The notes under the pieces: model-generated | What the model was told of the DNA's origin: nothing | What the model saw: only the letters and a program-made list of their open reading frames with translations | Databases searched by the model: none | Source of the DNA: Agromyces sp. LHK192 | Lineage (GTDB): Bacteria; Actinomycetota; Actinomycetes; Actinomycetales; Microbacteriaceae | Assembly (NCBI RefSeq): GCF_004006235.1 | Contig: NZ_CP034753.1 | Span: forward strand, 1,984,001 to 2,048,000 | DNA: 64,000 nucleotides | Reading direction: 5' to 3' | Shown: positions 1-64,000 of the stretch, piece by piece | How the letters are laid out: every line of letters starts with the position of its first letter | Numbering within the stretch: the first letter of the stretch is position 1 | Made by a program: the position numbers and the translations under genes

Positions 1-24
1 CGCGGAGGGCGCGCGCTCCGATGC

Positions 25-1260
25 TCAGACGCTCCGGATCGCGACGACCGCGTTGTGGCCGCCGAACCCGAACGAGTTCGAGATGGCGAGCTGCGGACCG
101 TCGCCGAGGGGCTGCCCCTCACCCGAGACGCGCAGCGGGATCGCGGGATCCTGCGTCGACAGGTTGATGGTCGGTGGAGCGATGCGGTTCCGGATCGCCA
201 GCACCGTGAACACGGCCTCCAATGCACCGGTTCCACCGAGCAGGTGCCCGGTCGACGCCTTGGTGGCCGAGACCGGGATCTCGTGGACCCGATCGCCGAA
301 CACGTTGAGCAGAGCCGCGTACTCGGCGATGTCGCCGACCGGCGTGCTCGTCGCATGCGCGTTGATGTGGGTGACCTGGTCGGGCGTCGCTCCGGCCTGG
401 GTCAGGGCATCGAGCACCGCCCGGGTGGCGCCTCGCCCCTCGGGGTCGTTCGCCGTGATGTGGTACGAATCGGCGCTCACCCCGCCACCGGCGAGCTCGG
501 CGTAGATCCGGGCACCGCGCGCCAACGCGTGCTCCTCGGTCTCGAGCACCAGGCTCGCGGCGCCCTCGCCCATCACGAAGCCGTCGCGGTCGATGCTGTA
601 CGGGCGCGAAGCCGTCGACGGGTCGTCGTTGCGGCGCGACAGTGCCTGCATCGACGAGAACGAGGCGAGCGTGATCGGGTGCACGGCGGACTCCGATCCG
701 CCCGCGATCACGACGTCGGCGAGGCCGAGCTGGAGGTGTTCGTACGCGTTCGCGAGCGACTCGGTGCTCGACGCGCAGGCGGAGGCGACGGTGCGCGCGA
801 ACGCGCGGGCCTCGAAGTGCATCGAGATGGCTGCCGCAGCCGCGTTGGGCATGAGCATCGGCACGGTCATCGGCAGGACGCGGCGCGGGCCGCGTTCGCG
901 CAGCGTGTCCCAGGCGTCGAGCAGCGTCCAGATGCCGCCGATGCCCGTGGCGTAGTCGACGCCGAGTCGCTCCGGAGCGACCTCGGGTGCTCCCGCATCG
1001 GCCCAGGCCTCCATCGCGGAGATCAGGGCGAACTGGCTGGACGGGTCGAGGCGCTTCGCGACAGGGCGCTCGAGCACTTCCTCGGGGCGGACCTTCGCCT
1101 CGGCGGCGAACCGCACGGGCAGGTCGTACTCGCCGATCCAGTCGTGCTCGAGCAGGCGCGCGCCGGATTCACCGGCGAGCAGGGCGTTCCAGCTCTCGGA
1201 CGCGGTGCCGCCGATGGGCGAGGTCGCGCCGATGCCGGTGATGACGATCTTCTTGGTCAT
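25..1260 (-). CDS. fabF: beta-ketoacyl-ACP synthase II (KAS II)
   Basis: Condensing enzyme of type II fatty-acid synthesis: it elongates acyl-ACP with malonyl-ACP in the cytosol. The 411-residue protein has the usual family length and the full catalytic triad: Cys162 in ASACASSTES, His in NAHATSTPVGD near residue 300 and His in the GHLLGGTGA motif near 336. The C-terminal NSFGFGGHN motif is intact. It is the last gene of the fabD-fabH-acpP-fabF operon, 84 bases after acpP. The start ATG has only a distant GGAG, so translation probably relies on the upstream genes. The 24 bases after the stop contain no gene; they hold a short CGGAG/CTCCG inverted repeat that might end the operon. Confidence 0.96.
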   Translation of the reverse strand: MTKKIVITGIGATSPIGGTASESWNALLAGESGARLLEHDWIGEYDLPVRFAAEAKVRPEEVLERPVAKRLDPSSQFALISAMEAWADAGAPEVAPERLGVDYATGIGGIWTLLDAWDTLRERGPRRVLPMTVPMLMPNAAAAAISMHFEARAFARTVASACASSTESLANAYEHLQLGLADVVIAGGSESAVHPITLASFSSMQALSRRNDDPSTASRPYSIDRDGFVMGEGAASLVLETEEHALARGARIYAELAGGGVSADSYHITANDPEGRGATRAVLDALTQAGATPDQVTHINAHATSTPVGDIAEYAALLNVFGDRVHEIPVSATKASTGHLLGGTGALEAVFTVLAIRNRIAPPTINLSTQDPAIPLRVSGEGQPLGDGPQLAISNSFGFGGHNAVVAIRSV

Positions 1261-1344
1261 GAAGAGAACAACTCCGTAGGAGGAACAGGGGGCGCTCGAA
1301 TGGCGGGCCGCCCGCGTCAGCGGTGGCCCGCCACTCGGAGCTGA

Positions 1345-1593
1345 CTAGGCCTGGGCCTTGACGATGAAGTCGACGGCGTCGCCGACGAGCTTGAGGTTCT
1401 TGACCTCTTCGTCGGGGATCTTCACGTCGAACTTCTCTTCGGCGTTGACGACGATCGTCATCATCGAGATGGAGTCGATGTCGAGGTCATCGGTGAACGA
1501 CTTGTCCAGCTCGACCGTGTCGGTCGCGATGCCGGTCTCGTCGTTGATGAGCTCGGCCAGGCCGGCGAGGACTTCTTCGTTGGACAGTGCCAT
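1345..1593 (-). CDS. acpP: acyl carrier protein
   Basis: Carries the growing acyl chain on a 4'-phosphopantetheine arm for the Fab enzymes. It is 82 residues, acidic, and all helical by composition. The attachment site is Ser41 in DLDIDSISMM, so the usual DSL motif reads DSI here, as in other actinobacterial carriers. A clear AAGGAG lies six bases before the ATG. The gene lies between fabH and fabF, the standard actinobacterial order, so it is the housekeeping fatty-acid ACP rather than a polyketide carrier. Confidence 0.96.
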   Translation of the reverse strand: MALSNEEVLAGLAELINDETGIATDTVELDKSFTDDLDIDSISMMTIVVNAEEKFDVKIPDEEVKNLKLVGDAVDFIVKAQA

Positions 1594-1659
1594 GTTGTTT
1601 CTCCTTGAGGGTGTCTCTTGATGACCGTTGGCCAGTCTAGAGGGGACGGGGGAGGTGGT

Positions 1660-2667
1660 TCAGGGGAGGACCACCACTTGGGCGCCGAACACGAGGCCGG
1701 CGCCGAAGCCGATCTGCAGGGCGAGGCCGCCCGACAGTTCCGGATGCTCCTCGAGCAGCCGGTGGGTCGCGAGGGGGATCGACGCGGCCGACGTGTTGCC
1801 GGTCGTGGCGATGTCACGGGCGATGACCACGCTCTCGGGCAGCTTCAACTGCTTCGCGAACTCGTCGATGATGCGCATGTTCGCCTGGTGGGGGATGAAC
1901 GCGGCGAGGTCTGCGGCGGTCACGCCGGCGGCGTCCAGCGCCTCCTTCGCGACCTTCGCCATGTCCCACACCGCCCAGCGGAAGACGGTCTGGCCCTCCT
2001 GGCGCAGCGTCGGCCACTCGGCGGTGCCGTCGCGGAACTCGACGAGGGTGCTGTTCATGCCCACGGCACCGGCCTTCGACCCGTCGGAGCCCCACACGGT
2101 GCGGGCGATGCCGGGGGTGTCGCTCGGGCCGATCACGATCGCACCGGCACCGTCGCCGAGGAGGAACGAGATCGACCGGTCCGTCGGGTCGACGACGTCG
2201 GAGAGCTTCTCGGCGCCGATCACGAGCGCGTAGCGGGCGACCCCGGTGCGGATGAGCGCGTCGGCCTGCGTGACCGCGTAGGCGTATCCGGCGCACGCCG
2301 CGTTCATGTCGTATGCGGCGGCGGGGTTCGCTCCGACGCGGTCGGCGACGACCGCGGCCATCGACGGCGTCTGCTGCACGTTCGAGATCGTCGCGATGAT
2401 CACGAGGTCGATGAGTTCCGGGGCGATGCCGGACCGTGAGATCGCTTCGCGCGCCGCGTCGGTCGCGAGATCGACCGCGAGCACATCGCTGCCCGCCCGC
2501 GCACGGGTCACGATGCCGGTGCGCTGTTGGATCCACTCGTCCGACGAATCGATCGGCTCGATGAGGTCGGCGTTGGGGACCGCGTTCGCGCCGCGAGCGG
2601 CGCCGATCGCGTAGATGCGCGTGTACGCCGGGCCGTGCGACTGCTGGAGGGTGGGGATCGACATCAT
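1660..2667 (-). CDS. fabH: beta-ketoacyl-ACP synthase III
   Basis: Starts fatty-acid synthesis by condensing an acyl-CoA primer with malonyl-ACP; in branched-chain-lipid actinobacteria the primers are usually isobutyryl- or methylbutyryl-CoA (family knowledge). The 335-residue protein has the thiolase fold and a Cys-His-Asn triad: Cys125 in NAACAGYAY, His in FIPHQANMRI near 260 and Asn in TTGNTSAAS near 290. Two adjacent ATG codons (2667 and 2664) could serve as start; only a weak AGAAAG precedes them. It sits 31 bases after fabD and 66 before acpP in one operon. Confidence 0.95.
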   Translation of the reverse strand: MMSIPTLQQSHGPAYTRIYAIGAARGANAVPNADLIEPIDSSDEWIQQRTGIVTRARAGSDVLAVDLATDAAREAISRSGIAPELIDLVIIATISNVQQTPSMAAVVADRVGANPAAAYDMNAACAGYAYAVTQADALIRTGVARYALVIGAEKLSDVVDPTDRSISFLLGDGAGAIVIGPSDTPGIARTVWGSDGSKAGAVGMNSTLVEFRDGTAEWPTLRQEGQTVFRWAVWDMAKVAKEALDAAGVTAADLAAFIPHQANMRIIDEFAKQLKLPESVVIARDIATTGNTSAASIPLATHRLLEEHPELSGGLALQIGFGAGLVFGAQVVVLP

Positions 2668-2698
2668 GCGCTTTCTGTGGAACGGGACGAGTGGGGAC

Positions 2699-3616
2699 TC
2701 AGGCTGCGTCGATGAGCTCGAACGCCGCGGGCAGGTCGTCGGGCGTCTTGACGGCGACCGTCGGCACGCCCTTGAGGCCGCGCTTGGCGAGGCCGACGAG
2801 TGCTCCGGCCGGCGCGAGCTCGATGATGCCGGTGACGCCGGCGTCGGCGAACGACGTCATGCAGCGATCCCAGCGGACGGGGGAGGAGACCTGGCCGACG
2901 AGCAGGTCGAGGAACGCGGCACCGGAGTCGACCCTGCTGCCGTCGCGGTTCGTCCACAGCGGCAGCGTCGGATCGGCGGGCGCGAGGTCCGCGGCGACCG
3001 CGGCGAGCCGTTCGACGGCCGGTGCCATGTAGCGGGTGTGGAATGCGCCCGCGACCTGCAGGGGGATCACGCGTGCGCGGGCGGGCGGCTCGGCGGCGAG
3101 CGCCTCGAGTGCGTCGACGGCGCCGGCGACGACGATCTGCCCGCCGCCGTTGAAGTTCGCCGGTTCCAAGCCGAGCTCTGCGAGGCGCGTGAGGAGCTCG
3201 GTCTCGTCGGCGCCGATGACCGCGCTCATGCCGGTCTGCTCGAGCGCGGCGGCGTCCGCCATCGCCCGGCCGCGGGCGGCGACGAACCGCATCGCGTCCT
3301 CGTCGCCCAGGACGCCGCTTCCGGCGGCCGCGGTGATCTCGCCGACCGAGTGACCCGCGATCCCGCCGATGCCCCCGGAGCGGCCGTCGGCGAGCAGTGC
3401 GCCGAGCGAGAGGATGCCGGCGGCGACGATGAGCGGCTGTGCCACCGCGGTGTCGCGGATGGTGTCTGCATCGCTGTGCGTGCCGTGCAGCGCGAGGTCG
3501 ACCTCTGCGGCCGCGGAAAGCGCCGAGAGGCGCTCGGCGAAGGCGGGCTCGGCAAGCCAGGGGGAGAGGAAACCGGGGGTCTGAGAGCCCTGACCAGGGC
3601 AGACGACGACGATCAC
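2699..3616 (-). CDS. fabD: malonyl-CoA:ACP S-malonyltransferase
   Basis: Transfers malonyl from CoA to ACP, supplying extender units to FabH and FabF. It is 305 residues with the acyltransferase hallmarks: GQGSQ at 8-12, the nucleophile Ser90 in GHSVGE and a catalytic His in the AGAFHTRYM stretch near 200. It is the first fab structural gene. The start is GTG with no Shine-Dalgarno; a CAGACT hexamer ends seven bases before it, so a leaderless transcript is likely. The 114 bases between it and the upstream regulator gene contain inverted GTGTATAC/GTACACAC elements that could be an operator. Confidence 0.95.
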   Translation of the reverse strand: MIVVVCPGQGSQTPGFLSPWLAEPAFAERLSALSAAAEVDLALHGTHSDADTIRDTAVAQPLIVAAGILSLGALLADGRSGGIGGIAGHSVGEITAAAGSGVLGDEDAMRFVAARGRAMADAAALEQTGMSAVIGADETELLTRLAELGLEPANFNGGGQIVVAGAVDALEALAAEPPARARVIPLQVAGAFHTRYMAPAVERLAAVAADLAPADPTLPLWTNRDGSRVDSGAAFLDLLVGQVSSPVRWDRCMTSFADAGVTGIIELAPAGALVGLAKRGLKGVPTVAVKTPDDLPAAFELIDAA

Positions 3617-3650
3617 GCGTTCAAGTCTGCCAATGCGCGGCGAAGCGCGG

Positions 3651-3702
3651 GTGTATACGGCTCACAAGCTCTCGGCGGGATCATTGTGCGTGGGGTACAC
3701 AC
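3651..3702. promoter_or_regulatory. putative FasR control region of the fab operon
   Basis: In the gap between fasR and fabD, GTGTATAC (3651-3658) faces GTACACAC (3695-3702) as imperfect inverted elements. A second imperfect inverted repeat, GTGCGT-N5-ACACAC, lies at 3686-3702. The region is distinctly richer in A and T than its surroundings. In Streptomyces the FasR regulator binds upstream of fabD, so these are the natural operator candidates here; the exact binding motif is inferred. Confidence 0.35.
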
Positions 3703-3730
3703 GAGTGCACGTTCGACGGCGTCTCCCCGC

Positions 3731-4954
3731 TCAGGAGCGAGGCCGCCGTCGCGGCGACGCGGCTTCGTGGTCGCTCATCGAGCCGACGATGAGCGCGCAC
3801 TGGAGGATCAGCGCCTCGCGGGCCCCGGTCGCGTCCCAGCCGATCACGTCGGAGACGCGCTTGAGGCGGTACCGCACGGTGTTCGGGTGGACGAACAGCT
3901 CGCGGGCCGTCGCCTCGAGCGACCGCCCGTTGTCGAGGTAGCTCCAGAGCGTCGTGAGCAGTTCGGTCGAGTGCGCCTGCAGCGGTCGGTAGATCCGGTG
4001 CACCAGTGTCGCCTTGGCGAGCGGGTCACCGGCGAGGGCACGCTCGGGGAGCAGGTCATCGGCGTGCACGGGCCGGGGTGCGTTGCGCCAGGACTTCGCC
4101 ACCGCGAACCCGGCGAGGGCGGCGCGGGCGCTCTTCGAGGCATCCACCAGGTTCGGCACCTCGTGCCCGAGCACCAGGTGACCCGTCCCGAAATGCGGCT
4201 CGAGCTGCTGCGCGATCTCGAGGAACGTGAGCGGTGCGGCCGTGCCGACCGTCTCCTCGCCGTCGGGCGCCTGGTCTCGGGGCTCGGCGCGGCCGATGAC
4301 GACGACGAGCCGGTTGCCCTGCACGCCGACGAGGACGTCCGCCTGCATGTGCCGAGCCGCTCGTCGGAGCTGGTCGACGTCGAAGAGCTTGGGCGCGGTG
4401 CCGACGAGCACCGCGACCTCGCCGTGGCCGTGCCAGCCGAGGGCCGCGATCCTGCTCGGCAGTTCCTCGTCGTACTCGCCGGAGAGGATCGAATCGACGA
4501 CGAGCGCCTCGAGTCGGGCGTCCCAGAGCCCGCGGGCCTCCGCTGCGCGCGCGTAGACGTCGGCCGCGGCGAACGCGATCTCCCGCGAGTACAGCAGGAT
4601 CGCCTCCCGCAGCGGTTCGCCGCCGTCGCGGACGCGGTCCTCGACCACCTCGACCGTGACGCGGATGAGCTGGAGCGTCTGCTGCAGGCTGACCGAGCGC
4701 AGCAGCTCCCTGGGGGCCGCCCCGAACACGTCGGCGGCGATCCACGGCGTCGACTTGGGGTCGTCGAACCAGGAGATGAAGGACGTGATGCCCGCCTGTG
4801 CGACGAGACCCACGGCCGAACGGCGGCTCGGCGGCATGTCGCCGTACCACGGGAGCGTGTCCTCCAGGCGCTTCAGCGTCTGGGTCGACAACTCACCCGC
4901 GATCGTGCGCAACCACGCGAGTGTTTCCGCCTTCGTCCGGGGCCTCGTCGCCAC
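3731..4954 (-). CDS. fasR: PucR-type transcriptional regulator of fatty-acid synthesis (FasR-like)
   Basis: DNA-binding regulator expected to activate the adjacent fab operon. The 407-residue protein has no recognised ligand domain in its N-terminal two thirds, a CdaR/GGDEF-like middle and a C-terminal PucR helix-turn-helix: LEATARELFVHPNTVRYRL near 350-370. Streptomyces FasR, which activates fabD-fabH-acpP-fabF, has the same architecture and gene position (established for that genus; inferred here). The GTG start lies nine bases after the aceE stop, so it may be read through from aceE. The last residues are an Arg-rich tail. Confidence 0.85.
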   Translation of the reverse strand: MATRPRTKAETLAWLRTIAGELSTQTLKRLEDTLPWYGDMPPSRRSAVGLVAQAGITSFISWFDDPKSTPWIAADVFGAAPRELLRSVSLQQTLQLIRVTVEVVEDRVRDGGEPLREAILLYSREIAFAAADVYARAAEARGLWDARLEALVVDSILSGEYDEELPSRIAALGWHGHGEVAVLVGTAPKLFDVDQLRRAARHMQADVLVGVQGNRLVVVIGRAEPRDQAPDGEETVGTAAPLTFLEIAQQLEPHFGTGHLVLGHEVPNLVDASKSARAALAGFAVAKSWRNAPRPVHADDLLPERALAGDPLAKATLVHRIYRPLQAHSTELLTTLWSYLDNGRSLEATARELFVHPNTVRYRLKRVSDVIGWDATGAREALILQCALIVGSMSDHEAASPRRRPRS

Positions 4955-4963
4955 GTCAGTCCG

Positions 4964-7690
4964 TCAGCTCTCGCCGCCGACCGATCCGGAGGTCCCGGCG
5001 TTGACGTCGTGCAGACGGTACTTCTCGATCGCCTGGGCCGGGAGCGACCGGTCGATCTCGCCGCGCTCGGCGAGGAGCTCGAGCGTGCGGACGACCACCG
5101 ACGGACCGTCGATCTTGAAGAACCGGCGGGCGGCGGCGCGGGTGTCGGAGAATCCGAACCCGTCGGCACCGAGCGTCGCGAACTGCCCGGGCACGTAGGC
5201 GCGGATCTGCTCGGGCACGGCTCGCATCCAGTCGCTCACGGCCACGAACGGCCCGCGCGCACCCGAGAGCTTCTGCGTCAGGTAGGGGACCCGCCGCTCC
5301 TCGTCTGGCTCGAGGAAGTTGTGCTCATCGGCCTCGAGCCCGTCGCGGTTGAGCTCGGACCAGCTCGTGACCGACCACACGTCGGCCGAGATGCCCCAGT
5401 CGTTCGCGAGGAGCTCCTGCGCCTCGAGCGCCCACGGCACGCCGACGCCCGACGCGAGGAGCTGGGCCTTCGGCCCCTCCGCCGTGCCCTCGGAGATGCG
5501 GTGGAGGCCGCGCACGATGCCCTCGACGTCGACGCCCTCGGGCTCGGCCGGCTGCACGTGCGGCTCGTTGTACACGGTCAGGTAGTACATGACGTTCGGG
5601 TCGGGGTGCGAGCCGCCGTACATGCGCTCGATTCCCGCGCGCATGATGTGGCCGATCTCGTACCCGTAGGCCGGGTCGTACGACACGACGGCGGGATTCG
5701 TCGCCGCGAGCAGCTGCGAGTGTCCGTCGGCGTGCTGGAGGCCCTCGCCCGTCAGTGTCGTGCGTCCGGCGGTGGCTCCGATGATGAAGCCTCGCGCCAT
5801 CTGGTCGCCGGCCGCCCACATCGCGTCACCGGTGCGCTGGAAGCCGAACATGGAGTAGAACACGTAGATCGGGATGAGGGGCTCGCCCTCGGTCGCGTAC
5901 GACGTGCCGATCGCGGTGAACGCCGCGAACGCGCCCGCCTCGTTGATGCCGACGTGCACGAGCTGGCCCTGCGGGCTCTCCTTGTAGGCGAGGAGCAGTT
6001 CGCGGTCGACCGACGTGTAGTGCTGGCCGTTCGGGTTGTAGATCTTCGCGTTCGGGAAGAACGCGTCCATGCCGAACGTGCGCGCCTCGTCGGGGATGAT
6101 CGGCACGATTCGGTTGCCGAAGTCCTTCGACCGCATGAGGTCCTTGAGCAGGCGGACGAACGCCATCGTGGTGGCGACCTCCTGCGTGCCGGAGCCCTTC
6201 TTCGCGATCGCGTACGCCGAGTCGTCGGGCAGGGTGATCGCCGTGTGGTTCGTCCGGCGCTCGGGCAGGTATCCGCCGAGGTCGCGGCGGCGATCGTGCA
6301 GGTAGCGGATCGCCTCGTCCTGGTCGCCGGGGTGGTAGTACGGCGGAAGGTAGGGGTTCTCCTCGAGCTGCGCGTCCGTGATCGGGATGCGCATCGCGTC
6401 GCGGAACGTCTTGAGGTTGTCGAGCGTCATCTTCTTCATCTGGTGGGTCGCGTTGCGGCCCTCGAAGGACGGCCCGAGGCCGTAGCCCTTGATCGTCTTC
6501 GCCAGGATGACCGTCGGCTGGCCCTTGTGCTCGACGGCCGCCTTGAACGCGGCGTACACCTTGCGGTAGTCGTGACCGCCACGCTTGAGGTTCCAGATCT
6601 CGTCGTCGCTGAGGTCCTTGACGAGCTCGAGCGCGCGCGGGTCGCGTCCGAAGAAGTTCTCGCGCACGTAGGCGCCCGACTCGGCCTTGTAGGTCTGGTA
6701 GTCGCCGTCGGGGGTGACGTTCATGAGGTTGCGCAGGGCGCCGTCGTGGTCGTGGGCGAGCAGGTCGTCCCACTCGCGACCCCAGACGACCTTGATGACG
6801 TTCCAGCCGGCACCGCGGAAGTAGCTCTCGAGCTCCTGGATGATCTTGCCGTTGCCGCGCACCGGGCCGTCGAGGCGCTGGAGGTTGCAGTTGACGACGA
6901 ACGTCAGGTTGTCGAGACCCTCGTTGGCGGCGACCTGGAGCTGGCCGCGGCTCTCGACCTCGTCCATCTCGCCGTCACCGAGGAATGCCCAGACCTGCTG
7001 GTCCGAGGCGTCCCGGATGCCGCGGTTGGTGAGGTACTTGTTGAGCTGCGCCTGGTAGATCGCGTTGATCGGACCGAGACCCATCGAGACCGTCGGGAAC
7101 TGCCAGAACTCCGGCATCAGCCGCGGGTGCGGGTAGGAGGGGATGCCGAACGGCGCCTGCGACTTCTCCTGGCGGAACCCGTCGAGCTGGTCGGTGCTCA
7201 GCCGGCCCTCGAGGAACGCGCGGGCGTACATGCCGGGGGAGGCGTGGCCCTGGAAGAACACCTGGTCGCCGCCGCCGGGGTGATCGGGGCCGCGGAAGAA
7301 GTGGTTGAAGCCGACCTCGTACAGCGCGGCGCTCGACGCGTAGGTCGAGATGTGCCCGCCGACGCCGATGCCGGGACGCTGCGCGCGGTGCACGAGCATG
7401 GCCGCATTCCACCGGATCCAGGCGCGGTAGCGACGCTCGACGTCCTCGTCACCGGGGAACTCGGGCTCGTTCTCGGGCGCGATGGTGTTCAGGTAGTCGG
7501 TGGTCGGCACCATCGGCACGCCGAGGTGCAGTTCCTTGGAGCGCTTGAGCAGGCTGAGCATGATCTCGCGCCCGCGCTGGTGGCCCTTCGCCGAGACCAG
7601 CGCGTCGAGGGACTCGGCCCACTCGTTCGTCTCCTCGGGGTCGGAGTCCAGAGCCTCGACGGAGTAGGGGTCCTGGTCGTTGACAGTCAC
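4964..7690 (-). CDS. aceE: pyruvate dehydrogenase E1 component, homodimeric
   Basis: Thiamine-diphosphate enzyme that decarboxylates pyruvate and reductively acetylates the E2 lipoyl group. At 908 residues it matches the homodimeric AceE family. The ThDP/Mg motif begins at GDGEMDE and runs to NCN (about 233-265), and transketolase-type pyrimidine and C-terminal domains follow. In Actinobacteria this E1 works with a shared E2 and the OdhA protein in a mixed complex; the E2 and E3 genes lie about 17 kb away at 24.3-27.3 kb. The GTG start has GAGGAAGG upstream. A TAGGAT box at 7781-7786 implies a leader of about 80 bases with a CCGGCCG/CGGCCGG hairpin at 7750-7768. Confidence 0.97.
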
Positions 7691-7780
7691 AGTCGACCTT
7701 CCTCTTTCTGCAGGTCATGCCTGCGGAATTCAGCGTGCGCACGACGAAGCCGGCCGGATTACGGCCGGACACACCACGTC

Positions 7781-7786
7781 ATCCTA
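7781..7786 (-). promoter_or_regulatory. candidate -10 box for aceE
   Basis: Reads TAGGAT on the minus strand, about 90 bases upstream of the aceE start; a second TAGACT hexamer is at 7790-7795. The transcript would carry a perfect seven-base-pair hairpin (7750-7768) before the ribosome site. Confidence 0.4.
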
Positions 7787-7884
7787 GTGAGTCTATGCCT
7801 GCACCGGATGCCACGTGCCCGCGGTGACCGGTCGCTAGGCTTGCCGGGCCGATCCGCCAGCCGACCCCCGAACGGAGCCGACCC

Positions 7885-8343
7885 ATGACCCTCGCAACAG
7901 GCGCCGAAGCCCCGGACTTCGCCCTTCCGAACCAGCACGGCCAGACGGTCCGGCTGTCCGAGTTCCGCGGTGAGAAGCCGGTCGTGCTCGTGTTCTTCCC
8001 GTTCGCGTTCTCCGGGACCTGCCAGGGCGAGCTCTGCGAACTGCGCGACAACATCGCCGCCTTCCAGGACGCGGGCGTCGAGTTGCTCGGCATCTCGGTC
8101 GACTCGAAGTTCGCGCTCCGCGCGTGGGCCGAGCGCGAGGGCTTCGAGTTCTCGCTCCTTGCCGACTTCTGGCCGCACGGCGAGGTCGCACGCGCCTACG
8201 GCGCGTTCCTCGACGGCCCCGGCATGGCCACCCGTGCCACCTTCGTGATCGACGTCGACGGCGTCGTGCGCGCCGCATTCGCGACCGCCCCCGGCGAGGC
8301 GCGGTCCCTCGCGGCATACCGGGAGGCACTCGCGGCGCTCTGA
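7885..8343 (+). CDS. thioredoxin-fold peroxiredoxin (AhpE/BCP type)
   Basis: Reduces hydrogen peroxide and organic hydroperoxides in the cytosol. The 152-residue protein has the peroxidatic Cys46 in PFAFSGTCQGEL, typical of mycobacterial AhpE. A second cysteine, Cys51, lies five residues later, the spacing of the resolving Cys in E. coli BCP. It could therefore form an intramolecular disulfide, unlike one-Cys AhpE (inference). A TAGGCT box at 7836-7841 gives a short leader. It is divergent from aceE and convergent with the DUF1345 gene. Confidence 0.9.
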   Translation: MTLATGAEAPDFALPNQHGQTVRLSEFRGEKPVVLVFFPFAFSGTCQGELCELRDNIAAFQDAGVELLGISVDSKFALRAWAEREGFEFSLLADFWPHGEVARAYGAFLDGPGMATRATFVIDVDGVVRAAFATAPGEARSLAAYREALAAL

Positions 8344-8401
8344 GCACCCGCCGCGTTCGACGACGCGCACGACCGCATCGGGCACCCGTTCCGCGACCGC
8401 T

Positions 8402-9100
8402 TCAACCGAGGATGCCGACCGACCGCGCGATCACGAGGGCGAGGATGACGAACCCGCCGAACGCCTGCAACCCCATCAGCAGCTTGGTGCGTTGGCGCAG
8501 CGGCATCGCGTCGCTCGCGCTGAACGCCATGGAGTTCGACAGGGACGTGTAGAAGTAGTCGACGAAACGCGGCGTCCAGTCCACGCGCTCCGACGATCCC
8601 TTCGCCACCTCCTCGACGGTGTCGGCATCCTCGTCCTGCGAGAAGCGGAAGTCCGCGGGCGGCAGTTCGGTCCTCGCCCAGTTCGTCCGCACGACGGCGC
8701 CGCCGCGATCGAGGTCCCAGTAGAGCAGCGCGAACCCGATCACGTTGGCGACCCACACCTGGAGCGCGGCGAGCAGCAGGCCGGGCGCGTCGTGGTGCCC
8801 GCCCACGAGCTTCGTCACCAGGATCACGAGGGCGACCTGGTTGGTCAGGACGAGCAGCAGGGTCAGCGCGATCGAGAGGACCCGGCTCCACGCGGGCTGG
8901 CGGACGAACCGGTGCGGGTTGACGATCAGCAGGGGCACCAGCGCGGCGAGGCCGACCGCGACCACCGCGAAGCGCTGGCCGCCGAACAGTTCGTTCGGCA
9001 GGAACGCGTAGAGCGCGAGCGCCGCGACGAGCGCGACCACCGCGGGCCAGCGGTGCTCCGGCACCGCCGTGCGACTCGGGTGCCGCGTCACGACCTGCAT
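8402..9100 (-). CDS. DUF1345 family membrane protein
   Basis: Integral membrane protein of unknown function. It is 232 residues from the ATG at 9100 and has about six hydrophobic segments: roughly 20-40, 42-60, 75-95, 105-140, and two near the C-terminus. The family signature lies in the last third, where DYFYTSLSNSMAFSASDAM precedes the final helix pair. The start is chosen because TAGACT (9108-9113, minus strand) ends seven bases before the ATG, a leaderless arrangement; an ATG six codons upstream would lie inside that box. It converges on the peroxiredoxin gene, with no evident functional link. Confidence 0.8.
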   Translation of the reverse strand: MQVVTRHPSRTAVPEHRWPAVVALVAALALYAFLPNELFGGQRFAVVAVGLAALVPLLIVNPHRFVRQPAWSRVLSIALTLLLVLTNQVALVILVTKLVGGHHDAPGLLLAALQVWVANVIGFALLYWDLDRGGAVVRTNWARTELPPADFRFSQDEDADTVEEVAKGSSERVDWTPRFVDYFYTSLSNSMAFSASDAMPLRQRTKLLMGLQAFGGFVILALVIARSVGILG

Positions 9101-9171
9101 GGCGGCGAGTCTAGGCACGCTCGGTTAGCATGGCCTTGCGCCGCGCGGCATTCGTCACGACCGCGGCGCGG

Positions 9172-9244
9172 GGGCCTTTAGCTCAGTTGGTAGAGCGCCA
9201 CGCTTACACCGTGGATGTCGTCGGTTCGAGCCCGGCAGGGCCCA
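9172..9244 (+). tRNA. tRNA-Val (anticodon UAC)
   Basis: Folds as a complete cloverleaf of 73 nucleotides. The acceptor arm pairs GGGCCTT with AGGGCCC, the D arm pairs GCTC with GAGC, the anticodon stem pairs CCACG with CGTGG around loop CTTACAC, and the T arm has TTCGAGC. Loop position 33 is T and the anticodon is TAC, which decodes GTA and, by wobble, GTG. The terminal CCA is not fully encoded (discriminator A followed by CCG). Confidence 0.95.
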
Positions 9245-9310
9245 CCGTCTACGCGGCGATCCGGCAGGCTCGCAGGTTCCGGTCTCCTCGGCGGCCGGTA
9301 GGCTTGCCGG

Positions 9311-10129
9311 GTGCCCGTGCCCCTCGCCGAACTCCTCGCGACGATCGATCGCCTGTGGCCGTTGTCTGGCGCCGAGGGCTGGGACGCCCCGGGGCTGGTC
9401 ACCGGAGATCCAGCTGCCCCGGTCGAACGCGTGCACTTCGCCGTCGACGCCGTCGGCGCCACGGTCGACGAGGCGATCGAGCAGGGCGCCGACCTCCTGA
9501 TCGCACACCACCCGCTCCTGCTGCGGGGTGTGACCTCCGTCGCCGAGGATCGCTACAAGGGCGCGATCATCGCCAGGCTCATCCGCGCCGATTGCGCGCT
9601 GGTGGCCGCCCACACGAACGCGGACGTCGTCGAGGACGGCACCTCCGCCGTGCTCGCGGAGGCGATCGGGCTGACGGATGCCTCCCCGATCGTGCCGTCC
9701 GCGACGCACGGTCACGGTCTCGGCCGGGTCGGCCGGCTCGCCGAGTCGACGACACTCGGTCGACTGGCCCGCACCCTGGCCGACCTGCTGCCTCCGACCG
9801 CCACGGGTGTCCGCGTGGCCGGCGGCTACGACGATCCGATTCAGACCGTCGCCGTGTGCGGGGGAGCGGGCGACTCGCTGCTCGCCGACCCCGCGGTGCG
9901 AGGCGCCGATGTCTACATCACGGCGGACCTGCGCCACCACCCCGCCTCCGAGGCGCGCGAGCAGGCCGCCGTCGCCGGTGGACCTGCGCTCATCGACGTG
10001 TCGCACTGGGCGAGCGAGTGGCTCTGGCTCGATCGCGCCGCGTCGCAGTTGCGGGCCGCTCATCCCGACCTCGAGGTCGTCGTGAGCGACCTCCGCACCG
10101 ACCCCTGGGACTTCCAGGTGGTGCAGTGA
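9311..10129 (+). CDS. Nif3-like dinuclear metal center protein (GTP cyclohydrolase 1 type 2 family)
   Basis: Member of the YbgI/NIF3 family, toroidal hexamers with a two-metal site whose cellular role is still unclear. The 272-residue protein has metal-ligand motifs: IAHHPLLLRG near residues 57-66, VAAHTNAD near 98-105, and the C-terminal DVSHWASEW. It lacks the long inserted domain of some Gram-positive members. The GTG start lies six bases after a TAGGCT box (9299-9304), so the mRNA should be leaderless. The zinc-ribbon gene follows 49 bases downstream, a pairing common in Actinobacteria and probably an operon. Confidence 0.88.
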   Translation: MPVPLAELLATIDRLWPLSGAEGWDAPGLVTGDPAAPVERVHFAVDAVGATVDEAIEQGADLLIAHHPLLLRGVTSVAEDRYKGAIIARLIRADCALVAAHTNADVVEDGTSAVLAEAIGLTDASPIVPSATHGHGLGRVGRLAESTTLGRLARTLADLLPPTATGVRVAGGYDDPIQTVAVCGGAGDSLLADPAVRGADVYITADLRHHPASEAREQAAVAGGPALIDVSHWASEWLWLDRAASQLRAAHPDLEVVVSDLRTDPWDFQVVQ

Positions 10130-10178
10130 TCACCGCCGGCCCCACCATCGCAGACCCGACCCCCACGAGGAGCACCAC

Positions 10179-10916
10179 GTGAAGGCATCCGCCGCCGATC
10201 AGCAGGAACTCCTGCGACTCCAGGCCATCGACACCCGCCTCGCGCAGCTCGCGCACCGACTCGGCGCGCTGCCGCAGGCGGCGCCGCTCGCCGAGCTGGC
10301 GACGAAGGAGGATTCGATCCGCCGGACCCGCGCCGAGGCGGTGGGCGTCCTGGAGGACGCGAAGGCCGAGCTCGGGCGTCTCGAGTCGGACGTGTCGATG
10401 GTCGAGGCGCGCATCGCGCGGGACGGCGAGCGGCTGACGCACACCTCCTCGCTGAAGGACGTCAGCGCGCTCGAGGCCGAGCTCGTCTCGTTGAAGCGCC
10501 GACTGTCCGACCTCGAGGACGCCGAACTGGTCGTCATGGAGAAGGTCGACCAGGCGCAGGGCGCCGTCGACGCCATCGACGACGAGCGCGCCGCGATCGG
10601 GGTGCAGCAGTCGAAGCTCGAGGCGGAACGCGACGAGGCGGCTGCCGGGCTCACGACCGAGCGCGACCAGGCCGCACGCGACCGCGAGGTGGTGGCCGGT
10701 ACCGTGCCCGAGGCGCTCCTCGCGTTCTACGAGCAGCGCCGCGCGCGCGGCGGCGGCGTCGGTGCGGCGCTCCTGCGCCAGCGCACCTGCGGCGGGTGCA
10801 CGATCACCCTGACCGGATCCGACCTCGAGTCGGTGCGCCGGTCGGCGCCCGACGAGGTGGTGCAGTGCCCCGAGTGCGATCGCATCCTGGTGCGCACCGA
10901 CGAGTCCGGTCTCTGA
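10179..10916 (+). CDS. coiled-coil zinc-ribbon protein (DUF164/CT398 type)
   Basis: The 245-residue protein is a long helical hairpin followed by a C-terminal zinc ribbon. Residues about 20-190 are rich in Leu, Glu, Ala and Arg with heptad spacing, as in the two-helix coiled coil of the Chlamydia CT398 family. The ribbon has four cysteines: RTCGGCTI and QCPECDRIL. Function in bacteria is not settled; it is probably nucleic-acid or protein binding. The GTG start has GAGGAG eight bases upstream. It follows the Nif3-like gene and precedes the RNase P RNA gene. Confidence 0.85.
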   Translation: MKASAADQQELLRLQAIDTRLAQLAHRLGALPQAAPLAELATKEDSIRRTRAEAVGVLEDAKAELGRLESDVSMVEARIARDGERLTHTSSLKDVSALEAELVSLKRRLSDLEDAELVVMEKVDQAQGAVDAIDDERAAIGVQQSKLEAERDEAAAGLTTERDQAARDREVVAGTVPEALLAFYEQRRARGGGVGAALLRQRTCGGCTITLTGSDLESVRRSAPDEVVQCPECDRILVRTDESGL

Positions 10917-10943
10917 CCCGCGGCACTCCGCCGAGGCCTCCGG

Positions 10944-10949
10944 TAGGCT
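10944..10949 (+). promoter_or_regulatory. -10 box of rnpB
   Basis: TAGGCT placed so that transcription would begin at about 10956, exactly where the 5' strand of the RNase P RNA P1 helix begins. The same TAGGCT hexamer precedes several other genes in this window. Confidence 0.6.
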
Positions 10950-10955
10950 TGACGG

Positions 10956-11337
<382 letters not shown>

Positions 11338-11397
11338 CGACCATCGCGCGACCGACCCGGCGTCGAGTCAGCCGGCCATAGATCGGGGCGCGTCCGC

Positions 11398-12150
11398 TCA
11401 GTGCCGCGTCAGCGACGCGGCGCCGAGGATGCCGGCGTTGTTGCGATGCACCGCGGGCACGATCGGGGTCTGCAGGTCGAGCAGCGGCAGGAACTGCTCG
11501 TGGTGCTTCGACACGCCGCCGCCGACGACGAACAGGTCGGGGGAGAAGAGCGCCTCGACGACGCCGTAGTAGCGCTGCAGGCGCTTCGCCCAGTCCTCCC
11601 AGGAGAGGTCCTCCCGCTCCATCGCGGAGTAGGCGGCGCGGGACTCCGCGTCGAACCCGTCGATCTCGAGGTGCCCGAGCTCGGTGTTCGGCACCAGCAC
11701 GCCGTCGTTCAGAAAGGCACTCCCGATCCCCGTTCCGAGGGTCGTCAGGATGACGAGGCCCTCGACGTCGGCCGCAGCGCCGTACCGCTGCTCGGCGATG
11801 CCGGCGGCATCCGCGTCGTTGATGAATCGGATGTCGCGCCCGAGTTCGTCCTCGAACAGCTGCTCGGCGGGAAGCCCGATCCACTCCGATGAGATGTTCG
11901 CGGCGGAGAGCGTGAGACCACGCTTGACGATCGCGGGGAAGCAGACACCGACCGGGAGGGCTGGCCCGTCGGCGCCGTCGAGTCGGCTGAGGAGCTCGAC
12001 GGTTGCAGCCAGGATGTCGGCGGGAGCGCCTCCGTCCGGCGTCTTGACCTTGTGACGATCGGAGACGAGCTCACCGGTGTCGAGATCGACCACGGCCCCC
12101 TTGATCCCCGTCCCGCCGATGTCGATGCCGATCGCCTTCGAACCCGTCAT
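11398..12150 (-). CDS. ppgK: polyphosphate glucokinase (ROK family)
   Basis: Phosphorylates glucose using inorganic polyphosphate (and usually ATP), a hallmark of Actinobacteria. The 250-residue protein has the ROK phosphate-binding loop GIDIGGTGIKGAVVD at 8-22, the second phosphate motif TTLGTGIGSAF near 135 and ELGHLEI, whose His contacts the sugar, near 155. No ROK zinc cluster is present, as expected for PpgK. The ATG follows a TAGGTT box (12157-12162, minus strand) by six bases, so it is probably leaderless. It stands alone, convergent with rnpB. Confidence 0.93.
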   Translation of the reverse strand: MTGSKAIGIDIGGTGIKGAVVDLDTGELVSDRHKVKTPDGGAPADILAATVELLSRLDGADGPALPVGVCFPAIVKRGLTLSAANISSEWIGLPAEQLFEDELGRDIRFINDADAAGIAEQRYGAAADVEGLVILTTLGTGIGSAFLNDGVLVPNTELGHLEIDGFDAESRAAYSAMEREDLSWEDWAKRLQRYYGVVEALFSPDLFVVGGGVSKHHEQFLPLLDLQTPIVPAVHRNNAGILGAASLTRH

Positions 12151-12230
12151 GGGATCAACCTATCGCGGAGTATCCGGACACCCGGTCTGCCGTTCGGCTT
12201 CGGCGGCATGGTGCGGCCTAGGATCGGGGC

Positions 12231-12416
12231 ATGTCAGAGGATGCCGAGCACCGCTACTGGTACAACCTCCGCACGGGGGAGGTCGAGCACGGGTTCCAAT
12301 CGCCGTCGGTCGACCGGGTCGGGCCGTTCGAGACGAGGGCGGAGGCCGAGAAGGCGCTCGAGATCCTCAGGGCGAACAGCGCGAAGTGGGCCGAGGAGGA
12401 CGCCGCCGAGGACTGA
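12231..12416 (+). CDS. small SPOR-like conserved protein
   Basis: A 61-residue acidic protein found across Actinobacteria and often labelled SPOR-domain or wrongly methionine aminopeptidase. It begins with an aromatic patch, RYWYNLRTGEVEHG, continues with the conserved SPSVDRVGPFETRAEAEKAL segment and ends with an acidic tail. The GPF-x-T-x-x-E-A-E-x-A-L pattern resembles one SPOR repeat, but it is too short for a full peptidoglycan-binding domain and has no signal peptide. The function is unknown. TAGGAT at 12219-12224 lies six bases before the ATG, so the transcript is likely leaderless. Confidence 0.8.
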   Translation: MSEDAEHRYWYNLRTGEVEHGFQSPSVDRVGPFETRAEAEKALEILRANSAKWAEEDAAED

Positions 12417-12446
12417 CCGGCGTCCGGCGTCGCCCGGTCGGCGCGC

Positions 12447-13331
12447 TCACTCGTACGAGTGCTCGGGTCCGGGATACACGCCGTCCGCGACGTCCGCCGC
12501 CCAGGCCTTCGCGGCATCGGAGAGGATGCCGGACAGGTTCGCGTACTGCTTCACGAAGCGCGGGATCCGGCCCGTGGTCAGTCCGGCCCAGTCGGTCCAG
12601 ACGAGCAGCTGCCCGTCCGTGTGCGGACCTGCTCCGACGCTGATCGTCGGAATCGCGAGCCGCTCCGTCACCTGCCGGGCGGCCTCCGCCGGGACCATCT
12701 CGAGGACGACCGCGAACGCACCCGCCTCCTCGACGGCCGCGGCGTCGGCGAGCAGCTGGTCGAGTCCTTCGCCACGGCCCTGGATGAGGTGACCGCCGAG
12801 ACCGTGCTCGCTCTGCGGGGTGTAGCCGATGTGCGCCATCACGGGGATGCCCGCCTGCACGACCCGGTGGATCTGCTTGCGGCTGCGCTGACCGCCCTCG
12901 AGCTTGACCGCGTGCGCACCGGTCTCCTTCATGAACCGCACCGCGGTGTGCAGCGCCTCCTCCGGTCCGTTCTCGTAGGAACCGAACGGCATGTCCGCCA
13001 CCACGAATGCCCGCTTGACGGCGCCCGCGACGGCGCGCGTGAGCGGGATGAGGTCGTCGACGGTGACGGGTAGCGTCGTGTCGTAGCCGAGGACGTTGTT
13101 GCCGGCCGAGTCGCCGACGAGCAGGAAGTCGATCCCGGCCTCGTCGAAGATCTGCGCGGTCAACTGGTCGTAGCTCGTCAGGCCGGTGATCCTGATCCCG
13201 TCGCGCTTCGCATTCAGGAAGTGCCGGGTGCGGACCCGCTTCGGTCCGCCCGCGGTGCCCGCGCCGCCGTAGGGATTCTGCTCGGTGGACCGCTCGGGGT
13301 CGGGGGTGGACGGAACCGGCTGCGTCGACAT
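12447..13331 (-). CDS. panB: 3-methyl-2-oxobutanoate hydroxymethyltransferase
   Basis: First step of pantothenate synthesis: it adds a hydroxymethyl group from methylene-tetrahydrofolate to ketoisovalerate, giving ketopantoate. The 294-residue TIM barrel has the metal-binding Asp in [13 protein letters not shown], the KLEGG motif and the MAHIGYTPQ stretch typical of PanB. A roughly 35-residue Pro/Gly-rich tail precedes the barrel, longer than in E. coli. The other pantothenate genes are not nearby. AAGACT (13339-13344, minus strand) ends seven bases before the ATG, a leaderless start. It converges on the small SPOR-like gene. Confidence 0.95.
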
Positions 13332-13439
13332 GCCGCCCAGTCTTCCACAGGCCGCGTCGCGGCCCGTCTGCGGCAGGTGCCGTCGGGTCTTGCGCCGGCC
13401 GCGGAACCACTACGCTGAAACGTGCGAGGAAGGGTGTGG

Positions 13440-14777
13440 ATGGATAAGCAGCGCGACTTCGTTCTCCGAACCATCGAAGAACGCGGGGTCAAGTTCGTCA
13501 GGCTCTGGTTCACCGACGTCGTCGGCACGCTGAAGTCGGTGGCCATCGCCCCGGCCGAGGTCGAAGGCGCGTTCAACGAGGGCATCGGCTTCGACGGCTC
13601 CGCGATCGAGGGGCTCAGCCGCACCTACGAATCCGACCTGCTCGCGTTCCCGGACCCGTCGACCTTCCAGACGCTGCCGTGGCGCGGCGACATCGATCCG
13701 ACCGGGCGCATGTTCTGCGACATCACCACGCCTGACGGCGAGCCGGCCGTCGCCGACCCGCGCAACGTGCTCAAGCGCACGCTCGCGCGCGCGGCCGATC
13801 GCGGATTCACTTTCTACACGCACCCCGAGATCGAGTTCTACCTGCTCAAGTCGTCGAAGTACGGCGAAGAGGGACCGGTGCCGGTGGATTCCGCCGGGTA
13901 CTTCGACAACGTGCCGGGTGGCACCGCGCACGACTTCCGTCGCCGCTCGGTGCGGATGCTCGAGGACCTCGGCATCTCCGTCGAGTTCAGCCACCACGAG
14001 GCAGGGCCGGGTCAGAACGAGATCGACCTGCGGTACGCCGATGCGCTGACGACCGCGGACAACATCATGACCTTCCGAACGGTGATCAAGGAGGTGGCCA
14101 TCGAGCAGGGCGTCTACGCGACCTTCATGCCCAAGCCGTTCTCCGAGCACCCCGGCAGCGGCATGCACACGCATCTCTCGCTGTTCGAGGGCGACGCGAA
14201 CGCGTTCTTCGAGGCCGGCGCCCAGTACCAGCTCTCCAAGATCGGCCGCCAGTTCATCGCCGGCCTCCTGCGCCACGCCCCCGAGATCTCCGCAGTCACG
14301 AACCAGTTCGTGAACTCGTACAAGCGGCTCTGGGGCGGTGGGGAGGCGCCGAGCTTCATCTGCTGGGGCCACAACAACCGCTCCGCGCTCGTCCGGGTTC
14401 CGCTCTACAAGCCGAACAAGGGCCAGAGCGCCCGCGTGGAGTACCGCGCGATCGACTCTGCGGCCAACCCGTACCTCACCTTCTCGCTGCTGCTCGCCGC
14501 CGGCCTCAAGGGCATCGAAGAGGGGTACGAACTGCCGCCCGAGGCGGAGGACAACGTGTGGACGCTCAGCGACAGCGAGCGGCGGGCCCTCGGCTACCAC
14601 CCGCTGCCCGCGAGCCTCGACCACGCGATCGAGCTGATGGAGGAGTCCGAGCTCGTCGCCGACACGCTCGGCGAAGAGGTGTTCAGCTTCGTGCTCGCCA
14701 ACAAGCGCGCCGAGTGGCGGGACTACCGCACCCAGGTCACGCCGTTCGAGCTCAAGCGCAACCTCGAGATCCTCTGA
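13440..14777 (+). CDS. glnA2: glutamine synthetase, type I (GlnA2-like)
   Basis: ATP-dependent ligase of the GSI fold, 445 residues. It has the N-terminal beta-grasp domain with GFDGSAIEG, the ATP/metal domain with EIEFYL, NEIDLRY and PKPFSEHPGSGMHTH, and the glutamate-binding RVPLYKPNK segment. The adenylylation-loop region reads EEGYELPPEAEDNVW, unlike GlnA1, so regulation may differ. Mycobacterial GlnA2 is non-essential, and related proteins act on other amines; the substrate is therefore not certain. The ATG at 13440 is chosen because AGGAAGG lies six bases upstream; an upstream in-frame GTG has none. glnE follows after 13 bases. Confidence 0.92.
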   Translation: MDKQRDFVLRTIEERGVKFVRLWFTDVVGTLKSVAIAPAEVEGAFNEGIGFDGSAIEGLSRTYESDLLAFPDPSTFQTLPWRGDIDPTGRMFCDITTPDGEPAVADPRNVLKRTLARAADRGFTFYTHPEIEFYLLKSSKYGEEGPVPVDSAGYFDNVPGGTAHDFRRRSVRMLEDLGISVEFSHHEAGPGQNEIDLRYADALTTADNIMTFRTVIKEVAIEQGVYATFMPKPFSEHPGSGMHTHLSLFEGDANAFFEAGAQYQLSKIGRQFIAGLLRHAPEISAVTNQFVNSYKRLWGGGEAPSFICWGHNNRSALVRVPLYKPNKGQSARVEYRAIDSAANPYLTFSLLLAAGLKGIEEGYELPPEAEDNVWTLSDSERRALGYHPLPASLDHAIELMEESELVADTLGEEVFSFVLANKRAEWRDYRTQVTPFELKRNLEIL

Positions 14778-14790
14778 GGCGAACGTCCGC

Positions 14791-17700
14791 ATGACGCGCT
14801 CGACGAGCCACCTCGGCGCGCTCGCGCGCGCCGGGTTCGACGACCTGGATCATGCCGGCACCGAGATCTCAGGTCTCGCCGACGCGAGCGGCGTGGCCGC
14901 CGAGTCCCTGATCGGCGTCTTCGGGAACGCGGCGGATCCCGATGCCGCGCTGGCCGCGACGCTCCGACTCCGCGAGCGCGCCGCCGATGCGGTGGACGAC
15001 CTCCTGCGTTCGGATGCCTCGGCCGATCGGCTCGCCCGGGTGCTCGGGGCGTCCCGTGGGCTCGGCGACTTCTTCGAGCGGCATCCGACCGAGCTCGACG
15101 TGCTTTCCGCGGAGCCCCGGAATCCGCCGACGCAGGCGGAGGCGAAGGCTGCGCTCGGGGACGCCGTCCCCGTCGGAACGACCGAGGCGACGATCGACCT
15201 CGAACTCGCGGCACGCTCGCTCCGGGTCCGCTACCGACGCCTGCTGGCAGAACTCGCGGCGTGGGACCTCATGCGCGACGACGCCGTGGGCGCGGTCGAC
15301 GTGGTCGCGGCCGGCCTCGCCGATCTCGCCGGTGCGACCCTCGACGCCGCCACCGAACTCGCACGTCGAGCGATCGCGCGCGGTGAGGGCGAACCGGCCG
15401 CGCCGGGACGGTTCCCGGCGGCGGAGGTCGACGCGACGAGGTTCGCGATCATCGGCATGGGCAAGGCGGGCGCTCGGGAACTCAACTACGTGAGCGACGT
15501 CGACGTCATCTACGTCGCCGAGAGCGCCGACGAAGCGGTCGTCTCCACAGGCCGGGCGATCGAGATCGCGACCCGGCTGGCGGTCACCGTGCAGCGCATC
15601 ATCGGCGAGCCGGGGATCGAGCCGCCGCTCTGGGAGGTCGATCCGAACCTCCGACCCGAGGGGAAGGACGGCGCGCTCGTACGCACGCTCGAGTCGCACG
15701 TGCAGTACTACGACCGCTGGGCGAAGAACTGGGAGTTCCAGGCGCTGCTCAAGGCGCGGCCGCTCGCCGGCGACCGCGACCTCGGCGACCGGTACGCGGC
15801 GGCGCTCGGGCCGAAGGTGTGGACGAGTTCCGCGCGCGAGGGGTTCGTCGAGTCCGTCCAGCAGATGCGCGCACGCGTCACCGCGCACATCCCGGCGGCC
15901 GAGGTCGACCGGCAGCTCAAGCTGGGTCCGGGGGGCCTGCGGGACATCGAGTTCACCGTCCAGTTGCTGCAGCTCGTGCACGGGGCATCCGACGACACGA
16001 TCCGGCAGGCCGGCACTCTCCCGGCACTCGCCGCACTCGCCGCCGGAGGCTATGTCGGTCGCGAGGAGTCCGCGGAATTCAGCCGCGACTACCGGATCCT
16101 GCGCGTGCTGGAGCACCGCATCCAACTCGCGCGCCTGCGCCGCACGCACCTGATGCCGGTCGAGGATGCCGAGCGCCGAGCGCTGGCGCGCGCATCCGGT
16201 CTCGCACGCGACGCCAAGTCGCTCGCGGTCGCCTGGCAGGAGGTTCGGCAGCGGGTTCGCGGCCTGCACGAGCGGCTGTTCTACCGCCCGCTGCTCTCCG
16301 CAGTCGCCGCCCTCCCGGCCGGCGGGCTCGGGCTCACCAGCGCGCAGGCCGAGGCGAGGCTCTCGGCCATCGGATTCCTCGATCCTTCGGGCGCACTCGC
16401 GCACATCGCGGCCCTGACCGCCGGCGTGTCGCGTCGTGCGACGATCCAACGCCACCTCATGCCCGTGCTCATCTCGTGGTTCGCCGAGGGAGCCGACCCC
16501 GACTACGGTCTGCTCGCCTTCCGACGTCTCAGCGACGCGCTCGGAACCACGCACTGGTACCTCGGACTGCTCCGCGACTCCTCGGACGCGGCGATGCGCC
16601 TGACGCGGGTGCTGTCCGGCTCCCGATTCGCCGGCGAACTCCTCGAGCGCATCCCGGAGGCGGTGGCCTGGCTCGAGGACACCGCCGAGCTCCGACCTCG
16701 TTCGTTGCAGTCGCTGCGCGACGAGACGAGGGCCGTGCTCGCCCGCCATTCCGATGTCGACACCGCGGCGAAGGTGCTGCGGGCGATGCGGCGCCGGGAG
16801 GTGCTGCGCCTGGCTCTGGCCGGCATCGTCGACACCTGCACCATCGAGGAGCTCGGCCACGGTCTGAGCGATGTCGTCGAGAACCACATCGCGGGCACGG
16901 TCGCGGCCATCCGCGGTGGAGCGCCGGACGGCATCGAGTTCGCCGTGATCGGCATGGGAAGATTCGGCGGGCGGGAGCTCGGCATCGGATCCGACGCCGA
17001 CATCATCTACGTGTACCGTCCGGCGGGAGCTGAACCGGACGCCGCGCATTCGCGTGCGTTGCGGATCGTGTCCGAACTGCATCGGCTCACCGAGGACGCG
17101 AGGTTGCCCTTCGATCTCGACGCCGATCTGCGTCCCGAGGGCCGCAACGGCGTCATCGCACGGTCGCTCGACGCGTATCGGGCGTACTACGCCCGATGGT
17201 CGCTCACGTGGGAGGCGCAGGCCCTGCTCCGGGCGCGCGGCGTCGCGGGGGACCCAGAGCTCCTCGCCGACTTCACGGAACTCGCCGACGCGATCCGGTA
17301 CCCGGAGGAGATCGCCGAACGCGAGGTTCGCGAGGTGAAGCGCATCAAGGCGCGAGTGGAGAACGAACGGCTTCCGCAGGGAGCCGATCCCGCGCGTCAC
17401 CTGAAGCTCGGGCGCGGGTCCCTCTCGGACGTGGAGTGGTTCGTCCAGCTCGTCCAACTCGAGCACGCCGCGGCCGTGCCCGATCTTCGCACGACCTCCA
17501 CGCTCGACGCGTTGTCGACGGCGGTCGAACACGGGCTCATCGGCGAATCCGACGGTGAGATCCTCCGCGCAGCGTGGATCCTCGCATCGCGGGCCCGATC
17601 GGCCCTCACCCTCTGGCTCGACAAGACGACCGATGTGCTCCCGGTGGACCGGAAGCAACTCGAGGGCGTGTCACGACTGATGGGATACCCGCCGGGATCG

Positions 17701-17805
17701 GCCAACAGCCTCGAGCACGACTACCTGGGCGCCGCTCGGCGGGCGCGGGCGGTGTTCGAACGGGGATTCTACGGCGTCGAACCGCGCCGCGAGCCCTCGA
17801 CCTGA
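14791..17805 (+). CDS. glnE: bifunctional glutamine synthetase adenylyltransferase/deadenylase
   Basis: Controls glutamine synthetase by adding AMP to it or removing AMP. The 1004-residue protein has the expected two nucleotidyltransferase domains in tandem. The first (deadenylylation) has GKAGARELNYVSDVDVIYV near residue 222; the second (adenylylation) has GRFGGRELGIGSDADIIYV near 720. Each is followed by a helical GlnD-type bundle, with KLGPGGLRDIEF and KLGRGSLSDVEW marking the joins. It is flanked by glnA2 on the same strand and glnA1 on the opposite strand, the usual actinobacterial arrangement, so GlnA1 is its expected target. Confidence 0.96.
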   Translation: MTRSTSHLGALARAGFDDLDHAGTEISGLADASGVAAESLIGVFGNAADPDAALAATLRLRERAADAVDDLLRSDASADRLARVLGASRGLGDFFERHPTELDVLSAEPRNPPTQAEAKAALGDAVPVGTTEATIDLELAARSLRVRYRRLLAELAAWDLMRDDAVGAVDVVAAGLADLAGATLDAATELARRAIARGEGEPAAPGRFPAAEVDATRFAIIGMGKAGARELNYVSDVDVIYVAESADEAVVSTGRAIEIATRLAVTVQRIIGEPGIEPPLWEVDPNLRPEGKDGALVRTLESHVQYYDRWAKNWEFQALLKARPLAGDRDLGDRYAAALGPKVWTSSAREGFVESVQQMRARVTAHIPAAEVDRQLKLGPGGLRDIEFTVQLLQLVHGASDDTIRQAGTLPALAALAAGGYVGREESAEFSRDYRILRVLEHRIQLARLRRTHLMPVEDAERRALARASGLARDAKSLAVAWQEVRQRVRGLHERLFYRPLLSAVAALPAGGLGLTSAQAEARLSAIGFLDPSGALAHIAALTAGVSRRATIQRHLMPVLISWFAEGADPDYGLLAFRRLSDALGTTHWYLGLLRDSSDAAMRLTRVLSGSRFAGELLERIPEAVAWLEDTAELRPRSLQSLRDETRAVLARHSDVDTAAKVLRAMRRREVLRLALAGIVDTCTIEELGHGLSDVVENHIAGTVAAIRGGAPDGIEFAVIGMGRFGGRELGIGSDADIIYVYRPAGAEPDAAHSRALRIVSELHRLTEDARLPFDLDADLRPEGRNGVIARSLDAYRAYYARWSLTWEAQALLRARGVAGDPELLADFTELADAIRYPEEIAEREVREVKRIKARVENERLPQGADPARHLKLGRGSLSDVEWFVQLVQLEHAAAVPDLRTTSTLDALSTAVEHGLIGESDGEILRAAWILASRARSALTLWLDKTTDVLPVDRKQLEGVSRLMGYPPGSANSLEHDYLGAARRARAVFERGFYGVEPRREPST

Positions 17806-17855
17806 CCTCTGCCCGGTGCGGTCCGTCGACCCGGTCGCCTCGACCGCCGAACGGC

Positions 17856-17891
17856 GGAAGGCCCGCAGCGCCGAAGCGGTGCGGGCCTTCC
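17856..17891. terminator. bidirectional hairpin between glnE and glnA1
   Basis: Perfect 12-base-pair inverted repeat, GGAAGGCCCGCA and TGCGGGCCTTCC, with a 12-base loop, placed between two convergent genes. There is no strong U run, as is common in high-GC Actinobacteria. Confidence 0.75.
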
Positions 17892-17924
17892 TGGGGACGG
17901 CTGGGGGGAGCCGTGTCGGGGGGA

Positions 17925-19349
<1,425 letters not shown>

Positions 19350-19416
19350 GTTGCGGCACTCCAAGGGGATGGGATTCGGCGGGTTGCACGACCGTGTCCG
19401 AAGCTACTGGGAGGGG

Positions 19417-19454
19417 GTTACTCTGCAATGACGCGAATGTTTCGGGCATGTTAC
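19417..19454 (-). promoter_or_regulatory. GlnR-binding site upstream of glnA1
   Basis: On the minus strand the sequence reads GTAAC-N6-GAAAC-N6-GTCAT-N6-GTAAC: four five-base half-sites at an exact 11-base period. This matches the actinomycete GlnR consensus gTnAC-n6-GaAAc repeated in tandem. It ends 67 bases before the glnA1 start. The same DNA lies upstream of the divergent RDD gene. The factor itself is not in this window. Confidence 0.75.
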
Positions 19455-19482
19455 GTCGCGAGCGCTCGGTAGAATCGTCGGC

Positions 19483-19917
19483 ATGCCCGAAGCCCCACGT
19501 ACCCCATCCGGCACGCTCGAACCCAGCCGGTGGCCGGGGGAGCGGCTCGGGCTTCCGGTGTCGGGACCGCGTTCCGTCGCCCGTGCGGGCCGGCGCATCG
19601 CGGCGCTCGTGATCGACTACGGCCTCGCGCTCGTGATCGCACTGCTGTTCGCGCCCTACCAGTCGCTCGCCCACAACTGGATCACGTTCGCCGTCTTCGC
19701 CCTCATGCAGGTCCTGTTCATCCCGACCATCGGAGGCAGTCTCGGGCACCGACTCCTCGGCATGCACGTGGTGCCGCTCGGCGGGGGCTGGATCGGCCTC
19801 TGGCGGCCGATCGTCCGCACCGCCCTGCTGATCGTCGTCCTCCCCGCGCTCGTCTGGGACTCCGACCAGCGGGGGTTCCACGACAAGGTCGCGGGAACGA
19901 TCCTCATCCGTTCCTGA
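19483..19917 (+). CDS. RDD family membrane protein
   Basis: A 144-residue integral membrane protein. It has a cytosolic N-terminus of about 35 residues and then three predicted helices: roughly 40-60, 66-86 and 110-130. The defining residues are visible: Arg before helix 1 in ARAGRRIAALVIDY, and the two Asp in DSDQRGFHDKVAGT at the end. Some RDD proteins are implicated in Na+/H+ exchange, but no function can be assigned here. TAGAAT at 19470-19475 is seven bases before the ATG, indicating a leaderless mRNA. It is divergent from glnA1 and might share its control region. Confidence 0.85.
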   Translation: MPEAPRTPSGTLEPSRWPGERLGLPVSGPRSVARAGRRIAALVIDYGLALVIALLFAPYQSLAHNWITFAVFALMQVLFIPTIGGSLGHRLLGMHVVPLGGGWIGLWRPIVRTALLIVVLPALVWDSDQRGFHDKVAGTILIRS

Positions 19918-19996
19918 TCGGTATCGCATCCGATCGGTGGCCTTCGGCACGAGATCGGCCGCCGGACGGGCGCGCGAGCGTCCGTCGAACGACGAC

Positions 19997-20030
19997 GGCG
20001 CGGCATCCGCTCGTATACGGATGCCGCGCC
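19997..20030. terminator. bidirectional terminator built from an inverted octamer pair
   Basis: Perfect 13-base-pair stem, GGCGCGGCATCCG and CGGATGCCGCGCC, with loop CTCGTATA, between convergent RDD and DUF4191 genes. Both arms contain the octamer GGCATCCG/CGGATGCC, which recurs across the window. Confidence 0.75.
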
Positions 20031-20052
20031 GGAACGCTTCGGGGTGGTGCGA

Positions 20053-20766
20053 TCAGCGCATCTTGCCGCGCTGCGCGCGAACCTTCATCGGGTCGATGCC
20101 CTTCGGGATCGGGAGCGAGGACTGGAGCGAGTTCAGACGGTTGGACACCGCGAGGACCTCGGGCTTGGTCAGCACCTTCTTCGACTTGCGGAGTGCGGCC
20201 GCGAGCCGGTGCAGTTCGACCGACTCCTCGCCGTGGCCGACCGTGAGCAGCCGGATCTGGACGTTCGGAAGCACGCGGGTCACCTTGCGCTCCTCGTCCT
20301 TGAGCATGCGCTCGACTCGGAACGGATCGCCCTCGCCGATCAGCGCGACGCCGCCGCGTCCGACCGCGCGGTAGACGGCATCCTGCGTCTTGCCGTTCAC
20401 CGCGACGGGCATCTCGTTGCCGACCCACCCGCCGCGAAGGCCGCTGCGGAGGACCGCCCCGACCGCGCCGGGCTGGCCGTCGATCTGGGAGTATGCGGCG
20501 CGTTCGGCGCGACGGCCGAGGATGATCATCGCGATGAGCAGACCCGCGAGCACGCCTGCGACGATCCAGAGCGTGAGGGTGAACCAGTTGTCGCTCGAGA
20601 GCCAGAGCGCGAGGCCGAGGCCGAGCGCGACGGGTGCGAGGAAGCCGAGGAGCATCAACCACGGAGCCGTCGAGTCGTAGCGACGGGTCATCTGGAAGAC
20701 CTGCCACATCTGCTTGAGGCGGCCGGGCTCCTTCGAAGCGGACGAGGCGTCCTTGGTGCGTGCCAT
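20053..20766 (-). CDS. DUF4191 family membrane protein
   Basis: A 237-residue membrane protein of an actinobacterial family with no known function. The first 30 residues are basic and cytosolic, two adjacent helices follow (about 33-55 and 60-82), and the last 150 residues are soluble, with GRGGVALIGEGDPFRVERM near 140 and a helical C-terminus ending RAQRGKMR. In many Actinobacteria it lies next to lipA, as here. The ATG at 20766 is chosen because TATCCT (20774-20779, minus strand) ends seven bases upstream, and the strong terminator after lipA means it has its own promoter. Confidence 0.85.
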   Translation of the reverse strand: MARTKDASSASKEPGRLKQMWQVFQMTRRYDSTAPWLMLLGFLAPVALGLGLALWLSSDNWFTLTLWIVAGVLAGLLIAMIILGRRAERAAYSQIDGQPGAVGAVLRSGLRGGWVGNEMPVAVNGKTQDAVYRAVGRGGVALIGEGDPFRVERMLKDEERKVTRVLPNVQIRLLTVGHGEESVELHRLAAALRKSKKVLTKPEVLAVSNRLNSLQSSLPIPKGIDPMKVRAQRGKMR

Positions 20767-20806
20767 GCACACAAGGATACCGGCGCCGAGGGGCACCTCG
20801 AACCGC

Positions 20807-20850
20807 GATCCGGGTCGGGTGGCGCGCGTTCCGCCCACCCGACCCGGATC
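20807..20850 (-). terminator. terminator after lipA
   Basis: Perfect 16-base-pair inverted repeat, GATCCGGGTCGGGTGG and its complement at 20835-20850, with a 12-base loop, immediately after the lipA stop and before the DUF4191 promoter. Confidence 0.75.
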
Positions 20851-20852
20851 GG

Positions 20853-21839
20853 TCAGACCGCCTGGGCGAAGCCGGCCGAGGCATCGGCCAGGTGGCCGAG
20901 TTCCGCGGGGATCTCGCGGCCCTTCGCGCTCATCGACTGCGCCCACAGGCGACCCGCGCGGTACGACGACCGCACGAGCGGGCCGGCGAGGACGCCGAGG
21001 AAGCCGATCTCCTCGGCTTCGGCCTTGAGCTCCACGAACTCCTCCGGCCGGACCCAGCGGGCGACCGGGAGGTGGCGCGGACTGGGGCGCAGGTACTGCG
21101 TGATCGTGATGATGTCGGTCCCGGCGTCGTGCAGGTCGCGCAGGGCCTGGGAGATCTCGGCCCGATCCTCGCCCATGCCGAGGATCAGGTTCGATTTCGT
21201 GATCAACCCTGCGGTGCGGCCGGCCGTGAGCACGCCGAGCGAGCGGTCGTACCGGAACGCGGGACGGATGCGCTTGAAGATCCGCGGGACGGTCTCGACA
21301 TTGTGGGCGAACACCTCGGGCCTCGCCGAGAACACCTCGGCCAGGTGGTCGGGGTTCCCGGAGAAGTCGGGCACGAGGATCTCCACCCCGGTGCCCGGCG
21401 ACTGCCGATGGATCTCGCGGATCGTCTCCGCGTACAACCAGGCGCCCTCATCGGGAAGGTCGTCGCGAGCGACCCCGGTGACGGTCGAGTACCGGAGCCG
21501 CATGCGGACGACAGACTCGGCGACCCGGCGAGGCTCATCGACGTCGTAGTCCGCCGGACGCCCCGTGTCGATCTGGCAGAAGTCGCATCGACGGGTGCAC
21601 TGCGAGCCGCCGATGAGGAACGTGGCCTCCCGGTCCTCCCAGCACTCGTAGATGTTCGGGCATCCCGCCTCCTGGCAGACGGTGTGGAGGTCCTCGGACT
21701 TCACCAGCGCCTGCAGGTCGCGGAACTCGGGCCCCATCTTGGCGCGGGTCTTGATCCACTCGGGCTTGCGTTCGATCGGGGTCTGCGCGTTGCGGACCTC
21801 GAGCCGGAGCATCCTCCGACCGTCGGGCGCGGTGCTCAC
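20853..21839 (-). CDS. lipA: lipoyl synthase
   Basis: Radical-SAM enzyme that inserts two sulfurs into octanoyl groups on lipoyl domains. The 328-residue protein has the auxiliary cluster motif [12 protein letters not shown] near residues 55-66, the radical-SAM motif CTRRCDFC near 83-90 and the C-terminal RSSYRAG with the serine that ligates the auxiliary cluster. The GTG start at 21839 overlaps the lipB stop in a GTGA tetranucleotide, so translation is coupled; the N-terminus then matches actinobacterial LipA. Its substrate proteins (E2 and others) are encoded a few kilobases away. Confidence 0.96.
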
Positions 21840-22486
21840 GCGACCGTGCCTTCCACCGGAACCGGCGCGAACGTCTCGTCGAGCAGTCGCTGCAACGGCT
21901 CGACCACGTCGATCGGGCGGACCTGCCGCCCGATCACGCGGGACATGGTCGTGACGCCGGCGTCGCGGATGCCGCAAGCCACGATCCGCTCGTAGGGTTC
22001 CAACCCGTTCGAGCAGTTCAGGGCGAACCCGTGCATCGTCACGCCGTCTGCGACGCGGATGCCGATCGCCGCGATCTTCTCGTCGGTGCCGTCGCCGACC
22101 CAGACGCCCGAGCGGCCGTCGACCCGACGGCCCTCGATGCCGAACTCCGCGAGCAGGCGGATGAGCACGTCTTCGAGGCGACGCACGTAGGCGACGACGT
22201 CGATCGGGTCCGCGAGACGGAGGATCGGATACCCCACCAGTTGACCGGGGCCGTGCCACGTGATCTTCCCGCCGCGGTCGACGTCCACGACGGGCGTGCC
22301 GTCTTCCGGGCGTTCGTCGGGGGCGGTGCGTTTGCCGGCCGTGTAGACCGATTCGTGTTCGAGGAGGATGACGGTGTCCGGTGATTCCCCGGTGACCACC
22401 GCGTGATGGACGGCGCGCTGGAGGGTGAGGCCCTCGCTGTACGGCACGGAGTTGGCGCTTAGCCCCGTGACGACGTAGTCGAGCAT
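21836..22486 (-). CDS. lipB: lipoyl(octanoyl) transferase
   Basis: Moves octanoyl from acyl carrier protein to lipoyl domains, the step before LipA. The 216-residue protein contains the catalytic Lys in [10 protein letters not shown] near 135 and Cys in [12 protein letters not shown] near 169. The substrate motifs are [16 protein letters not shown] near 70-85 and HGFALNC near 150. The start is set by TAGACT (22494-22499, minus strand), seven bases before the ATG, a leaderless pattern. It forms a two-gene operon with lipA, sharing a 4-base overlap. Confidence 0.95.
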
Positions 22487-22596
22487 GGTGCCCAGTCTAG
22501 GAGGGCCGCTCCTCCACAGCCGCACGCGGTCCATGGCTCTGCACGTCGGGCCGCTCCTCGACTTCGCCGGTCCTCCGGTCGGGAAGGCTCGATGCC

Positions 22597-24267
22597 ATGC
22601 GTCGCCGAGAACGGAACCACCCGCTGCCCGACCCGCCGCCGTATGCCGCGGTCGACGGCTTCGCATCGGATCCTTCGGCATCCGGCCGTACGGCCGCCGA
22701 ACGATCCGGCGAATTCGCGGGATACCGGCTCCTGCGACGGTTGGCCACCGGCGACCGGGCGCAGGTCTACCTCGCGGTCGCGACACGACCCGGGCCGCCG
22801 GTCGCGGTCGCCGGAGGCGAGACCCCGGCAACCGAGCTCGTGATCGTGCGCGTGTACGAACGCGACGTCGACCAGGAGTCGATAGTGCGCGAGCTCGCGG
22901 CGATGGCCAAGGTGGGAGCGCTGCCGCGTGCGCTCGACGCCATGACATCCGAGGACGGCCAGACGAGCGTGGTGGTCGAACGGCTCGCCGGAGTGAGCCT
23001 CGCAGAGCTCCTCGCCCGACGTGAGCTCTCGCCCGGGGAGGCCGTCACCGTGCTCGCTCCGGTCGCCGTGGCGGTCGGGGAACTCGCCTCGGCCGGCTTC
23101 GCCCTCGACCGCCTTCCGGCGAGCGAGGTGCGGTTCGACGGCACCGGCCGTCCGAGACTCGTCGGGACCGGCGCACTGCGGGCCCTGTCGGAGGCCGTCG
23201 ATCCCGGTGAGCGGGCCGCAACGGTCCGCGCGATGCACCTCGCGTTCGGCGGACTCGTCGCTGAGGTCGCCGGGCGCACGCGCCCGGCGGACGCGTTCGG
23301 TCCGCTGCAGCAGCGGATTCGCGAGGCGCTCGACACACGACCGTTCCGCCCGTTCGCGCTCGACGTCGAACGGGCGCTCTTCGCGATGTACCGGCCGACC
23401 TCGGTGGAGGGGTTGGAGCTCGATCGGACGGACTCGGCCGTTCGGCCGGGCGGCGTGCCGCAGCGGATCGATGTGCCGCAGACGTTCCTCGGGTCCACGC
23501 CGGCCGACGCCGCGGCGGCGACGGGCGGCTCGCCGGAACGGAAGCCGCGTCGTGGGCTGTGGGTCGGACTTCGCATGGCGTTCGCGCGCGGCGGTGCGGA
23601 CGAGGTGGTCGAGGCGATCGCACCCGGTCGCGTGCACGGCATCGAATCGGAGGCGGACCGAGCGGCGGCGTCGAAGCTCCGAGCCGTACTGGCCCGCCGC
23701 CGTCCGGCGCTCGTCGTCGCAGCGATCATCGGAACCGGCGCGCTGGTGCTCCTCCTGACGATGGTTCCACCGGGTGCTGGACGCAGCGCCGCGGGTGGTG
23801 CGACCGGCACCGGCCGGGTCGATCGTGCGCTCACGACCGACGTGCCCGCCACGGGTCAACCGTCGCCCGTCGCCGACGGGACCGGTGAACAGGACGAGCC
23901 GGCGGATGCTTCGGGATCTCGCGAAGCTGCACCGGCGGCGGATGCCGCCGCCACGGCGGACGTCGCTGCGGGGCAGCTGCTGGAGCGCCGCGCGGAGTGC
24001 TTCGCACGGCTCGACCTCGGGTGTCTCGGCGATGTGTCGCAGCCGGGCTCCGCGCTCGAGGCCGCAGATCGTTCGGCCGTCCTCGAGGCACGGAACGGGG
24101 TGGAGATCGCCGTGCCCGAGTTCGACGTCGCGGCGGCTGTCACGACGGGTGAGATGGGGGCCGCGTGGCTCGTCAGCGTTCCCTACCGAGACCAGGAACG
24201 CCGAACGGCCTCGATCCTCGTGATGAGGAGCGAGGCCGGTTGGCGTCTGCGTGAGATCTTCGACTAG
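22597..24267 (+). CDS. membrane-anchored pseudokinase-like protein, function unknown
   Basis: No confident family name. Residues about 40-265 resemble a Ser/Thr kinase fold: [19 protein letters not shown] matches the start of a glycine loop, and [15 protein letters not shown] matches the hinge. The catalytic residues are gone. The VAIK lysine position reads VIVRVY (Arg85), there is no HRD motif, and the expected DFG site reads LVGTGAL near 189. A single transmembrane helix lies at about 369-390, followed by a Thr/Ala/Gly-rich linker and an extracytoplasmic domain of about 110 residues. This is the layout of PASTA- or sensor-type kinases, but catalytically dead. Its TAG stop overlaps the E2 stop on the other strand. 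Confidence 0.7.
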
Positions 24268-25148
24268 ATGCCGAGGTCGCCCTCGAAGTCGCCCTCCTCG
24301 AGGCGGTTCTTGACCGCGGTGAGGAAACGCGCCGCGTCGGCGCCGTCGATGATGCGGTGGTCGTACGAGAGCGCGAGGTAGACCGTCGAACGGATCGCGA
24401 TGGAGTCCTGGCCGTCCTGGGTGAGGACGACCGGACGCTTCACGACCACGCCGGTGCCGAGGATCGCGGTCTGCGGGAGGAACACGACCGGGGTGTCGAA
24501 CAGCGCGCCGCGCGAGCCCGTGTTGGTCAGCGTGAACGTTCCGCCGGAGAGCTCATCGGGCTTCAACTGGTTGTTGCGCGTACGCTCGGCGAGGTCGGCG
24601 ATCTGCCCGGCCAGACCCGCGATGTCCAGCTCACCCGCATCGCGCACGACCGGGGTCAGGAGGCCGCGCTCGGTGTCGACCGCGATGCTGAGGTTCTCGC
24701 GCTCCGGGTAGACGATGCTGTCGCCGTCGACCGTGGAGTTGATGATCGGGTACGCACGGAGCGCCTCGACCGCCGCGAGAGCGAAGAACGGCAGGAAGGA
24801 GAGCTTGTTGCCGGTCTTCGCCTGGAAGTCGCCCTTCACGCGGTCGCGCAGACGCGCGACCTTCGTCACGTCGACCTCGACGACGGAGGTGAGCTGCGCC
24901 GTCGACTGCATCGACACCACGGCACGCTCAGCCACGACCTTGCGCAGGCGCGTCATCGGCTGAGTGGTGCCGCGAAGGGGCGAGGTCTCCAGCTGCTGGC
25001 GCGGTACCGGAGCCGCCTCGGCCGGCTGCGACTGCGTCTGCGCCTGCAGGATGTCCTGCTTGCGGATGCGGCCGCCGACGCCGGTGCCCGTCACCGAAGC
25101 CAAGTCGACACCCTGGTCGTTCGCGAGCTTGCGCACGATCGGAGTCAC
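24264..25148 (-). CDS. dihydrolipoamide acyltransferase E2, C-terminal part (subunit-binding and catalytic domains)
   Basis: Downstream half of an E2 gene split by a frameshift. It holds the peripheral-subunit-binding domain (residues about 1-38: [20 protein letters not shown]) and the complete acyltransferase domain, with the active-site [15 protein letters not shown] near 265. This is the SucB/AceF-type core shared by pyruvate and 2-oxoglutarate dehydrogenases in Actinobacteria. Reading back from 25148 the frame stays open and gives [10 protein letters not shown], the normal linker end, so the upstream half belongs to it. A GTG at 25148 overlaps the stop of the first half (GTGA), so re-initiation could yield this fragment alone. 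Confidence 0.85.
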
Positions 25149-25804
25149 GTAGCCGGATGCACCGGCGTGGGCACCGCCGGCTGCGGGCGCAGCGGGGCTT
25201 CCGCGGTGGGGGCAGCAGGTGCAGCCGCCGCAGGTGCTTCCGCGGCCGGGGCCGCAGGCGCGGCGGCCGGAGCCGGAGCTGCTGCAGGTGCGGCCGGGGC
25301 AGCGGGTGCGGCGGCCGGAGCCGGAGCTGCCGGTGCGGCCGGGGCAGCAGGCGCCTCCGCAGCCGGCGCGGCGGGTGCCTCGGCGGCGGGGGCAGCGGGT
25401 GCGGCGGGCGCCTCAGCTGCCGGGGCCGCGGGGGCCTCTGCCGGTGCGGCCGGGGCAGCAGGCGCCTCCGCAGCCGGCGCGGCGGGTGCCTCGGCGGCGG
25501 GGGCAGCGGGTGCCTCAGCGGCCGGTGCCTCAGCGGCGGGCGCCTCCGCGGAGGCCGCAGCAGCGGATCCGTCGCCGATCCGTACCAGTTCGGTACCGAC
25601 CTCGACGGTCTCGTCCTCCTGGACGAGGATCTCCTCGATGACCCCGGCCACCGGCGACGGGATCTCCGTGTCGACCTTGTCGGTCGAGACCTCGAGCAGC
25701 GGCTCGTCGACCTCGACACGGTCGCCGACGTTCTTCAGCCAGCGGGTGACCGTGCCCTCGGTGACACTCTCGCCGAGTGCCGGGAGGCTGACGGATTCGC
25801 TCAT
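25145..25804 (-). CDS. dihydrolipoamide acyltransferase E2, N-terminal part (lipoyl domain and Ala-Pro linker)
   Basis: Upstream half of the split E2. It has one lipoyl domain (residues about 1-78) with the lipoylated Lys in [11 protein letters not shown] near residue 43. A flexible linker of about 115 residues made almost wholly of Ala, Pro and Glu follows. The reading frame then slips near 25193-25198, in a GGGG run (CCCC on the coding strand), and ends in an abnormal tail with Arg, Gln and His. Adding one base there joins it to the second half as one protein of about 510 residues. The ATG at 25804 is chosen because AAGGAG lies eight bases upstream. It may be a real pseudogene or a sequencing error in a repetitive, GC-rich stretch. 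Confidence 0.8.
25327..25513. repeat. 111-base-period direct repeat encoding the E2 linker
   Basis: An exact 76-base segment at 25327-25402 recurs at 25438-25513, an offset of 111 bases or 37 codons, so the repeat is in frame. Shorter variants of the same Ala-Pro-Glu coding unit fill the surrounding 25200-25560. Such DNA is prone to slippage and to assembly error, which bears on the frameshift about 130 bases away. Confidence 0.85.
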
Positions 25805-25884
25805 GCGCATTGCTCCTTCACAGCGTGGTTCGCAGATCTAGCTTATTGCAGTCGTTCTCGGGTGAATTCGGCTCTGTGCCCGAC

Positions 25885-27258
25885 TCAGAGTGCGTGCAGC
25901 GGCTTGCCCGCAAGCTTCAGGAACGCCTCGCCCAACGCCTCGTTCTGCGTGGGGTGCGCGTGGATGAACGGAGCGACGTCCTCGGGGTACGCCTCCCAGT
26001 TGACGGCCAGCTGCGCCTCGCCGACCAACTCACCGACGCGTGCGCCGATCATGTGGACGCCGACGATCGGACCGTCGTTGACGCGGACGACCTTGACCGA
26101 TCCGCTCGTCTCGAGGATGTGGCTCTTGCCGTTGCCGGCGAGGTTGTAGTCGTAGCTGGAGACCTGGTCGGCACCGAACTTCTCTGCGGCGCGTGCCTCG
26201 GTGTACCCGACCGAGGCGATCTCGGGCTCGCAGTAGGTGACCTTGGGGATGTTGACGTCCTCGACCACGATCGGGTTGAGGCCGGCGATCTCCTCGGCGA
26301 CGAAGATGCCCTGCTGGAAGCCGCGGTGCGCGAGCTGGAGGCCGGGAACGATGTCACCGACCGCGTAGAGGCCGGGCACGCCGGTGCTGAGGCGCTCGTC
26401 GGTGATCACGAAGCCGCGGTCGACGGTGACGCCGGCCTCCTCGTAGCCAAGACCGGCCGTGACGGGGCCGCGACCGACGGCGACGAGCAGGAGCTCCGCC
26501 TCGACGGTCTCGCCGTTCTCGAGGGTGACGACGACGCCGTCGTCGTGCTGCGTCACGCCCTGGAAGCGGACGCCGAGCTTGAAGTCGATGCCGCGCTTGC
26601 GGAACGCACGCTCGAGCTGCTTCGAGATCGACTCCTCCTCGTTCGGGACGAGGTGGGGGAGCGCTTCGATGATCGTCACCTCGGCGCCGAACGACTTCCA
26701 GACGCTGGCGAACTCGACGCCGATCACGCCGCCGCCGAGCACGGCGACCTTCTTCGGCACGAAGTCGAGCTGGAGCGCCTGTTCGCTGCTGATGACACGG
26801 CCGGCGATGTCGAGGCCCGGAAGCGAGCGGGTGTACGACCCGGTGGCCAGGACCACGTTCCTGCCGGTGTAGCGGTCTTCGCCCACCTGGACCGTGTTCG
26901 GCCCGGCCAGACGTCCCTCGCCGGCGACGACGGTGATGCCGCGTGCCTTGAGCAGGCCCTGCAGGCCCTTCCACTTGCTGGCCACGATGCCCTCGCGGTA
27001 CGCGGAGACCTGCGCCAGGTCGATGCCCTCGAACGTCGCGCGAACGCCGAACTTCTCGGACTCGCGGGCGTTGTCGGCGATCTCGGCTGCGTGCAGCAGC
27101 GCCTTCGTCGGGATGCAACCGCGGTGCAGGCAGGTGCCGCCGAGCTTGTCCTTCTCGACGAGCGCAACGCTCATGCCCAACTCGACTGCGCGGATCGCGG
27201 CGGCGTAGCCGCCGCTGCCACCGCCGAGGACGACGAGGTCAAAGTTCTGCTCGGACAA
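25885..27258 (-). CDS. lpd: dihydrolipoyl dehydrogenase (E3)
   Basis: FAD flavoprotein that reoxidises dihydrolipoyl groups with NAD+. The 457-residue protein has the FAD motif GGGSGGYAAA at 12-21, the redox disulfide in GGTCLHRGCIPTK near 40-52, the NAD-binding GGGVIGVEFA near 173 and the C-terminal HAHPTQNEALGEA with the catalytic His. The start is TTG, supported by GGGAGAT just upstream and by the family N-terminus. It lies 80 bases before the E2 gene on the same strand, giving an E3-E2 pair that serves AceE and probably the 2-oxoglutarate and glycine-cleavage systems. Confidence 0.96.
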   Translation of the reverse strand: MSEQNFDLVVLGGGSGGYAAAIRAVELGMSVALVEKDKLGGTCLHRGCIPTKALLHAAEIADNARESEKFGVRATFEGIDLAQVSAYREGIVASKWKGLQGLLKARGITVVAGEGRLAGPNTVQVGEDRYTGRNVVLATGSYTRSLPGLDIAGRVISSEQALQLDFVPKKVAVLGGGVIGVEFASVWKSFGAEVTIIEALPHLVPNEEESISKQLERAFRKRGIDFKLGVRFQGVTQHDDGVVVTLENGETVEAELLLVAVGRGPVTAGLGYEEAGVTVDRGFVITDERLSTGVPGLYAVGDIVPGLQLAHRGFQQGIFVAEEIAGLNPIVVEDVNIPKVTYCEPEIASVGYTEARAAEKFGADQVSSYDYNLAGNGKSHILETSGSVKVVRVNDGPIVGVHMIGARVGELVGEAQLAVNWEAYPEDVAPFIHAHPTQNEALGEAFLKLAGKPLHAL

Positions 27259-27357
27259 CCGGATCTCCCTTGCGCATCGGTTCGCGCGGCGCGTCTCGCG
27301 GCGGGGTTCACCCGCTCGTCGCGTCGGCTGGGCGGATTTCTCGCCCCCACGACCTTA

Positions 27358-28830
27358 CTACTTGCCGGAGAGGTCCTCGCCCAGCCGGACGAGCGTGCGG
27401 ACCGTGGATCCGGTGCCACCGGATCCGGTGAAGCCCCACGCCGCTCCGGTGTTGTTGGACGGCCCCGCGATGTCCAGGTGTGCCCACGGGATCCGCTCCC
27501 CGGTGGTCTCGTCGCGCGGGACGAACTCGCGCAGGAACACCCCGGCGAGCGACATCCCCGGCAGGACGGTCCCGAGCTTCGCGTTCGCGAGGTCGGCGAC
27601 ATCCGACTTCAGCATCCCTCTGAGGTAGTCGGGAAGCGGCATCGGCCAGACCGCCTCGTCCACGGCATCCGCGGAGGCCCGAACCCGGGCGACGAGTTCG
27701 TCGTCGCCCATCAGGCCGGCGATGCGGCCGCCGAGCGCGACCAACTGCGCGCCGGTGAGCGTCGCGACGTCGATGATCGCGTCGGGGTGATCCTCGCCGG
27801 CCGCGACGAGTCCGTCGGCGAGGACCAGCCGGCCCTCGGCGTCGGTGTTGAGCACCTCCACGGTCGTGCCGCCATTGATCGTGATGACGTCGGTCGGGCG
27901 GAGCGCGGTCGACGACGGCATGTTCTCGGCGAGGCACAGCCATCCGATCACCCGCACCTGGGTCCGGAGCCGGGCCAGCGCGACGATGGCGTGCAGTACG
28001 GCCGCAGCCCCGGCCATGTCGGTCTTCATGCCGACCATCGACGCCGCGGGCTTGAGCGAGAGACCGCCGGAGTCGAACGTGATGCCCTTGCCGACGAGCG
28101 CGAGCGTGAATCGGGCATCCGTCGGCGCGTACTCGACCCGGACGAGGCGCGGACCGTTCGCCGATCCCCGGCCGACGTCCAGGATCCCGCCGAAGCCCCC
28201 GGCCTCGAGCGCGGGCACGTCCCACTCGCGATACGAGAGCGAAGCGTCCTCCGTGGCGGCCCGGGCGATCTCGGCGAATCGCTCGGGCGTGAGGTCATCG
28301 GGAGGCGTGTTCACGAGGTCCTTCGTTTCGGCGACCGCCTCCGCGACGATCCGGACCCGGTCGAGCCCGATCGCCTCCGCCGAGCCGGTCGCGTGGGCGA
28401 CGATCCGGGACGGCCCGGGCTTCGCCTCCGAGCGGTATCGAGTGAAGCGGTACGCACCGAGGGCGGCGCCCTCGAGTGCGGCCGCGACGAGCTCGTCGGA
28501 TGCCCCGTGCAGCGCGAGCCCGACCGCCGCGGCCTCGCCGACCTGGCGCAGCGCGGCGCCGGCGGCGAGCCGGATGGCAGGGGCGTCCGCGGTCGGGCCG
28601 ACGCCTGCGACGAGGATGCGGCGGGGGCCTCCGTCGCGCGCGGGCAGTCGGGTGATCTCCTCGGCAACTGCGCTCGCACCGAGCGACTCGAGGGCATCGG
28701 GGACCCAGTCGTACCCGTCCCCGTCCACGAGCTGCGGTGCTTCGTCGCCGGCCACGGCGAAGAGCACGACCGCGTCGGCCGAGGACTCCGAGGCGGGGGC
28801 GGTGGAGAGGTCGAGCGTGAGTTCCGGCAT
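27358..28830 (-). CDS. pepA: leucyl aminopeptidase (M17 family)
   Basis: Cytosolic two-metal aminopeptidase. The 490-residue protein has an N-terminal macro-like domain (about 1-165) and a catalytic M17 domain with KGITFDSGGLSLKP, the metal ligands in MKTDMAGAAAVL and the signature NTDAEGRLVLAD near 340. E. coli PepA also binds DNA, but nothing in this sequence tests that. TACCAT (28837-28842, minus strand) lies six bases before the ATG, indicating a leaderless message. It lies upstream of lpd on the same strand, 99 bases away, and is divergent from the PAC2 gene. Confidence 0.95.
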   Translation of the reverse strand: MPELTLDLSTAPASESSADAVVLFAVAGDEAPQLVDGDGYDWVPDALESLGASAVAEEITRLPARDGGPRRILVAGVGPTADAPAIRLAAGAALRQVGEAAAVGLALHGASDELVAAALEGAALGAYRFTRYRSEAKPGPSRIVAHATGSAEAIGLDRVRIVAEAVAETKDLVNTPPDDLTPERFAEIARAATEDASLSYREWDVPALEAGGFGGILDVGRGSANGPRLVRVEYAPTDARFTLALVGKGITFDSGGLSLKPAASMVGMKTDMAGAAAVLHAIVALARLRTQVRVIGWLCLAENMPSSTALRPTDVITINGGTTVEVLNTDAEGRLVLADGLVAAGEDHPDAIIDVATLTGAQLVALGGRIAGLMGDDELVARVRASADAVDEAVWPMPLPDYLRGMLKSDVADLANAKLGTVLPGMSLAGVFLREFVPRDETTGERIPWAHLDIAGPSNNTGAAWGFTGSGGTGSTVRTLVRLGEDLSGK

Positions 28831-28918
28831 GCGTCGATGGTACGGCTGTTCGCTCTCGGCACACCCCCGCGCCGATCGGCGGGGAAGTGAGCGGTTCGCA
28901 CGTCACTACGCTGGTTGC

Positions 28919-29845
28919 ATGCGCGTTCCCGAATCCCTCTACGAGCTCAATGCCGACGTCGCGGTGCCCTCGGGCCTGCCGCTCGTCGCCGGGCTCACCG
29001 GGTTCGCCGACGCCGGGGGAGCGGTCGCGCAGACGGCCGAGTATCTGCGTTCGGAACTGGAACGGACGGTCGTCGCCACCTTCGACGCCGACGAACTCCT
29101 CGACTACCGCGCCCGTCGCCCGATCATCCTGTTCGACGGCGACCACATCGCGGACTTCCGCCCGCCCCGGCTCTCGCTCGAACTCGCGCAGGACGATCTC
29201 GGACGCTCGTTCCTCCTGTTGACGGGGTACGAGCCGGACTTCCAGTGGGAGCGATTCTCCACCGCGGTGATCGGGCTGATCGAGCGCTTCGGCGTGAGTT
29301 CGACGACCTGGGTGAACTCCATCCCGATGCCGGTGCCGCACACCCGGCCGATCTCGCTCACGGTGAGCGGCAACCGATCCGATCTCGTCGAGTCGATGTC
29401 GGTCTGGCGCCCGACCACGGAGGCGCCCTCGAACGCGATGCACCTCGTCGAGTACCGGCTGGCCGAGCAGGGTCGCAGCGTCGCCGGGTTCGTCCTGCTG
29501 GTGCCGCACTACCTCTCGGACACGGAGTACCCGGCGACCGCGGTCGCCGCGCTCGAGGCGATCAGCTCGGCGACCGGATTGATCTTCCCGACCGATCTGC
29601 TGCGCGAGCAGGGCCGCGACTTCGTCGCGCGCATCGAGGAGCAGGTCGCCGAGAACGGCGAGCTCGCGAAGCTGGTGCACACGCTCGAAGAGCGGCACGA
29701 CACCTACATGGAAGGAACGGTGCTGCGTTCCCCGCTCACCGACGAGGACGGCGAAGTCCCCTCGGCGGACGAGATCGCCGCCGAGCTCGAGAAGTTCCTC
29801 GCGTTCCGTCGCGGCCGCGACGACGAGCCGCCGCTGCAGCCGTAG
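28919..29845 (+). CDS. PAC2 family protein
   Basis: The 308-residue protein belongs to the proteasome-assembly-chaperone (PAC2) fold family, conserved in Actinobacteria even where no proteasome exists; its role there is unknown. Visible family features are GLTGFADAGGAVAQTAEYL near residues 25-43, DGDHIADFRPPRLSLEL near 80 and VLLVPHYLSDTEYPATAV near 200. The last 60 residues are charged and helical. The ATG is placed by TACGCT (28907-28912), six bases upstream, with no Shine-Dalgarno. The gene lies upstream of sigA, separated by a 297-base leader region. Confidence 0.85.
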   Translation: MRVPESLYELNADVAVPSGLPLVAGLTGFADAGGAVAQTAEYLRSELERTVVATFDADELLDYRARRPIILFDGDHIADFRPPRLSLELAQDDLGRSFLLLTGYEPDFQWERFSTAVIGLIERFGVSSTTWVNSIPMPVPHTRPISLTVSGNRSDLVESMSVWRPTTEAPSNAMHLVEYRLAEQGRSVAGFVLLVPHYLSDTEYPATAVAALEAISSATGLIFPTDLLREQGRDFVARIEEQVAENGELAKLVHTLEERHDTYMEGTVLRSPLTDEDGEVPSADEIAAELEKFLAFRRGRDDEPPLQP

Positions 29846-29980
29846 TCGGCCCAGTTCGCCGGTGATCCGCCGCCGATCGCTCCGGCGTCAGGAATGGCAC
29901 GGGTGCCCGGTGCGTTGTACCGGTCATCGCCGAGTGCGCTCGAACCCGCGGTGTCGGCGGAATCCGGGTGCGCGCACTGG

Positions 29981-29986
29981 TATAAT
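29981..29986 (+). promoter_or_regulatory. -10 box of sigA
   Basis: Perfect TATAAT consensus in otherwise GC-rich DNA, 157 bases before the sigA start. The -35 region is weak. The implied leader of about 150 bases contains AGGACCC (29994-30000) and GGGTCCT (30052-30058), which can pair to enclose 51 bases. The 297 bases from 29846 to 30142 otherwise hold no gene I can support. Confidence 0.55.
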
Positions 29987-30142
29987 TGAAGGCAGGACCC
30001 GTTCTCGTCCAGGCCGCGCAGCACCGCTGCGACCACCGGTGGACTTGACATGGGTCCTCATAGTGTCCAGAAACACCGGACCCGGACCAGCATCCCGATC
30101 CGACCCGCAGCGGGTGTCGGAACGGTGAGGAGAGGCGAATTC

Positions 30143-31459
30143 ATGGCAACCAAGTCCCCGACGTCCGCGAAGGGCGACGCCGAGGCGACCGCTCCCGCGA
30201 AGGCCTCGAGCGCGACGGCCGCCAAGGCCCCGGCCAAGAAGGCGGGAGCGAAGACGACGACGGCGTCGAAGACGCCTCGCACGACGACGGCGAAGAGCTC
30301 GACCAAGGCGAAGGGCAAGGCCGGCGCCGGCGACGAGGTCGACGAGGAGGAGATCGAGGAGGTCGAGATCGAGGCGGACGACACCGCCGAGACCGAGACC
30401 GAGACCGCCGCGACCGGCGACGCCGAGTCCGACGAGGAGGAAGCCGCACCGATTCCCGTCGAGCCGCACCCCACCGGCGCTCTCGTGCTGCGTGCCGTGG
30501 ACGACGAGGACGAGGTCCCCGTCTACTCCGCAGCGATCACCGGCGCCACGGCCGACCCGGTCAAGGACTACCTGAAGCAGATCGGCAAGGTCGCGCTCCT
30601 CAACGCGGCCGAAGAGGTCGAGCTCGCGATGCGCATCGAGGCGGGCCTGTTCGCCGAGGAGAAGCTCTCGCACATGGCCGAGGCCGAGAAGCGCACGCAG
30701 CTCGGCCGCGAACTGCAGTGGGTCGCGAAGGACGGGCAGCGCGCGAAGAGCCACCTGCTCGGCGCGAACCTGCGTCTGGTCGTCTCGCTCGCCAAGCGCT
30801 ACACGGGTCGCGGCATGCAGTTCCTCGACCTGATCCAGGAGGGCAACCTGGGCCTGATCCGTGCCGTCGAGAAGTTCGACTACACGAAGGGCTTCAAGTT
30901 CTCCACCTACGCCACCTGGTGGATCCGTCAGGCGATCACTCGCGCGATGGCCGACCAGGCACGCACGATCCGCATCCCGGTCCACATGGTCGAGGTCATC
31001 AACAAGCTCGCGCGCGTACAGCGTCAGATGCTGCAGGACCTGGGCCGCGAGCCCACGCCCGAGGAGCTCAGCCGCGAGCTCGACATGACCCCTGAGAAGG
31101 TCATCGAGGTGCAGAAGTACGGCCGCGAGCCGATCTCGCTGCACACGCCGCTCGGCGAGGACGGCGACAGCGAGTTCGGCGACCTGATCGAGGACACCGA
31201 GGCGGTCGTCCCCGCCGACGCGGTGGGCTTCACGATGCTGCAGAAGCAGCTGGAGTCGCTGCTCGACTCGCTCAGCGAGCGCGAGGCGGGCGTGATCCGG
31301 ATGCGGTTCGGCCTCGGCGACGGCATGCCGAAGACGCTCGACCAGATCGGCGACACGTTCGGCGTCACCCGCGAGCGGATCCGTCAGATCGAGTCGAAGA
31401 CCATGGCGAAGCTCCGTCACCCGTCGCGCTCGCAGTCGCTCCGCGACTACCTCGAGTAG
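30143..31459 (+). CDS. sigA: primary RNA polymerase sigma factor
   Basis: Directs RNA polymerase to housekeeping promoters. The 438-residue protein starts with about 120 residues rich in Lys, Ala, Thr, Glu and Asp and has no region 1.1. Region 1.2 is [28 protein letters not shown], split here as [10 protein letters not shown] then ALLNAAEEV. Region 2 has [19 protein letters not shown] and [17 protein letters not shown], and region 4 ends with [18 protein letters not shown] and its helix-turn-helix. The ATG at 30143 has GAGGAGAGG upstream. It lies seven bases before murT, so sigA, murT and gatD may be cotranscribed. Confidence 0.96.
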
Positions 31460-31466
31460 GCCGCAG

Positions 31467-32738
31467 GTGGGAGCTGGTTCGCTGCGCTACGCGCCGGCGA
31501 TCCTCATCGGAAGGTTCACCCGATTCGCCGCTCGGCTGCGCAAGCCGGGCGGCGGATCGGCGGTGCCCGGCCTGGTCGTCAACCGCATCGCGCCCGGATA
31601 CCTCCGGCGCACGCTCTCGGGATTCCCGGGCGGACTGATCGTGGTGTCGGGCTCGAGCGGCAAGTCGACGACCACGAAGATGCTGGTCGCGGTCCTGCGC
31701 GCCCACGGCGTGGAGGTGTTCACCAACCCGTCGACCGCGAACATCAGCCAGGGGCTGACCTCGGCGCTGCTGGAGCAGTCCGACTGGCGTGGCCGGGTGC
31801 CGGGTGACGTTGCGGTCCTCGAGATGGACGAGGGGCACGGCGCGCTCGTGATGCAGGGCGTGGACGCCCGCATCGTTGCGCTGACGAACGTGATGGTCGA
31901 CCAGATCGACCGGTTCCACGACTCCGAGATGGTCGTCGGGATGCTCGCGCGCATCGCCGCCCGCGCGCAGGAGTCGCTCGTCATCAACGCGGACGACGCG
32001 GCGCTCGAACGGCTCGCCGCGACGGTGGGCGCCGGGCTCGGCGTCCACCGGTACGGCGTCGCGGCCTCGGTGCTCGAAGCCGCCCCGCGAGGATTGGGTT
32101 ACTCGGAGACCACGCGGACACGGCTCGCGCCCGAGCAGGGCGTCGTGGTCGAATACGTCGACGGTCGACGCACCGAACTCGCGGACGGCGGGGCATCCGT
32201 CGGGGTCGGGTTGCCGGCCCGCGGAACGCACTACGCGGTCGATGCGGCCGCCGCCTACACGACCGCGCGTGCGGCGCTCGGCGATCGGTTCGACCGCGAC
32301 ATCGCGGCGAACGCACTCAGCGCGATCCCCGCCGTGTTCGGACGCGGCGAACGCGTGACGGTGCGCGGCCAAGAGGTGGAGTTCGTGCTGGTCCAGAATC
32401 CCGCGAGCTACCAGCTCAATGTCGACGGGATCGAGCCGGGCACCGAGCAGATCCTGTTCGCGATCGGCTCGGACGTTCGCGATCCCTCCTACTTCTGGCC
32501 GACGGATGCCTCGTCGCTTGCGCGGGTCGCGATCGTGAGCGGATCGAAGGCTGCCGAGGCCGCCCTCATGCTCGCGTACGACGGCGTCGAGATCGACCGC
32601 GTCGAACCCGACCTCGCGACCGCCGTCGACGACTTCCTCGCCGCACCGGCTCCGCTCGCCGGCGTCAAGACGATCGTGTTCTCCGCCGACTCGATGCGTC
32701 GGACTCGCGCCCACCTCGGACTCACGGGAACCGAATGA
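31467..32738 (+). CDS. murT: MurT-like Mur ligase (lipid II D-glutamate ligase subunit), lacking the zinc ribbon
   Basis: Mur-ligase-family protein that in other Gram-positives pairs with GatD to amidate the D-glutamate alpha-carboxyl of lipid II. The 423-residue protein has the P-loop SGSSGKSTTTKML at 61-73, the Mur motif LTNVMVDQIDRFHD near 140 and a C-terminal DUF1727-like domain with DVRDPSYFW near 340. Well-studied MurT proteins carry a four-Cys zinc ribbon in the central domain; this protein has no cysteine at all, and the region reads straight through. It overlaps gatD by ATGA. The ATP-dependent ligase core seems intact; the acceptor amine may have changed (inference). Confidence 0.85.
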   Translation: MGAGSLRYAPAILIGRFTRFAARLRKPGGGSAVPGLVVNRIAPGYLRRTLSGFPGGLIVVSGSSGKSTTTKMLVAVLRAHGVEVFTNPSTANISQGLTSALLEQSDWRGRVPGDVAVLEMDEGHGALVMQGVDARIVALTNVMVDQIDRFHDSEMVVGMLARIAARAQESLVINADDAALERLAATVGAGLGVHRYGVAASVLEAAPRGLGYSETTRTRLAPEQGVVVEYVDGRRTELADGGASVGVGLPARGTHYAVDAAAAYTTARAALGDRFDRDIAANALSAIPAVFGRGERVTVRGQEVEFVLVQNPASYQLNVDGIEPGTEQILFAIGSDVRDPSYFWPTDASSLARVAIVSGSKAAEAALMLAYDGVEIDRVEPDLATAVDDFLAAPAPLAGVKTIVFSADSMRRTRAHLGLTGTE

Positions 32739-33469
32739 CCTTCACGATCGCGACGCTCGCTCCGTCGCTGCTGAACACGAACGGCGACGCCCAGAACGCG
32801 AACGTCCTGGCGCAGCGACTGCGCTGGGCGGCGCACGACGCGCGCGTCGTCGCCGTCGAGGACGTCGCCGACCTTCCCGACCGGGTCGACGCCGTCGTCA
32901 TCGGCTCGGGCAACGACTCGACGCTGGATGCTGCGAGGGCGAAGCTGCTCACCCTCCACGACCTCCTGCGTCGCTGGGGCACGGAGGGCGTTCCCATCCT
33001 CGCGGTCGGCACCGGGTGGGAGCTCCTCTCCTGGGGTGTCGAGCGCGCCGACGGTTCCGTCGTCGAAGGGCTCGGCGTGCTTCCCGGCCGCGCGGTCGCT
33101 CGCTCGTCGCGGGTCATCGGCGACCTCGTGGTGCGTTCGCCGAGGTTCGGTCACCTGGTCGGGTTCGAGAACCACGCCCGCGACTACGTCCAGGCCGAGG
33201 CCTCCCCGCTCGGGCGAACCCTCGCCGGCGACGGCAACGGACGCGAGTCGGGTCAGGAGGGCGTCGTCATGGGCTGGGTGCTCGGCACCCACCTGCACGG
33301 GCCGGTCCTCGCGAAGAACCCCGGGTTCGCCGATGCGATCATCGCCGAGATGGCCGCGCGCGCGGGCGTCGACTACACGCCGGGCGAGCAGGCCGGGGTC
33401 GTCGACGGGTACGCGGCATCCGCTCGTGAGGCGCAGCTGCGCGGCGCGGGCGTCACCCTCGACCGCTGA
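32735..33469 (+). CDS. gatD: GatD-like class I glutamine amidotransferase with nucleophile cysteine replaced by glycine
   Basis: Partner of MurT, which normally releases ammonia from glutamine. The 244-residue protein has the family fold, including LVGFENHARD near 141-150 and the catalytic-His motif GTHLHGPVLAKNP (His188). The nucleophile elbow, usually LAVCxG(F/Y)Q, reads LAVGTGWE: residue 92 is Gly (codon GGC at 33008-33010), and the protein contains no cysteine. Glutaminase activity by the known mechanism is therefore not expected. Gln to Glu in the same motif argues for long-term divergence rather than a sequencing error. The pair is translationally coupled, so the protein is probably kept as a structural or allosteric subunit. 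Confidence 0.85.
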   Translation: MTFTIATLAPSLLNTNGDAQNANVLAQRLRWAAHDARVVAVEDVADLPDRVDAVVIGSGNDSTLDAARAKLLTLHDLLRRWGTEGVPILAVGTGWELLSWGVERADGSVVEGLGVLPGRAVARSSRVIGDLVVRSPRFGHLVGFENHARDYVQAEASPLGRTLAGDGNGRESGQEGVVMGWVLGTHLHGPVLAKNPGFADAIIAEMAARAGVDYTPGEQAGVVDGYAASAREAQLRGAGVTLDR

Positions 33470-33495
33470 ACGCACGCTCCGTCCGGAGACGACGA

Positions 33496-33521
33496 AAGCG
33501 CCCCGCCGGAGCGGGGCGCTT
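33496..33521. terminator. bidirectional terminator after gatD
   Basis: Eleven-base-pair perfect stem, AAGCGCCCCGC and GCGGGGCGCTT, around loop CGGA, flanked by A and T residues on each side. It lies between convergent gatD and the DUF7455 gene. Confidence 0.75.
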
Positions 33522-33536
33522 CGTCGTGGTCGGCGG

Positions 33537-33770
33537 TCAGTCGCGGGTGTCGACGAGGAGCCGGCTCGACTCGTCGTGCCAGGTCTGCGCGATCTCGGAC
33601 AGCTTCTCCTGGTGCTTGCGTCCGTGGTGGGCGCAGAAGAGGAGTTCGCCGCTCGCGACGGTGACCCGGATGTAGGCCTGCGCACCGCAGGCGTCGCACC
33701 GATCGAGCGCCGTGAGCTCGTACGGTGCCTCGGCCTCGGCGGTACCGGTGGTCTCGGTGTACTGCGTCAT
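33537..33770 (-). CDS. DUF7455-type small zinc-binding protein
   Basis: A 77-residue protein common next to topoisomerase or sigma-factor genes in Actinobacteria; its function is unknown. It has CDACGAQAYIRV (CxxC) and LLFCAHHGRKH (CxHH), which together make a plausible single zinc site, and a helical C-terminal third with EKLSEIAQTWHDES. The ATG at 33770 is fixed by a textbook AGGAGG five bases upstream. It is divergent from parE. Confidence 0.85.
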   Translation of the reverse strand: MTQYTETTGTAEAEAPYELTALDRCDACGAQAYIRVTVASGELLFCAHHGRKHQEKLSEIAQTWHDESSRLLVDTRD

Positions 33771-33913
33771 GGCGCCTCCTCCAGTGCTCACGTTCGATCC
33801 GTTCCTCCATTTCAACACGACCACGCCCGTGAACCTGCCCGTGCCGGGGGCATTTCGCTCAGCGCGTAGTGGCGGAGGGGCGGCGTCGGCCGTCGACACT
33901 AGGCTTGGGCGAC

Positions 33914-35998
33914 GTGAGCTCCGACTATTCCGCCCGCCACCTCTCCGTGCTCGAGGGCCTCGAGGCCGTCCGCAAGCGACCTGGCATGTACATCGGGTCG
34001 ACCGACTCGCGCGGGCTGATGCACTGCCTCTGGGAGATCATCGACAACTCCGTCGACGAGGCGCTGGCCGGGCACGGCACCGAGATCGAGATCCTGCTCC
34101 ACGCCGACGGCAGCGTCGAGGTCCGAGACCATGCGCGTGGCATCCCGGTCGACATCGAACCCAAGACCGGACTGTCGGGCGTGGAGGTCGTGTTCACCAA
34201 GCTCCACGCCGGCGGCAAGTTCGGCTCGGGATCCTACGCGGCATCGGGCGGCCTCCACGGCGTCGGCGCCTCGGTCGTGAACGCCCTCTCCGAGCGGCTC
34301 GACGTCGAGGTCGATCGAGGCGGCAAGACCTGGGCGATGTCCTTCCACCGGGGCGAGCCGGGACGATTCGCGGATGCCGCCGGGGCGGCCCCGAGCCCCG
34401 CGGCGGCGTTCGCGCCCTTCGAGGAGGCGAGCGAACTGCGCGTCGCCGGCAAGGTCGCGCGCGGCGTCACCGGCACGCGGGTGCGCTACTGGGCCGACTC
34501 GCAGATCTTCACCAAGGGGGCGTCGTTCCAGCTCGACGAACTGCTCGGGCGCGCGCGCCAGACCGCGTTCCTCGTGCCCGGCCTCGGCATCACGGTGGTC
34601 GACGAGCGCGGCGCGGAACGCGACGAGCACCGGTTCGCCTTCGAGGGCGGCATCTCCGAGTTCGTCAAGCACCTCGCCACCGACGGACCCGTGACCGACA
34701 TCTGGCGCCTGTCGGGCGACGGCAGGTTCACGGAGATGGTCCCGGTGCTGAGCGAGAGCGGTGCCATGCTCCCGACCGAGGTCGAGCGGCACTGTCATGT
34801 CGACATCGCGCTGCGCTGGGGGACCGGCTACGACACGGTGTTCCGAAGCTTCGTGAACATCATCGCGACGCCGAAGGGCGGCACCCACCAGGCCGGATTC
34901 GAGCAGGGCATGCTGAAGTTCATCCGCGCGCAGGTCGAGCAGAACGCCAGGCGGTTGAAGGTCGGCAACGACAAGCTCGACAAGGACGACGTGCTCGCGG
35001 GCCTCACCGCCGTGCTGACGGTCCGGCTCGCCGAGCCGCAGTTCGAAGGCCAGACGAAGGAGGTGCTCGGCACCCCGGCGGTGCGCTCGATCGTGTCGTC
35101 GGTGGTGACGAAGGCGCTCGGCGAGCGGTTCGCCTCGACGAAGCGCGACGACAAGGCGCAGACCGCACTCGTGCTCGACAAGGTCGTCGCCGAGATGAAG
35201 GCGCGGATCTCCGCCCGTGCGCACAAGGAGACACAGCGCCGCAAGACGGCGCTCGAATCGTCGTCGCTTCCCGCGAAGCTGGCCGACTGCCGATCGACGG
35301 ATGTCGCGCAGAGCGAGCTCTTCATCGTCGAGGGCGACTCGGCCCTCGGCACCGCCAAGCTCGCGCGCGACAGCGAGCACCAGGCGCTCCTGCCGATCCG
35401 CGGCAAGATCCTCAACGTCCAGAAGGCCTCGATCGCCGACATGCTCGGCAACGCCGAGTGCGCGGCGATCATCCAGACCATCGGCGCCGGTTCGGGCCGC
35501 TCGTTCGAGATCGGCCAGGCGCGGTACGGCAAGGTCATCATCATGAGCGACGCCGACGTCGACGGCGCCCACATCCGCACCCTGCTCCTGACGCTCTTCT
35601 TCCGCTACATGCGGCCCATGATCGAAGAGGGCCGGGTGTTCGCGGCGGTGCCGCCCCTGCACCGCGTGGTCGTGGTGAACCCCGGATCGAAGCCGAACGA
35701 CATCATCTACACCTATTCGGAGCCCGAGCTCAGCGCCGTGCTCGCCGATCTCAAGCGGCGCGGCAAGAAGTACCAGGATCCGATCCAGCGGTACAAGGGC
35801 CTCGGCGAGATGGATGCCGACCAGCTGGCCACGACGACGATGGACCGTGCGCACCGCACGCTGCGACGCGTGAACGTCGCGGACGCCGAACAGGCCGGTC
35901 GCGTGTTCGAACTGCTCATGGGCAACGAGGTCGCTCCGCGCAAGGAGTTCATCATCGACAGCGCGAACGGGCTCAGCCGGGAGCGCATCGACGCCTGA
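33914..35998 (+). CDS. parE: type IIA DNA topoisomerase subunit B (ParE/GyrB-like)
   Basis: ATPase subunit of topoisomerase IV or a second gyrase. The 694-residue protein has the GHKL ATP site with EIIDNSVDEALAGHG near 39-53 and GGLHGVGASVVNALS near 113, the transducer domain, and the TOPRIM motif EGDSALGTAKLARD near 470 with DADVDGAHIRTLLL near 545. It lacks the long insertion of Gram-negative GyrB. The GTG start lies eight bases after TAGGCT (33900-33905), suggesting a leaderless mRNA. Its parC partner lies downstream in the convergent orientation. A separate gyrAB pair is expected elsewhere, so parE is preferred to gyrB. Confidence 0.9.
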   Translation: MSSDYSARHLSVLEGLEAVRKRPGMYIGSTDSRGLMHCLWEIIDNSVDEALAGHGTEIEILLHADGSVEVRDHARGIPVDIEPKTGLSGVEVVFTKLHAGGKFGSGSYAASGGLHGVGASVVNALSERLDVEVDRGGKTWAMSFHRGEPGRFADAAGAAPSPAAAFAPFEEASELRVAGKVARGVTGTRVRYWADSQIFTKGASFQLDELLGRARQTAFLVPGLGITVVDERGAERDEHRFAFEGGISEFVKHLATDGPVTDIWRLSGDGRFTEMVPVLSESGAMLPTEVERHCHVDIALRWGTGYDTVFRSFVNIIATPKGGTHQAGFEQGMLKFIRAQVEQNARRLKVGNDKLDKDDVLAGLTAVLTVRLAEPQFEGQTKEVLGTPAVRSIVSSVVTKALGERFASTKRDDKAQTALVLDKVVAEMKARISARAHKETQRRKTALESSSLPAKLADCRSTDVAQSELFIVEGDSALGTAKLARDSEHQALLPIRGKILNVQKASIADMLGNAECAAIIQTIGAGSGRSFEIGQARYGKVIIMSDADVDGAHIRTLLLTLFFRYMRPMIEEGRVFAAVPPLHRVVVVNPGSKPNDIIYTYSEPELSAVLADLKRRGKKYQDPIQRYKGLGEMDADQLATTTMDRAHRTLRRVNVADAEQAGRVFELLMGNEVAPRKEFIIDSANGLSRERIDA

Positions 35999-36045
35999 GG
36001 CATACCCCGCGGAGACGCCCTCTACCGGGTGCTCCGGTGACTCCT

Positions 36046-36086
36046 GGATGCCCCGCGCAACGCAGCAACGCCGCTCGGGGGCATCC
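36046..36086. terminator. hairpin with inverted GGATGCC core between parE and parC
   Basis: GGATGCCCC (36046-36054) faces GGGGCATCC (36078-36086), a nine-base-pair stem with a 23-base loop, between convergent parE and parC. The arms contain the GGATGCC core of the recurrent octamer. Confidence 0.55.
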
Positions 36087-36091
36087 GAGCC

Positions 36092-38563
36092 TCAGCTGAT
36101 CCGCCGCCCGATGACCGCGACGGGCGCGTCGATCGCGGTGCCCGACGCGTCGCGCCTGACGAGTTCCTCGGGGAGCTTCCGCACGCCGCCGTCGGCGCCC
36201 AGCGCGTGCGCCGGACCGGGACCGACCCAAGCGACGGCGAGGGCGTCCTGGCCCTTCAGGAACCGCTGCGCCCGTACGCCGCCGGTCGCGCGTCCCTTGC
36301 CCGGGAACTCGGAGAACGCCGACACCTTCGCCGCACCGGGATCGGCGCCGAGCAGCGTGTCGGTCGTGGCTGCGATCGTGACGACGACGGTCTCGTCGAG
36401 TCGATCGGGCGCGATCGCCTGGAAGTCGATCACCTTCGCGCCATCGGCGAGCTTGATTCCCGCCATGCCGCCGGCAGCGGCGCCCTGCGGTCGAACGCTC
36501 GAGGCCGGGAAGTGCAGCAGCTGCGCGTCGTTCGCGACGAAGACGAGCTCGTCGTCATCGCCGCCCTGGGCGGCACCGACCACCGAGTCACCGGGCTTGA
36601 GGGCGATGACCTCGAACTCCGGTCGGTTGGGGTGGCCGCCGGGGGCGACGCGCTTGACGACGCCCTGCGCGGTGCCCAGCACGATCGGGCGGTCGCTCTT
36701 CAGGTCGACCAGTGCGACGACGTCCTCGCCCGAACGGAGCTCGACGTACTCGCCGACCCGGTGACCGGCCTCGAGGTGGACCGAGTTCGCCGCGAGCTGC
36801 TGCAGCTCGACGACGGAGAACCGCACGAGCCGGCCCTGCGTGGTCACAGCGCCGATCTCGCTCCGGCTGGTCGTGTCGAGGCTCGAACGCACCGCATCGT
36901 GCTTGCTGCGCCGTGTCGGAACGGTGATCGTGAGCGCGTCGGCGCCATCGGGGCGGTCGACGCGCCCGATCCGGCCGGTCGAGCTGAGGAAGACGCGGCA
37001 CGGGACATCCGCCTGCTCCATGGACATCGATGCGGCCTGCCGGGCGGCCTGCCGCGCCGGGACGATGCGTCCGGCGGTGAGCATGGTGCGACGCGGGGTG
37101 CCGAATCGCTCGGCGACCTCCTCGAGCTCGTCGGAGACGAGCGTGCGGATGCGCAGGTCGCTGCCGAGCAGTTCCTCGAGCCGGGCGATCTCGGCGAGGA
37201 GGTCGTCGCGCTCGGTCTCGAGCTCGATCCGCGAGAACCTCGTGAGGCGGCGCAGGCGCAGCTCGAGGATGTACTCGGACTGGATCTCGCTCAGGTCGAA
37301 CACCTGCATCAGGCGCGACCGCGCCTGCTCGGTGTCGTCGCTCGACCGGATCACCTGGATGACCTCGTCGATGTCGAGGATCGCGATGAGCAGGCCCTCG
37401 ACGAGGTGGAGGCGATCGCGGCTCTTCTGGAGACGGAAGCGGCTGCGCCGCGTCACCACGCTGATGCGGTGATCGATGTACACGCTCAACAGCTCGCGCA
37501 GGCCGAGCGTCTGCGGCTGGCCGTCGACGAGCGCGACGTTGTTGATCGCGAAACCGTCTTCGAGGGGGGTGAGCCGGTACAGCTGCTCGAGCACGGCCTG
37601 CGGATTGAACCCGGTCTTGATCCCGATGACGAGCCGGAGCCCGCGCTTGCGGTCGGTGTGATCGGCGACGTCCGAGATGCCGGTGATCTTCTTGGCGTTG
37701 ACGCCGTCCTTGATCTTCTCGATGACCTTCTCAGGGCCGACCAGGTAGGGCAGTTCGGTGACGATGAGGCCCGTCTTGCGCGGCGACAGCTGTTCGACCG
37801 ACACCTTCGCGCGGGTCTTGAACGATCCACGGCCGGTCGCGTACGCGTCACGCACGCCGTCGATGCCGATGATGGTGCCCCCCGACGGGAAGTCGGGCCC
37901 GGGCACGAACTCCATGAGTTCCTCGAGCGTGGCCTCGGGGTTCGCGATGAGGTGGCGCGCGGCGTGCGCGACCTCGACGAGGTTGTGCGGTGCCATGTTC
38001 GTCGCCATGCCGACGGCGATGCCGCTCGCGCCGTTCACGAGCAGGTTCGGGAACGCCGACGGCATCACCTCGGGCTGCAGGAAGGAGTTGTCGTAGTTCG
38101 GGACGAAGTCGACGACGTCCTCGTCGAGCCCCTCCGCCATGGCGAGGGCCGGCGCCGCCAGGCGCGCCTCGGTGTACCGGGACGCGGCAGGGCCGTCGTC
38201 GAGCGACCCGAAGTTGCCGTGCCCGTCGACGAGGGGCACGCGAAGGGTGAACGACTGGGCGAGCCGCACCAGCGCGTCGTAGATCGCCGAGTCGCCGTGC
38301 GGGTGGTACTTGCCCATCACCTCGCCGACGACCCGCGAGCTCTTGACGTGGCCGCGGTCTGGGCGAAGCCCCATCTCGGTCATGCCGTAGACGATGCGCC
38401 GCTGCACGGGCTTCAGCCCGTCGCGCGCGTCGGGCAGTGCCCGCGAGTAGATGACCGAGTACGCGTACTCGAGGAACGAGCCCTGCATCTCGGTCGACAC
38501 GTCGACGTCTTCGATACGTTCGCTGGTGGGTGCGTCGGTGGGCTCGATGCTCGGTGCGGTCAT
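36092..38563 (-). CDS. parC: type IIA DNA topoisomerase subunit A (ParC/GyrA-like)
   Basis: DNA cleavage-rejoining subunit partnering the convergent parE. The 823-residue protein has the quinolone-pocket region [19 protein letters not shown] near 86-104, split as [12 protein letters not shown] and ALVRLAQ, the catalytic Tyr130 in [10 protein letters not shown] and a C-terminal beta-pinwheel domain with repeated blades. I do not see the full GyrA box, which also favours ParC over GyrA. The ATG at 38563 has GAGAAGACGG just upstream. The first 20 residues are a variable acidic tail. Confidence 0.9.
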
Positions 38564-38631
38564 CCGTCTTCTCGGGTTCGTCGTGTCGCCACGGGGGAGT
38601 GGGCGCGCCCGCCTGTGGAAGACTGAGCGCG

Positions 38632-39780
38632 ATGCCTGCCATGCTACCGGCGCCCGCCGACCCCGCCCGGCGACTGGCCGGGGTGCTGCCCTCGGTGATC
38701 GCGAGCCTGGCCGGCACGGCAGACGCGCCGATCGGCCTCGGGCGGGCGCGCTCCGCGGTGGTCGCGCTCGTCGACGGTCTGGGGGCGTGGAACCTCGGTG
38801 CGCGTCGCGGGCACGCCCGGACCCTGGCCGGAGCGATGGGGAAGAAGGACGTCGTTCGGACCACGTTCCCATCCACCACGGCCGCGGCGATCGCGTCGTT
38901 CGCGACGGGCGCCGCGCCTGGCGCCCACGGCCTGGTCGGCTACCGCACGCTGGTGCCAGGGCGAGACGTGCTCGCGAACCAGTTGAACGGCTGGGAGCAG
39001 GGACTCCTGCCCGACGGCTGGCAGCGCCGTCCGACGCAGTTCGAGGCGGCGCGTGCGGCCGGTCTCTCGCCGTTCACGGTCGGCGCGCCTCGCTACGCGA
39101 ACTCGGGCTACACCGAAGCGGTGCTCCGCGGTTCCGACTACCGGCCCGCCTCCTCGATCGAGGAGCGGTTCGACCTCGCGCGGGAGATCGTCGACGGCGT
39201 CGACGGAGCCCTCGTGTACCTGTACGTCCCCGAGCTCGACCAGTTGGCCCACGCGCACGGGTGGGAATCCGATCGATGGGTGGCGGCCCTCGAACGGGTC
39301 GACGGTGCCGTCGCGGGCCTCGTGGCACGGATGCCGCAGAGCGCGGGACTCCTGGTGACCGCCGACCACGGCGTGGTCGACGTCCCGGCGCACCGACACG
39401 TCTTCATCGACCGGCCGGAGCTGATCGACGGGGTCCGCCACGTCGCCGGTGAACCGCGCTGCCTCGCGCTGTACTTCGAACCCGGGCTCGCGGCATCCGA
39501 CCGTGCGGCGCTCGTGCAGCGCTGGCGCGACGCCGAGGGGGAGCGCGCGTGGGTGGCCACCCGCGAGGAGGCGGTCACCGCCGGGCTCTACGGTCAGGTC
39601 GACGACGAGGTGCTGCCCCGCATCGGCGACCTGATCGTCGCGGCGCGCTCGGGCATCGCCTACTACGACCCGCGCGAGCCCGACCGCGGCGCCGAGCGCA
39701 TGATCGGCCAGCACGGATCGCTCACGGACGAGGAGTCCCGGGTGCCGCTCATCAGGTTCGGCGGGTACGAGACGCGATGA
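38632..39780 (+). CDS. alkaline-phosphatase-superfamily phosphodiesterase (nucleotide pyrophosphatase type)
   Basis: The 382-residue enzyme belongs to the type I phosphodiesterase/nucleotide pyrophosphatase family; its substrate is unknown. The metal-site motifs are [12 protein letters not shown] near 42-53, the nucleophile Thr in [15 protein letters not shown] near 80-92, [11 protein letters not shown] near 200 and [10 protein letters not shown] near 243. No signal peptide is seen, so it is likely cytosolic. AAGACT at 38619-38624 lies seven bases before the ATG, a leaderless start. It is divergent from parC. Its TGA stop codon is part of the terminator stem that follows. Confidence 0.85.
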
Positions 39781-39810
39781 GCGGATGCCCCGGGCCGGGG
39801 CATCCGCTCA
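39778..39810. terminator. bidirectional terminator made of an inverted octamer pair, including a stop codon
   Basis: Perfect 15-base-pair stem, TGAGCGGATGCCCCG and CGGGGCATCCGCTCA, with a three-base loop. The first TGA is the stop codon of the phosphodiesterase gene. Each arm carries CGGATGCC/GGCATCCG. Confidence 0.75.
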
Positions 39811-39844
39811 TCTCACGTGTCGTCCGCGCATCCGCGCGCCGCGA

Positions 39845-40444
39845 TCAGGACGGGAACTTGCCGTACTTCACCTGCGGCTTCGGAAGCCGCAGCGGGCGCA
39901 GCTGGAGCGCGCGCATCGCGGCGTACCAGCGCACCTTCTCGGCCTTGTCGCCGTACTTCGCCCGGAGCTTCTTGGTGAGGATCGCGCCGAGGATGATCAC
40001 GTCGACGAGGGCGATGATGAAGAAGCCCCACAGGAGCAGGATCGAGATCGACTGGATCTCGTAGCTCGGCACCAGGGTCAGCAGGATCACCAGGAACATC
40101 ACCGGGATGAGCACCTCGCCGACCGAGAACCGCGCGTCGACGTAGTCGCGCACGAACTTCTTCTGCGGACCGCGGTCGCGCATGGGCAGGTACTTCTCGT
40201 CGCCCATCGCCATGCCGATGCGCGCCTTCTCGCGCTGCTCGGCAGCCTTCGACTTCGCCTGCCGCGCCGCCTCCTTGCGGTCGTTCGGCACGAGCGGGCG
40301 CTTGTTCGCCGCCTCGCGCTCGGCGCGCGTCGGCGTCGGCGCACCCTTGCCGCCCTGCTTCAGTCGCGCCTGCGTCGCCTCGAGCGTCTCCGGCTGCGCG
40401 TCGGCGGGGGACTGGGTGGGAGTGTTCTCAGGTTGCTTGGCCAC
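39845..40444 (-). CDS. DUF3043 family membrane protein
   Basis: A 199-residue actinobacterial membrane protein of unknown function. Residues 1-80 are charged and probably cytosolic, with many Lys, Arg, Glu and Gln. DRGPQKKFVRDYVDARFSVG follows just before two adjacent helices at about 110-130 and 135-158, and the C-terminus is basic. The gene is classically found near the erpA and cytochrome oxidase genes, as here. It is divergent from the dipeptidase, with only 38 bases between the two start codons, so their promoters must overlap. Confidence 0.85.
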   Translation of the reverse strand: MAKQPENTPTQSPADAQPETLEATQARLKQGGKGAPTPTRAEREAANKRPLVPNDRKEAARQAKSKAAEQREKARIGMAMGDEKYLPMRDRGPQKKFVRDYVDARFSVGEVLIPVMFLVILLTLVPSYEIQSISILLLWGFFIIALVDVIILGAILTKKLRAKYGDKAEKVRWYAAMRALQLRPLRLPKPQVKYGKFPS

Positions 40445-40482
40445 GGGGTTCCTCGGAATCGGTAGATCTTAAGATTACCGGC

Positions 40483-41907
40483 ATGACGAACACCCCTCCG
40501 GCCGACCCGGACGAACTGCCGAACTCCGACCTCACCGACCGACTCCGCGCCGCCGTGGCGGCGGCATTCCCGACGACCGTCGCCGATCTCGCGCGCCTCG
40601 TCCGGATTCCGTCGGTGTCATGGCCCGCATTCGACCCCGAACACGTGGCGACGAGCGCGGAGGCCGTGGCAGAGCTCTTCCGCGGCACCGGCGTCTTCGA
40701 GCTCGTCGAGGTGCATCGTGCGCCGGTCGCCGGAAACGACGAGCTCGGCCAGCCCGCGGTCCTCGCGCATCGGCCGGCCCGAGCCGGTCGGCCGACCGTG
40801 CTCCTGTACGCGCACCACGACGTGCAGCCGCCCGGCAAGGACGAGGACTGGGAGACGCCGCCGTTCGAGCCCACGCAGCGCGGCGATCGCCTGCACGGTC
40901 GCGGCGCCGCGGACGACAAGGCCGGCGTCATGGCGCACGTCGGCGCCGTCCGCGCGATCGCCGAGGTCCTGGGCGACCTCGACCTCGGGCTCTCCGTGTT
41001 CATCGAGGGCGAGGAGGAGTGGCTGTCGCAGTCGTTCGCGAATTTCCTCCGGGAGCACCGCGACGCCCTCGCAGCCGACGCGATCATCGTCGCCGACTCG
41101 GGCAACTGGGACCTCGAGACGCCCGCGATCACCGTCGCGCTGCGCGGTGCCGTCGCCTTCAACCTGCGGATCGACACGCTCGCGCACGCGTCGCACTCGG
41201 GCATGTACGGCGGAGCGGTGCCCGATGCGATGCTGGCGGCGATCCGCCTCCTCGACTCGCTCTGGGACGCCGACGGCGCGGTCGCGGTCGACGGGCTCCG
41301 CGGCGCGGGCCTGGACGTGCCCGACTTCGACGAGGCGCAGCTCCGCGAGGAGACCGGCCTGCTCGACGGCGTCTCGCCGATCGGCCGCGGGCCGATCCTC
41401 TCGCGGATCTGGTCGGAGCCGTCGATCACGGTCACCGGGATCGACGCCCCGGATGTCGCGAACGCATCGAACACGCTGATCCCCGGCGTCCGCGTGCGGG
41501 TGAGCGCCCGCATCGCCCCGGGACAGGATGCCGACGAGGCGCTCGGCGCGATCAAGGCCCACCTCGAGGCGAATGCCCCGTTCGGCGCACGCCTGACCTT
41601 CGAGGCTCCCGACACCGGCCAGCCGTTCCTCGTCGACACCAGCGGGTGGGCGGTGGCCGCCACGAAGTCCGCGATGGCGGATGCCTGGGGCGTCGACCCG
41701 GTGGAGATCGGCGTGGGCGGCTCGATCCCGTTCATCGCCGAGCTCGTCGAGGAATTCCCCGGCGCGCAGATCCTGGTGACCGGCGTCGAAGACCCGGCGT
41801 CCAAGGCGCACAGCCCGAACGAGTCGCTGCACCTGGGCGTCTTCCAGAAGGCACTCCTCGCCGAGGCGCTGTTCCTCGCGCGACTGGATGCCGTACCGCG
41901 CCCGTGA
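40483..41907 (+). CDS. M20 family dipeptidase
   Basis: Cytosolic two-zinc peptidase of the M20 family, 474 residues. The metal ligands and catalytic residues are present: YAHHDVQPPG near 106-115, RGAADDKAG near 140, the general base in IEGEEEW near 172 and VADSGNW near 205. The lid domain follows, beginning at LRGAVAFNLRI. The specificity is unknown; relatives cleave varied dipeptides or carnosine-like compounds. TAAGAT at 40470-40475 is seven bases before the ATG, so it is probably leaderless. It lies upstream of erpA, which has its own promoter. Confidence 0.9.
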   Translation: MTNTPPADPDELPNSDLTDRLRAAVAAAFPTTVADLARLVRIPSVSWPAFDPEHVATSAEAVAELFRGTGVFELVEVHRAPVAGNDELGQPAVLAHRPARAGRPTVLLYAHHDVQPPGKDEDWETPPFEPTQRGDRLHGRGAADDKAGVMAHVGAVRAIAEVLGDLDLGLSVFIEGEEEWLSQSFANFLREHRDALAADAIIVADSGNWDLETPAITVALRGAVAFNLRIDTLAHASHSGMYGGAVPDAMLAAIRLLDSLWDADGAVAVDGLRGAGLDVPDFDEAQLREETGLLDGVSPIGRGPILSRIWSEPSITVTGIDAPDVANASNTLIPGVRVRVSARIAPGQDADEALGAIKAHLEANAPFGARLTFEAPDTGQPFLVDTSGWAVAATKSAMADAWGVDPVEIGVGGSIPFIAELVEEFPGAQILVTGVEDPASKAHSPNESLHLGVFQKALLAEALFLARLDAVPRP

Positions 41908-41958
41908 CGAGCCGGCCGACCGCGACGCGGTTCCAGCCGGTTCCCGGGATTGCGGGCG

Positions 41959-41964
41959 TACAAT
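41959..41964 (+). promoter_or_regulatory. candidate -10 box for erpA
   Basis: TACAAT, 42 bases before the erpA start and just after the dipeptidase gene; it gives a leader of about 35 bases that contains the AAGGAG ribosome site. Confidence 0.45.
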
Positions 41965-42006
41965 TGCCGCAGACCACCGGATTCCGCCGGACCCGCAAGG
42001 AGTGAG

Positions 42007-42357
42007 ATGAGCCAGACCGCGACCGAGAACGCCCACGGCGTCCAGCTGTCCGACAACGCTGCAGACAAGGTGCGCAGCCTGCTCGCGCAGGAGGGCCGCG
42101 AAGACCTCCGGCTGCGCGTCGCCGTCCAGCCGGGCGGCTGCTCGGGCCTCATCTACCAGCTGTACTTCGACGAGCGGCTGCTCGACGGCGATGCCGTCGT
42201 CGACTTCTCGGGCGTCGAGGTCATCGTCGACAAGATGAGCGTGCCCTACCTCGACGGCGCCTCGATCGACTTCGAGGACACCATCCAGAAGCAGGGCTTT
42301 ACCATCGACAACCCCAACGCCCAGGGCAGCTGCGCATGCGGGGATTCGTTCCACTGA
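42007..42357 (+). CDS. erpA: iron-sulfur cluster insertion protein (A-type carrier)
   Basis: Delivers iron-sulfur clusters to target proteins, plausibly including the Rieske protein encoded 6 kb away. The 116-residue protein has the three conserved cysteines of the HesB/IscA family: one in QPGGCSGLIYQL near 42 and two in GSCACGDSFH at the C-terminus. The ATG at 42007 is fixed by AAGGAG six bases upstream. A strong terminator follows, so it is a single-gene unit ahead of ctaC. Confidence 0.94.
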   Translation: MSQTATENAHGVQLSDNAADKVRSLLAQEGREDLRLRVAVQPGGCSGLIYQLYFDERLLDGDAVVDFSGVEVIVDKMSVPYLDGASIDFEDTIQKQGFTIDNPNAQGSCACGDSFH

Positions 42358-42373
42358 GGCCGCACGGACCCGT

Positions 42374-42407
42374 CGAAGGGGAGGACGCGAAAGCGTCCTC
42401 CCCTTCG
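42374..42407 (+). terminator. terminator after erpA
   Basis: Perfect 15-base-pair stem, CGAAGGGGAGGACGC and GCGTCCTCCCCTTCG, closed by a GAAA tetraloop and followed by TGTTTCC. This is one of the most stable hairpins in the window. Confidence 0.85.
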
Positions 42408-42555
42408 TGTTTCCGCCGATGGAGCACGGAATCCGCAGGATTCTGCGGACGACACCGGGCTTCGGTGCACATCTGGCCGTTCGACTCGGAGTAGGCTAGG
42501 CAACGATCCATGCGCTTCACTGAGAAGCGCCTTCGAGTCTCCCGAAAGGTCACCG

Positions 42556-43458
42556 GTGCGCCACAATCGCCGACTCCGATGGGCTGCTGTTCCGATCGCA
42601 GCGACACTCAGTCTCGTGCTCGCGGGGTGCACGCAGGCTCAGTTGCACGGCTTCCTGCCGGGCTTCGAGGAGGGCGAGCCGTCCGTCACGAACCACACCG
42701 ACCGCGTCGCCGGCCTCTGGGTCACGTCGTGGATCGTCCTGCTCGTCGTCGGCGTGATCACCTGGGGCCTGACGATCTGGGCGGTCATCGCCTACCGCCG
42801 CCGTCGCGGCCAGACCGGTCTGCCGGTGCAGCTGCGCTACAACATGCCGATCGAGATCTTCTACACGATCGTGCCGCTGATCCTCGTCCTCGGCTTCTTC
42901 GCTTTCACCGCCCGCGACCAGGCCGCGATCGAGCAGCGGTTCGCCGAGGACGACCTCGACGTCAAGATCGAGGTCATCGCGAAGCAGTGGGCCTGGGACT
43001 TCAACTACGTCAATGAAGACGTCTACTCGCCCGGCATCCAGGGCCAGCTCGACGAGGAGGGCCCGAAGGGCTCGCTCGTGCAGTCGGAACTGCCGACGCT
43101 CTACCTGCCGGTCGACGCCAACGTGGAGATCGAGCTCGAGTCGCGTGACGTCATCCACTCCTTCTGGGTCGTCGACTTCCTCTACAAGAAGGACATGTAC
43201 CCGGGCAAGACCAATTACATGTCGTTGACCACGCAGCGCGAGGGCACCTACGAGGGCAAGTGCGCCGAGCTCTGCGGCGAGTACCACTCGCTCATGCTGT
43301 TCAACGTCAAGGTCGTCTCGCAGGCCGAGTACGACGAGTACATCGACTCGCTTCGCGACCTCGGCCAGGAGGGCCAGCTTTCGAACGAGTACGACCGCAA
43401 CCAGAACCTTCCGGGCACGGGCGCGCCCGAACTGAAAGAGGAGCACGAAGCCGAATGA
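42556..43458 (+). CDS. ctaC: cytochrome c oxidase subunit II
   Basis: Carries the CuA center that receives electrons for the aa3 oxidase. The 300-residue precursor has a lipoprotein signal peptide with lipobox VLAGC (Cys25), two transmembrane helices at about 50-75 and 95-115, and a periplasm-side cupredoxin domain with the CuA ligands in [12 protein letters not shown] near 236-247 and the upstream His. The start is GTG, and TAGGCT lies at 42492-42497. Its stop overlaps the ctaD start (ATGA), so the two are translationally coupled. Confidence 0.95.
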
Positions 43459-45161
43459 GTACCGCGATTCCCTTCGGCGCTTCGAAGGTCGAGCGCAAGG
43501 GCAACATCCTCGTCCGATGGATCACCTCGACTGACCACAAGGTCATCGGGTACCTGTACCTGATCACCTCGTTCATCTACTTCTGCATCGCGGGCGTGAT
43601 GGCGCTGATCATCCGCGCCCAGCTCTTCGAGCCCGGCCTCGAGATCGTGCAGACGCGCGAGCAGTACAACCAGCTGTTCACCATGCACGGCACGATCATG
43701 CTGCTCATGTTCGCGACCCCGCTCTTCGCCGGGTTCGCGAACGTGCTGATGCCGCTGCAGATCGGCGCTCCCGATGTCGCGTTCCCGCGGCTGAACGCGT
43801 TCGCGTACTGGCTGTTCAACTTCGGGTCGCTCATCGCCGTCGCCGGCTTCTTCACGCCGCAGGGCGCCGCCTCGTTCGGGTGGTTCGCGTATCAACCGCT
43901 CGCGTCGACGACGTTCTCACCAGGAGTGGGCGGCAACCTCTGGATGCTGGGCCTCGGCCTCTCGGGTTTCGGCACGATCCTCGGTGCGGTGAACTTCATC
44001 ACGACCATCATCACGATGCGCGCCCCCGGTATGACGATGTTCCGCATGCCGATCTTCACCTGGAACACGCTCGTCACCTCGATCCTCGTGCTGATGGCGT
44101 TCCCGGTGCTCGCCGCCGCGATGCTCGCGGCCGCCGCCGACCGCGTGTTCGGCGCCCACATCTACGATCCCGCCAACGGCGGAGTCATCCTGTGGCAGCA
44201 CCTGTTCTGGTTCTTCGGCCACCCCGAGGTCTACATCATCGCGCTGCCGTTCTTCGGCATCGTGTCCGAGATCTTCCCCGTGTTCAGCCGCAAGCCGATC
44301 TTCGGGTACAAGACGCTCGTCTATGCGACGATCGCGATCGCAGCCCTCTCGGTCACCGTGTGGGCGCACCACATGTACGTCACCGGCTCTGTGCTGCTGC
44401 CGTTCTTCGCCCTGATGACGATGCTCATCGCCGTACCGACGGGTGTGAAGATCTTCAACTGGATCGGCACGATGTGGCGAGGGTCGATCACGTTCGAGAC
44501 ACCACTCGTGTGGTCGCTCGGCTTCCTCATCACGTTCGTGTTCGGTGGCCTCACGGGCGTCATCCTCGCGTCGCCGCCGCTCGACTTCGCCGTGTCCGAC
44601 ACGTACTTCGTCGTCGCGCACTTCCACTACGTCGTCTTCGGCACGGTCGTGTTCGCGATGTTCGCCGGCTTCTACTTCTGGTGGCCGAAGTGGACGGGCA
44701 AGCTGCTCAACGAGAAGCTCGGCATGTGGCACTTCTGGCTGCTCTTCATCGGCTTCCACATGACCTTCCTCATCCAGCACTGGCTGGGCGTCGTGGCCAT
44801 GCCGCGCCGGTACTACTCGTACCTGCCGGAAGACAACATCACGTGGATGAACCAGGTGTCCACGATCGGCGCCGCGGTGCTCGCGGCTTCGCTCATCCCG
44901 TTCTTCCTGAACGTCTACATCACCGCGCGCCGCGCACCGAAGGTCACGGTGAACGACCCGTGGGGCTACGGTCGGTCGCTCGAGTGGGCGACGAGCTGCC
45001 CGCCGCCTCGCCACAACTTCACCTCGATCCCGCGCATCCGCTCGGAGTCGCCGGCGTTCGACCTCAACCACCCCGAGGCCGGTATTCCGGTGGGCATCGG
45101 TCCTGCCAAGGACGCGCCCGAAGCACCCGTGTACGACGCAGCGACGAAGGAAGTCAAGTAG
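43455..45161 (+). CDS. ctaD: cytochrome c oxidase subunit I
   Basis: Catalytic subunit of the aa3 oxidase, with heme a, the heme a3-CuB site and proton channels. The 568-residue protein has about 12 transmembrane helices. Visible ligands are His in [10 protein letters not shown] (heme a), the FFGHPEVYI motif with the His-Tyr cross-link region, WAHHMY for CuB and [12 protein letters not shown] for the two hemes. The start ATG at 43455 overlaps the ctaC stop. The last 35 residues form a cytosolic Pro-rich tail. ctaF begins immediately after the stop. Confidence 0.97.
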
Positions 45162-45578
45162 ATGCGCGCGAACATCGTCCTGTTCTGGGTCCTCGCCGGA
45201 TTCTTCGCGTTCGCGGCGGCGCTCTACATCGCGTGGACGTGGATCGAGTACGGGGAGCCCGAGTGGGTCGGACTCGTCGCGATCTCACTGACGGCCGTAC
45301 TGGCGGCGTTCATCGCCTTCTACCTCGGCCGTGTGCACGCCGCGCAGGGCGGAACGCTCCCTGAGGACCGGCTCGACGCGAACATCGACGACGGCGACCC
45401 CGAGCTCGGTTTCTTCAGCCCGTGGAGCTGGTGGCCGCTGGTGCTCGCCGGTGCCGCCGCGCTGGCCTTCCTCGGCCTTGCAGTGGGCTTCTGGATCGCG
45501 TTCATCGCCGTTCCGATCGCCGTGATAGCGCTCGTCGGCTGGGTGTACGAGTACTACCGCGGACACTTCGCCCGCTGA
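45162..45578 (+). CDS. ctaF: cytochrome c oxidase subunit IV (actinobacterial)
   Basis: Small accessory subunit of the actinobacterial bc1-aa3 supercomplex. It is 138 residues with four hydrophobic helices: about 5-24, 30-50, 84-103 and 106-126. The DDGDPELGFFSPWSWWPL segment before helix 3 is the family signature. The ATG follows the ctaD stop with no spacer, which implies coupled translation. A long terminator closes the ctaC-ctaD-ctaF operon. Confidence 0.93.
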   Translation: MRANIVLFWVLAGFFAFAAALYIAWTWIEYGEPEWVGLVAISLTAVLAAFIAFYLGRVHAAQGGTLPEDRLDANIDDGDPELGFFSPWSWWPLVLAGAAALAFLGLAVGFWIAFIAVPIAVIALVGWVYEYYRGHFAR

Positions 45579-45585
45579 CCGATAC

Positions 45586-45625
45586 CGAAGAGGCCCGGTG
45601 CGCAGTCGCGCACCGGGCCTCTTCG
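45586..45625 (+). terminator. terminator after ctaF
   Basis: Perfect 18-base-pair stem, CGAAGAGGCCCGGTGCGC and its complement at 45608-45625, with a four-base loop AGTC, right after ctaF and facing the convergent methyltransferase gene. Confidence 0.85.
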
Positions 45626-45652
45626 TGTACCGGCTTCGAATGGTGGCTCGTT

Positions 45653-46549
45653 TCAGGGTCGTTGGAAGGTCATGACGTCGACGGAGACGGTCACGGTGAG
45701 CGTGTCGGCATCATCGCCCGAGGCCTCTCTTCGAACGCTGTCGCCCTGACGACCATGGCGGGCTGACGGCCCCATCCCGATGATCCACTCGCGTGCAACG
45801 GGATCCGCCTCGATCGTGTAGTCGACGCGCACGCTCGCTCGAAGGTCGAACCCACTCCGTCCGAGGCGGTCGGCCACCGCGGCATCCTTGTCGTCGGGAA
45901 TCTCCAGCATCGCGCCGGCTTCTCGCAGCTCGGTGAGGTGACGCGCGGTCGGCACGACGACGATGAGCGCCCCGCCGGGCCGCAGGACCCGCGCGAACTC
46001 GTCTGGGTTGCGCGGCGCGAAGACGTCGAGTGCGACGTCCGCCGATCCATCGCGCAGCGGCAGGGGTCGCCAGAGGTCCAGGACCACGCCGGTGGATTCA
46101 GCCGCCGTGCCGACCGTTCGCATCGCGGCTCGTACGGCGTCAGGGGAGCGGTCGGTGAGCGCGACGCGCGTGATCGCAGGAACGGCCGCGACGAGTGACC
46201 GCGTGTAGTGCCCGGTTCCGCATCCCAGGTCGACCAACGAGATCGATTCGTCGTTACGGTCGATGCGATCGCGGTCGGTGTCGGTCAGCCGGTTGCGGAC
46301 GGCTTCGGCGACCTGCTGCATGACCGGCGTGTAGAGGCCGGAGCCGAGCAACGCGGCCCGGCGTTCGAGCATCGCACGATCGTCGCCGATCGTTCTGGGA
46401 GCGCCAGGTGGAAGCAGGGTGATGAAGCCGTACTTCGAGCGGTCGAACCGATGCCCTGACGTGCAGCCGAACGTTCGGCCGTCCTCGGCGACGGGCGAGA
46501 GGTCCTGAAAACAGTTCGGGCACCGGAGCCAGGTCGAATCGATCGACAT
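45653..46549 (-). CDS. RlmA-like 23S rRNA (guanine-N1)-methyltransferase
   Basis: SAM-dependent methyltransferase, 298 residues. An N-terminal zinc finger is formed by CPNCFQDL and FGCTSGHRFD (residues about 9-33). The Rossmann fold has VDLGCGTGHYTRSL near 107-120 and VLRPGGALIVVVP near 205. RlmA proteins methylate G745 or G748 of 23S rRNA, and the type II relatives provide tylosin self-resistance; which position is used here cannot be told. It sits between the ctaF terminator and qcrB, 32 bases after the qcrB stop on the same strand, an unusual insertion in the respiratory cluster. Confidence 0.85.
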   Translation of the reverse strand: MSIDSTWLRCPNCFQDLSPVAEDGRTFGCTSGHRFDRSKYGFITLLPPGAPRTIGDDRAMLERRAALLGSGLYTPVMQQVAEAVRNRLTDTDRDRIDRNDESISLVDLGCGTGHYTRSLVAAVPAITRVALTDRSPDAVRAAMRTVGTAAESTGVVLDLWRPLPLRDGSADVALDVFAPRNPDEFARVLRPGGALIVVVPTARHLTELREAGAMLEIPDDKDAAVADRLGRSGFDLRASVRVDYTIEADPVAREWIIGMGPSARHGRQGDSVRREASGDDADTLTVTVSVDVMTFQRP

Positions 46550-46581
46550 GGCGCCTGGTGCCCGAACTGGATGGTGCTGGA

Positions 46582-48189
46582 TCAGTGGTGCTCGTCGTGG
46601 TGCGACGCCTCGAGCTCCGCACGCCCGACCGGGGCGATGCGGTCCTCGAAGAACCAGCGCGAGAGCGAAGCACGGATCTTCTGACCGAAGGTGATCTTGC
46701 CACGAGCGTTCGGGCGGATCATCAGCGGCGCGTAGCTCTCGAAGCTCACGAGGCGCCAGCGGTCGTACTCGTCGAGCGGTTGGTGCACCTCGATGAACTC
46801 GCCGCCCGGCAGCTTCACGATGCGGCCCGACTCGTAGCCGTGCAGCACGATCTCGCGGTCCTTCTTCTGCAGCGCGAGGCACACGCGCTTCGTGATGAAG
46901 TACGCGATGAACGGTCCGATGATCACGACGGCCTGCAGGGCGTGGATCACGCCCTCCATCGTGAGCCAGAAGTGCGTGGCCAGGATGTCCGAGCTCGCGG
47001 CGGCCCAGAGGCCGGCGTAGAACGTGACGCCCGCCGCACCGATCGCGGTCCGGGTGGGCGCGTTGCGCGGCCGGTCGGCGATGTGGTGCTCGCGCTTGTC
47101 GCCTGTGACCCAGGCCTCGATGAACGGGTACGCGATCGCAAGGAGCAGGAAGACACCGATGCCGGCGAGCGGCACGAGGATGTTGAACGACCACGTGCGG
47201 TCCAGCCAGACGAACTCCCAACCCGGCGGGATGAGTCGCAGGGCACCGTCGGCGAAGCCGATGTACCAGTCGGGCTGAGTTCCGGCCGAGACGGGGGAGG
47301 GGTCGTACGGGCCGTAGTTCCAGATCGGGTTGATCGTGAACAGCGACGCGATCAGCGCGAGCACGCCGAAGATGATGAAGAAGAAGCCGCCGGCCTTGGC
47401 CGCGTAGATCGGGAGGATGGGCGGGCCGACCGCGTTGCCGGGCGTCTTGCCGGGGCCGGCGTACTGCGTGTGCTTGTGGACGACCACGAGCACCAGGTGG
47501 ATCGCGATCAAGGCGACGACCAGCGCGGGGAGCAGCAGGATGTGCAGCGTGTACAGGCGCCCGACGATGTCGGTGCCCGGGAACTCGCCGCCGAACAGCA
47601 GGAAGGAGATCCAGGTGCCGACGAGCGGGATGCCCTTGACCATGCCGTTGATGATCGCGAGGCCGTTACCCGACAGCAGGTCGTCGGGGAGCGAATAGCC
47701 GGTGAAGCCCTCGGCCATGGCCAGGATGAACAGCACGAAGCCGATCAGCCAGTTGAACTCGCGCGGCTTGCGGAATGCGCCGGTGAAGAAGATGCGGAGC
47801 ATGTGGAGGCCGATGGCCGCCACGAACATGAGCGCCGCCCAGTGGTGCATCTGGCGCACGAACAGGCCGCCGCGAATGTCGAACGAGATGTCGAGGGTGG
47901 ATGCCATCGCGACCGACATCTCGACGCCCTTGAGTGGCACGTACGAGCCGTCGTAGTGCACCTCGGCCATGGAGGCCTGGAAGAAGAACGTCAGGAACGT
48001 GCCGGAGATGAGCACGACGACGAAGCTGAAGAGCGCGACCTCACCGAGCAGGAACGACCAGTGGTCGGGGAAGGCCTTGCGACCGAGCTCCTTGACGAAG
48101 CCGGCGATGCTCGTGCGTTCGTTGACGTAGACGGACGCGGCCGCCGTGAACGACCGCTTCTGCGGCGCGTTGGACGTTGCGGTGCTCAA
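46582..48189 (-). CDS. qcrB: cytochrome bc1 complex cytochrome b subunit
   Basis: Membrane core of the bc1 complex: it binds two b hemes and oxidises menaquinol. The 535-residue protein has the usual eight to nine helices, heme-ligand His pairs such as RQMHHWAALMFV and IHLVLVVVHKHTQ, and the quinol-site PxxW variant in the middle. A cytosolic extension of about 120 residues follows the last helix, as in other Actinobacteria. The start is TTG, overlapping the qcrA stop as TTGA, so translation depends on qcrA. Drug-target residues of this subunit were not analysed. Confidence 0.95.
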   Translation of the reverse strand: MSTATSNAPQKRSFTAAASVYVNERTSIAGFVKELGRKAFPDHWSFLLGEVALFSFVVVLISGTFLTFFFQASMAEVHYDGSYVPLKGVEMSVAMASTLDISFDIRGGLFVRQMHHWAALMFVAAIGLHMLRIFFTGAFRKPREFNWLIGFVLFILAMAEGFTGYSLPDDLLSGNGLAIINGMVKGIPLVGTWISFLLFGGEFPGTDIVGRLYTLHILLLPALVVALIAIHLVLVVVHKHTQYAGPGKTPGNAVGPPILPIYAAKAGGFFFIIFGVLALIASLFTINPIWNYGPYDPSPVSAGTQPDWYIGFADGALRLIPPGWEFVWLDRTWSFNILVPLAGIGVFLLLAIAYPFIEAWVTGDKREHHIADRPRNAPTRTAIGAAGVTFYAGLWAAASSDILATHFWLTMEGVIHALQAVVIIGPFIAYFITKRVCLALQKKDREIVLHGYESGRIVKLPGGEFIEVHQPLDEYDRWRLVSFESYAPLMIRPNARGKITFGQKIRASLSRWFFEDRIAPVGRAELEASHHDEHH

Positions 48190-49256
48190 TGACGCTCCCA
48201 GAAGCTCGGGCCGACGGGTTCGGTGAAGTCGCTCTGCGCGATGAGGTAGCCCTCGTCATCGACAGCGATGGGCAGCTGCGGCAGGGCGCGTGCGGCCGGG
48301 CCGAAGATGACCTCGCAGTGGTTGGCGACGTCGAACTGCGACTGGTGGCACGGGCACAGCAGGTGGTGCGTGTGCTGCTCGTAGAGGGCGACCGGGCAGC
48401 CGACGTGCGTGCAGATCTTCGAGTACGCGACGATGCCGTCGTAGGACCAGTCCTTGCGGTCCTCGCGCTCGTTGAGCTCTTCGGGGTTGAGGCGCATGAG
48501 CAGGACCGCGGCCTTCGCCTTCTCTTCGAGGCGGCCGTGCTCGAGGTCCTGGAGGCCCTCGGGGATGACGTGGAACGCGCTGCCGATCGTGACGTCGGCG
48601 GCTCGGATCGGGACACCCGACGGGTCGATCGCGAGGCGCGTGCCCTTCTTCCACATCGTGTGGCTGAGCAGCGGCACCGGGAGCTGGTCCTGCGGCGCGA
48701 AGCCTCGGAACAGCACCACGGCGGGGAGCGGGAAGACCAGCAGCGCGCCGATCAGGCTGTTGCGGATCGCGGTCCGGCGAGTGAAGCCCGACTCCTCGTC
48801 GGCGTCGGCGAAGACCTTCGCCGCAGCAGCCTGCGTCTCGGGGGAGCCGCCGATCGGGTGGCGCTCGTCGACGAGCTCCACGTCCTTCATCACGGCCTTG
48901 CCCCAGTGCACGATGCCGAAGCCGAGCGCGAGCAGCGCCAGCGTCGCGCCCAGGCCGAAGAACATGTTGTTCAGGCGGACCTGTCCGACGTCGTTCGACT
49001 CCATCGGGAACAGCATGTACGCGGCGATCGCCCACACGCTGCCGAGCACCGACAGGTAGAAGAGGGTGTAGACGGTGCGCTGGGCGCGCTTGTTGCGCTG
49101 GGGGATCTCGTCGGTGACGCGGGGGCGGTGCGGCGGGAACCCGGGGTTCTCGAACGCGTCAGCGGAGATGACCGCGGTACCGGGCGAAGCGGCGGGCGCG
49201 GCGTGCGACGAGTCGGCGGCGACGATGTCCGTCCCGCTGGTGTCGTCCTGGGCCAT
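48186..49256 (-). CDS. qcrA: cytochrome bc1 complex Rieske iron-sulfur subunit
   Basis: Passes electrons from menaquinol to the diheme cytochrome QcrC. The 356-residue protein has three N-terminal transmembrane helices (about 60-80, 95-120 and 165-185), the actinobacterial form rather than the single anchor of proteobacteria. The [2Fe-2S] ligands are in CTHVGCPVALY and CPCHQSQFD near 282-308. Residues 1-45 are Ala/Pro-rich and cytosolic. It lies between qcrC and qcrB in one operon and overlaps qcrB by four bases. Confidence 0.96.
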   Translation of the reverse strand: MAQDDTSGTDIVAADSSHAAPAASPGTAVISADAFENPGFPPHRPRVTDEIPQRNKRAQRTVYTLFYLSVLGSVWAIAAYMLFPMESNDVGQVRLNNMFFGLGATLALLALGFGIVHWGKAVMKDVELVDERHPIGGSPETQAAAAKVFADADEESGFTRRTAIRNSLIGALLVFPLPAVVLFRGFAPQDQLPVPLLSHTMWKKGTRLAIDPSGVPIRAADVTIGSAFHVIPEGLQDLEHGRLEEKAKAAVLLMRLNPEELNEREDRKDWSYDGIVAYSKICTHVGCPVALYEQHTHHLLCPCHQSQFDVANHCEVIFGPAARALPQLPIAVDDEGYLIAQSDFTEPVGPSFWERH

Positions 49257-49289
49257 GGTTCTCCTTCTCGAACTTCTTCGGTGCCTGCG

Positions 49290-50081
49290 CTAGTTGGACT
49301 TCGCCGTGATCCACACGGTGATCGCGACGACTGCGCCGAGACCGAAGATCCAGATGAACAGGCCCTCCGCGACCGGGCCGAGCGAGCCGAGCTCGAACCC
49401 ACCCGGCGAGCGGTTGTCCTGGACGTACTTGAGGTACGTGATGATGTCGCGCTTGTCCTCGGCGCTGATGTTCATGTCGTTGAACACGGGCATGTTCTGG
49501 GGGCCCGTGACCATGGCCTCGTAGATGTGCACGCCCGAGACGTCGGTGAGCGGGGGAGCGAACTTGCCCTCGGTCAGTGCGCCGCCGGCGCCCGCGACGT
49601 TGTGGCACATCGCGCAGTTGATGCGGAAGAGCTCCGCACCGTTGGCGGCGTCGCCGCCGCCGTTCACGAGGTGGTCGGCGGGGATGTCGGGGCCGGGGCC
49701 GAGGGACGCCACGTAGTACGCGAGCTGCTTGACCTGCTCATCGGTGAACTGCACCGGCTTCTGCTGGGCCTGCGGCCCCTGCATCTGCATGGGCATACGG
49801 CCGGTGCCGACCTGGAAGTCGACGGCAGCCGCGCCGACGCCGACGAGGCTGGGGCCGTCGGCGGTGCCCTCGGCTGCGAGGCCGTGGCAGGTGGCGCAGT
49901 TGGCCTGGAAGAGCTTCTTGCCCTCTTCGATCGTCTGCTGGGAGGTCGCATCCGCCTCGGCCTGGGCGGTGCCGGTGCTGAAGGCGGCGTAGGCGCCGCC
50001 GGTGAAGACGAGACCGAGTGCCAGGAGCGCGACGGTGGCGAGCGGATGCCGGCGTCCGGTGCGTCGCGACTTGCGGTTCAT
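49290..50081 (-). CDS. qcrC: cytochrome bc1 complex diheme cytochrome c subunit
   Basis: Membrane-anchored diheme c-type cytochrome that carries electrons straight from bc1 to the aa3 oxidase, replacing soluble cytochrome c. The 263-residue protein has an N-terminal signal anchor (about 17-36), two heme motifs, CATCH near 69 and CAMCH near 170, their distal Met residues, and a C-terminal transmembrane helix (about 235-257). The ATG at 50081 is preferred over one seven codons upstream because AGGAAG lies closer to it. It is followed by qcrA and preceded by ctaE. Confidence 0.95.
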   Translation of the reverse strand: MNRKSRRTGRRHPLATVALLALGLVFTGGAYAAFSTGTAQAEADATSQQTIEEGKKLFQANCATCHGLAAEGTADGPSLVGVGAAAVDFQVGTGRMPMQMQGPQAQQKPVQFTDEQVKQLAYYVASLGPGPDIPADHLVNGGGDAANGAELFRINCAMCHNVAGAGGALTEGKFAPPLTDVSGVHIYEAMVTGPQNMPVFNDMNISAEDKRDIITYLKYVQDNRSPGGFELGSLGPVAEGLFIWIFGLGAVVAITVWITAKSN

Positions 50082-50127
50082 GGGCTTCTTCCTATCGGGC
50101 ATGCTGGGGGGTCGCTCCTGATCCGAC

Positions 50128-50763
50128 TTACTTGAGGACGTAGATGACGAGGAACAGGCCGATCCAGACGACATCGACGAAGTGCCAGTAGTAGGACACG
50201 ACGATCGCGCTCGTCGCCTCCTTGTGACCGAAGTTCTTCACGGCGAAGACGCGGCCGATGACCAGGAGGAACGCGATGAGGCCGCCTGTGACGTGGAGGC
50301 CGTGGAACCCGGTGGTCAGGTAGAACGCGGAACCGTACGCGTTCGAGTCGATCGCGATGCCCTCGGAGACGAGCGTGGCGTACTCCCAGACCTGGCCGGC
50401 GACGAAGATCGCGCCCATGACGAAGGTGAGGAAGAACCACTCGACCATGCCCCACTGCCTGAGGTTCCAGAGGGAGCCGGTGGCATAGGGCTTCATCTTC
50501 TCTGCCGCGAACACGCCGAACTGGCAGGTGAAGCTCGACGCCACGAGGATGATCGTGTTCGTGAGCGAGAACGGGAAGTTCAGGCGGTCGGCCTCGTACG
50601 CCCACAGCTCGGGCGACATCGCACGGAGCGTGAAGTAGATCGCGAACAGGCCGGCGAAGAACATCACCTCACTGCCGAGCCAGACGATCGTGCCGACCGC
50701 CACGGTGTTGGGACGCCTGATCAAGGGCGCGCTCGCCTGAGAAGTCAATGAGGTGCTCGTCAC
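50128..50763 (-). CDS. ctaE: cytochrome c oxidase subunit III
   Basis: Seven-helix-type subunit that stabilises the aa3 oxidase; here 211 residues with about five helices, the usual actinobacterial size. Family motifs include [17 protein letters not shown] near 29-45, the [10 protein letters not shown] stretch near 140 and [14 protein letters not shown] near the C-terminus. The GTG at 50763 is chosen because CATAAT (50772-50777, minus strand) lies eight bases upstream; another GTG two codons earlier falls too close to it. It heads the ctaE-qcrC-qcrA-qcrB operon. Confidence 0.93.
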
Positions 50764-50771
50764 AATCACCC

Positions 50772-50777
50772 ATTATG
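50772..50777 (-). promoter_or_regulatory. -10 box of the ctaE-qcrCAB operon
   Basis: CATAAT on the minus strand, in AT-rich DNA directly upstream of the ctaE GTG. The spacing would place the transcription start at or within a base or two of the start codon. No good -35 element is seen. Confidence 0.5.
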
Positions 50778-50904
50778 GCTGAAATCGCGGCTGAGTTTTC
50801 GTCACTGCGAGGGGTGGCGTGGGCGTTTCGCGGTAAGGCTAACCTAAATTCCGCTGGCCTGCAGCCGTGAATCCGCCGGGAATCGCGCGGATAGGATCGA
50901 CCGC

Positions 50905-51957
50905 ATGACCGAAGCGCAGACCTGGCCCGGAATCCTGACGACCCTGCTGGACGGGAACGACCTCAGCGTGTCGGATGCCGCGTGGAGCATGGAGCAGGTC
51001 ATGACGGGCGAGGTCACGAACGCGCAGCTCGCCGCATTCCTGGTCGCACTCCGGTTGAAGGGGGAGACGGTCGACGAGATCGTCGGCTTCCGCGACGCGA
51101 TCCTCGAGCATGCACGCCCGCTCGACGTCGACGCGATGGCGCTCGACATCGTGGGAACCGGCGGCGACCGTTTCGGCACGGTGAACGTGTCCACGATGGC
51201 CTCCATCGTCTGCGCCGCGGTCGGGGTGCCCGTGCTCAAGCACGGCAACAAGGCGGCGAGTTCGGCGTCGGGCTCGTCCGACGTGCTGGCCGCCCTCGGA
51301 ATCGACCTCACCCTCGAACCGGAGCGCGTCGCCGACGGCTTCGAGCAGACGGGCATCGGGTTCGCCTTCGCATCGGCATTCCACCCGGGTTTCCGCCACG
51401 CCGGCGCGGTGCGTGCCGAACTCGGCGTTCCCACCGTGTTCAACTTCCTCGGCCCGCTGTGCAATCCGGCCCGGCCCGAGGCATCCGCCGTCGGCGTCGC
51501 CCACCTCGACCGGGTGCCGCTCATCGTCGGCGTCTTCCAGACCCGCGGCGCGACCGCGCTGGTGTTCCGCGGCGACGACGGGCTCGACGAACTGACCACT
51601 ACGGGGCACAGCCACATCTGGGAGGTCTCGGGCGGCACGGTGAAGGAGCACGACCTCGATCCCAGGGAGCTCGGCATCGCGCGGGCGTCCATCGGGCAGC
51701 TCAAGGGCGGCACCCCTGAACGCAATGCCGAGATCGTCCGCGAAGTGCTCGGTGGCGCGACGGGCGCCGTGCGGGACATCGTGGTCCTGAACGCGGCCGC
51801 CGGGCTCGTGTCGTTCGGGCTCGCGAAGGACCCGGGCCAGTTCCAGCGGCCGATCCTCGAACGCTTCCGCGAGCAGATCACCATCGCCGAGGCCGCGATC
51901 GACAGTGGCGACGCGCTGCGCAAGCTGGACGAGTGGATCGCCGTCACGCAGGCCTGA
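50905..51957 (+). CDS. trpD: anthranilate phosphoribosyltransferase
   Basis: Second step of tryptophan synthesis: it joins anthranilate to phosphoribosyl pyrophosphate. The 350-residue protein has an all-helical N-terminal domain and the class III PRTase core with the PRPP motif IVGTGGDRFGTVNVS near 85-99, KHGNKAASSASGSSD near 113-127 and the metal-binding DDGLDEL near 230. The ATG follows TAGGAT (50892-50897) by seven bases, a leaderless start. It lies beside ctaE, as in many Actinobacteria, away from the other trp genes; no attenuator is seen. Confidence 0.95.
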   Translation: MTEAQTWPGILTTLLDGNDLSVSDAAWSMEQVMTGEVTNAQLAAFLVALRLKGETVDEIVGFRDAILEHARPLDVDAMALDIVGTGGDRFGTVNVSTMASIVCAAVGVPVLKHGNKAASSASGSSDVLAALGIDLTLEPERVADGFEQTGIGFAFASAFHPGFRHAGAVRAELGVPTVFNFLGPLCNPARPEASAVGVAHLDRVPLIVGVFQTRGATALVFRGDDGLDELTTTGHSHIWEVSGGTVKEHDLDPRELGIARASIGQLKGGTPERNAEIVREVLGGATGAVRDIVVLNAAAGLVSFGLAKDPGQFQRPILERFREQITIAEAAIDSGDALRKLDEWIAVTQA

Positions 51958-51993
51958 CCGCATCGGCTCGCCGGCGCCACGGACGCGACGAGA

Positions 51994-52027
51994 GGGGCGG
52001 GCGGATGCCTCGGCATCCGCCCGCCCC
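51994..52027. terminator. bidirectional terminator of an inverted octamer pair
   Basis: Perfect 16-base-pair stem, GGGGCGGGCGGATGCC and GGCATCCGCCCGCCCC, separated by two bases, between convergent trpD and glpK. Each arm contains CGGATGCC/GGCATCCG. Confidence 0.75.
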
Positions 52028-52051
52028 TGGTCGTTCAGCGGGTGGCGACGA

Positions 52052-53566
52052 TCAGGAGACGTCCTCGTCGACCCAGTCGAACGTCTTGGAGACGGCCTTC
52101 TTCCAGAGCCTGAGCTGGCGCTCACGCTCGTCGGCCTCCATCTTCGGCTCCCACCGGCGGTCCTCCTGCCAGTTGGCGCGGAGGTCGTCGAGGCCCGACC
52201 AGAAGCCGACCGCGAGGCCGGCCGCATAGGCCGCGCCGAGCGCCGTGGTCTCGGCGACCACGGGGCGCACGACCGGCACGCCGAGGATGTCGGCCTGGAA
52301 CTGCATGAGCGTGTTGTTCGCGATCATGCCGCCGTCGACCTTCAGCTCCGTGAGTTCCACGCCCGAGTCCGCGTTGACGGCGTCCAGCACCTCGCGGGTC
52401 TGGAACGCCGTCGCCTCGAGCGCCGCACGGGCGATGTGCCCCTTGTTCACGTAGCGGGTGAGGCCGACGAGCGCGCCGCGGGCGTCAGGACGCCAGTACG
52501 GCGCGAACAGGCCCGAGAACGCCGGGACGAAGTACGCGCCGCCGTTGTCCTCGACCGACTTGGCGAGCTCCTCGACCTCCGGCGCGCTCGAGATGAGGCC
52601 CAGGTTGTCGCGGAGCCACTGGATGAGCGAACCCGTGACGGCGATCGATCCCTCGAGCGCGTAGTGCGCCGGCTGGTCGCCCAGCTTGTAGCCGAGCGTC
52701 GTGAGCAGTCCGTTCTTCGAGTGGACGATCTCGGTGTCCGTGTTGAAGATCAGGAAGTTGCCCGTGCCGTAGGTGTTCTTCGACTCGCCCTGGTCGAACG
52801 CCGCCTGCCCGAACGTCGCGGCCTGCTGGTCGCCGAGGATGCCGGCGACCGGCACCTCGCGCAGCAGGCTCGACGACTCGACGGTGCCGTAGACCTCGGA
52901 GGAGCTCTTGATCTCGGGGAGCATCGACTTCGGAACGCCGAATGCCTCGAGGATGTCGTCGCGCCAGCTCAGGGTCTCGAGGTCCATGAACAGCGTGCGA
53001 CTGGCGTTCGTGACATCCGTCGCGTGGACGCCGCCGTCGACGCCGCCCGTGAGGTTCCACAGGACCCAGCAGTCGGTCGTGCCGAAGAGCAGGTCGCCGG
53101 CCTCAGCCTTCTCGCGGGCGCCCTCGACGTTCTCGAGGATCCATACGATCTTGGTGCCGGAGAAGTAGGTCGCCAGCGGGAGGCCGACGTCCTGCTTGAA
53201 GCGCTCGACGCCGCCGTCGGCGGCGAGGCGGTCGACGATCGGCTGCGTGCGCGTGTCCTGCCAGACGATGGCGTTGTAGACGGGCTGCCCGGTGTTCTTG
53301 TCCCACACCACGGCGGTCTCGCGCTGGTTGGTGATGCCGACCGCGGCGATGTCGTGGCGGGTCAGGTCGGCCTTGCCGAGGGCCTGCCCGATCACCTCGC
53401 GGGTGTTGGTCCAGATCTCGAGCGGATCGTGTTCGACCCAGCCGGCCTTGGGGAAGATCTGCTCGTGCTCGAGCTGACCTGTCGAGATGATCGATCCACC
53501 CTTGTCGAAGATGATCGCGCGGGTGCTGGTGGTGCCCTGGTCGATGGCCAGGATGTAGTCGGCCAT
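52052..53566 (-). CDS. glpK: glycerol kinase
   Basis: Phosphorylates glycerol to glycerol 3-phosphate, trapping it in the cell. The 504-residue FGGY-family protein shows the phosphate loop [14 protein letters not shown] near residues 6-19, the substrate region [15 protein letters not shown] near 77-91, [18 protein letters not shown] near 172, and the second ATP motif [15 protein letters not shown] near 400. The His that PTS HPr phosphorylates in some Firmicutes enzymes was not identified. The glycerol channel gene glpF lies upstream on the same strand, 157 bases away, separated by a hairpin. Confidence 0.95.
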
Positions 53567-53687
53567 GCCGTCCTCTCATTTCATTACTGGATGTCGCAGA
53601 GCGAGGATGGCTCGCACGGCGACGATGCGGTGCGTGGTGGTGCATGTTGCGGCTTCCGGTGCGTCACCGGTCGCCGCCGGAAAGCGA

Positions 53688-53719
53688 AGGGGCCGGTTCG
53701 CTGTCGCGAACCGGCCCCT
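53688..53719 (-). terminator. terminator after glpF
   Basis: Perfect 14-base-pair stem, AGGGGCCGGTTCGC and GCGAACCGGCCCCT, with loop TGTC, five bases after the glpF stop. It lies between glpF and glpK, so read-through would be partial. Confidence 0.75.
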
Positions 53720-53723
53720 CTGC

Positions 53724-54482
53724 TCAGCCGACTACCGGGAGCAGTCCGAGTGCCGCGATTCCGGCGATCACGCCGCCGACGATCGGGCCGAACACCGGGA
53801 TCCACGAGTAACCCCAGTCGCTCGAGCCCTTGCCCTTGATCGGGAGGAACGCGTGGGCGATGCGCGGACCGAGGTCGCGTGCGGGGTTGATCGCGTAGCC
53901 GGTCGGACCACCGAGCGAGGTACCGATCACGATCACCAGGAATGCGACCGGGATGGCACCGAGCTCGGCCGGGGTTCCGCCGTAGCTGAACCCGAGGATG
54001 ACGAACACCAGCACGAACGTGCCGATGACCTCGGTGACGAAGTTCCACCCGTAGGAGCGGATCGCCGGGCCGGTCGAGAAGACGCCGAGCTTGTTGGCGG
54101 GCTCGGGCTCCTCGTCGAAGTGCTGCTTGTAGGCCAGCCACACGAACACTGCACCGATGATCGCGCCGAGCAGCTGTGCGCCGATGTACGTGAGTGTGGA
54201 TGCCGCGTCGACGGGGATGCCCGGGACGTAGTCGGCCTTGCCCTCCGCCAGGTAGTTCGTCATCAGGCCGAGCGTGACGGCCGGGTTGAGGTGCGCACCC
54301 GACGCGTAGGACACGATCACACCGGCGAAGACCGCGAGGCCCCAGCCGATGTTGACCATGAGGAATCCGCCGCCGTTGCCTTTGGTGCGGATGAGTGCGA
54401 CGTTCGCGACGACGCCGCAACCGAGGAGGACCAGCATCGCCGTGCCGACCAACTCCGAGATGAATATCACTCCGAGATTCAT
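53724..54482 (-). CDS. glpF: glycerol uptake facilitator (aquaglyceroporin)
   Basis: MIP-family channel for glycerol diffusion across the membrane. The 252-residue protein has six helices and both half-helix motifs: HLNPAVTLG near 66 and [10 protein letters not shown] near 200. The Asp after the second NPAR is the mark of glycerol-conducting members, and the wide-pore residues agree. An insert of about 25 charged residues between helices 3 and 4 ([14 protein letters not shown]) is cytosolic. It is divergent from the dha operon, with a 240-base gap that must hold both promoters. Confidence 0.93.
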
Positions 54483-54664
54483 GACGCCCCCAATCGTTGC
54501 GCTGCATCATCGCGCGCTGGTGCCACCATATCGGCGCCGGTCGTGCGGTTGGAAGAGCGGATTCGGCGGGTCGTGCGCGCCGACCGATCGTTCGGACGGG
54601 CCGTTTCGATCCCACAGCGACCGCGCCCTTCCCGCGGACCTCGCACTGGAATAGCGTTGACCGT

Positions 54665-54681
54665 GATGCCGATCCGGCATC
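54665..54681. promoter_or_regulatory. perfect palindrome upstream of dhaK
   Basis: GATGCCG-ATC-CGGCATC, seven-base arms, sits right after a TAGCGT hexamer (54652-54657), where the dhaK transcript would begin. The position suits a repressor operator for glycerol or dihydroxyacetone genes. The rest of the 54483-54722 gap shows no gene. Confidence 0.4.
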
Positions 54682-54722
54682 GAGGCGCAACGCCGCGCGA
54701 GCCCAGGGGAGGGAAGGGCGAA

Positions 54723-55724
54723 GTGAAGAAGATCATCAACGACCCGAAGCAGGTGGTCGACGAATCCGTCGCCGGATTCGGCATCGCACACGCCGACATC
54801 GTCACGGTCGAGACGGACCCGCTGTTCGTCCGACGGGCCGACGCGCCGGTCGCAGGCAAGGTCGGCCTCGTCTCGGGCGGCGGCAGCGGCCATGAGCCGC
54901 TCCACGCGGGATACGTCGGCTACGGCATGCTCGACGCGGCCGTGCCCGGCGCGGTGTTCACGTCGCCGACGCCCGACCCGATCCTCGCCGCCACGAAGGC
55001 CGCCGACGGGGGAGCCGGGGTACTCCACATCGTGAAGAACTACACCGGCGACGTGCTCAACTTCGAGACCGCAGCCGACCTCGCCGCCGCGGACGGCATC
55101 GAGGTGCGCGCCGTCGTCACCAACGACGACGTCGCCGTGAAGGACTCGCTCTACACGGCGGGTCGGCGCGGGGTCGCCGGCACCGTGCTCGTCGAGAAGA
55201 TCGCCGGCGCTGCGGCGCAGCGCGGCGACTCGCTCGACGAGGTGGCAGAGATCGCCGAGCGGGTGAACGCGAACGCACGTTCGATGGGCATGGCGCTCAC
55301 GCCCTGCACCGTGCCGCACGCAGGGGAGCCCAGCTTCACGCTCGCCGACGACGAGGTCGAGATCGGGATCGGGATCCACGGCGAGCCGGGTCGCGAGCGC
55401 ATCAAGCTCGAGCCCGCCGACGCGCTCGTCGACCGACTGCTCGAGCCGGTGCTCGAGGACCTGCCCTACGCCTCCGGCGACCGGGTGCTGCTGTTCCTGA
55501 ACGGCATGGGCGGCACGCCGCAGGTCGAGCTGTACCTCGCGTACCGACGTGCCGCCGAGGTGCTCGCCGAGCGCGGCATCGAGGTCACCCGTTCGCTCGT
55601 GGGCAACTTCATCACGTCGCTCGAGATGCAGGGCTTCTCGGTGACGCTGCTGAAGCTCGACGACGAGATGGTCGAACTGTGGGATGCCCCGGTGCAGACG
55701 GCCGCGCTGCGGTGGGGTCGCTGA
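54723..55724 (+). CDS. dhaK: dihydroxyacetone kinase subunit K (substrate-binding)
   Basis: Binds dihydroxyacetone covalently through a histidine for phosphoryl transfer from DhaL. The 333-residue protein has the glycine-rich [16 protein letters not shown] near 51-66, the hemiaminal His219 in GIGIHGEPG and the [10 protein letters not shown] motif near 257. The GTG start is chosen because GGAAGG lies five bases upstream and relatives begin MKKIIND; an in-frame ATG 19 codons earlier, close to a TAGCGT box, could give an extended leaderless form. It opens the dhaK-dhaL-dhaM operon. Confidence 0.94.
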
Positions 55725-56371
55725 TGGCGGACGGGGGCGCGCTCGGCACCGAGTGGGCGCTCGACTGGGTGCGGCGCAGTGCGGCGACCGTGTCGGAGCA
55801 TCGGGTCGAGCTCATCACCCTCGACCGCGAGATCGGCGACGGCGACCACGGCGAGAACCTCGACCGCGGGTTCGGTGCGGTGCTCGGCAAGCTCGACGGC
55901 GTGGCCGACGACGCGACGCCGGGGGACGTGCTCAAGCTCGTCGCGACCACGCTGATCTCGACGGTCGGCGGTGCGGCCGGTCCGCTGTACGGCACCGCGT
56001 ACCTGCGCGGGTCGACCGCCGTCGCCGGCAAGTCCGAGCTCGAGGCATCCGACGTCGTCGACTTCCTCACGGCCGCGCGCGACGGCATCGTCGCGCGCGG
56101 CAAGGCGGAACTCGAGGACAAGACGATGGTGGATGCCTGGACGCCGGCCGTCGACGCGGCCGGTGCCGCGGCGGCGGAAGGCAAGTCGCCCGCGGAGGTG
56201 CTCGCGGCGGCGGCTGCTGCCGCGGCGGCCGGCGCCGAGGCCACCGAGCCGCTCGTGGCCCGGAAGGGGCGCGCGAGCTACCTCGGCGAACGCTCGGCGG
56301 GCCACCGCGACCCTGGCGCCCAATCGTCGGCGTACCTGTTGCAGGCCGCGGCCGACGCGGCGGGTGCCTGA
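55724..56371 (+). CDS. dhaL: dihydroxyacetone kinase subunit L (ADP-binding)
   Basis: Carries a permanently bound ADP that is rephosphorylated by DhaM and passes the phosphate to dihydroxyacetone on DhaK. The 215-residue helical barrel has the metal site DREIGDGDHGENLDRGF near 33-49, the loop GGAAGPLYGT near 84 and the C-terminal RASYLGERSAGHRDPGA motif. Its ATG overlaps the dhaK stop by one base (TGATG), so translation is coupled. dhaM begins one base after its stop. Confidence 0.94.
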   Translation: MADGGALGTEWALDWVRRSAATVSEHRVELITLDREIGDGDHGENLDRGFGAVLGKLDGVADDATPGDVLKLVATTLISTVGGAAGPLYGTAYLRGSTAVAGKSELEASDVVDFLTAARDGIVARGKAELEDKTMVDAWTPAVDAAGAAAAEGKSPAEVLAAAAAAAAAGAEATEPLVARKGRASYLGERSAGHRDPGAQSSAYLLQAAADAAGA

Positions 56372-56372
56372 G

Positions 56373-57086
56373 ATGGCGGGCCGGGTCGGCATCGTCTTCG
56401 TCTCGCATTCCGAACTCATCGCGCGTGGTCTCGTCGACCTCGCCCGTCAGATGGCGCCGAACGCGAGCCTCGTGGCCGCGGGCGGCACCGACGACGGTCG
56501 CATCGGCACGAGTTTCGAGAAGGTGAGCGCAGCGATCGGCGAGGCCGACGCCGGCGACGGAGTCGTGGTGCTGTGCGATCTCGGCTCGGCGATCCTGACG
56601 ACGGACACGGCGCTCGAGTTCCTCGACGACGACCAGCGTGCTCGGGTCCGGCTGGTCGACGCGCCGTTGGTCGAGGGCGGCGTCGCGGCCGCGGTCAGCG
56701 CCGAGGCGGGTGACGACCTCGAGGCGGTCGCGGCGGCGGCACGCACCGCCGCAGGTTCACCCGATGCGGATGCCGCTCCGCCCGCGGGCGCCTCACCCGC
56801 GGGCGAACCGCCGGCGGAGGCATCCGCTGCCGGTCCGACGCGCAGGGTGACGCTCGTGAACGCCGACGGACTGCACGCACGGCCGGCAGCCGAGCTGGTG
56901 AAGCTCGCGGCGACCTTCGATCAACCGGTGACGGTCAACGGGGTGAACGCGAAGAGCCTGCTGGCCATCATGGCGCTCGGCCTCACGCAGGGCGCCGAGA
57001 TCGAGATCTCCAGCGACGACCCGTCGGGTGCTGCGGCGGTGGATGCCGTCGCCGAGCTCGCGGCATCCGGATTCGGCGAGACGTAG
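56373..57086 (+). CDS. dhaM: PTS-dependent dihydroxyacetone kinase phosphoryl donor: EIIA-HPr fusion
   Basis: Phosphoryl-transfer subunit linking the kinase to the phosphoenolpyruvate PTS. The 237-residue protein fuses a mannose-type EIIA domain (about 1-125, His12 in FVSHSEL) to an HPr domain (about 156-237, His168 in NADGLHARPA and regulatory-type Ser195 in NAKSLLAIM) through an Ala/Pro/Gly linker. E. coli DhaM adds a partial EI domain, absent here, so general EI should phosphorylate this HPr directly (inference). It ends the operon, convergent with an SDR gene. Confidence 0.92.
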   Translation: MAGRVGIVFVSHSELIARGLVDLARQMAPNASLVAAGGTDDGRIGTSFEKVSAAIGEADAGDGVVVLCDLGSAILTTDTALEFLDDDQRARVRLVDAPLVEGGVAAAVSAEAGDDLEAVAAAARTAAGSPDADAAPPAGASPAGEPPAEASAAGPTRRVTLVNADGLHARPAAELVKLAATFDQPVTVNGVNAKSLLAIMALGLTQGAEIEISSDDPSGAAAVDAVAELAASGFGET

Positions 57087-57095
57087 GGGAGCAGC

Positions 57096-57869
57096 TCAGT
57101 TGCCGCCCGCGACGCGGATGTCGGTGCCGGTCGTGTACGACGCGTCGTCGGAGAGCAGGTAGGCGACCGCGCCGGCGATCTCGTGCGGATGCCCCGCGCG
57201 CTGCATGGGAATGCGTGGCGCGCGCTCCTCGGGCGCGTTGGGGCGACCGGCCGCCGCGTGGATCTCGGTGTACGTCGTGCCCGGGGAGACGGTGTTCACG
57301 CGGACGCCCGCCGCCGCGAACTCACGTGCGGTGCCGAGCGTGAGGATGTTGAGTGCGGCCTTGCTCATCGCGTACGGCACGTAGGTGTGCGGCGAGCCGT
57401 TCGTCGCCGCACCGGACGAGATGTTCACGATCGCACCGCCTGAACCGCCGAGGTCGGTGGACATGTGCGCGATCGCCGCACGGGTCACCACGATCGGGGC
57501 GAGCACGTTGATGCGGAAGACCAGCTCCGATTCCTCGATCGGCGCATCGAGGAATCCGCCGATGCGGCCGGTGATGCCGGCATTGTTCACCAGGCCGGTC
57601 ATCGCGCCGAGAGCGGCGACGACCTCGGGAACGAGCCGGTCGGCAGCCTCGAGGTCGGCGAAATCCACCTCGAACAGTTCGACGCGCGCGCCGAGCGCGC
57701 GGCACGCATCAGCGACCTCTTCGGCGGCATCTCTGCGTTCGCGGTACGTCAGCGCGAGGTCGTGCCCGTCGGCGGCGAGGCGTTCGGCGATCGCGCGCCC
57801 GATGCCGCGGCTCGCACCGGTGATGAGCGTGATCGGGCGGGCAGCGGGCGTGGCAGGGGCATCCGTCAT
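57096..57869 (-). CDS. short-chain dehydrogenase/reductase
   Basis: NAD(P)-dependent oxidoreductase of the classical SDR family, 257 residues. It has the cofactor motif TGASRGIGRAI near 17-27, NNAG near 97, the catalytic Ser in IVNISSG near 150 and YVPYAMSKAAL with Tyr and Lys near 165. An Arg after the first strand region suggests NADP preference, but that is weak evidence. The substrate is unknown. TACGCT (57877-57882, minus strand) lies seven bases before the ATG, so it should be leaderless. It is divergent from the small zinc-motif gene. Confidence 0.88.
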   Translation of the reverse strand: MTDAPATPAARPITLITGASRGIGRAIAERLAADGHDLALTYRERRDAAEEVADACRALGARVELFEVDFADLEAADRLVPEVVAALGAMTGLVNNAGITGRIGGFLDAPIEESELVFRINVLAPIVVTRAAIAHMSTDLGGSGGAIVNISSGAATNGSPHTYVPYAMSKAALNILTLGTAREFAAAGVRVNTVSPGTTYTEIHAAAGRPNAPEERAPRIPMQRAGHPHEIAGAVAYLLSDDASYTTGTDIRVAGGN

Positions 57870-57941
57870 GGGATTCAGCGTAGCGACGCGCACGGAGCGC
57901 AGGCTGGCGGTGCGACCGCACGCGGGCGTACCATCTGCACC

Positions 57942-58286
57942 ATGGCACGCGACGCAGCGGGCCGCCAAGATGACGGCAACGCGTTCACGCACTTCTTCGA
58001 CCGAGTCGATCGGGCACTCACCCCGGTCTTCGAGTCGCCGCCGGGTCCGACCGGCGAGGGGCCGCCCGCGCCGCCGAAGGACGACTCGCCCTGCCCGGTC
58101 TGCGGCGATCCGATGCACGCCCACCGCTTCGTTGAGGAGTACGGCGGGAACATCATCCTGATCTGCCCGACCGAGCGGCGGCTTCCGGAGCACGACGTCC
58201 AGGGGCCGTTCAACGAACTCGGGATGCCCGCCTCGGGTCGGCGGCTCGAGAAGTACGAGGCGTCGGCGGGGGAGCAGGGGGAGTAG
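57942..58286 (+). CDS. conserved small protein with a CxxC-HxH motif
   Basis: Not assigned to a known function. The 114-residue protein has a disordered Pro/Gly-rich segment (about 33-50) followed by DSPCPVCGDPMHAHRFVE, a CxxC plus His pair that could bind zinc, and a later LICPTERRLP cysteine. Three Cys and two His are enough for one zinc site. No signal peptide or membrane segment is seen. TACCAT at 57929-57934 sits seven bases before the ATG, giving a leaderless start. It is divergent from the SDR gene. Confidence 0.75.
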   Translation: MARDAAGRQDDGNAFTHFFDRVDRALTPVFESPPGPTGEGPPAPPKDDSPCPVCGDPMHAHRFVEEYGGNIILICPTERRLPEHDVQGPFNELGMPASGRRLEKYEASAGEQGE

Positions 58287-58359
58287 CAGTTCGCGGTCAT
58301 TCGTACCTGTGTTCGAATGGCTCGTCGAGCCCCATGGCTCGCTCGCCTAGGCTGGCGAG

Positions 58360-58578
58360 GTGCTCGTGCTCCTCGCCGTCCTCCTGCTCGTGAACGCCGC
58401 GTTCAATGTCATCGTCTGGCCGCGATTCCTCAAGCGCATCGCAGCCGACCCGCGTGCACGGGACGAGCAGGGGAGGCGCACGACCTTCTACACGGTGCAC
58501 GCCGTGCTCATCGGCATCGCGCTGCTGCTCGCGGTCGTGTCGGCGGCCGCGGCGGTCATTGCGCTCGTCGTCGCGTAG
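58360..58578 (+). CDS. small SCO4848-family membrane protein
   Basis: A 72-residue protein with two transmembrane helices (about 2-20 and 45-70) joined by a basic loop containing VWPRFLKRIAADPRARDE, the family signature. The FYTVHAVLIG motif opens the second helix. Members occur across Actinobacteria; the function is unknown. TAGGCT at 58348-58353 is six bases before the GTG start, so the mRNA is leaderless. Confidence 0.8.
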   Translation: MLVLLAVLLLVNAAFNVIVWPRFLKRIAADPRARDEQGRRTTFYTVHAVLIGIALLLAVVSAAAAVIALVVA

Positions 58579-58684
58579 TCACGCATCCTCGCTGGGGCGA
58601 TCGGGCTCCGACTGCCCGGGGCGCAGTGCCCGGTGAGTTCACAGTCGGCCGCTCGGACCGGCTGCTCGGGGAATACGTTCAGAC

Positions 58685-58698
58685 ATAATGTGCATTAT
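58685..58698. promoter_or_regulatory. orphan AT-rich palindrome
   Basis: ATAATG-TG-CATTAT, perfect six-base arms, in a roughly 70 percent GC region. It lies in the 188-base gap between two convergent genes and so serves neither as an obvious promoter. ATAATG reads as a -10-like element on both strands. The rest of 58579-58766 shows no gene. Confidence 0.35.
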
Positions 58699-58766
58699 CG
58701 GCGCTGATTAGAACTGCGCTTGAGCCGGCGGACGATCCGGACGAGAACGGGCGTCAGGTCACGCGG

Positions 58767-59140
58767 TCAATCGCCGGGACGCGTGCCGTCAGGTGCTGAT
58801 TGCCCGACGTCGGTCCAGACTTCGACCAGTTCGATGATCTGCTCGTCCGCAACGGTGAGGAACGATGCGACCTGGAACTCCTGCACCTCGTCGCCGGAAC
58901 GCCCGGTGACCCGGGCGCGGCCGACGGCCCGGTCTCCGACGGCGACCGCATCCTCGAGGAACATGTGTTCGAATCCGGGATACTCGGCGTTCAGTCGAAT
59001 CCAGGCGTCACGGCCGAATCGCTCGCCGGTGTGGACGAGCGTGCAGGTGAAGCGCTCGTGGAGCAGGTCGCCTAGCCGCGCCCAGTCGTGTGCGTCGATG
59101 GTCTCGACGAGGCGTTTCAGCGTCGTTTCGGCGTCCACGG

Positions 59141-59144
<4 letters not shown>
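58767..59144 (-). CDS. SnoaL/NTF2-like protein
   Basis: A 125-residue single-domain protein of the NTF2-like superfamily, which includes enzymes and binding proteins of many kinds. Its pattern fits the fold: an N-terminal helix with LKRLVETIDAHDWARLGDLL, the FTCTLVHTGERFGRD turn and a C-terminal beta sheet with IIELVEVWTDVG. No specific active site is recognised. The GTG start overlaps the stop of the UvrA-like gene (GTGA), so the two are cotranslated, which suggests a functional link. It ends with a short charged tail. Confidence 0.75.
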
Positions 59145-61489
<2,345 letters not shown>

Positions 61490-61547
61490 GGCACCATCAT
61501 GGCGGGCGCCGCCGACGCGCGGCGCATCGTCCTGCAGCACGGACGTC

Positions 61548-61958
61548 TCAGTTCGGCTGCTGGATGCGGACCATGTTGCCCGCGGGGTCGCGGAACGCGC
61601 AGTCCCTGACACCGTACGGCTGGTCGATGGGCTCCTGCGCGACCTCCGCACCGCTGGCGGCCACCTGGTCGAACGTGCCGTCGACGTCGGGCGTCGAGAG
61701 CACGATGCTGGCGTACGTGCCCTTCGCCATCATCTCCGCGACCATGCGCCGTTCCTCGTCGGTCGTGCCGGGGTCGGGCGTGGGCGGAGTGAGCACGATC
61801 GAGGTCTCCGGCTGACCGGTGGGTCCGAGGGTGATCCATCGCATGTTCTCGTAGCCGACGTCCTTGCGGACCTCGAACCCCAGGGTGTCGCGGTAGAACG
61901 CGAGGGATGCCTCGGGGTCGGTGTGCGGGAGGAACGTGTACTGAATCGTGATGTCCAT
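61548..61958 (-). CDS. VOC (glyoxalase/extradiol-dioxygenase fold) family protein
   Basis: A 136-residue vicinal-oxygen-chelate protein with two beta-alpha-beta-beta-beta modules. ASLAFYRDTLGFEVRKDV opens the first module and FRDPAGNMVRIQQP closes the second, as in most members. Possible metal ligands (His near 10, Glu near 51) are incomplete, so a binding protein or a resistance protein is as likely as an enzyme. TAGCGT (61966-61971, minus strand) lies seven bases before the ATG, a leaderless start. The UvrA-like gene follows on the same strand, 58 bases away. Confidence 0.8.
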   Translation of the reverse strand: MDITIQYTFLPHTDPEASLAFYRDTLGFEVRKDVGYENMRWITLGPTGQPETSIVLTPPTPDPGTTDEERRMVAEMMAKGTYASIVLSTPDVDGTFDQVAASGAEVAQEPIDQPYGVRDCAFRDPAGNMVRIQQPN

Positions 61959-61983
61959 GCGCGTCACGCTACGCGCGGGGCGC

Positions 61984-62027
61984 GGCATCCGCTTCTCGAT
62001 TCCTGATCGGATCCGGAAGCGGATGCC
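61984..62027 (-). terminator. terminator after the MFS gene, made of an inverted octamer pair
   Basis: Twelve-base perfect arms, GGCATCCGCTTC and GAAGCGGATGCC, around a 20-base loop, just after the MFS stop on the minus strand. Both arms contain the recurrent octamer GGCATCCG/CGGATGCC. Confidence 0.65.
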
Positions 62028-62036
62028 TCGAGTGGA

Positions 62037-63473
62037 TCAGCTGGCGAGCGCGCGCCGTCGCCGGCCCGCGGCGACGCCGGCGATCGCGATCACGACGCCC
62101 ACGGCGGCGACCACGATCGGGACGACGAGGGCGATCCGCGTCGCGTCGACCGGTCCGGCAGGCTCGGCGGCCATGAGCACCGCCCCGGTCGTTGCGAGGC
62201 CGATCGCGGCGCCGAACTGGAACGCCGTGTACAGCAGTCCCCCGCTGAGCCCCTGGTCGGCGTCGTCGACCCCCTCCGTCGCGGCCACCGTCAGCGGCCC
62301 GTAGGCGAACGTGAACGCCAGGCCGAGCGCGAGGAAGCTCGGGAACATCGCCGCGTACACCCAGTCGGCGCCGACCGGGAGGAACAGGAGGAAGGACGCC
62401 AGTGCGGCGGCCAGGCCGACGAGGATCGTCGGCCACAGCCCGAACCGGGCGACCAGTCGCGGCGTCAGGGTCGGCGCGAGGATCATGTCGATGCCCAGCA
62501 CCAGCAGCGCGAGGGCCGTGAGCAACGGCGACCAGCCACGGAACTCCTGCAGGTAGAGCACCACGATGAACTGGAATCCCATGAAGCCCGCCGCCAGCGC
62601 CGCTGCGCCGAGGTAGGCGCGCAACAGGGGCGCGCGGTCAAGGAAGCCCCGCGGGATGAGCGGGTCGGACGCGCGGCGCTCGATCGCCGCGAAGGCGACG
62701 AACCCGATCGCGCTCAGGGCCAGCAGCGACAGGCTGACGGCGGGCGCGGCGTGGGTCGACTGCTCGATGGCGGTGATGAGGGCGAGGAAGGCGCCGGTCG
62801 CGACGATCGCTCCGGCGACGTCGACCCGTCGCGCGGGTCCGACACCGGCGACCGTGTCGCGCGGCACGAGCACCGCCGCCAGCACGATCAGCACGGAGGT
62901 GACGACCACCGGGGCGAAGAACACCCACCGCCACCCGAACATCGTCAGGATGCCGCCGAGCACGAGGCCGACCGAGAACCCGGCCGCACCGATGCCGGCG
63001 TAGATCAGCAACGCCCGTGTGCGCTGCGCGCCCTCGGCGAACGAGGTCGTGATGATCGACAGCCCGGCAGGCATCATGAACGCCGCGGCCACGCCGGTCA
63101 CCGCACGTGCGGTGAGGAGCATCCACGACTCGGTCGCGACGCCGCCGAGCCCGGAGAAGAGGAGGAAGACGGCCATCGCCACGAGGAAGACCCGTCGCCG
63201 CCCGAGGAGGTCGGCGGCCCGGCCGCCGAGGAGCATGAACCCGCCGTAGGTGAGGATGTACGCGCTCACGACCCACTGCAGTTCGCCCGTCGCCAGCCCG
63301 AGGTCGGCGCGGATCACGGGCAGGGCGATGCCGAACATCGCGACGTCGACACCCTCGAGGAACGCGGCACCGCACAGGACGACGAGCAGACCCAGGGCTC
63401 GACCCCTGAGCCGGTCGAACTCCGGTGCGGTATCCGACGCCGGGACGGCGGTCGACGATGTGTCGATGGACAT
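62037..63473 (-). CDS. MFS transporter, DHA2 drug:H+ antiporter type
   Basis: Predicted proton-driven exporter with about 14 transmembrane segments in 478 residues, as in the DHA2 (EmrB/QacA) family. Motif A reads GGRAADLLGRRRVFL near 83-97, and the antiporter-type motif C is represented by the GxxxGxxxGG pattern in GFSVGLVLGGIL near 160. The substrate is unknown; organic cations, dyes or antibiotics are typical. GAGGAG precedes the ATG. It is divergent from an HxlR regulator, with a 42-base gap that holds an inverted repeat, so substrate-induced control is likely. Confidence 0.88.
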   Translation of the reverse strand: MSIDTSSTAVPASDTAPEFDRLRGRALGLLVVLCGAAFLEGVDVAMFGIALPVIRADLGLATGELQWVVSAYILTYGGFMLLGGRAADLLGRRRVFLVAMAVFLLFSGLGGVATESWMLLTARAVTGVAAAFMMPAGLSIITTSFAEGAQRTRALLIYAGIGAAGFSVGLVLGGILTMFGWRWVFFAPVVVTSVLIVLAAVLVPRDTVAGVGPARRVDVAGAIVATGAFLALITAIEQSTHAAPAVSLSLLALSAIGFVAFAAIERRASDPLIPRGFLDRAPLLRAYLGAAALAAGFMGFQFIVVLYLQEFRGWSPLLTALALLVLGIDMILAPTLTPRLVARFGLWPTILVGLAAALASFLLFLPVGADWVYAAMFPSFLALGLAFTFAYGPLTVAATEGVDDADQGLSGGLLYTAFQFGAAIGLATTGAVLMAAEPAGPVDATRIALVVPIVVAAVGVVIAIAGVAAGRRRRALAS

Positions 63474-63487
63474 GCGGTTCTCCTCAC

Positions 63488-63512
63488 GTGGTTACCTCTT
63501 GTGCCTGACCAC
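63488..63512. promoter_or_regulatory. candidate operator between the MFS gene and its HxlR regulator
   Basis: GTGGTTA (63488-63494) and TGACCAC (63506-63512) form a near-perfect inverted repeat with one mismatch and an 11-base spacer, filling most of the 42-base divergent gap. Its placement suits binding by the adjacent winged-helix regulator. Confidence 0.45.
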
Positions 63513-63515
63513 ATC

Positions 63516-64000
63516 ATGAGTGACCATTGGGGAATGACGGAAGACGGCACTTCGACGTCACCGGGTTACTCCCGGGGAACCATCGAACGGGACCGGTCGC
63601 ACCACGACGACCTCGAGGGCGGCCACGACGGCGGTGACTGGGACGCCTTCCAGTGGGATGCCCGCGAGGACTGCGAGGTCAGGCAGATCCTCGACCGGCT
63701 CGCCGACAAGTGGTCGCTGCTGGTCATCGCGCTCCTCGACGACCGGGTGATGCGCTTCTCCGAGCTCAAGCGCGTCATCGACGGCGTCAGTCAGCGGATG
63801 CTGACGGTGACGCTGCGCAACCTCGAGCGCGACGGGATGGTCCGACGGACCGTGTACCCGGTCGTCCCGCCCCGGGTCGAGTACGAGCTGACGGCCCTCG
63901 GACGCTCCCTGCACGCGACCGTCCAGGCCCTGGTCGCATGGACCGAGCAGCACCAGGCCGACGTCGCGACGGCGCGCGATGCCTACGACCGCGCCATCGA
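63516..64000 (+). CDS. HxlR-family winged-helix regulator (partial, cut by window end)
   Basis: DNA-binding regulator of the HxlR class, open to the last base of the window. The N-terminus (about 45 residues) is polar and rich in Asp, Gly and His. The family core follows: DCEVRQILDRLADKWSLLV, with the Cys typical of HxlR sensors, then FSELKRVIDGVSQRML as the recognition region and the wing VPPRVEYELTALGRSL. Two in-frame ATG codons (63516 and 63534) could be the start; neither has a clear ribosome site. It lies divergent from the MFS exporter and probably represses it. The C-terminus is missing. Confidence 0.8.
   Translation, partial: MSDHWGMTEDGTSTSPGYSRGTIERDRSHHDDLEGGHDGGDWDAFQWDAREDCEVRQILDRLADKWSLLVIALLDDRVMRFSELKRVIDGVSQRMLTVTLRNLERDGMVRRTVYPVVPPRVEYELTALGRSLHATVQALVAWTEQHQADVATARDAYDRAI

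Follow-up and report, generated by a model that had tools for sequence, protein, structure and literature searches.

A cysteine-free GatD paired with MurT behind sigA in Agromyces and its relatives: a putative ligase for the bridges of group-B peptidoglycan

Here, we explored a murT-gatD gene pair in a stretch of 64,000 nucleotides of the Agromyces sp. LHK192 genome (the window), whose GatD subunit has lost the nucleophilic cysteine of its glutaminase site, together with the related pairs of the family Microbacteriaceae. Our analysis suggests that MurT and the cysteine-less GatD probably constitute an ATP-dependent peptidoglycan ligase that joins a bridge amino acid to the alpha-carboxyl of D-Glu. 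Group-B peptidoglycan, in which the cross-link runs via the alpha-carboxyl of D-Glu, is a long-known chemical hallmark of Microbacteriaceae. In classical wall chemistry, the canonical MurT/GatD acts on the same D-Glu alpha-carboxyl that carries the group-B bridges, and its amidation would block the carboxyl that these bridges use. Our searches of openly licensed papers revealed none that names the ligases of group-B bridges or connects MurT/GatD with walls of this type.

The gatD gene (positions 32735..33469, + strand) encodes a 244-aa subunit of the class I GATase fold, as judged from translation, homology, alignment and a structural model. An earlier note on this DNA had described a GatD without its nucleophile, with Gly at codon 92 and no cysteine anywhere in the protein, and this description is confirmed by translation and by alignment with S. 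aureus GatD (5n9m/6gs2; HMMER, E about 1e-26). Indeed, the complete 244-aa translation contains zero cysteines, the nucleophile elbow reads ILAVG92TGWELL, and the GGC codon of Gly92 (33008..33010, +) lies opposite the catalytic Cys94 of the S. aureus protein. Arg126 (33110..33112, +) and His188 (33296..33298, +) are kept and align, respectively, with Arg128, which captures glutamine, and with the catalytic His189, whereas Asn16 (32780..32782, +) takes the place of the gate tyrosine, Tyr17. The GTHLHGP and GFENHA motifs to which the note had pointed are both present; the first His of GTHLHGP (H186) aligns with S. aureus Tyr187, and the second (H188) is the equivalent of the catalytic His. The protein matches PF07685 (E 1.6e-17), and its AlphaFold2 model (pLDDT 95.9) adopts the GATase fold and is closest to S. 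aureus GatD (TM 0.90 to 6gs2_A). Against the curated isoglutsynth_GatD model, it scores 87.6 bits, below the cut-off of 400, but this cut-off is strict, given that it is passed by 0 of the 159 genomes in our survey of the order. The nearest named homologues of the window GatD come from Agromyces, and no second GatD was found at E <= 0.001 in the Agromyces sp. LHK192 genome, a single 4.09-Mb contig. A broader GatD model counted a second match in genome G000, below the strength needed for listing.

The partner gene, murT (31467..32738, +), was delineated by its open reading frame, homology and model; its TGA stop lies inside the ATGA at 32735..32738 (+), where the gatD start overlaps it, so that the coupling described in the note holds. 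The 423-aa product is a Mur-ligase-fold subunit with the Mur-ligase core kept. It scores 45.3 bits with PF08245 (cut-off 24) and 24.8 with PF08353, just below the cut-off of 25, and its AlphaFold2 model (pLDDT 86.3) lies near MurT, MurF and MurE (TM 0.5-0.65). Elsewhere in the genome, the MurT search returns a second match that is weak and partial (E 1e-8). The window MurT has no cysteine at all and hence no Cys4 zinc-ribbon insertion. We rejected the idea that the missing ribbon brought about the change in GatD because Cys-type MurTs of other families often have no CxxC motifs either; given that many Cys-type actinobacterial MurTs are without them, the CxxC ribbon is not a defining MurT trait in Actinobacteria.

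The loss of the cysteine is not peculiar to the window. Gly occupies the nucleophile place in all of the best 120 of 622 GatD matches (the window's own included), which speaks against a private mutation or a sequencing error; the close relatives, in which a Cys would have counted against the earlier note, have Gly. To map the state of this residue, we sampled 150 genomes of Microbacteriaceae and 159 genomes of the order and read 157 loci. Loci L162, L003 and L106, with no usable GatD or no MurT, were dropped before the residue counts, and L001/L002, both of which are the window, were treated as one row; some genomes (e.g., G038, G090, G099, G108 and G110) were excluded from residue reading, and G124 and G128 were called Cys-type by score and kinship. 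The nucleophile is missing from 94 of the 109 Microbacteriaceae rows (window included), where G, A, S, T, N or H replaces it, and is kept in 49 of 49 rows from other families of the order. A quick tree built from concatenated MurT and GatD sequences (158 rows) requires two losses of the Cys, both within Microbacteriaceae. One defines the main non-Cys clade (85 rows; SH-aLRT 100), and the other, a second group consisting of a clade with His at the elbow (8 rows) plus the long-branched L097 (Gly). Thus aligned and mapped, as the note had proposed, the loss is clade-wide and, within the sampled order, is seen only in Microbacteriaceae. At the level of genomes, the main type comprises 95, the remainder after subtraction of the other types. 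The Cys pairs of Microbacteriaceae form separate clades and occupy other places in the genome. In five Leifsonia genomes (one of them a MAG), a non-Cys pair coexists with a distinct Cys pair, so that the former cannot simply be equated with the amidase. A search by a sigA DNA pattern, which is independent of the pair, picked 34 Microbacteriaceae records; 30 contain a non-Cys pair, and the remaining 4 show no pair match or only one at about E 1e-4. PMC6085368 states that the MurT/GatD operon is universally present in Actinobacteria; in 29 of our 150 Microbacteriaceae genomes, there was no MurT match at E <= 1e-20.

What the loss entails can be gauged from characterized enzymes. According to PMC5871853, the C94A, H189A and R128A variants of S. 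aureus GatD are inactive, with C94A abolishing the glutaminase, R128 holding glutamine and the Y17 loop covering the site. PMC6085368 reports that Cys94Gly, the same change as Gly92 of the window, abolished lipid II amidation, and that in S. pneumoniae GatD, a tyrosine, which we took as the equivalent of S. aureus Tyr17, blocks the passage between the glutaminase site and MurT. This gate tyrosine is found in 0 of 85 main non-Cys and 0 of 8 His-elbow GatDs and in all 64 Cys GatDs. The equivalent of His189 persists in 59 of the 85 main non-Cys proteins versus 64/64 of the Cys type, and that of Asp19 in 77/85 versus 64/64; the Arg128 equivalent is present in 80/85 main non-Cys, 8/8 His-elbow and 64/64 Cys GatDs. 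Taken together, these tallies indicate that, in the main non-Cys clade, the hydrolytic parts are gone and the Arg that captures the amino acid is mostly kept. The ligase subunit, by contrast, has an intact core: P-loop Lys66, Asn92 (taken as Asn85 of the S. pneumoniae protein), Glu119, Asp121, Glu122, Arg293 and Asp339 of MurT are present in 85/85 main-clade non-Cys pairs. An Asn is switched to Asp259 in 84 of 85 members of this clade, as against Asn in 63 of 64 of the Cys type, and other clade-wide switches include Ser314 in place of Gly and Lys361 in place of Arg. In the His-elbow type, MurT retains one or two CxxC motifs and has Asp339 in 0 of 8 cases.

Non-Cys GatD is under purifying selection. 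Across 17 non-Cys pairs, omega computed on the last 228 codons of gatD ranges from 0.06 to 0.34 (median 0.19), and is 0.09 for MurT, which speaks against a pseudogene. Thus, the statement of the earlier note that a glutaminase of the known mechanism is impossible although the gene is maintained is well founded: the equivalent S. aureus changes are dead, and gatD is conserved, overlaps murT and is held by selection. In two reduced genomes (G081 and G144), MurT is present and the GatD model matches just at E 3e-4 to 4e-4; in G081, the frame that follows and overlaps murT appears, in our reading, to encode a 177-residue GatD-like remnant.

The non-Cys pairs also have a characteristic location. 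In the window, murT starts 7 bases after the stop of a sigA-type sigma factor (RpoD) gene (30050..31459, +; an open reading frame whose RpoD homologue lies upstream of murT in relatives). Downstream of gatD, a small gene that we take to be DUF7455-like (33537..33770, -; a conserved neighbor inside the open reading frame 33537-33899, for which the Met of MTQYTE was chosen as the start) closes a variable slot, whose right border is a conserved neighboring open reading frame for a DNA gyrase/topoisomerase IV subunit B-like protein, presumably ParE (33869..35998, +). Of the 64 non-Cys loci among L033-L112, 61 carry RpoD on the upstream side of murT, and the small DUF7455-like gene and parE mostly follow the pair; over 5 kb, RpoD adjoins 0 of 34 Cys loci. 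In Salinibacterium, Rhodoglobus and a Leifsonia MAG, all without MurT, the slot instead contains genes for a PF01996 protein of about 232 residues, resembling F420-0:gamma-glutamyl ligase, and for a PF14397 ATP-grasp protein; locus L175, also MurT-less, has the F420-ligase-like gene after sigA. The F420-ligase-like protein scores 35 bits against the curated F420_cofE model (cut-off 181). Its gene is found in 24 of 150 genomes, of which 21 are among the 29 MurT-less ones (strong matches, E <= 7e-82), and co-occurs with the main non-Cys pair in 1/150, via a weak match (Fisher p 5e-11 for this overlap, not corrected for kinship); in 8 of the 29 MurT-less genomes, the F420-ligase-like gene is absent as well. 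It directly follows sigA in 23 of the 28 genomes having that gene; in G053 and G147, it is not after sigA (8-kb stretches), and in G020, G044 and G094, no RpoD was seen near it in stretches of 3.5-3.7 kb. For sigA of G022, the best match is 50% identical. The ATP-grasp gene, present in 26/150 genomes, occurs in 24 of 32 with the F420-ligase-like or His-elbow type and in 2 of the 118 others, and in G123, sigA, the F420-ligase-like gene, murT and gatD are consecutive.

Given that these types share the slot and nearly exclude each other, different, unrelated ligases that form amide bonds substitute for each other at this site. The types are mixed within genera, main with F420-ligase-like in g7, g9, g58, g77 and g84 and main with His-elbow in g38, g43 and g49; the cassettes have therefore been exchanged. 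Fourteen genomes have a Cys pair only (13 of them by reading, G128 by kinship), and in none of these does the slot contain a ligase of the main, His-elbow, F420-like or ATP-grasp kinds. Three scanned slots contain genes with no evident link to bridges, namely, those for an ABC transporter (L297), an MFS protein (L075) and an epimerase (L038). The slot, the one gap of the genome that our scans covered, may thus be, in part, an insertion hot spot.

A further connection to wall amino acids comes from racemases. Among the 119 Microbacteriaceae genomes with the slot read, two genes of the alanine-racemase fold reside in the slot in 20 of 75 genomes of the main type and 7 of 14 of the F420-ligase type, as well as in 0 of 7 of the His-elbow type and 1 of 23 without a ligase. 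The latter 23 slots are "empty" in the sense of containing no ligase of the kinds searched; two have an insert of ABC transporter size (scanned in L297), and G053 has the racemase pair. Of the 66 chains encoded by 33 such loci, 30 carry the PLP-lysine motif without VSYGxT(Y), 26 show the reverse, 10 have neither by the search expression used, and none has both. In L033, comparison with solved racemases shows that the tyrosine stretch of the long chain is deleted and that the Lys of the short chain is replaced by Arg. Given these complementary half-motifs, the pair looks like a heterodimer with a single composite active site. All 20 main-type racemase loci belong to one MurT/GatD subclade, and none to the subclade of the window. 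Multiple PF00842 genes are present in 44/51 genomes of the racemase-rich subclade, compared with 6/33 in the subclade of the window, where 27 of 33 genomes have a single Alr, as against 7/51; the window genome itself has a single PF00842 gene. The 7 genomes of the racemase-rich subclade with one Alr and the 6 window-subclade genomes with several count against the proposed ligase function.

These patterns can be compared with known walls. Published descriptions report B1, B2beta and B2gamma wall types in genera of Microbacteriaceae (PMC7033078, PMC5945732), a B2gamma wall with D-Glu-L-Dab in Agromyces aureus (PMC5217419) and a B-type wall in Leucobacter chironomi (PMC4511665). The single Alr in the subclade of the window fits, in that a D-Glu-L-Dab wall would need no racemase. 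Among the matches listed, however, the Leucobacter GatDs are of the Cys type, and the sigA slot is empty in the Leucobacter-related, Lysinibacter-like genome G024. Thus, group-B bridges can probably be made without the non-Cys pair. The pair is not found in all B-type lineages, as attested by MurT-less genomes, Cys-only genomes and B-type Leucobacter, and the notion of a universal B-type ligase is weakened by Leucobacter and the empty slots. A clear map from the elbow residue (G/A/S/T/N/H) to the bridge amino acid was not obtained, few strains having known bridges.

Nevertheless, an intact ligase core, a GatD incapable of supplying ammonia by the known mechanism that has kept its Arg, the exchange at the slot and the racemases fit the attachment of a bridge amino acid to D-Glu. 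Residue changes, their conservation, restriction to one family of the sampled order, slot exchange and the association of racemases with the sister subclade are observations; within the ligase reading, we infer the substrate, the nucleophile, the lipid stage and the role of GatD. MurT would phosphorylate the alpha-carboxyl of D-Glu (stem residue 2), probably on lipid I/II, as the canonical MurT/GatD does, and a free amino acid, through its amino group, would attack the acyl phosphate in place of glutamine-derived ammonia. This amino acid would be the residue that begins the group-B cross-bridge; for Agromyces, the most likely candidate is L-2,4-diaminobutyrate, L-Dab being known from a congener. 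GatD would hydrolyse nothing and would act in docking and binding, handing the amino acid over to MurT, in keeping with the loss of the nucleophile and the gate tyrosine and the retention of the Arg. The earlier note had hinted at amines or amino acids as substrates, and the wider evidence favors such a putative nucleophile. The His-elbow pairs, whose MurT is without Asp339 (0/8), count against the ligase reading, as do the eight MurT-less genomes that also have no F420-ligase-like gene and the slots with genes of no evident relation to bridges.

Several other explanations have to be weighed. That GatD is still a glutaminase, with an unrecognized nucleophile, or is a decaying gene is largely refuted and highly improbable. 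H188 and R126 do remain in the window but, given that the elbow residue varies among G, A, S, T, N and H in non-Cys rows and that the catalytic His is kept in just 59/85, there is no conserved nucleophile left; the C94A and C94G variants are dead in S. aureus, and the low omega (0.06-0.34) argues against decay. Alternatively, MurT could produce iso-D-glutamine from free ammonia, with GatD as a purely structural partner. Such an amidase appears unlikely because it would leave unexplained why F420-ligase-like and ATP-grasp genes can take the place of the pair in the slot, why racemase genes adjoin the pair in the sister subclade and why five Leifsonia have a Cys pair in addition, and because an amidated alpha-carboxyl would be blocked for group-B bridges. 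It derives some support from the retention of the fold and the murT coupling by the Cys-less GatD, and from the use of ammonia by S. aureus MurT/GatD at pH 8.5, although GatD is still required there, according to PMC6085368.

Yet another scenario is that the pair ligates an amino acid onto a different envelope molecule, such as a capsule peptide, a lipid or a storage peptide. The MurT model is indeed also close to other ligases of the Mur superfamily, and proteins of the F420-ligase-like and ATP-grasp kinds have a wide range of substrates. However, among enzymes of known structure, the pair is nearest in sequence to the MurT/GatD of peptidoglycan synthesis, the non-Cys type is confined, within the sampled order, to Microbacteriaceae, a family known for group-B walls, and the racemases suit the D-amino acids of bridges. 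Hence we consider this scenario doubtful, and we prefer attachment of the bridge amino acid to D-Glu.

Comparison with known systems helps to place the proposed bridge ligase. The window pair resembles the MurT/GatD lipid II isoglutaminyl synthases of known structure (S. aureus, 6gs2/6h5e/7q8e; S. pneumoniae, 6fqb; S. pyogenes, 9sq9) in both folds, gene order, coupling, the MurT core and the Asp, Arg128 and His189 positions of GatD. It differs in having no Cys94, no gate Tyr17 and no MurT zinc ribbon, as well as in the Asp259/Ser314/Lys361 switches of MurT, the post-sigA locus and the partner modules. In our tree, Cys-type pairs without CxxC (e.g., families f4, f6, f18 and part of Microbacteriaceae) group with the main non-Cys clade. 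Their MurTs are mostly without CxxC, as in the window; unlike the main non-Cys clade, they retain Cys, Tyr17 and His189 in every row read and have no adjoining RpoD. MurE and MurF, which ligate an amino acid or dipeptide to a stem-peptide carboxyl through an acyl phosphate, resemble the proposed ligase in chemistry and in model similarity (TM about 0.6); MurT differs from them in that it is not known to have the UDP-binding N-terminal domain and in working with a GatD subunit. By contrast, the ligase families that share the slot, CofE F420-0:gamma-glutamyl ligase (PF01996) and sugar-transfer-associated ATP-grasp (PF14397), are unrelated in sequence to MurT/GatD and are alternatives, not relatives.

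The broader interpretation, for which we see about even chances, is that the sigA slot is a group-B chemotype locus, where interchangeable amide-ligase cassettes, with or without an obligate heterodimeric racemase, set the amino acid and its configuration on D-Glu, and where a glutamine amidotransferase has turned into an amino-acid ligase via knock-out of its glutaminase. The cassettes in question are MurT with cysteine-less GatD, the His-elbow MurT/GatD, often accompanied by the ATP-grasp protein, and the F420-ligase-like protein, usually with the ATP-grasp protein. Our findings further suggest that lipid II isoglutaminyl synthase, the UniRef label of several homologues of the window GatD, is wrong for many genomes. 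If the preferred reading is correct, the pair would provide concrete candidate genes for the formation of group-B bridges in Microbacteriaceae and a case in which a glutaminase subunit has turned into a non-hydrolytic delivery subunit.

Directly behind sigA, in place of murT-gatD, an F420-0:gamma-glutamyl-ligase-like gene is found at loci from other genomes, namely, L166 (1664-3419), L171 (1252-3699), L191 (5103-7599), and further L310-L318 and L322-L324, in most of which it is accompanied by a gene for an ATP-grasp protein. In genome G123 (L309:3325-6105), the row comprises sigA, the F420-ligase-like gene, murT, and a divergent gatD, the product of the latter yielding no Pfam match at E 0.001. 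Five Leifsonia genomes (L227-L231) encode a canonical Cys MurT/GatD at another place along with the non-Cys pair after sigA.

In a second GatD branch (L095, L096, L099-L104, L178, L225), the elbow residue is His, within LFTHNALEV or a comparable sequence, and the catalytic His has been lost; the partnering MurT contains CxxC motifs, and the ATP-grasp gene often occurs with the pair. A 177-aa GatD-like remnant encoded in a 1.1-Mb genome (L320:3228-3761), overlapping MurT, is perhaps a minimal partner subunit.

Finally, two alanine-racemase-fold genes lie side by side in L033 (1549-3317) and 32 further loci, with complementary losses between the chains, the PLP-Lys in one and the catalytic Tyr motif in the other; the pair probably forms an obligate heterodimeric amino-acid racemase.
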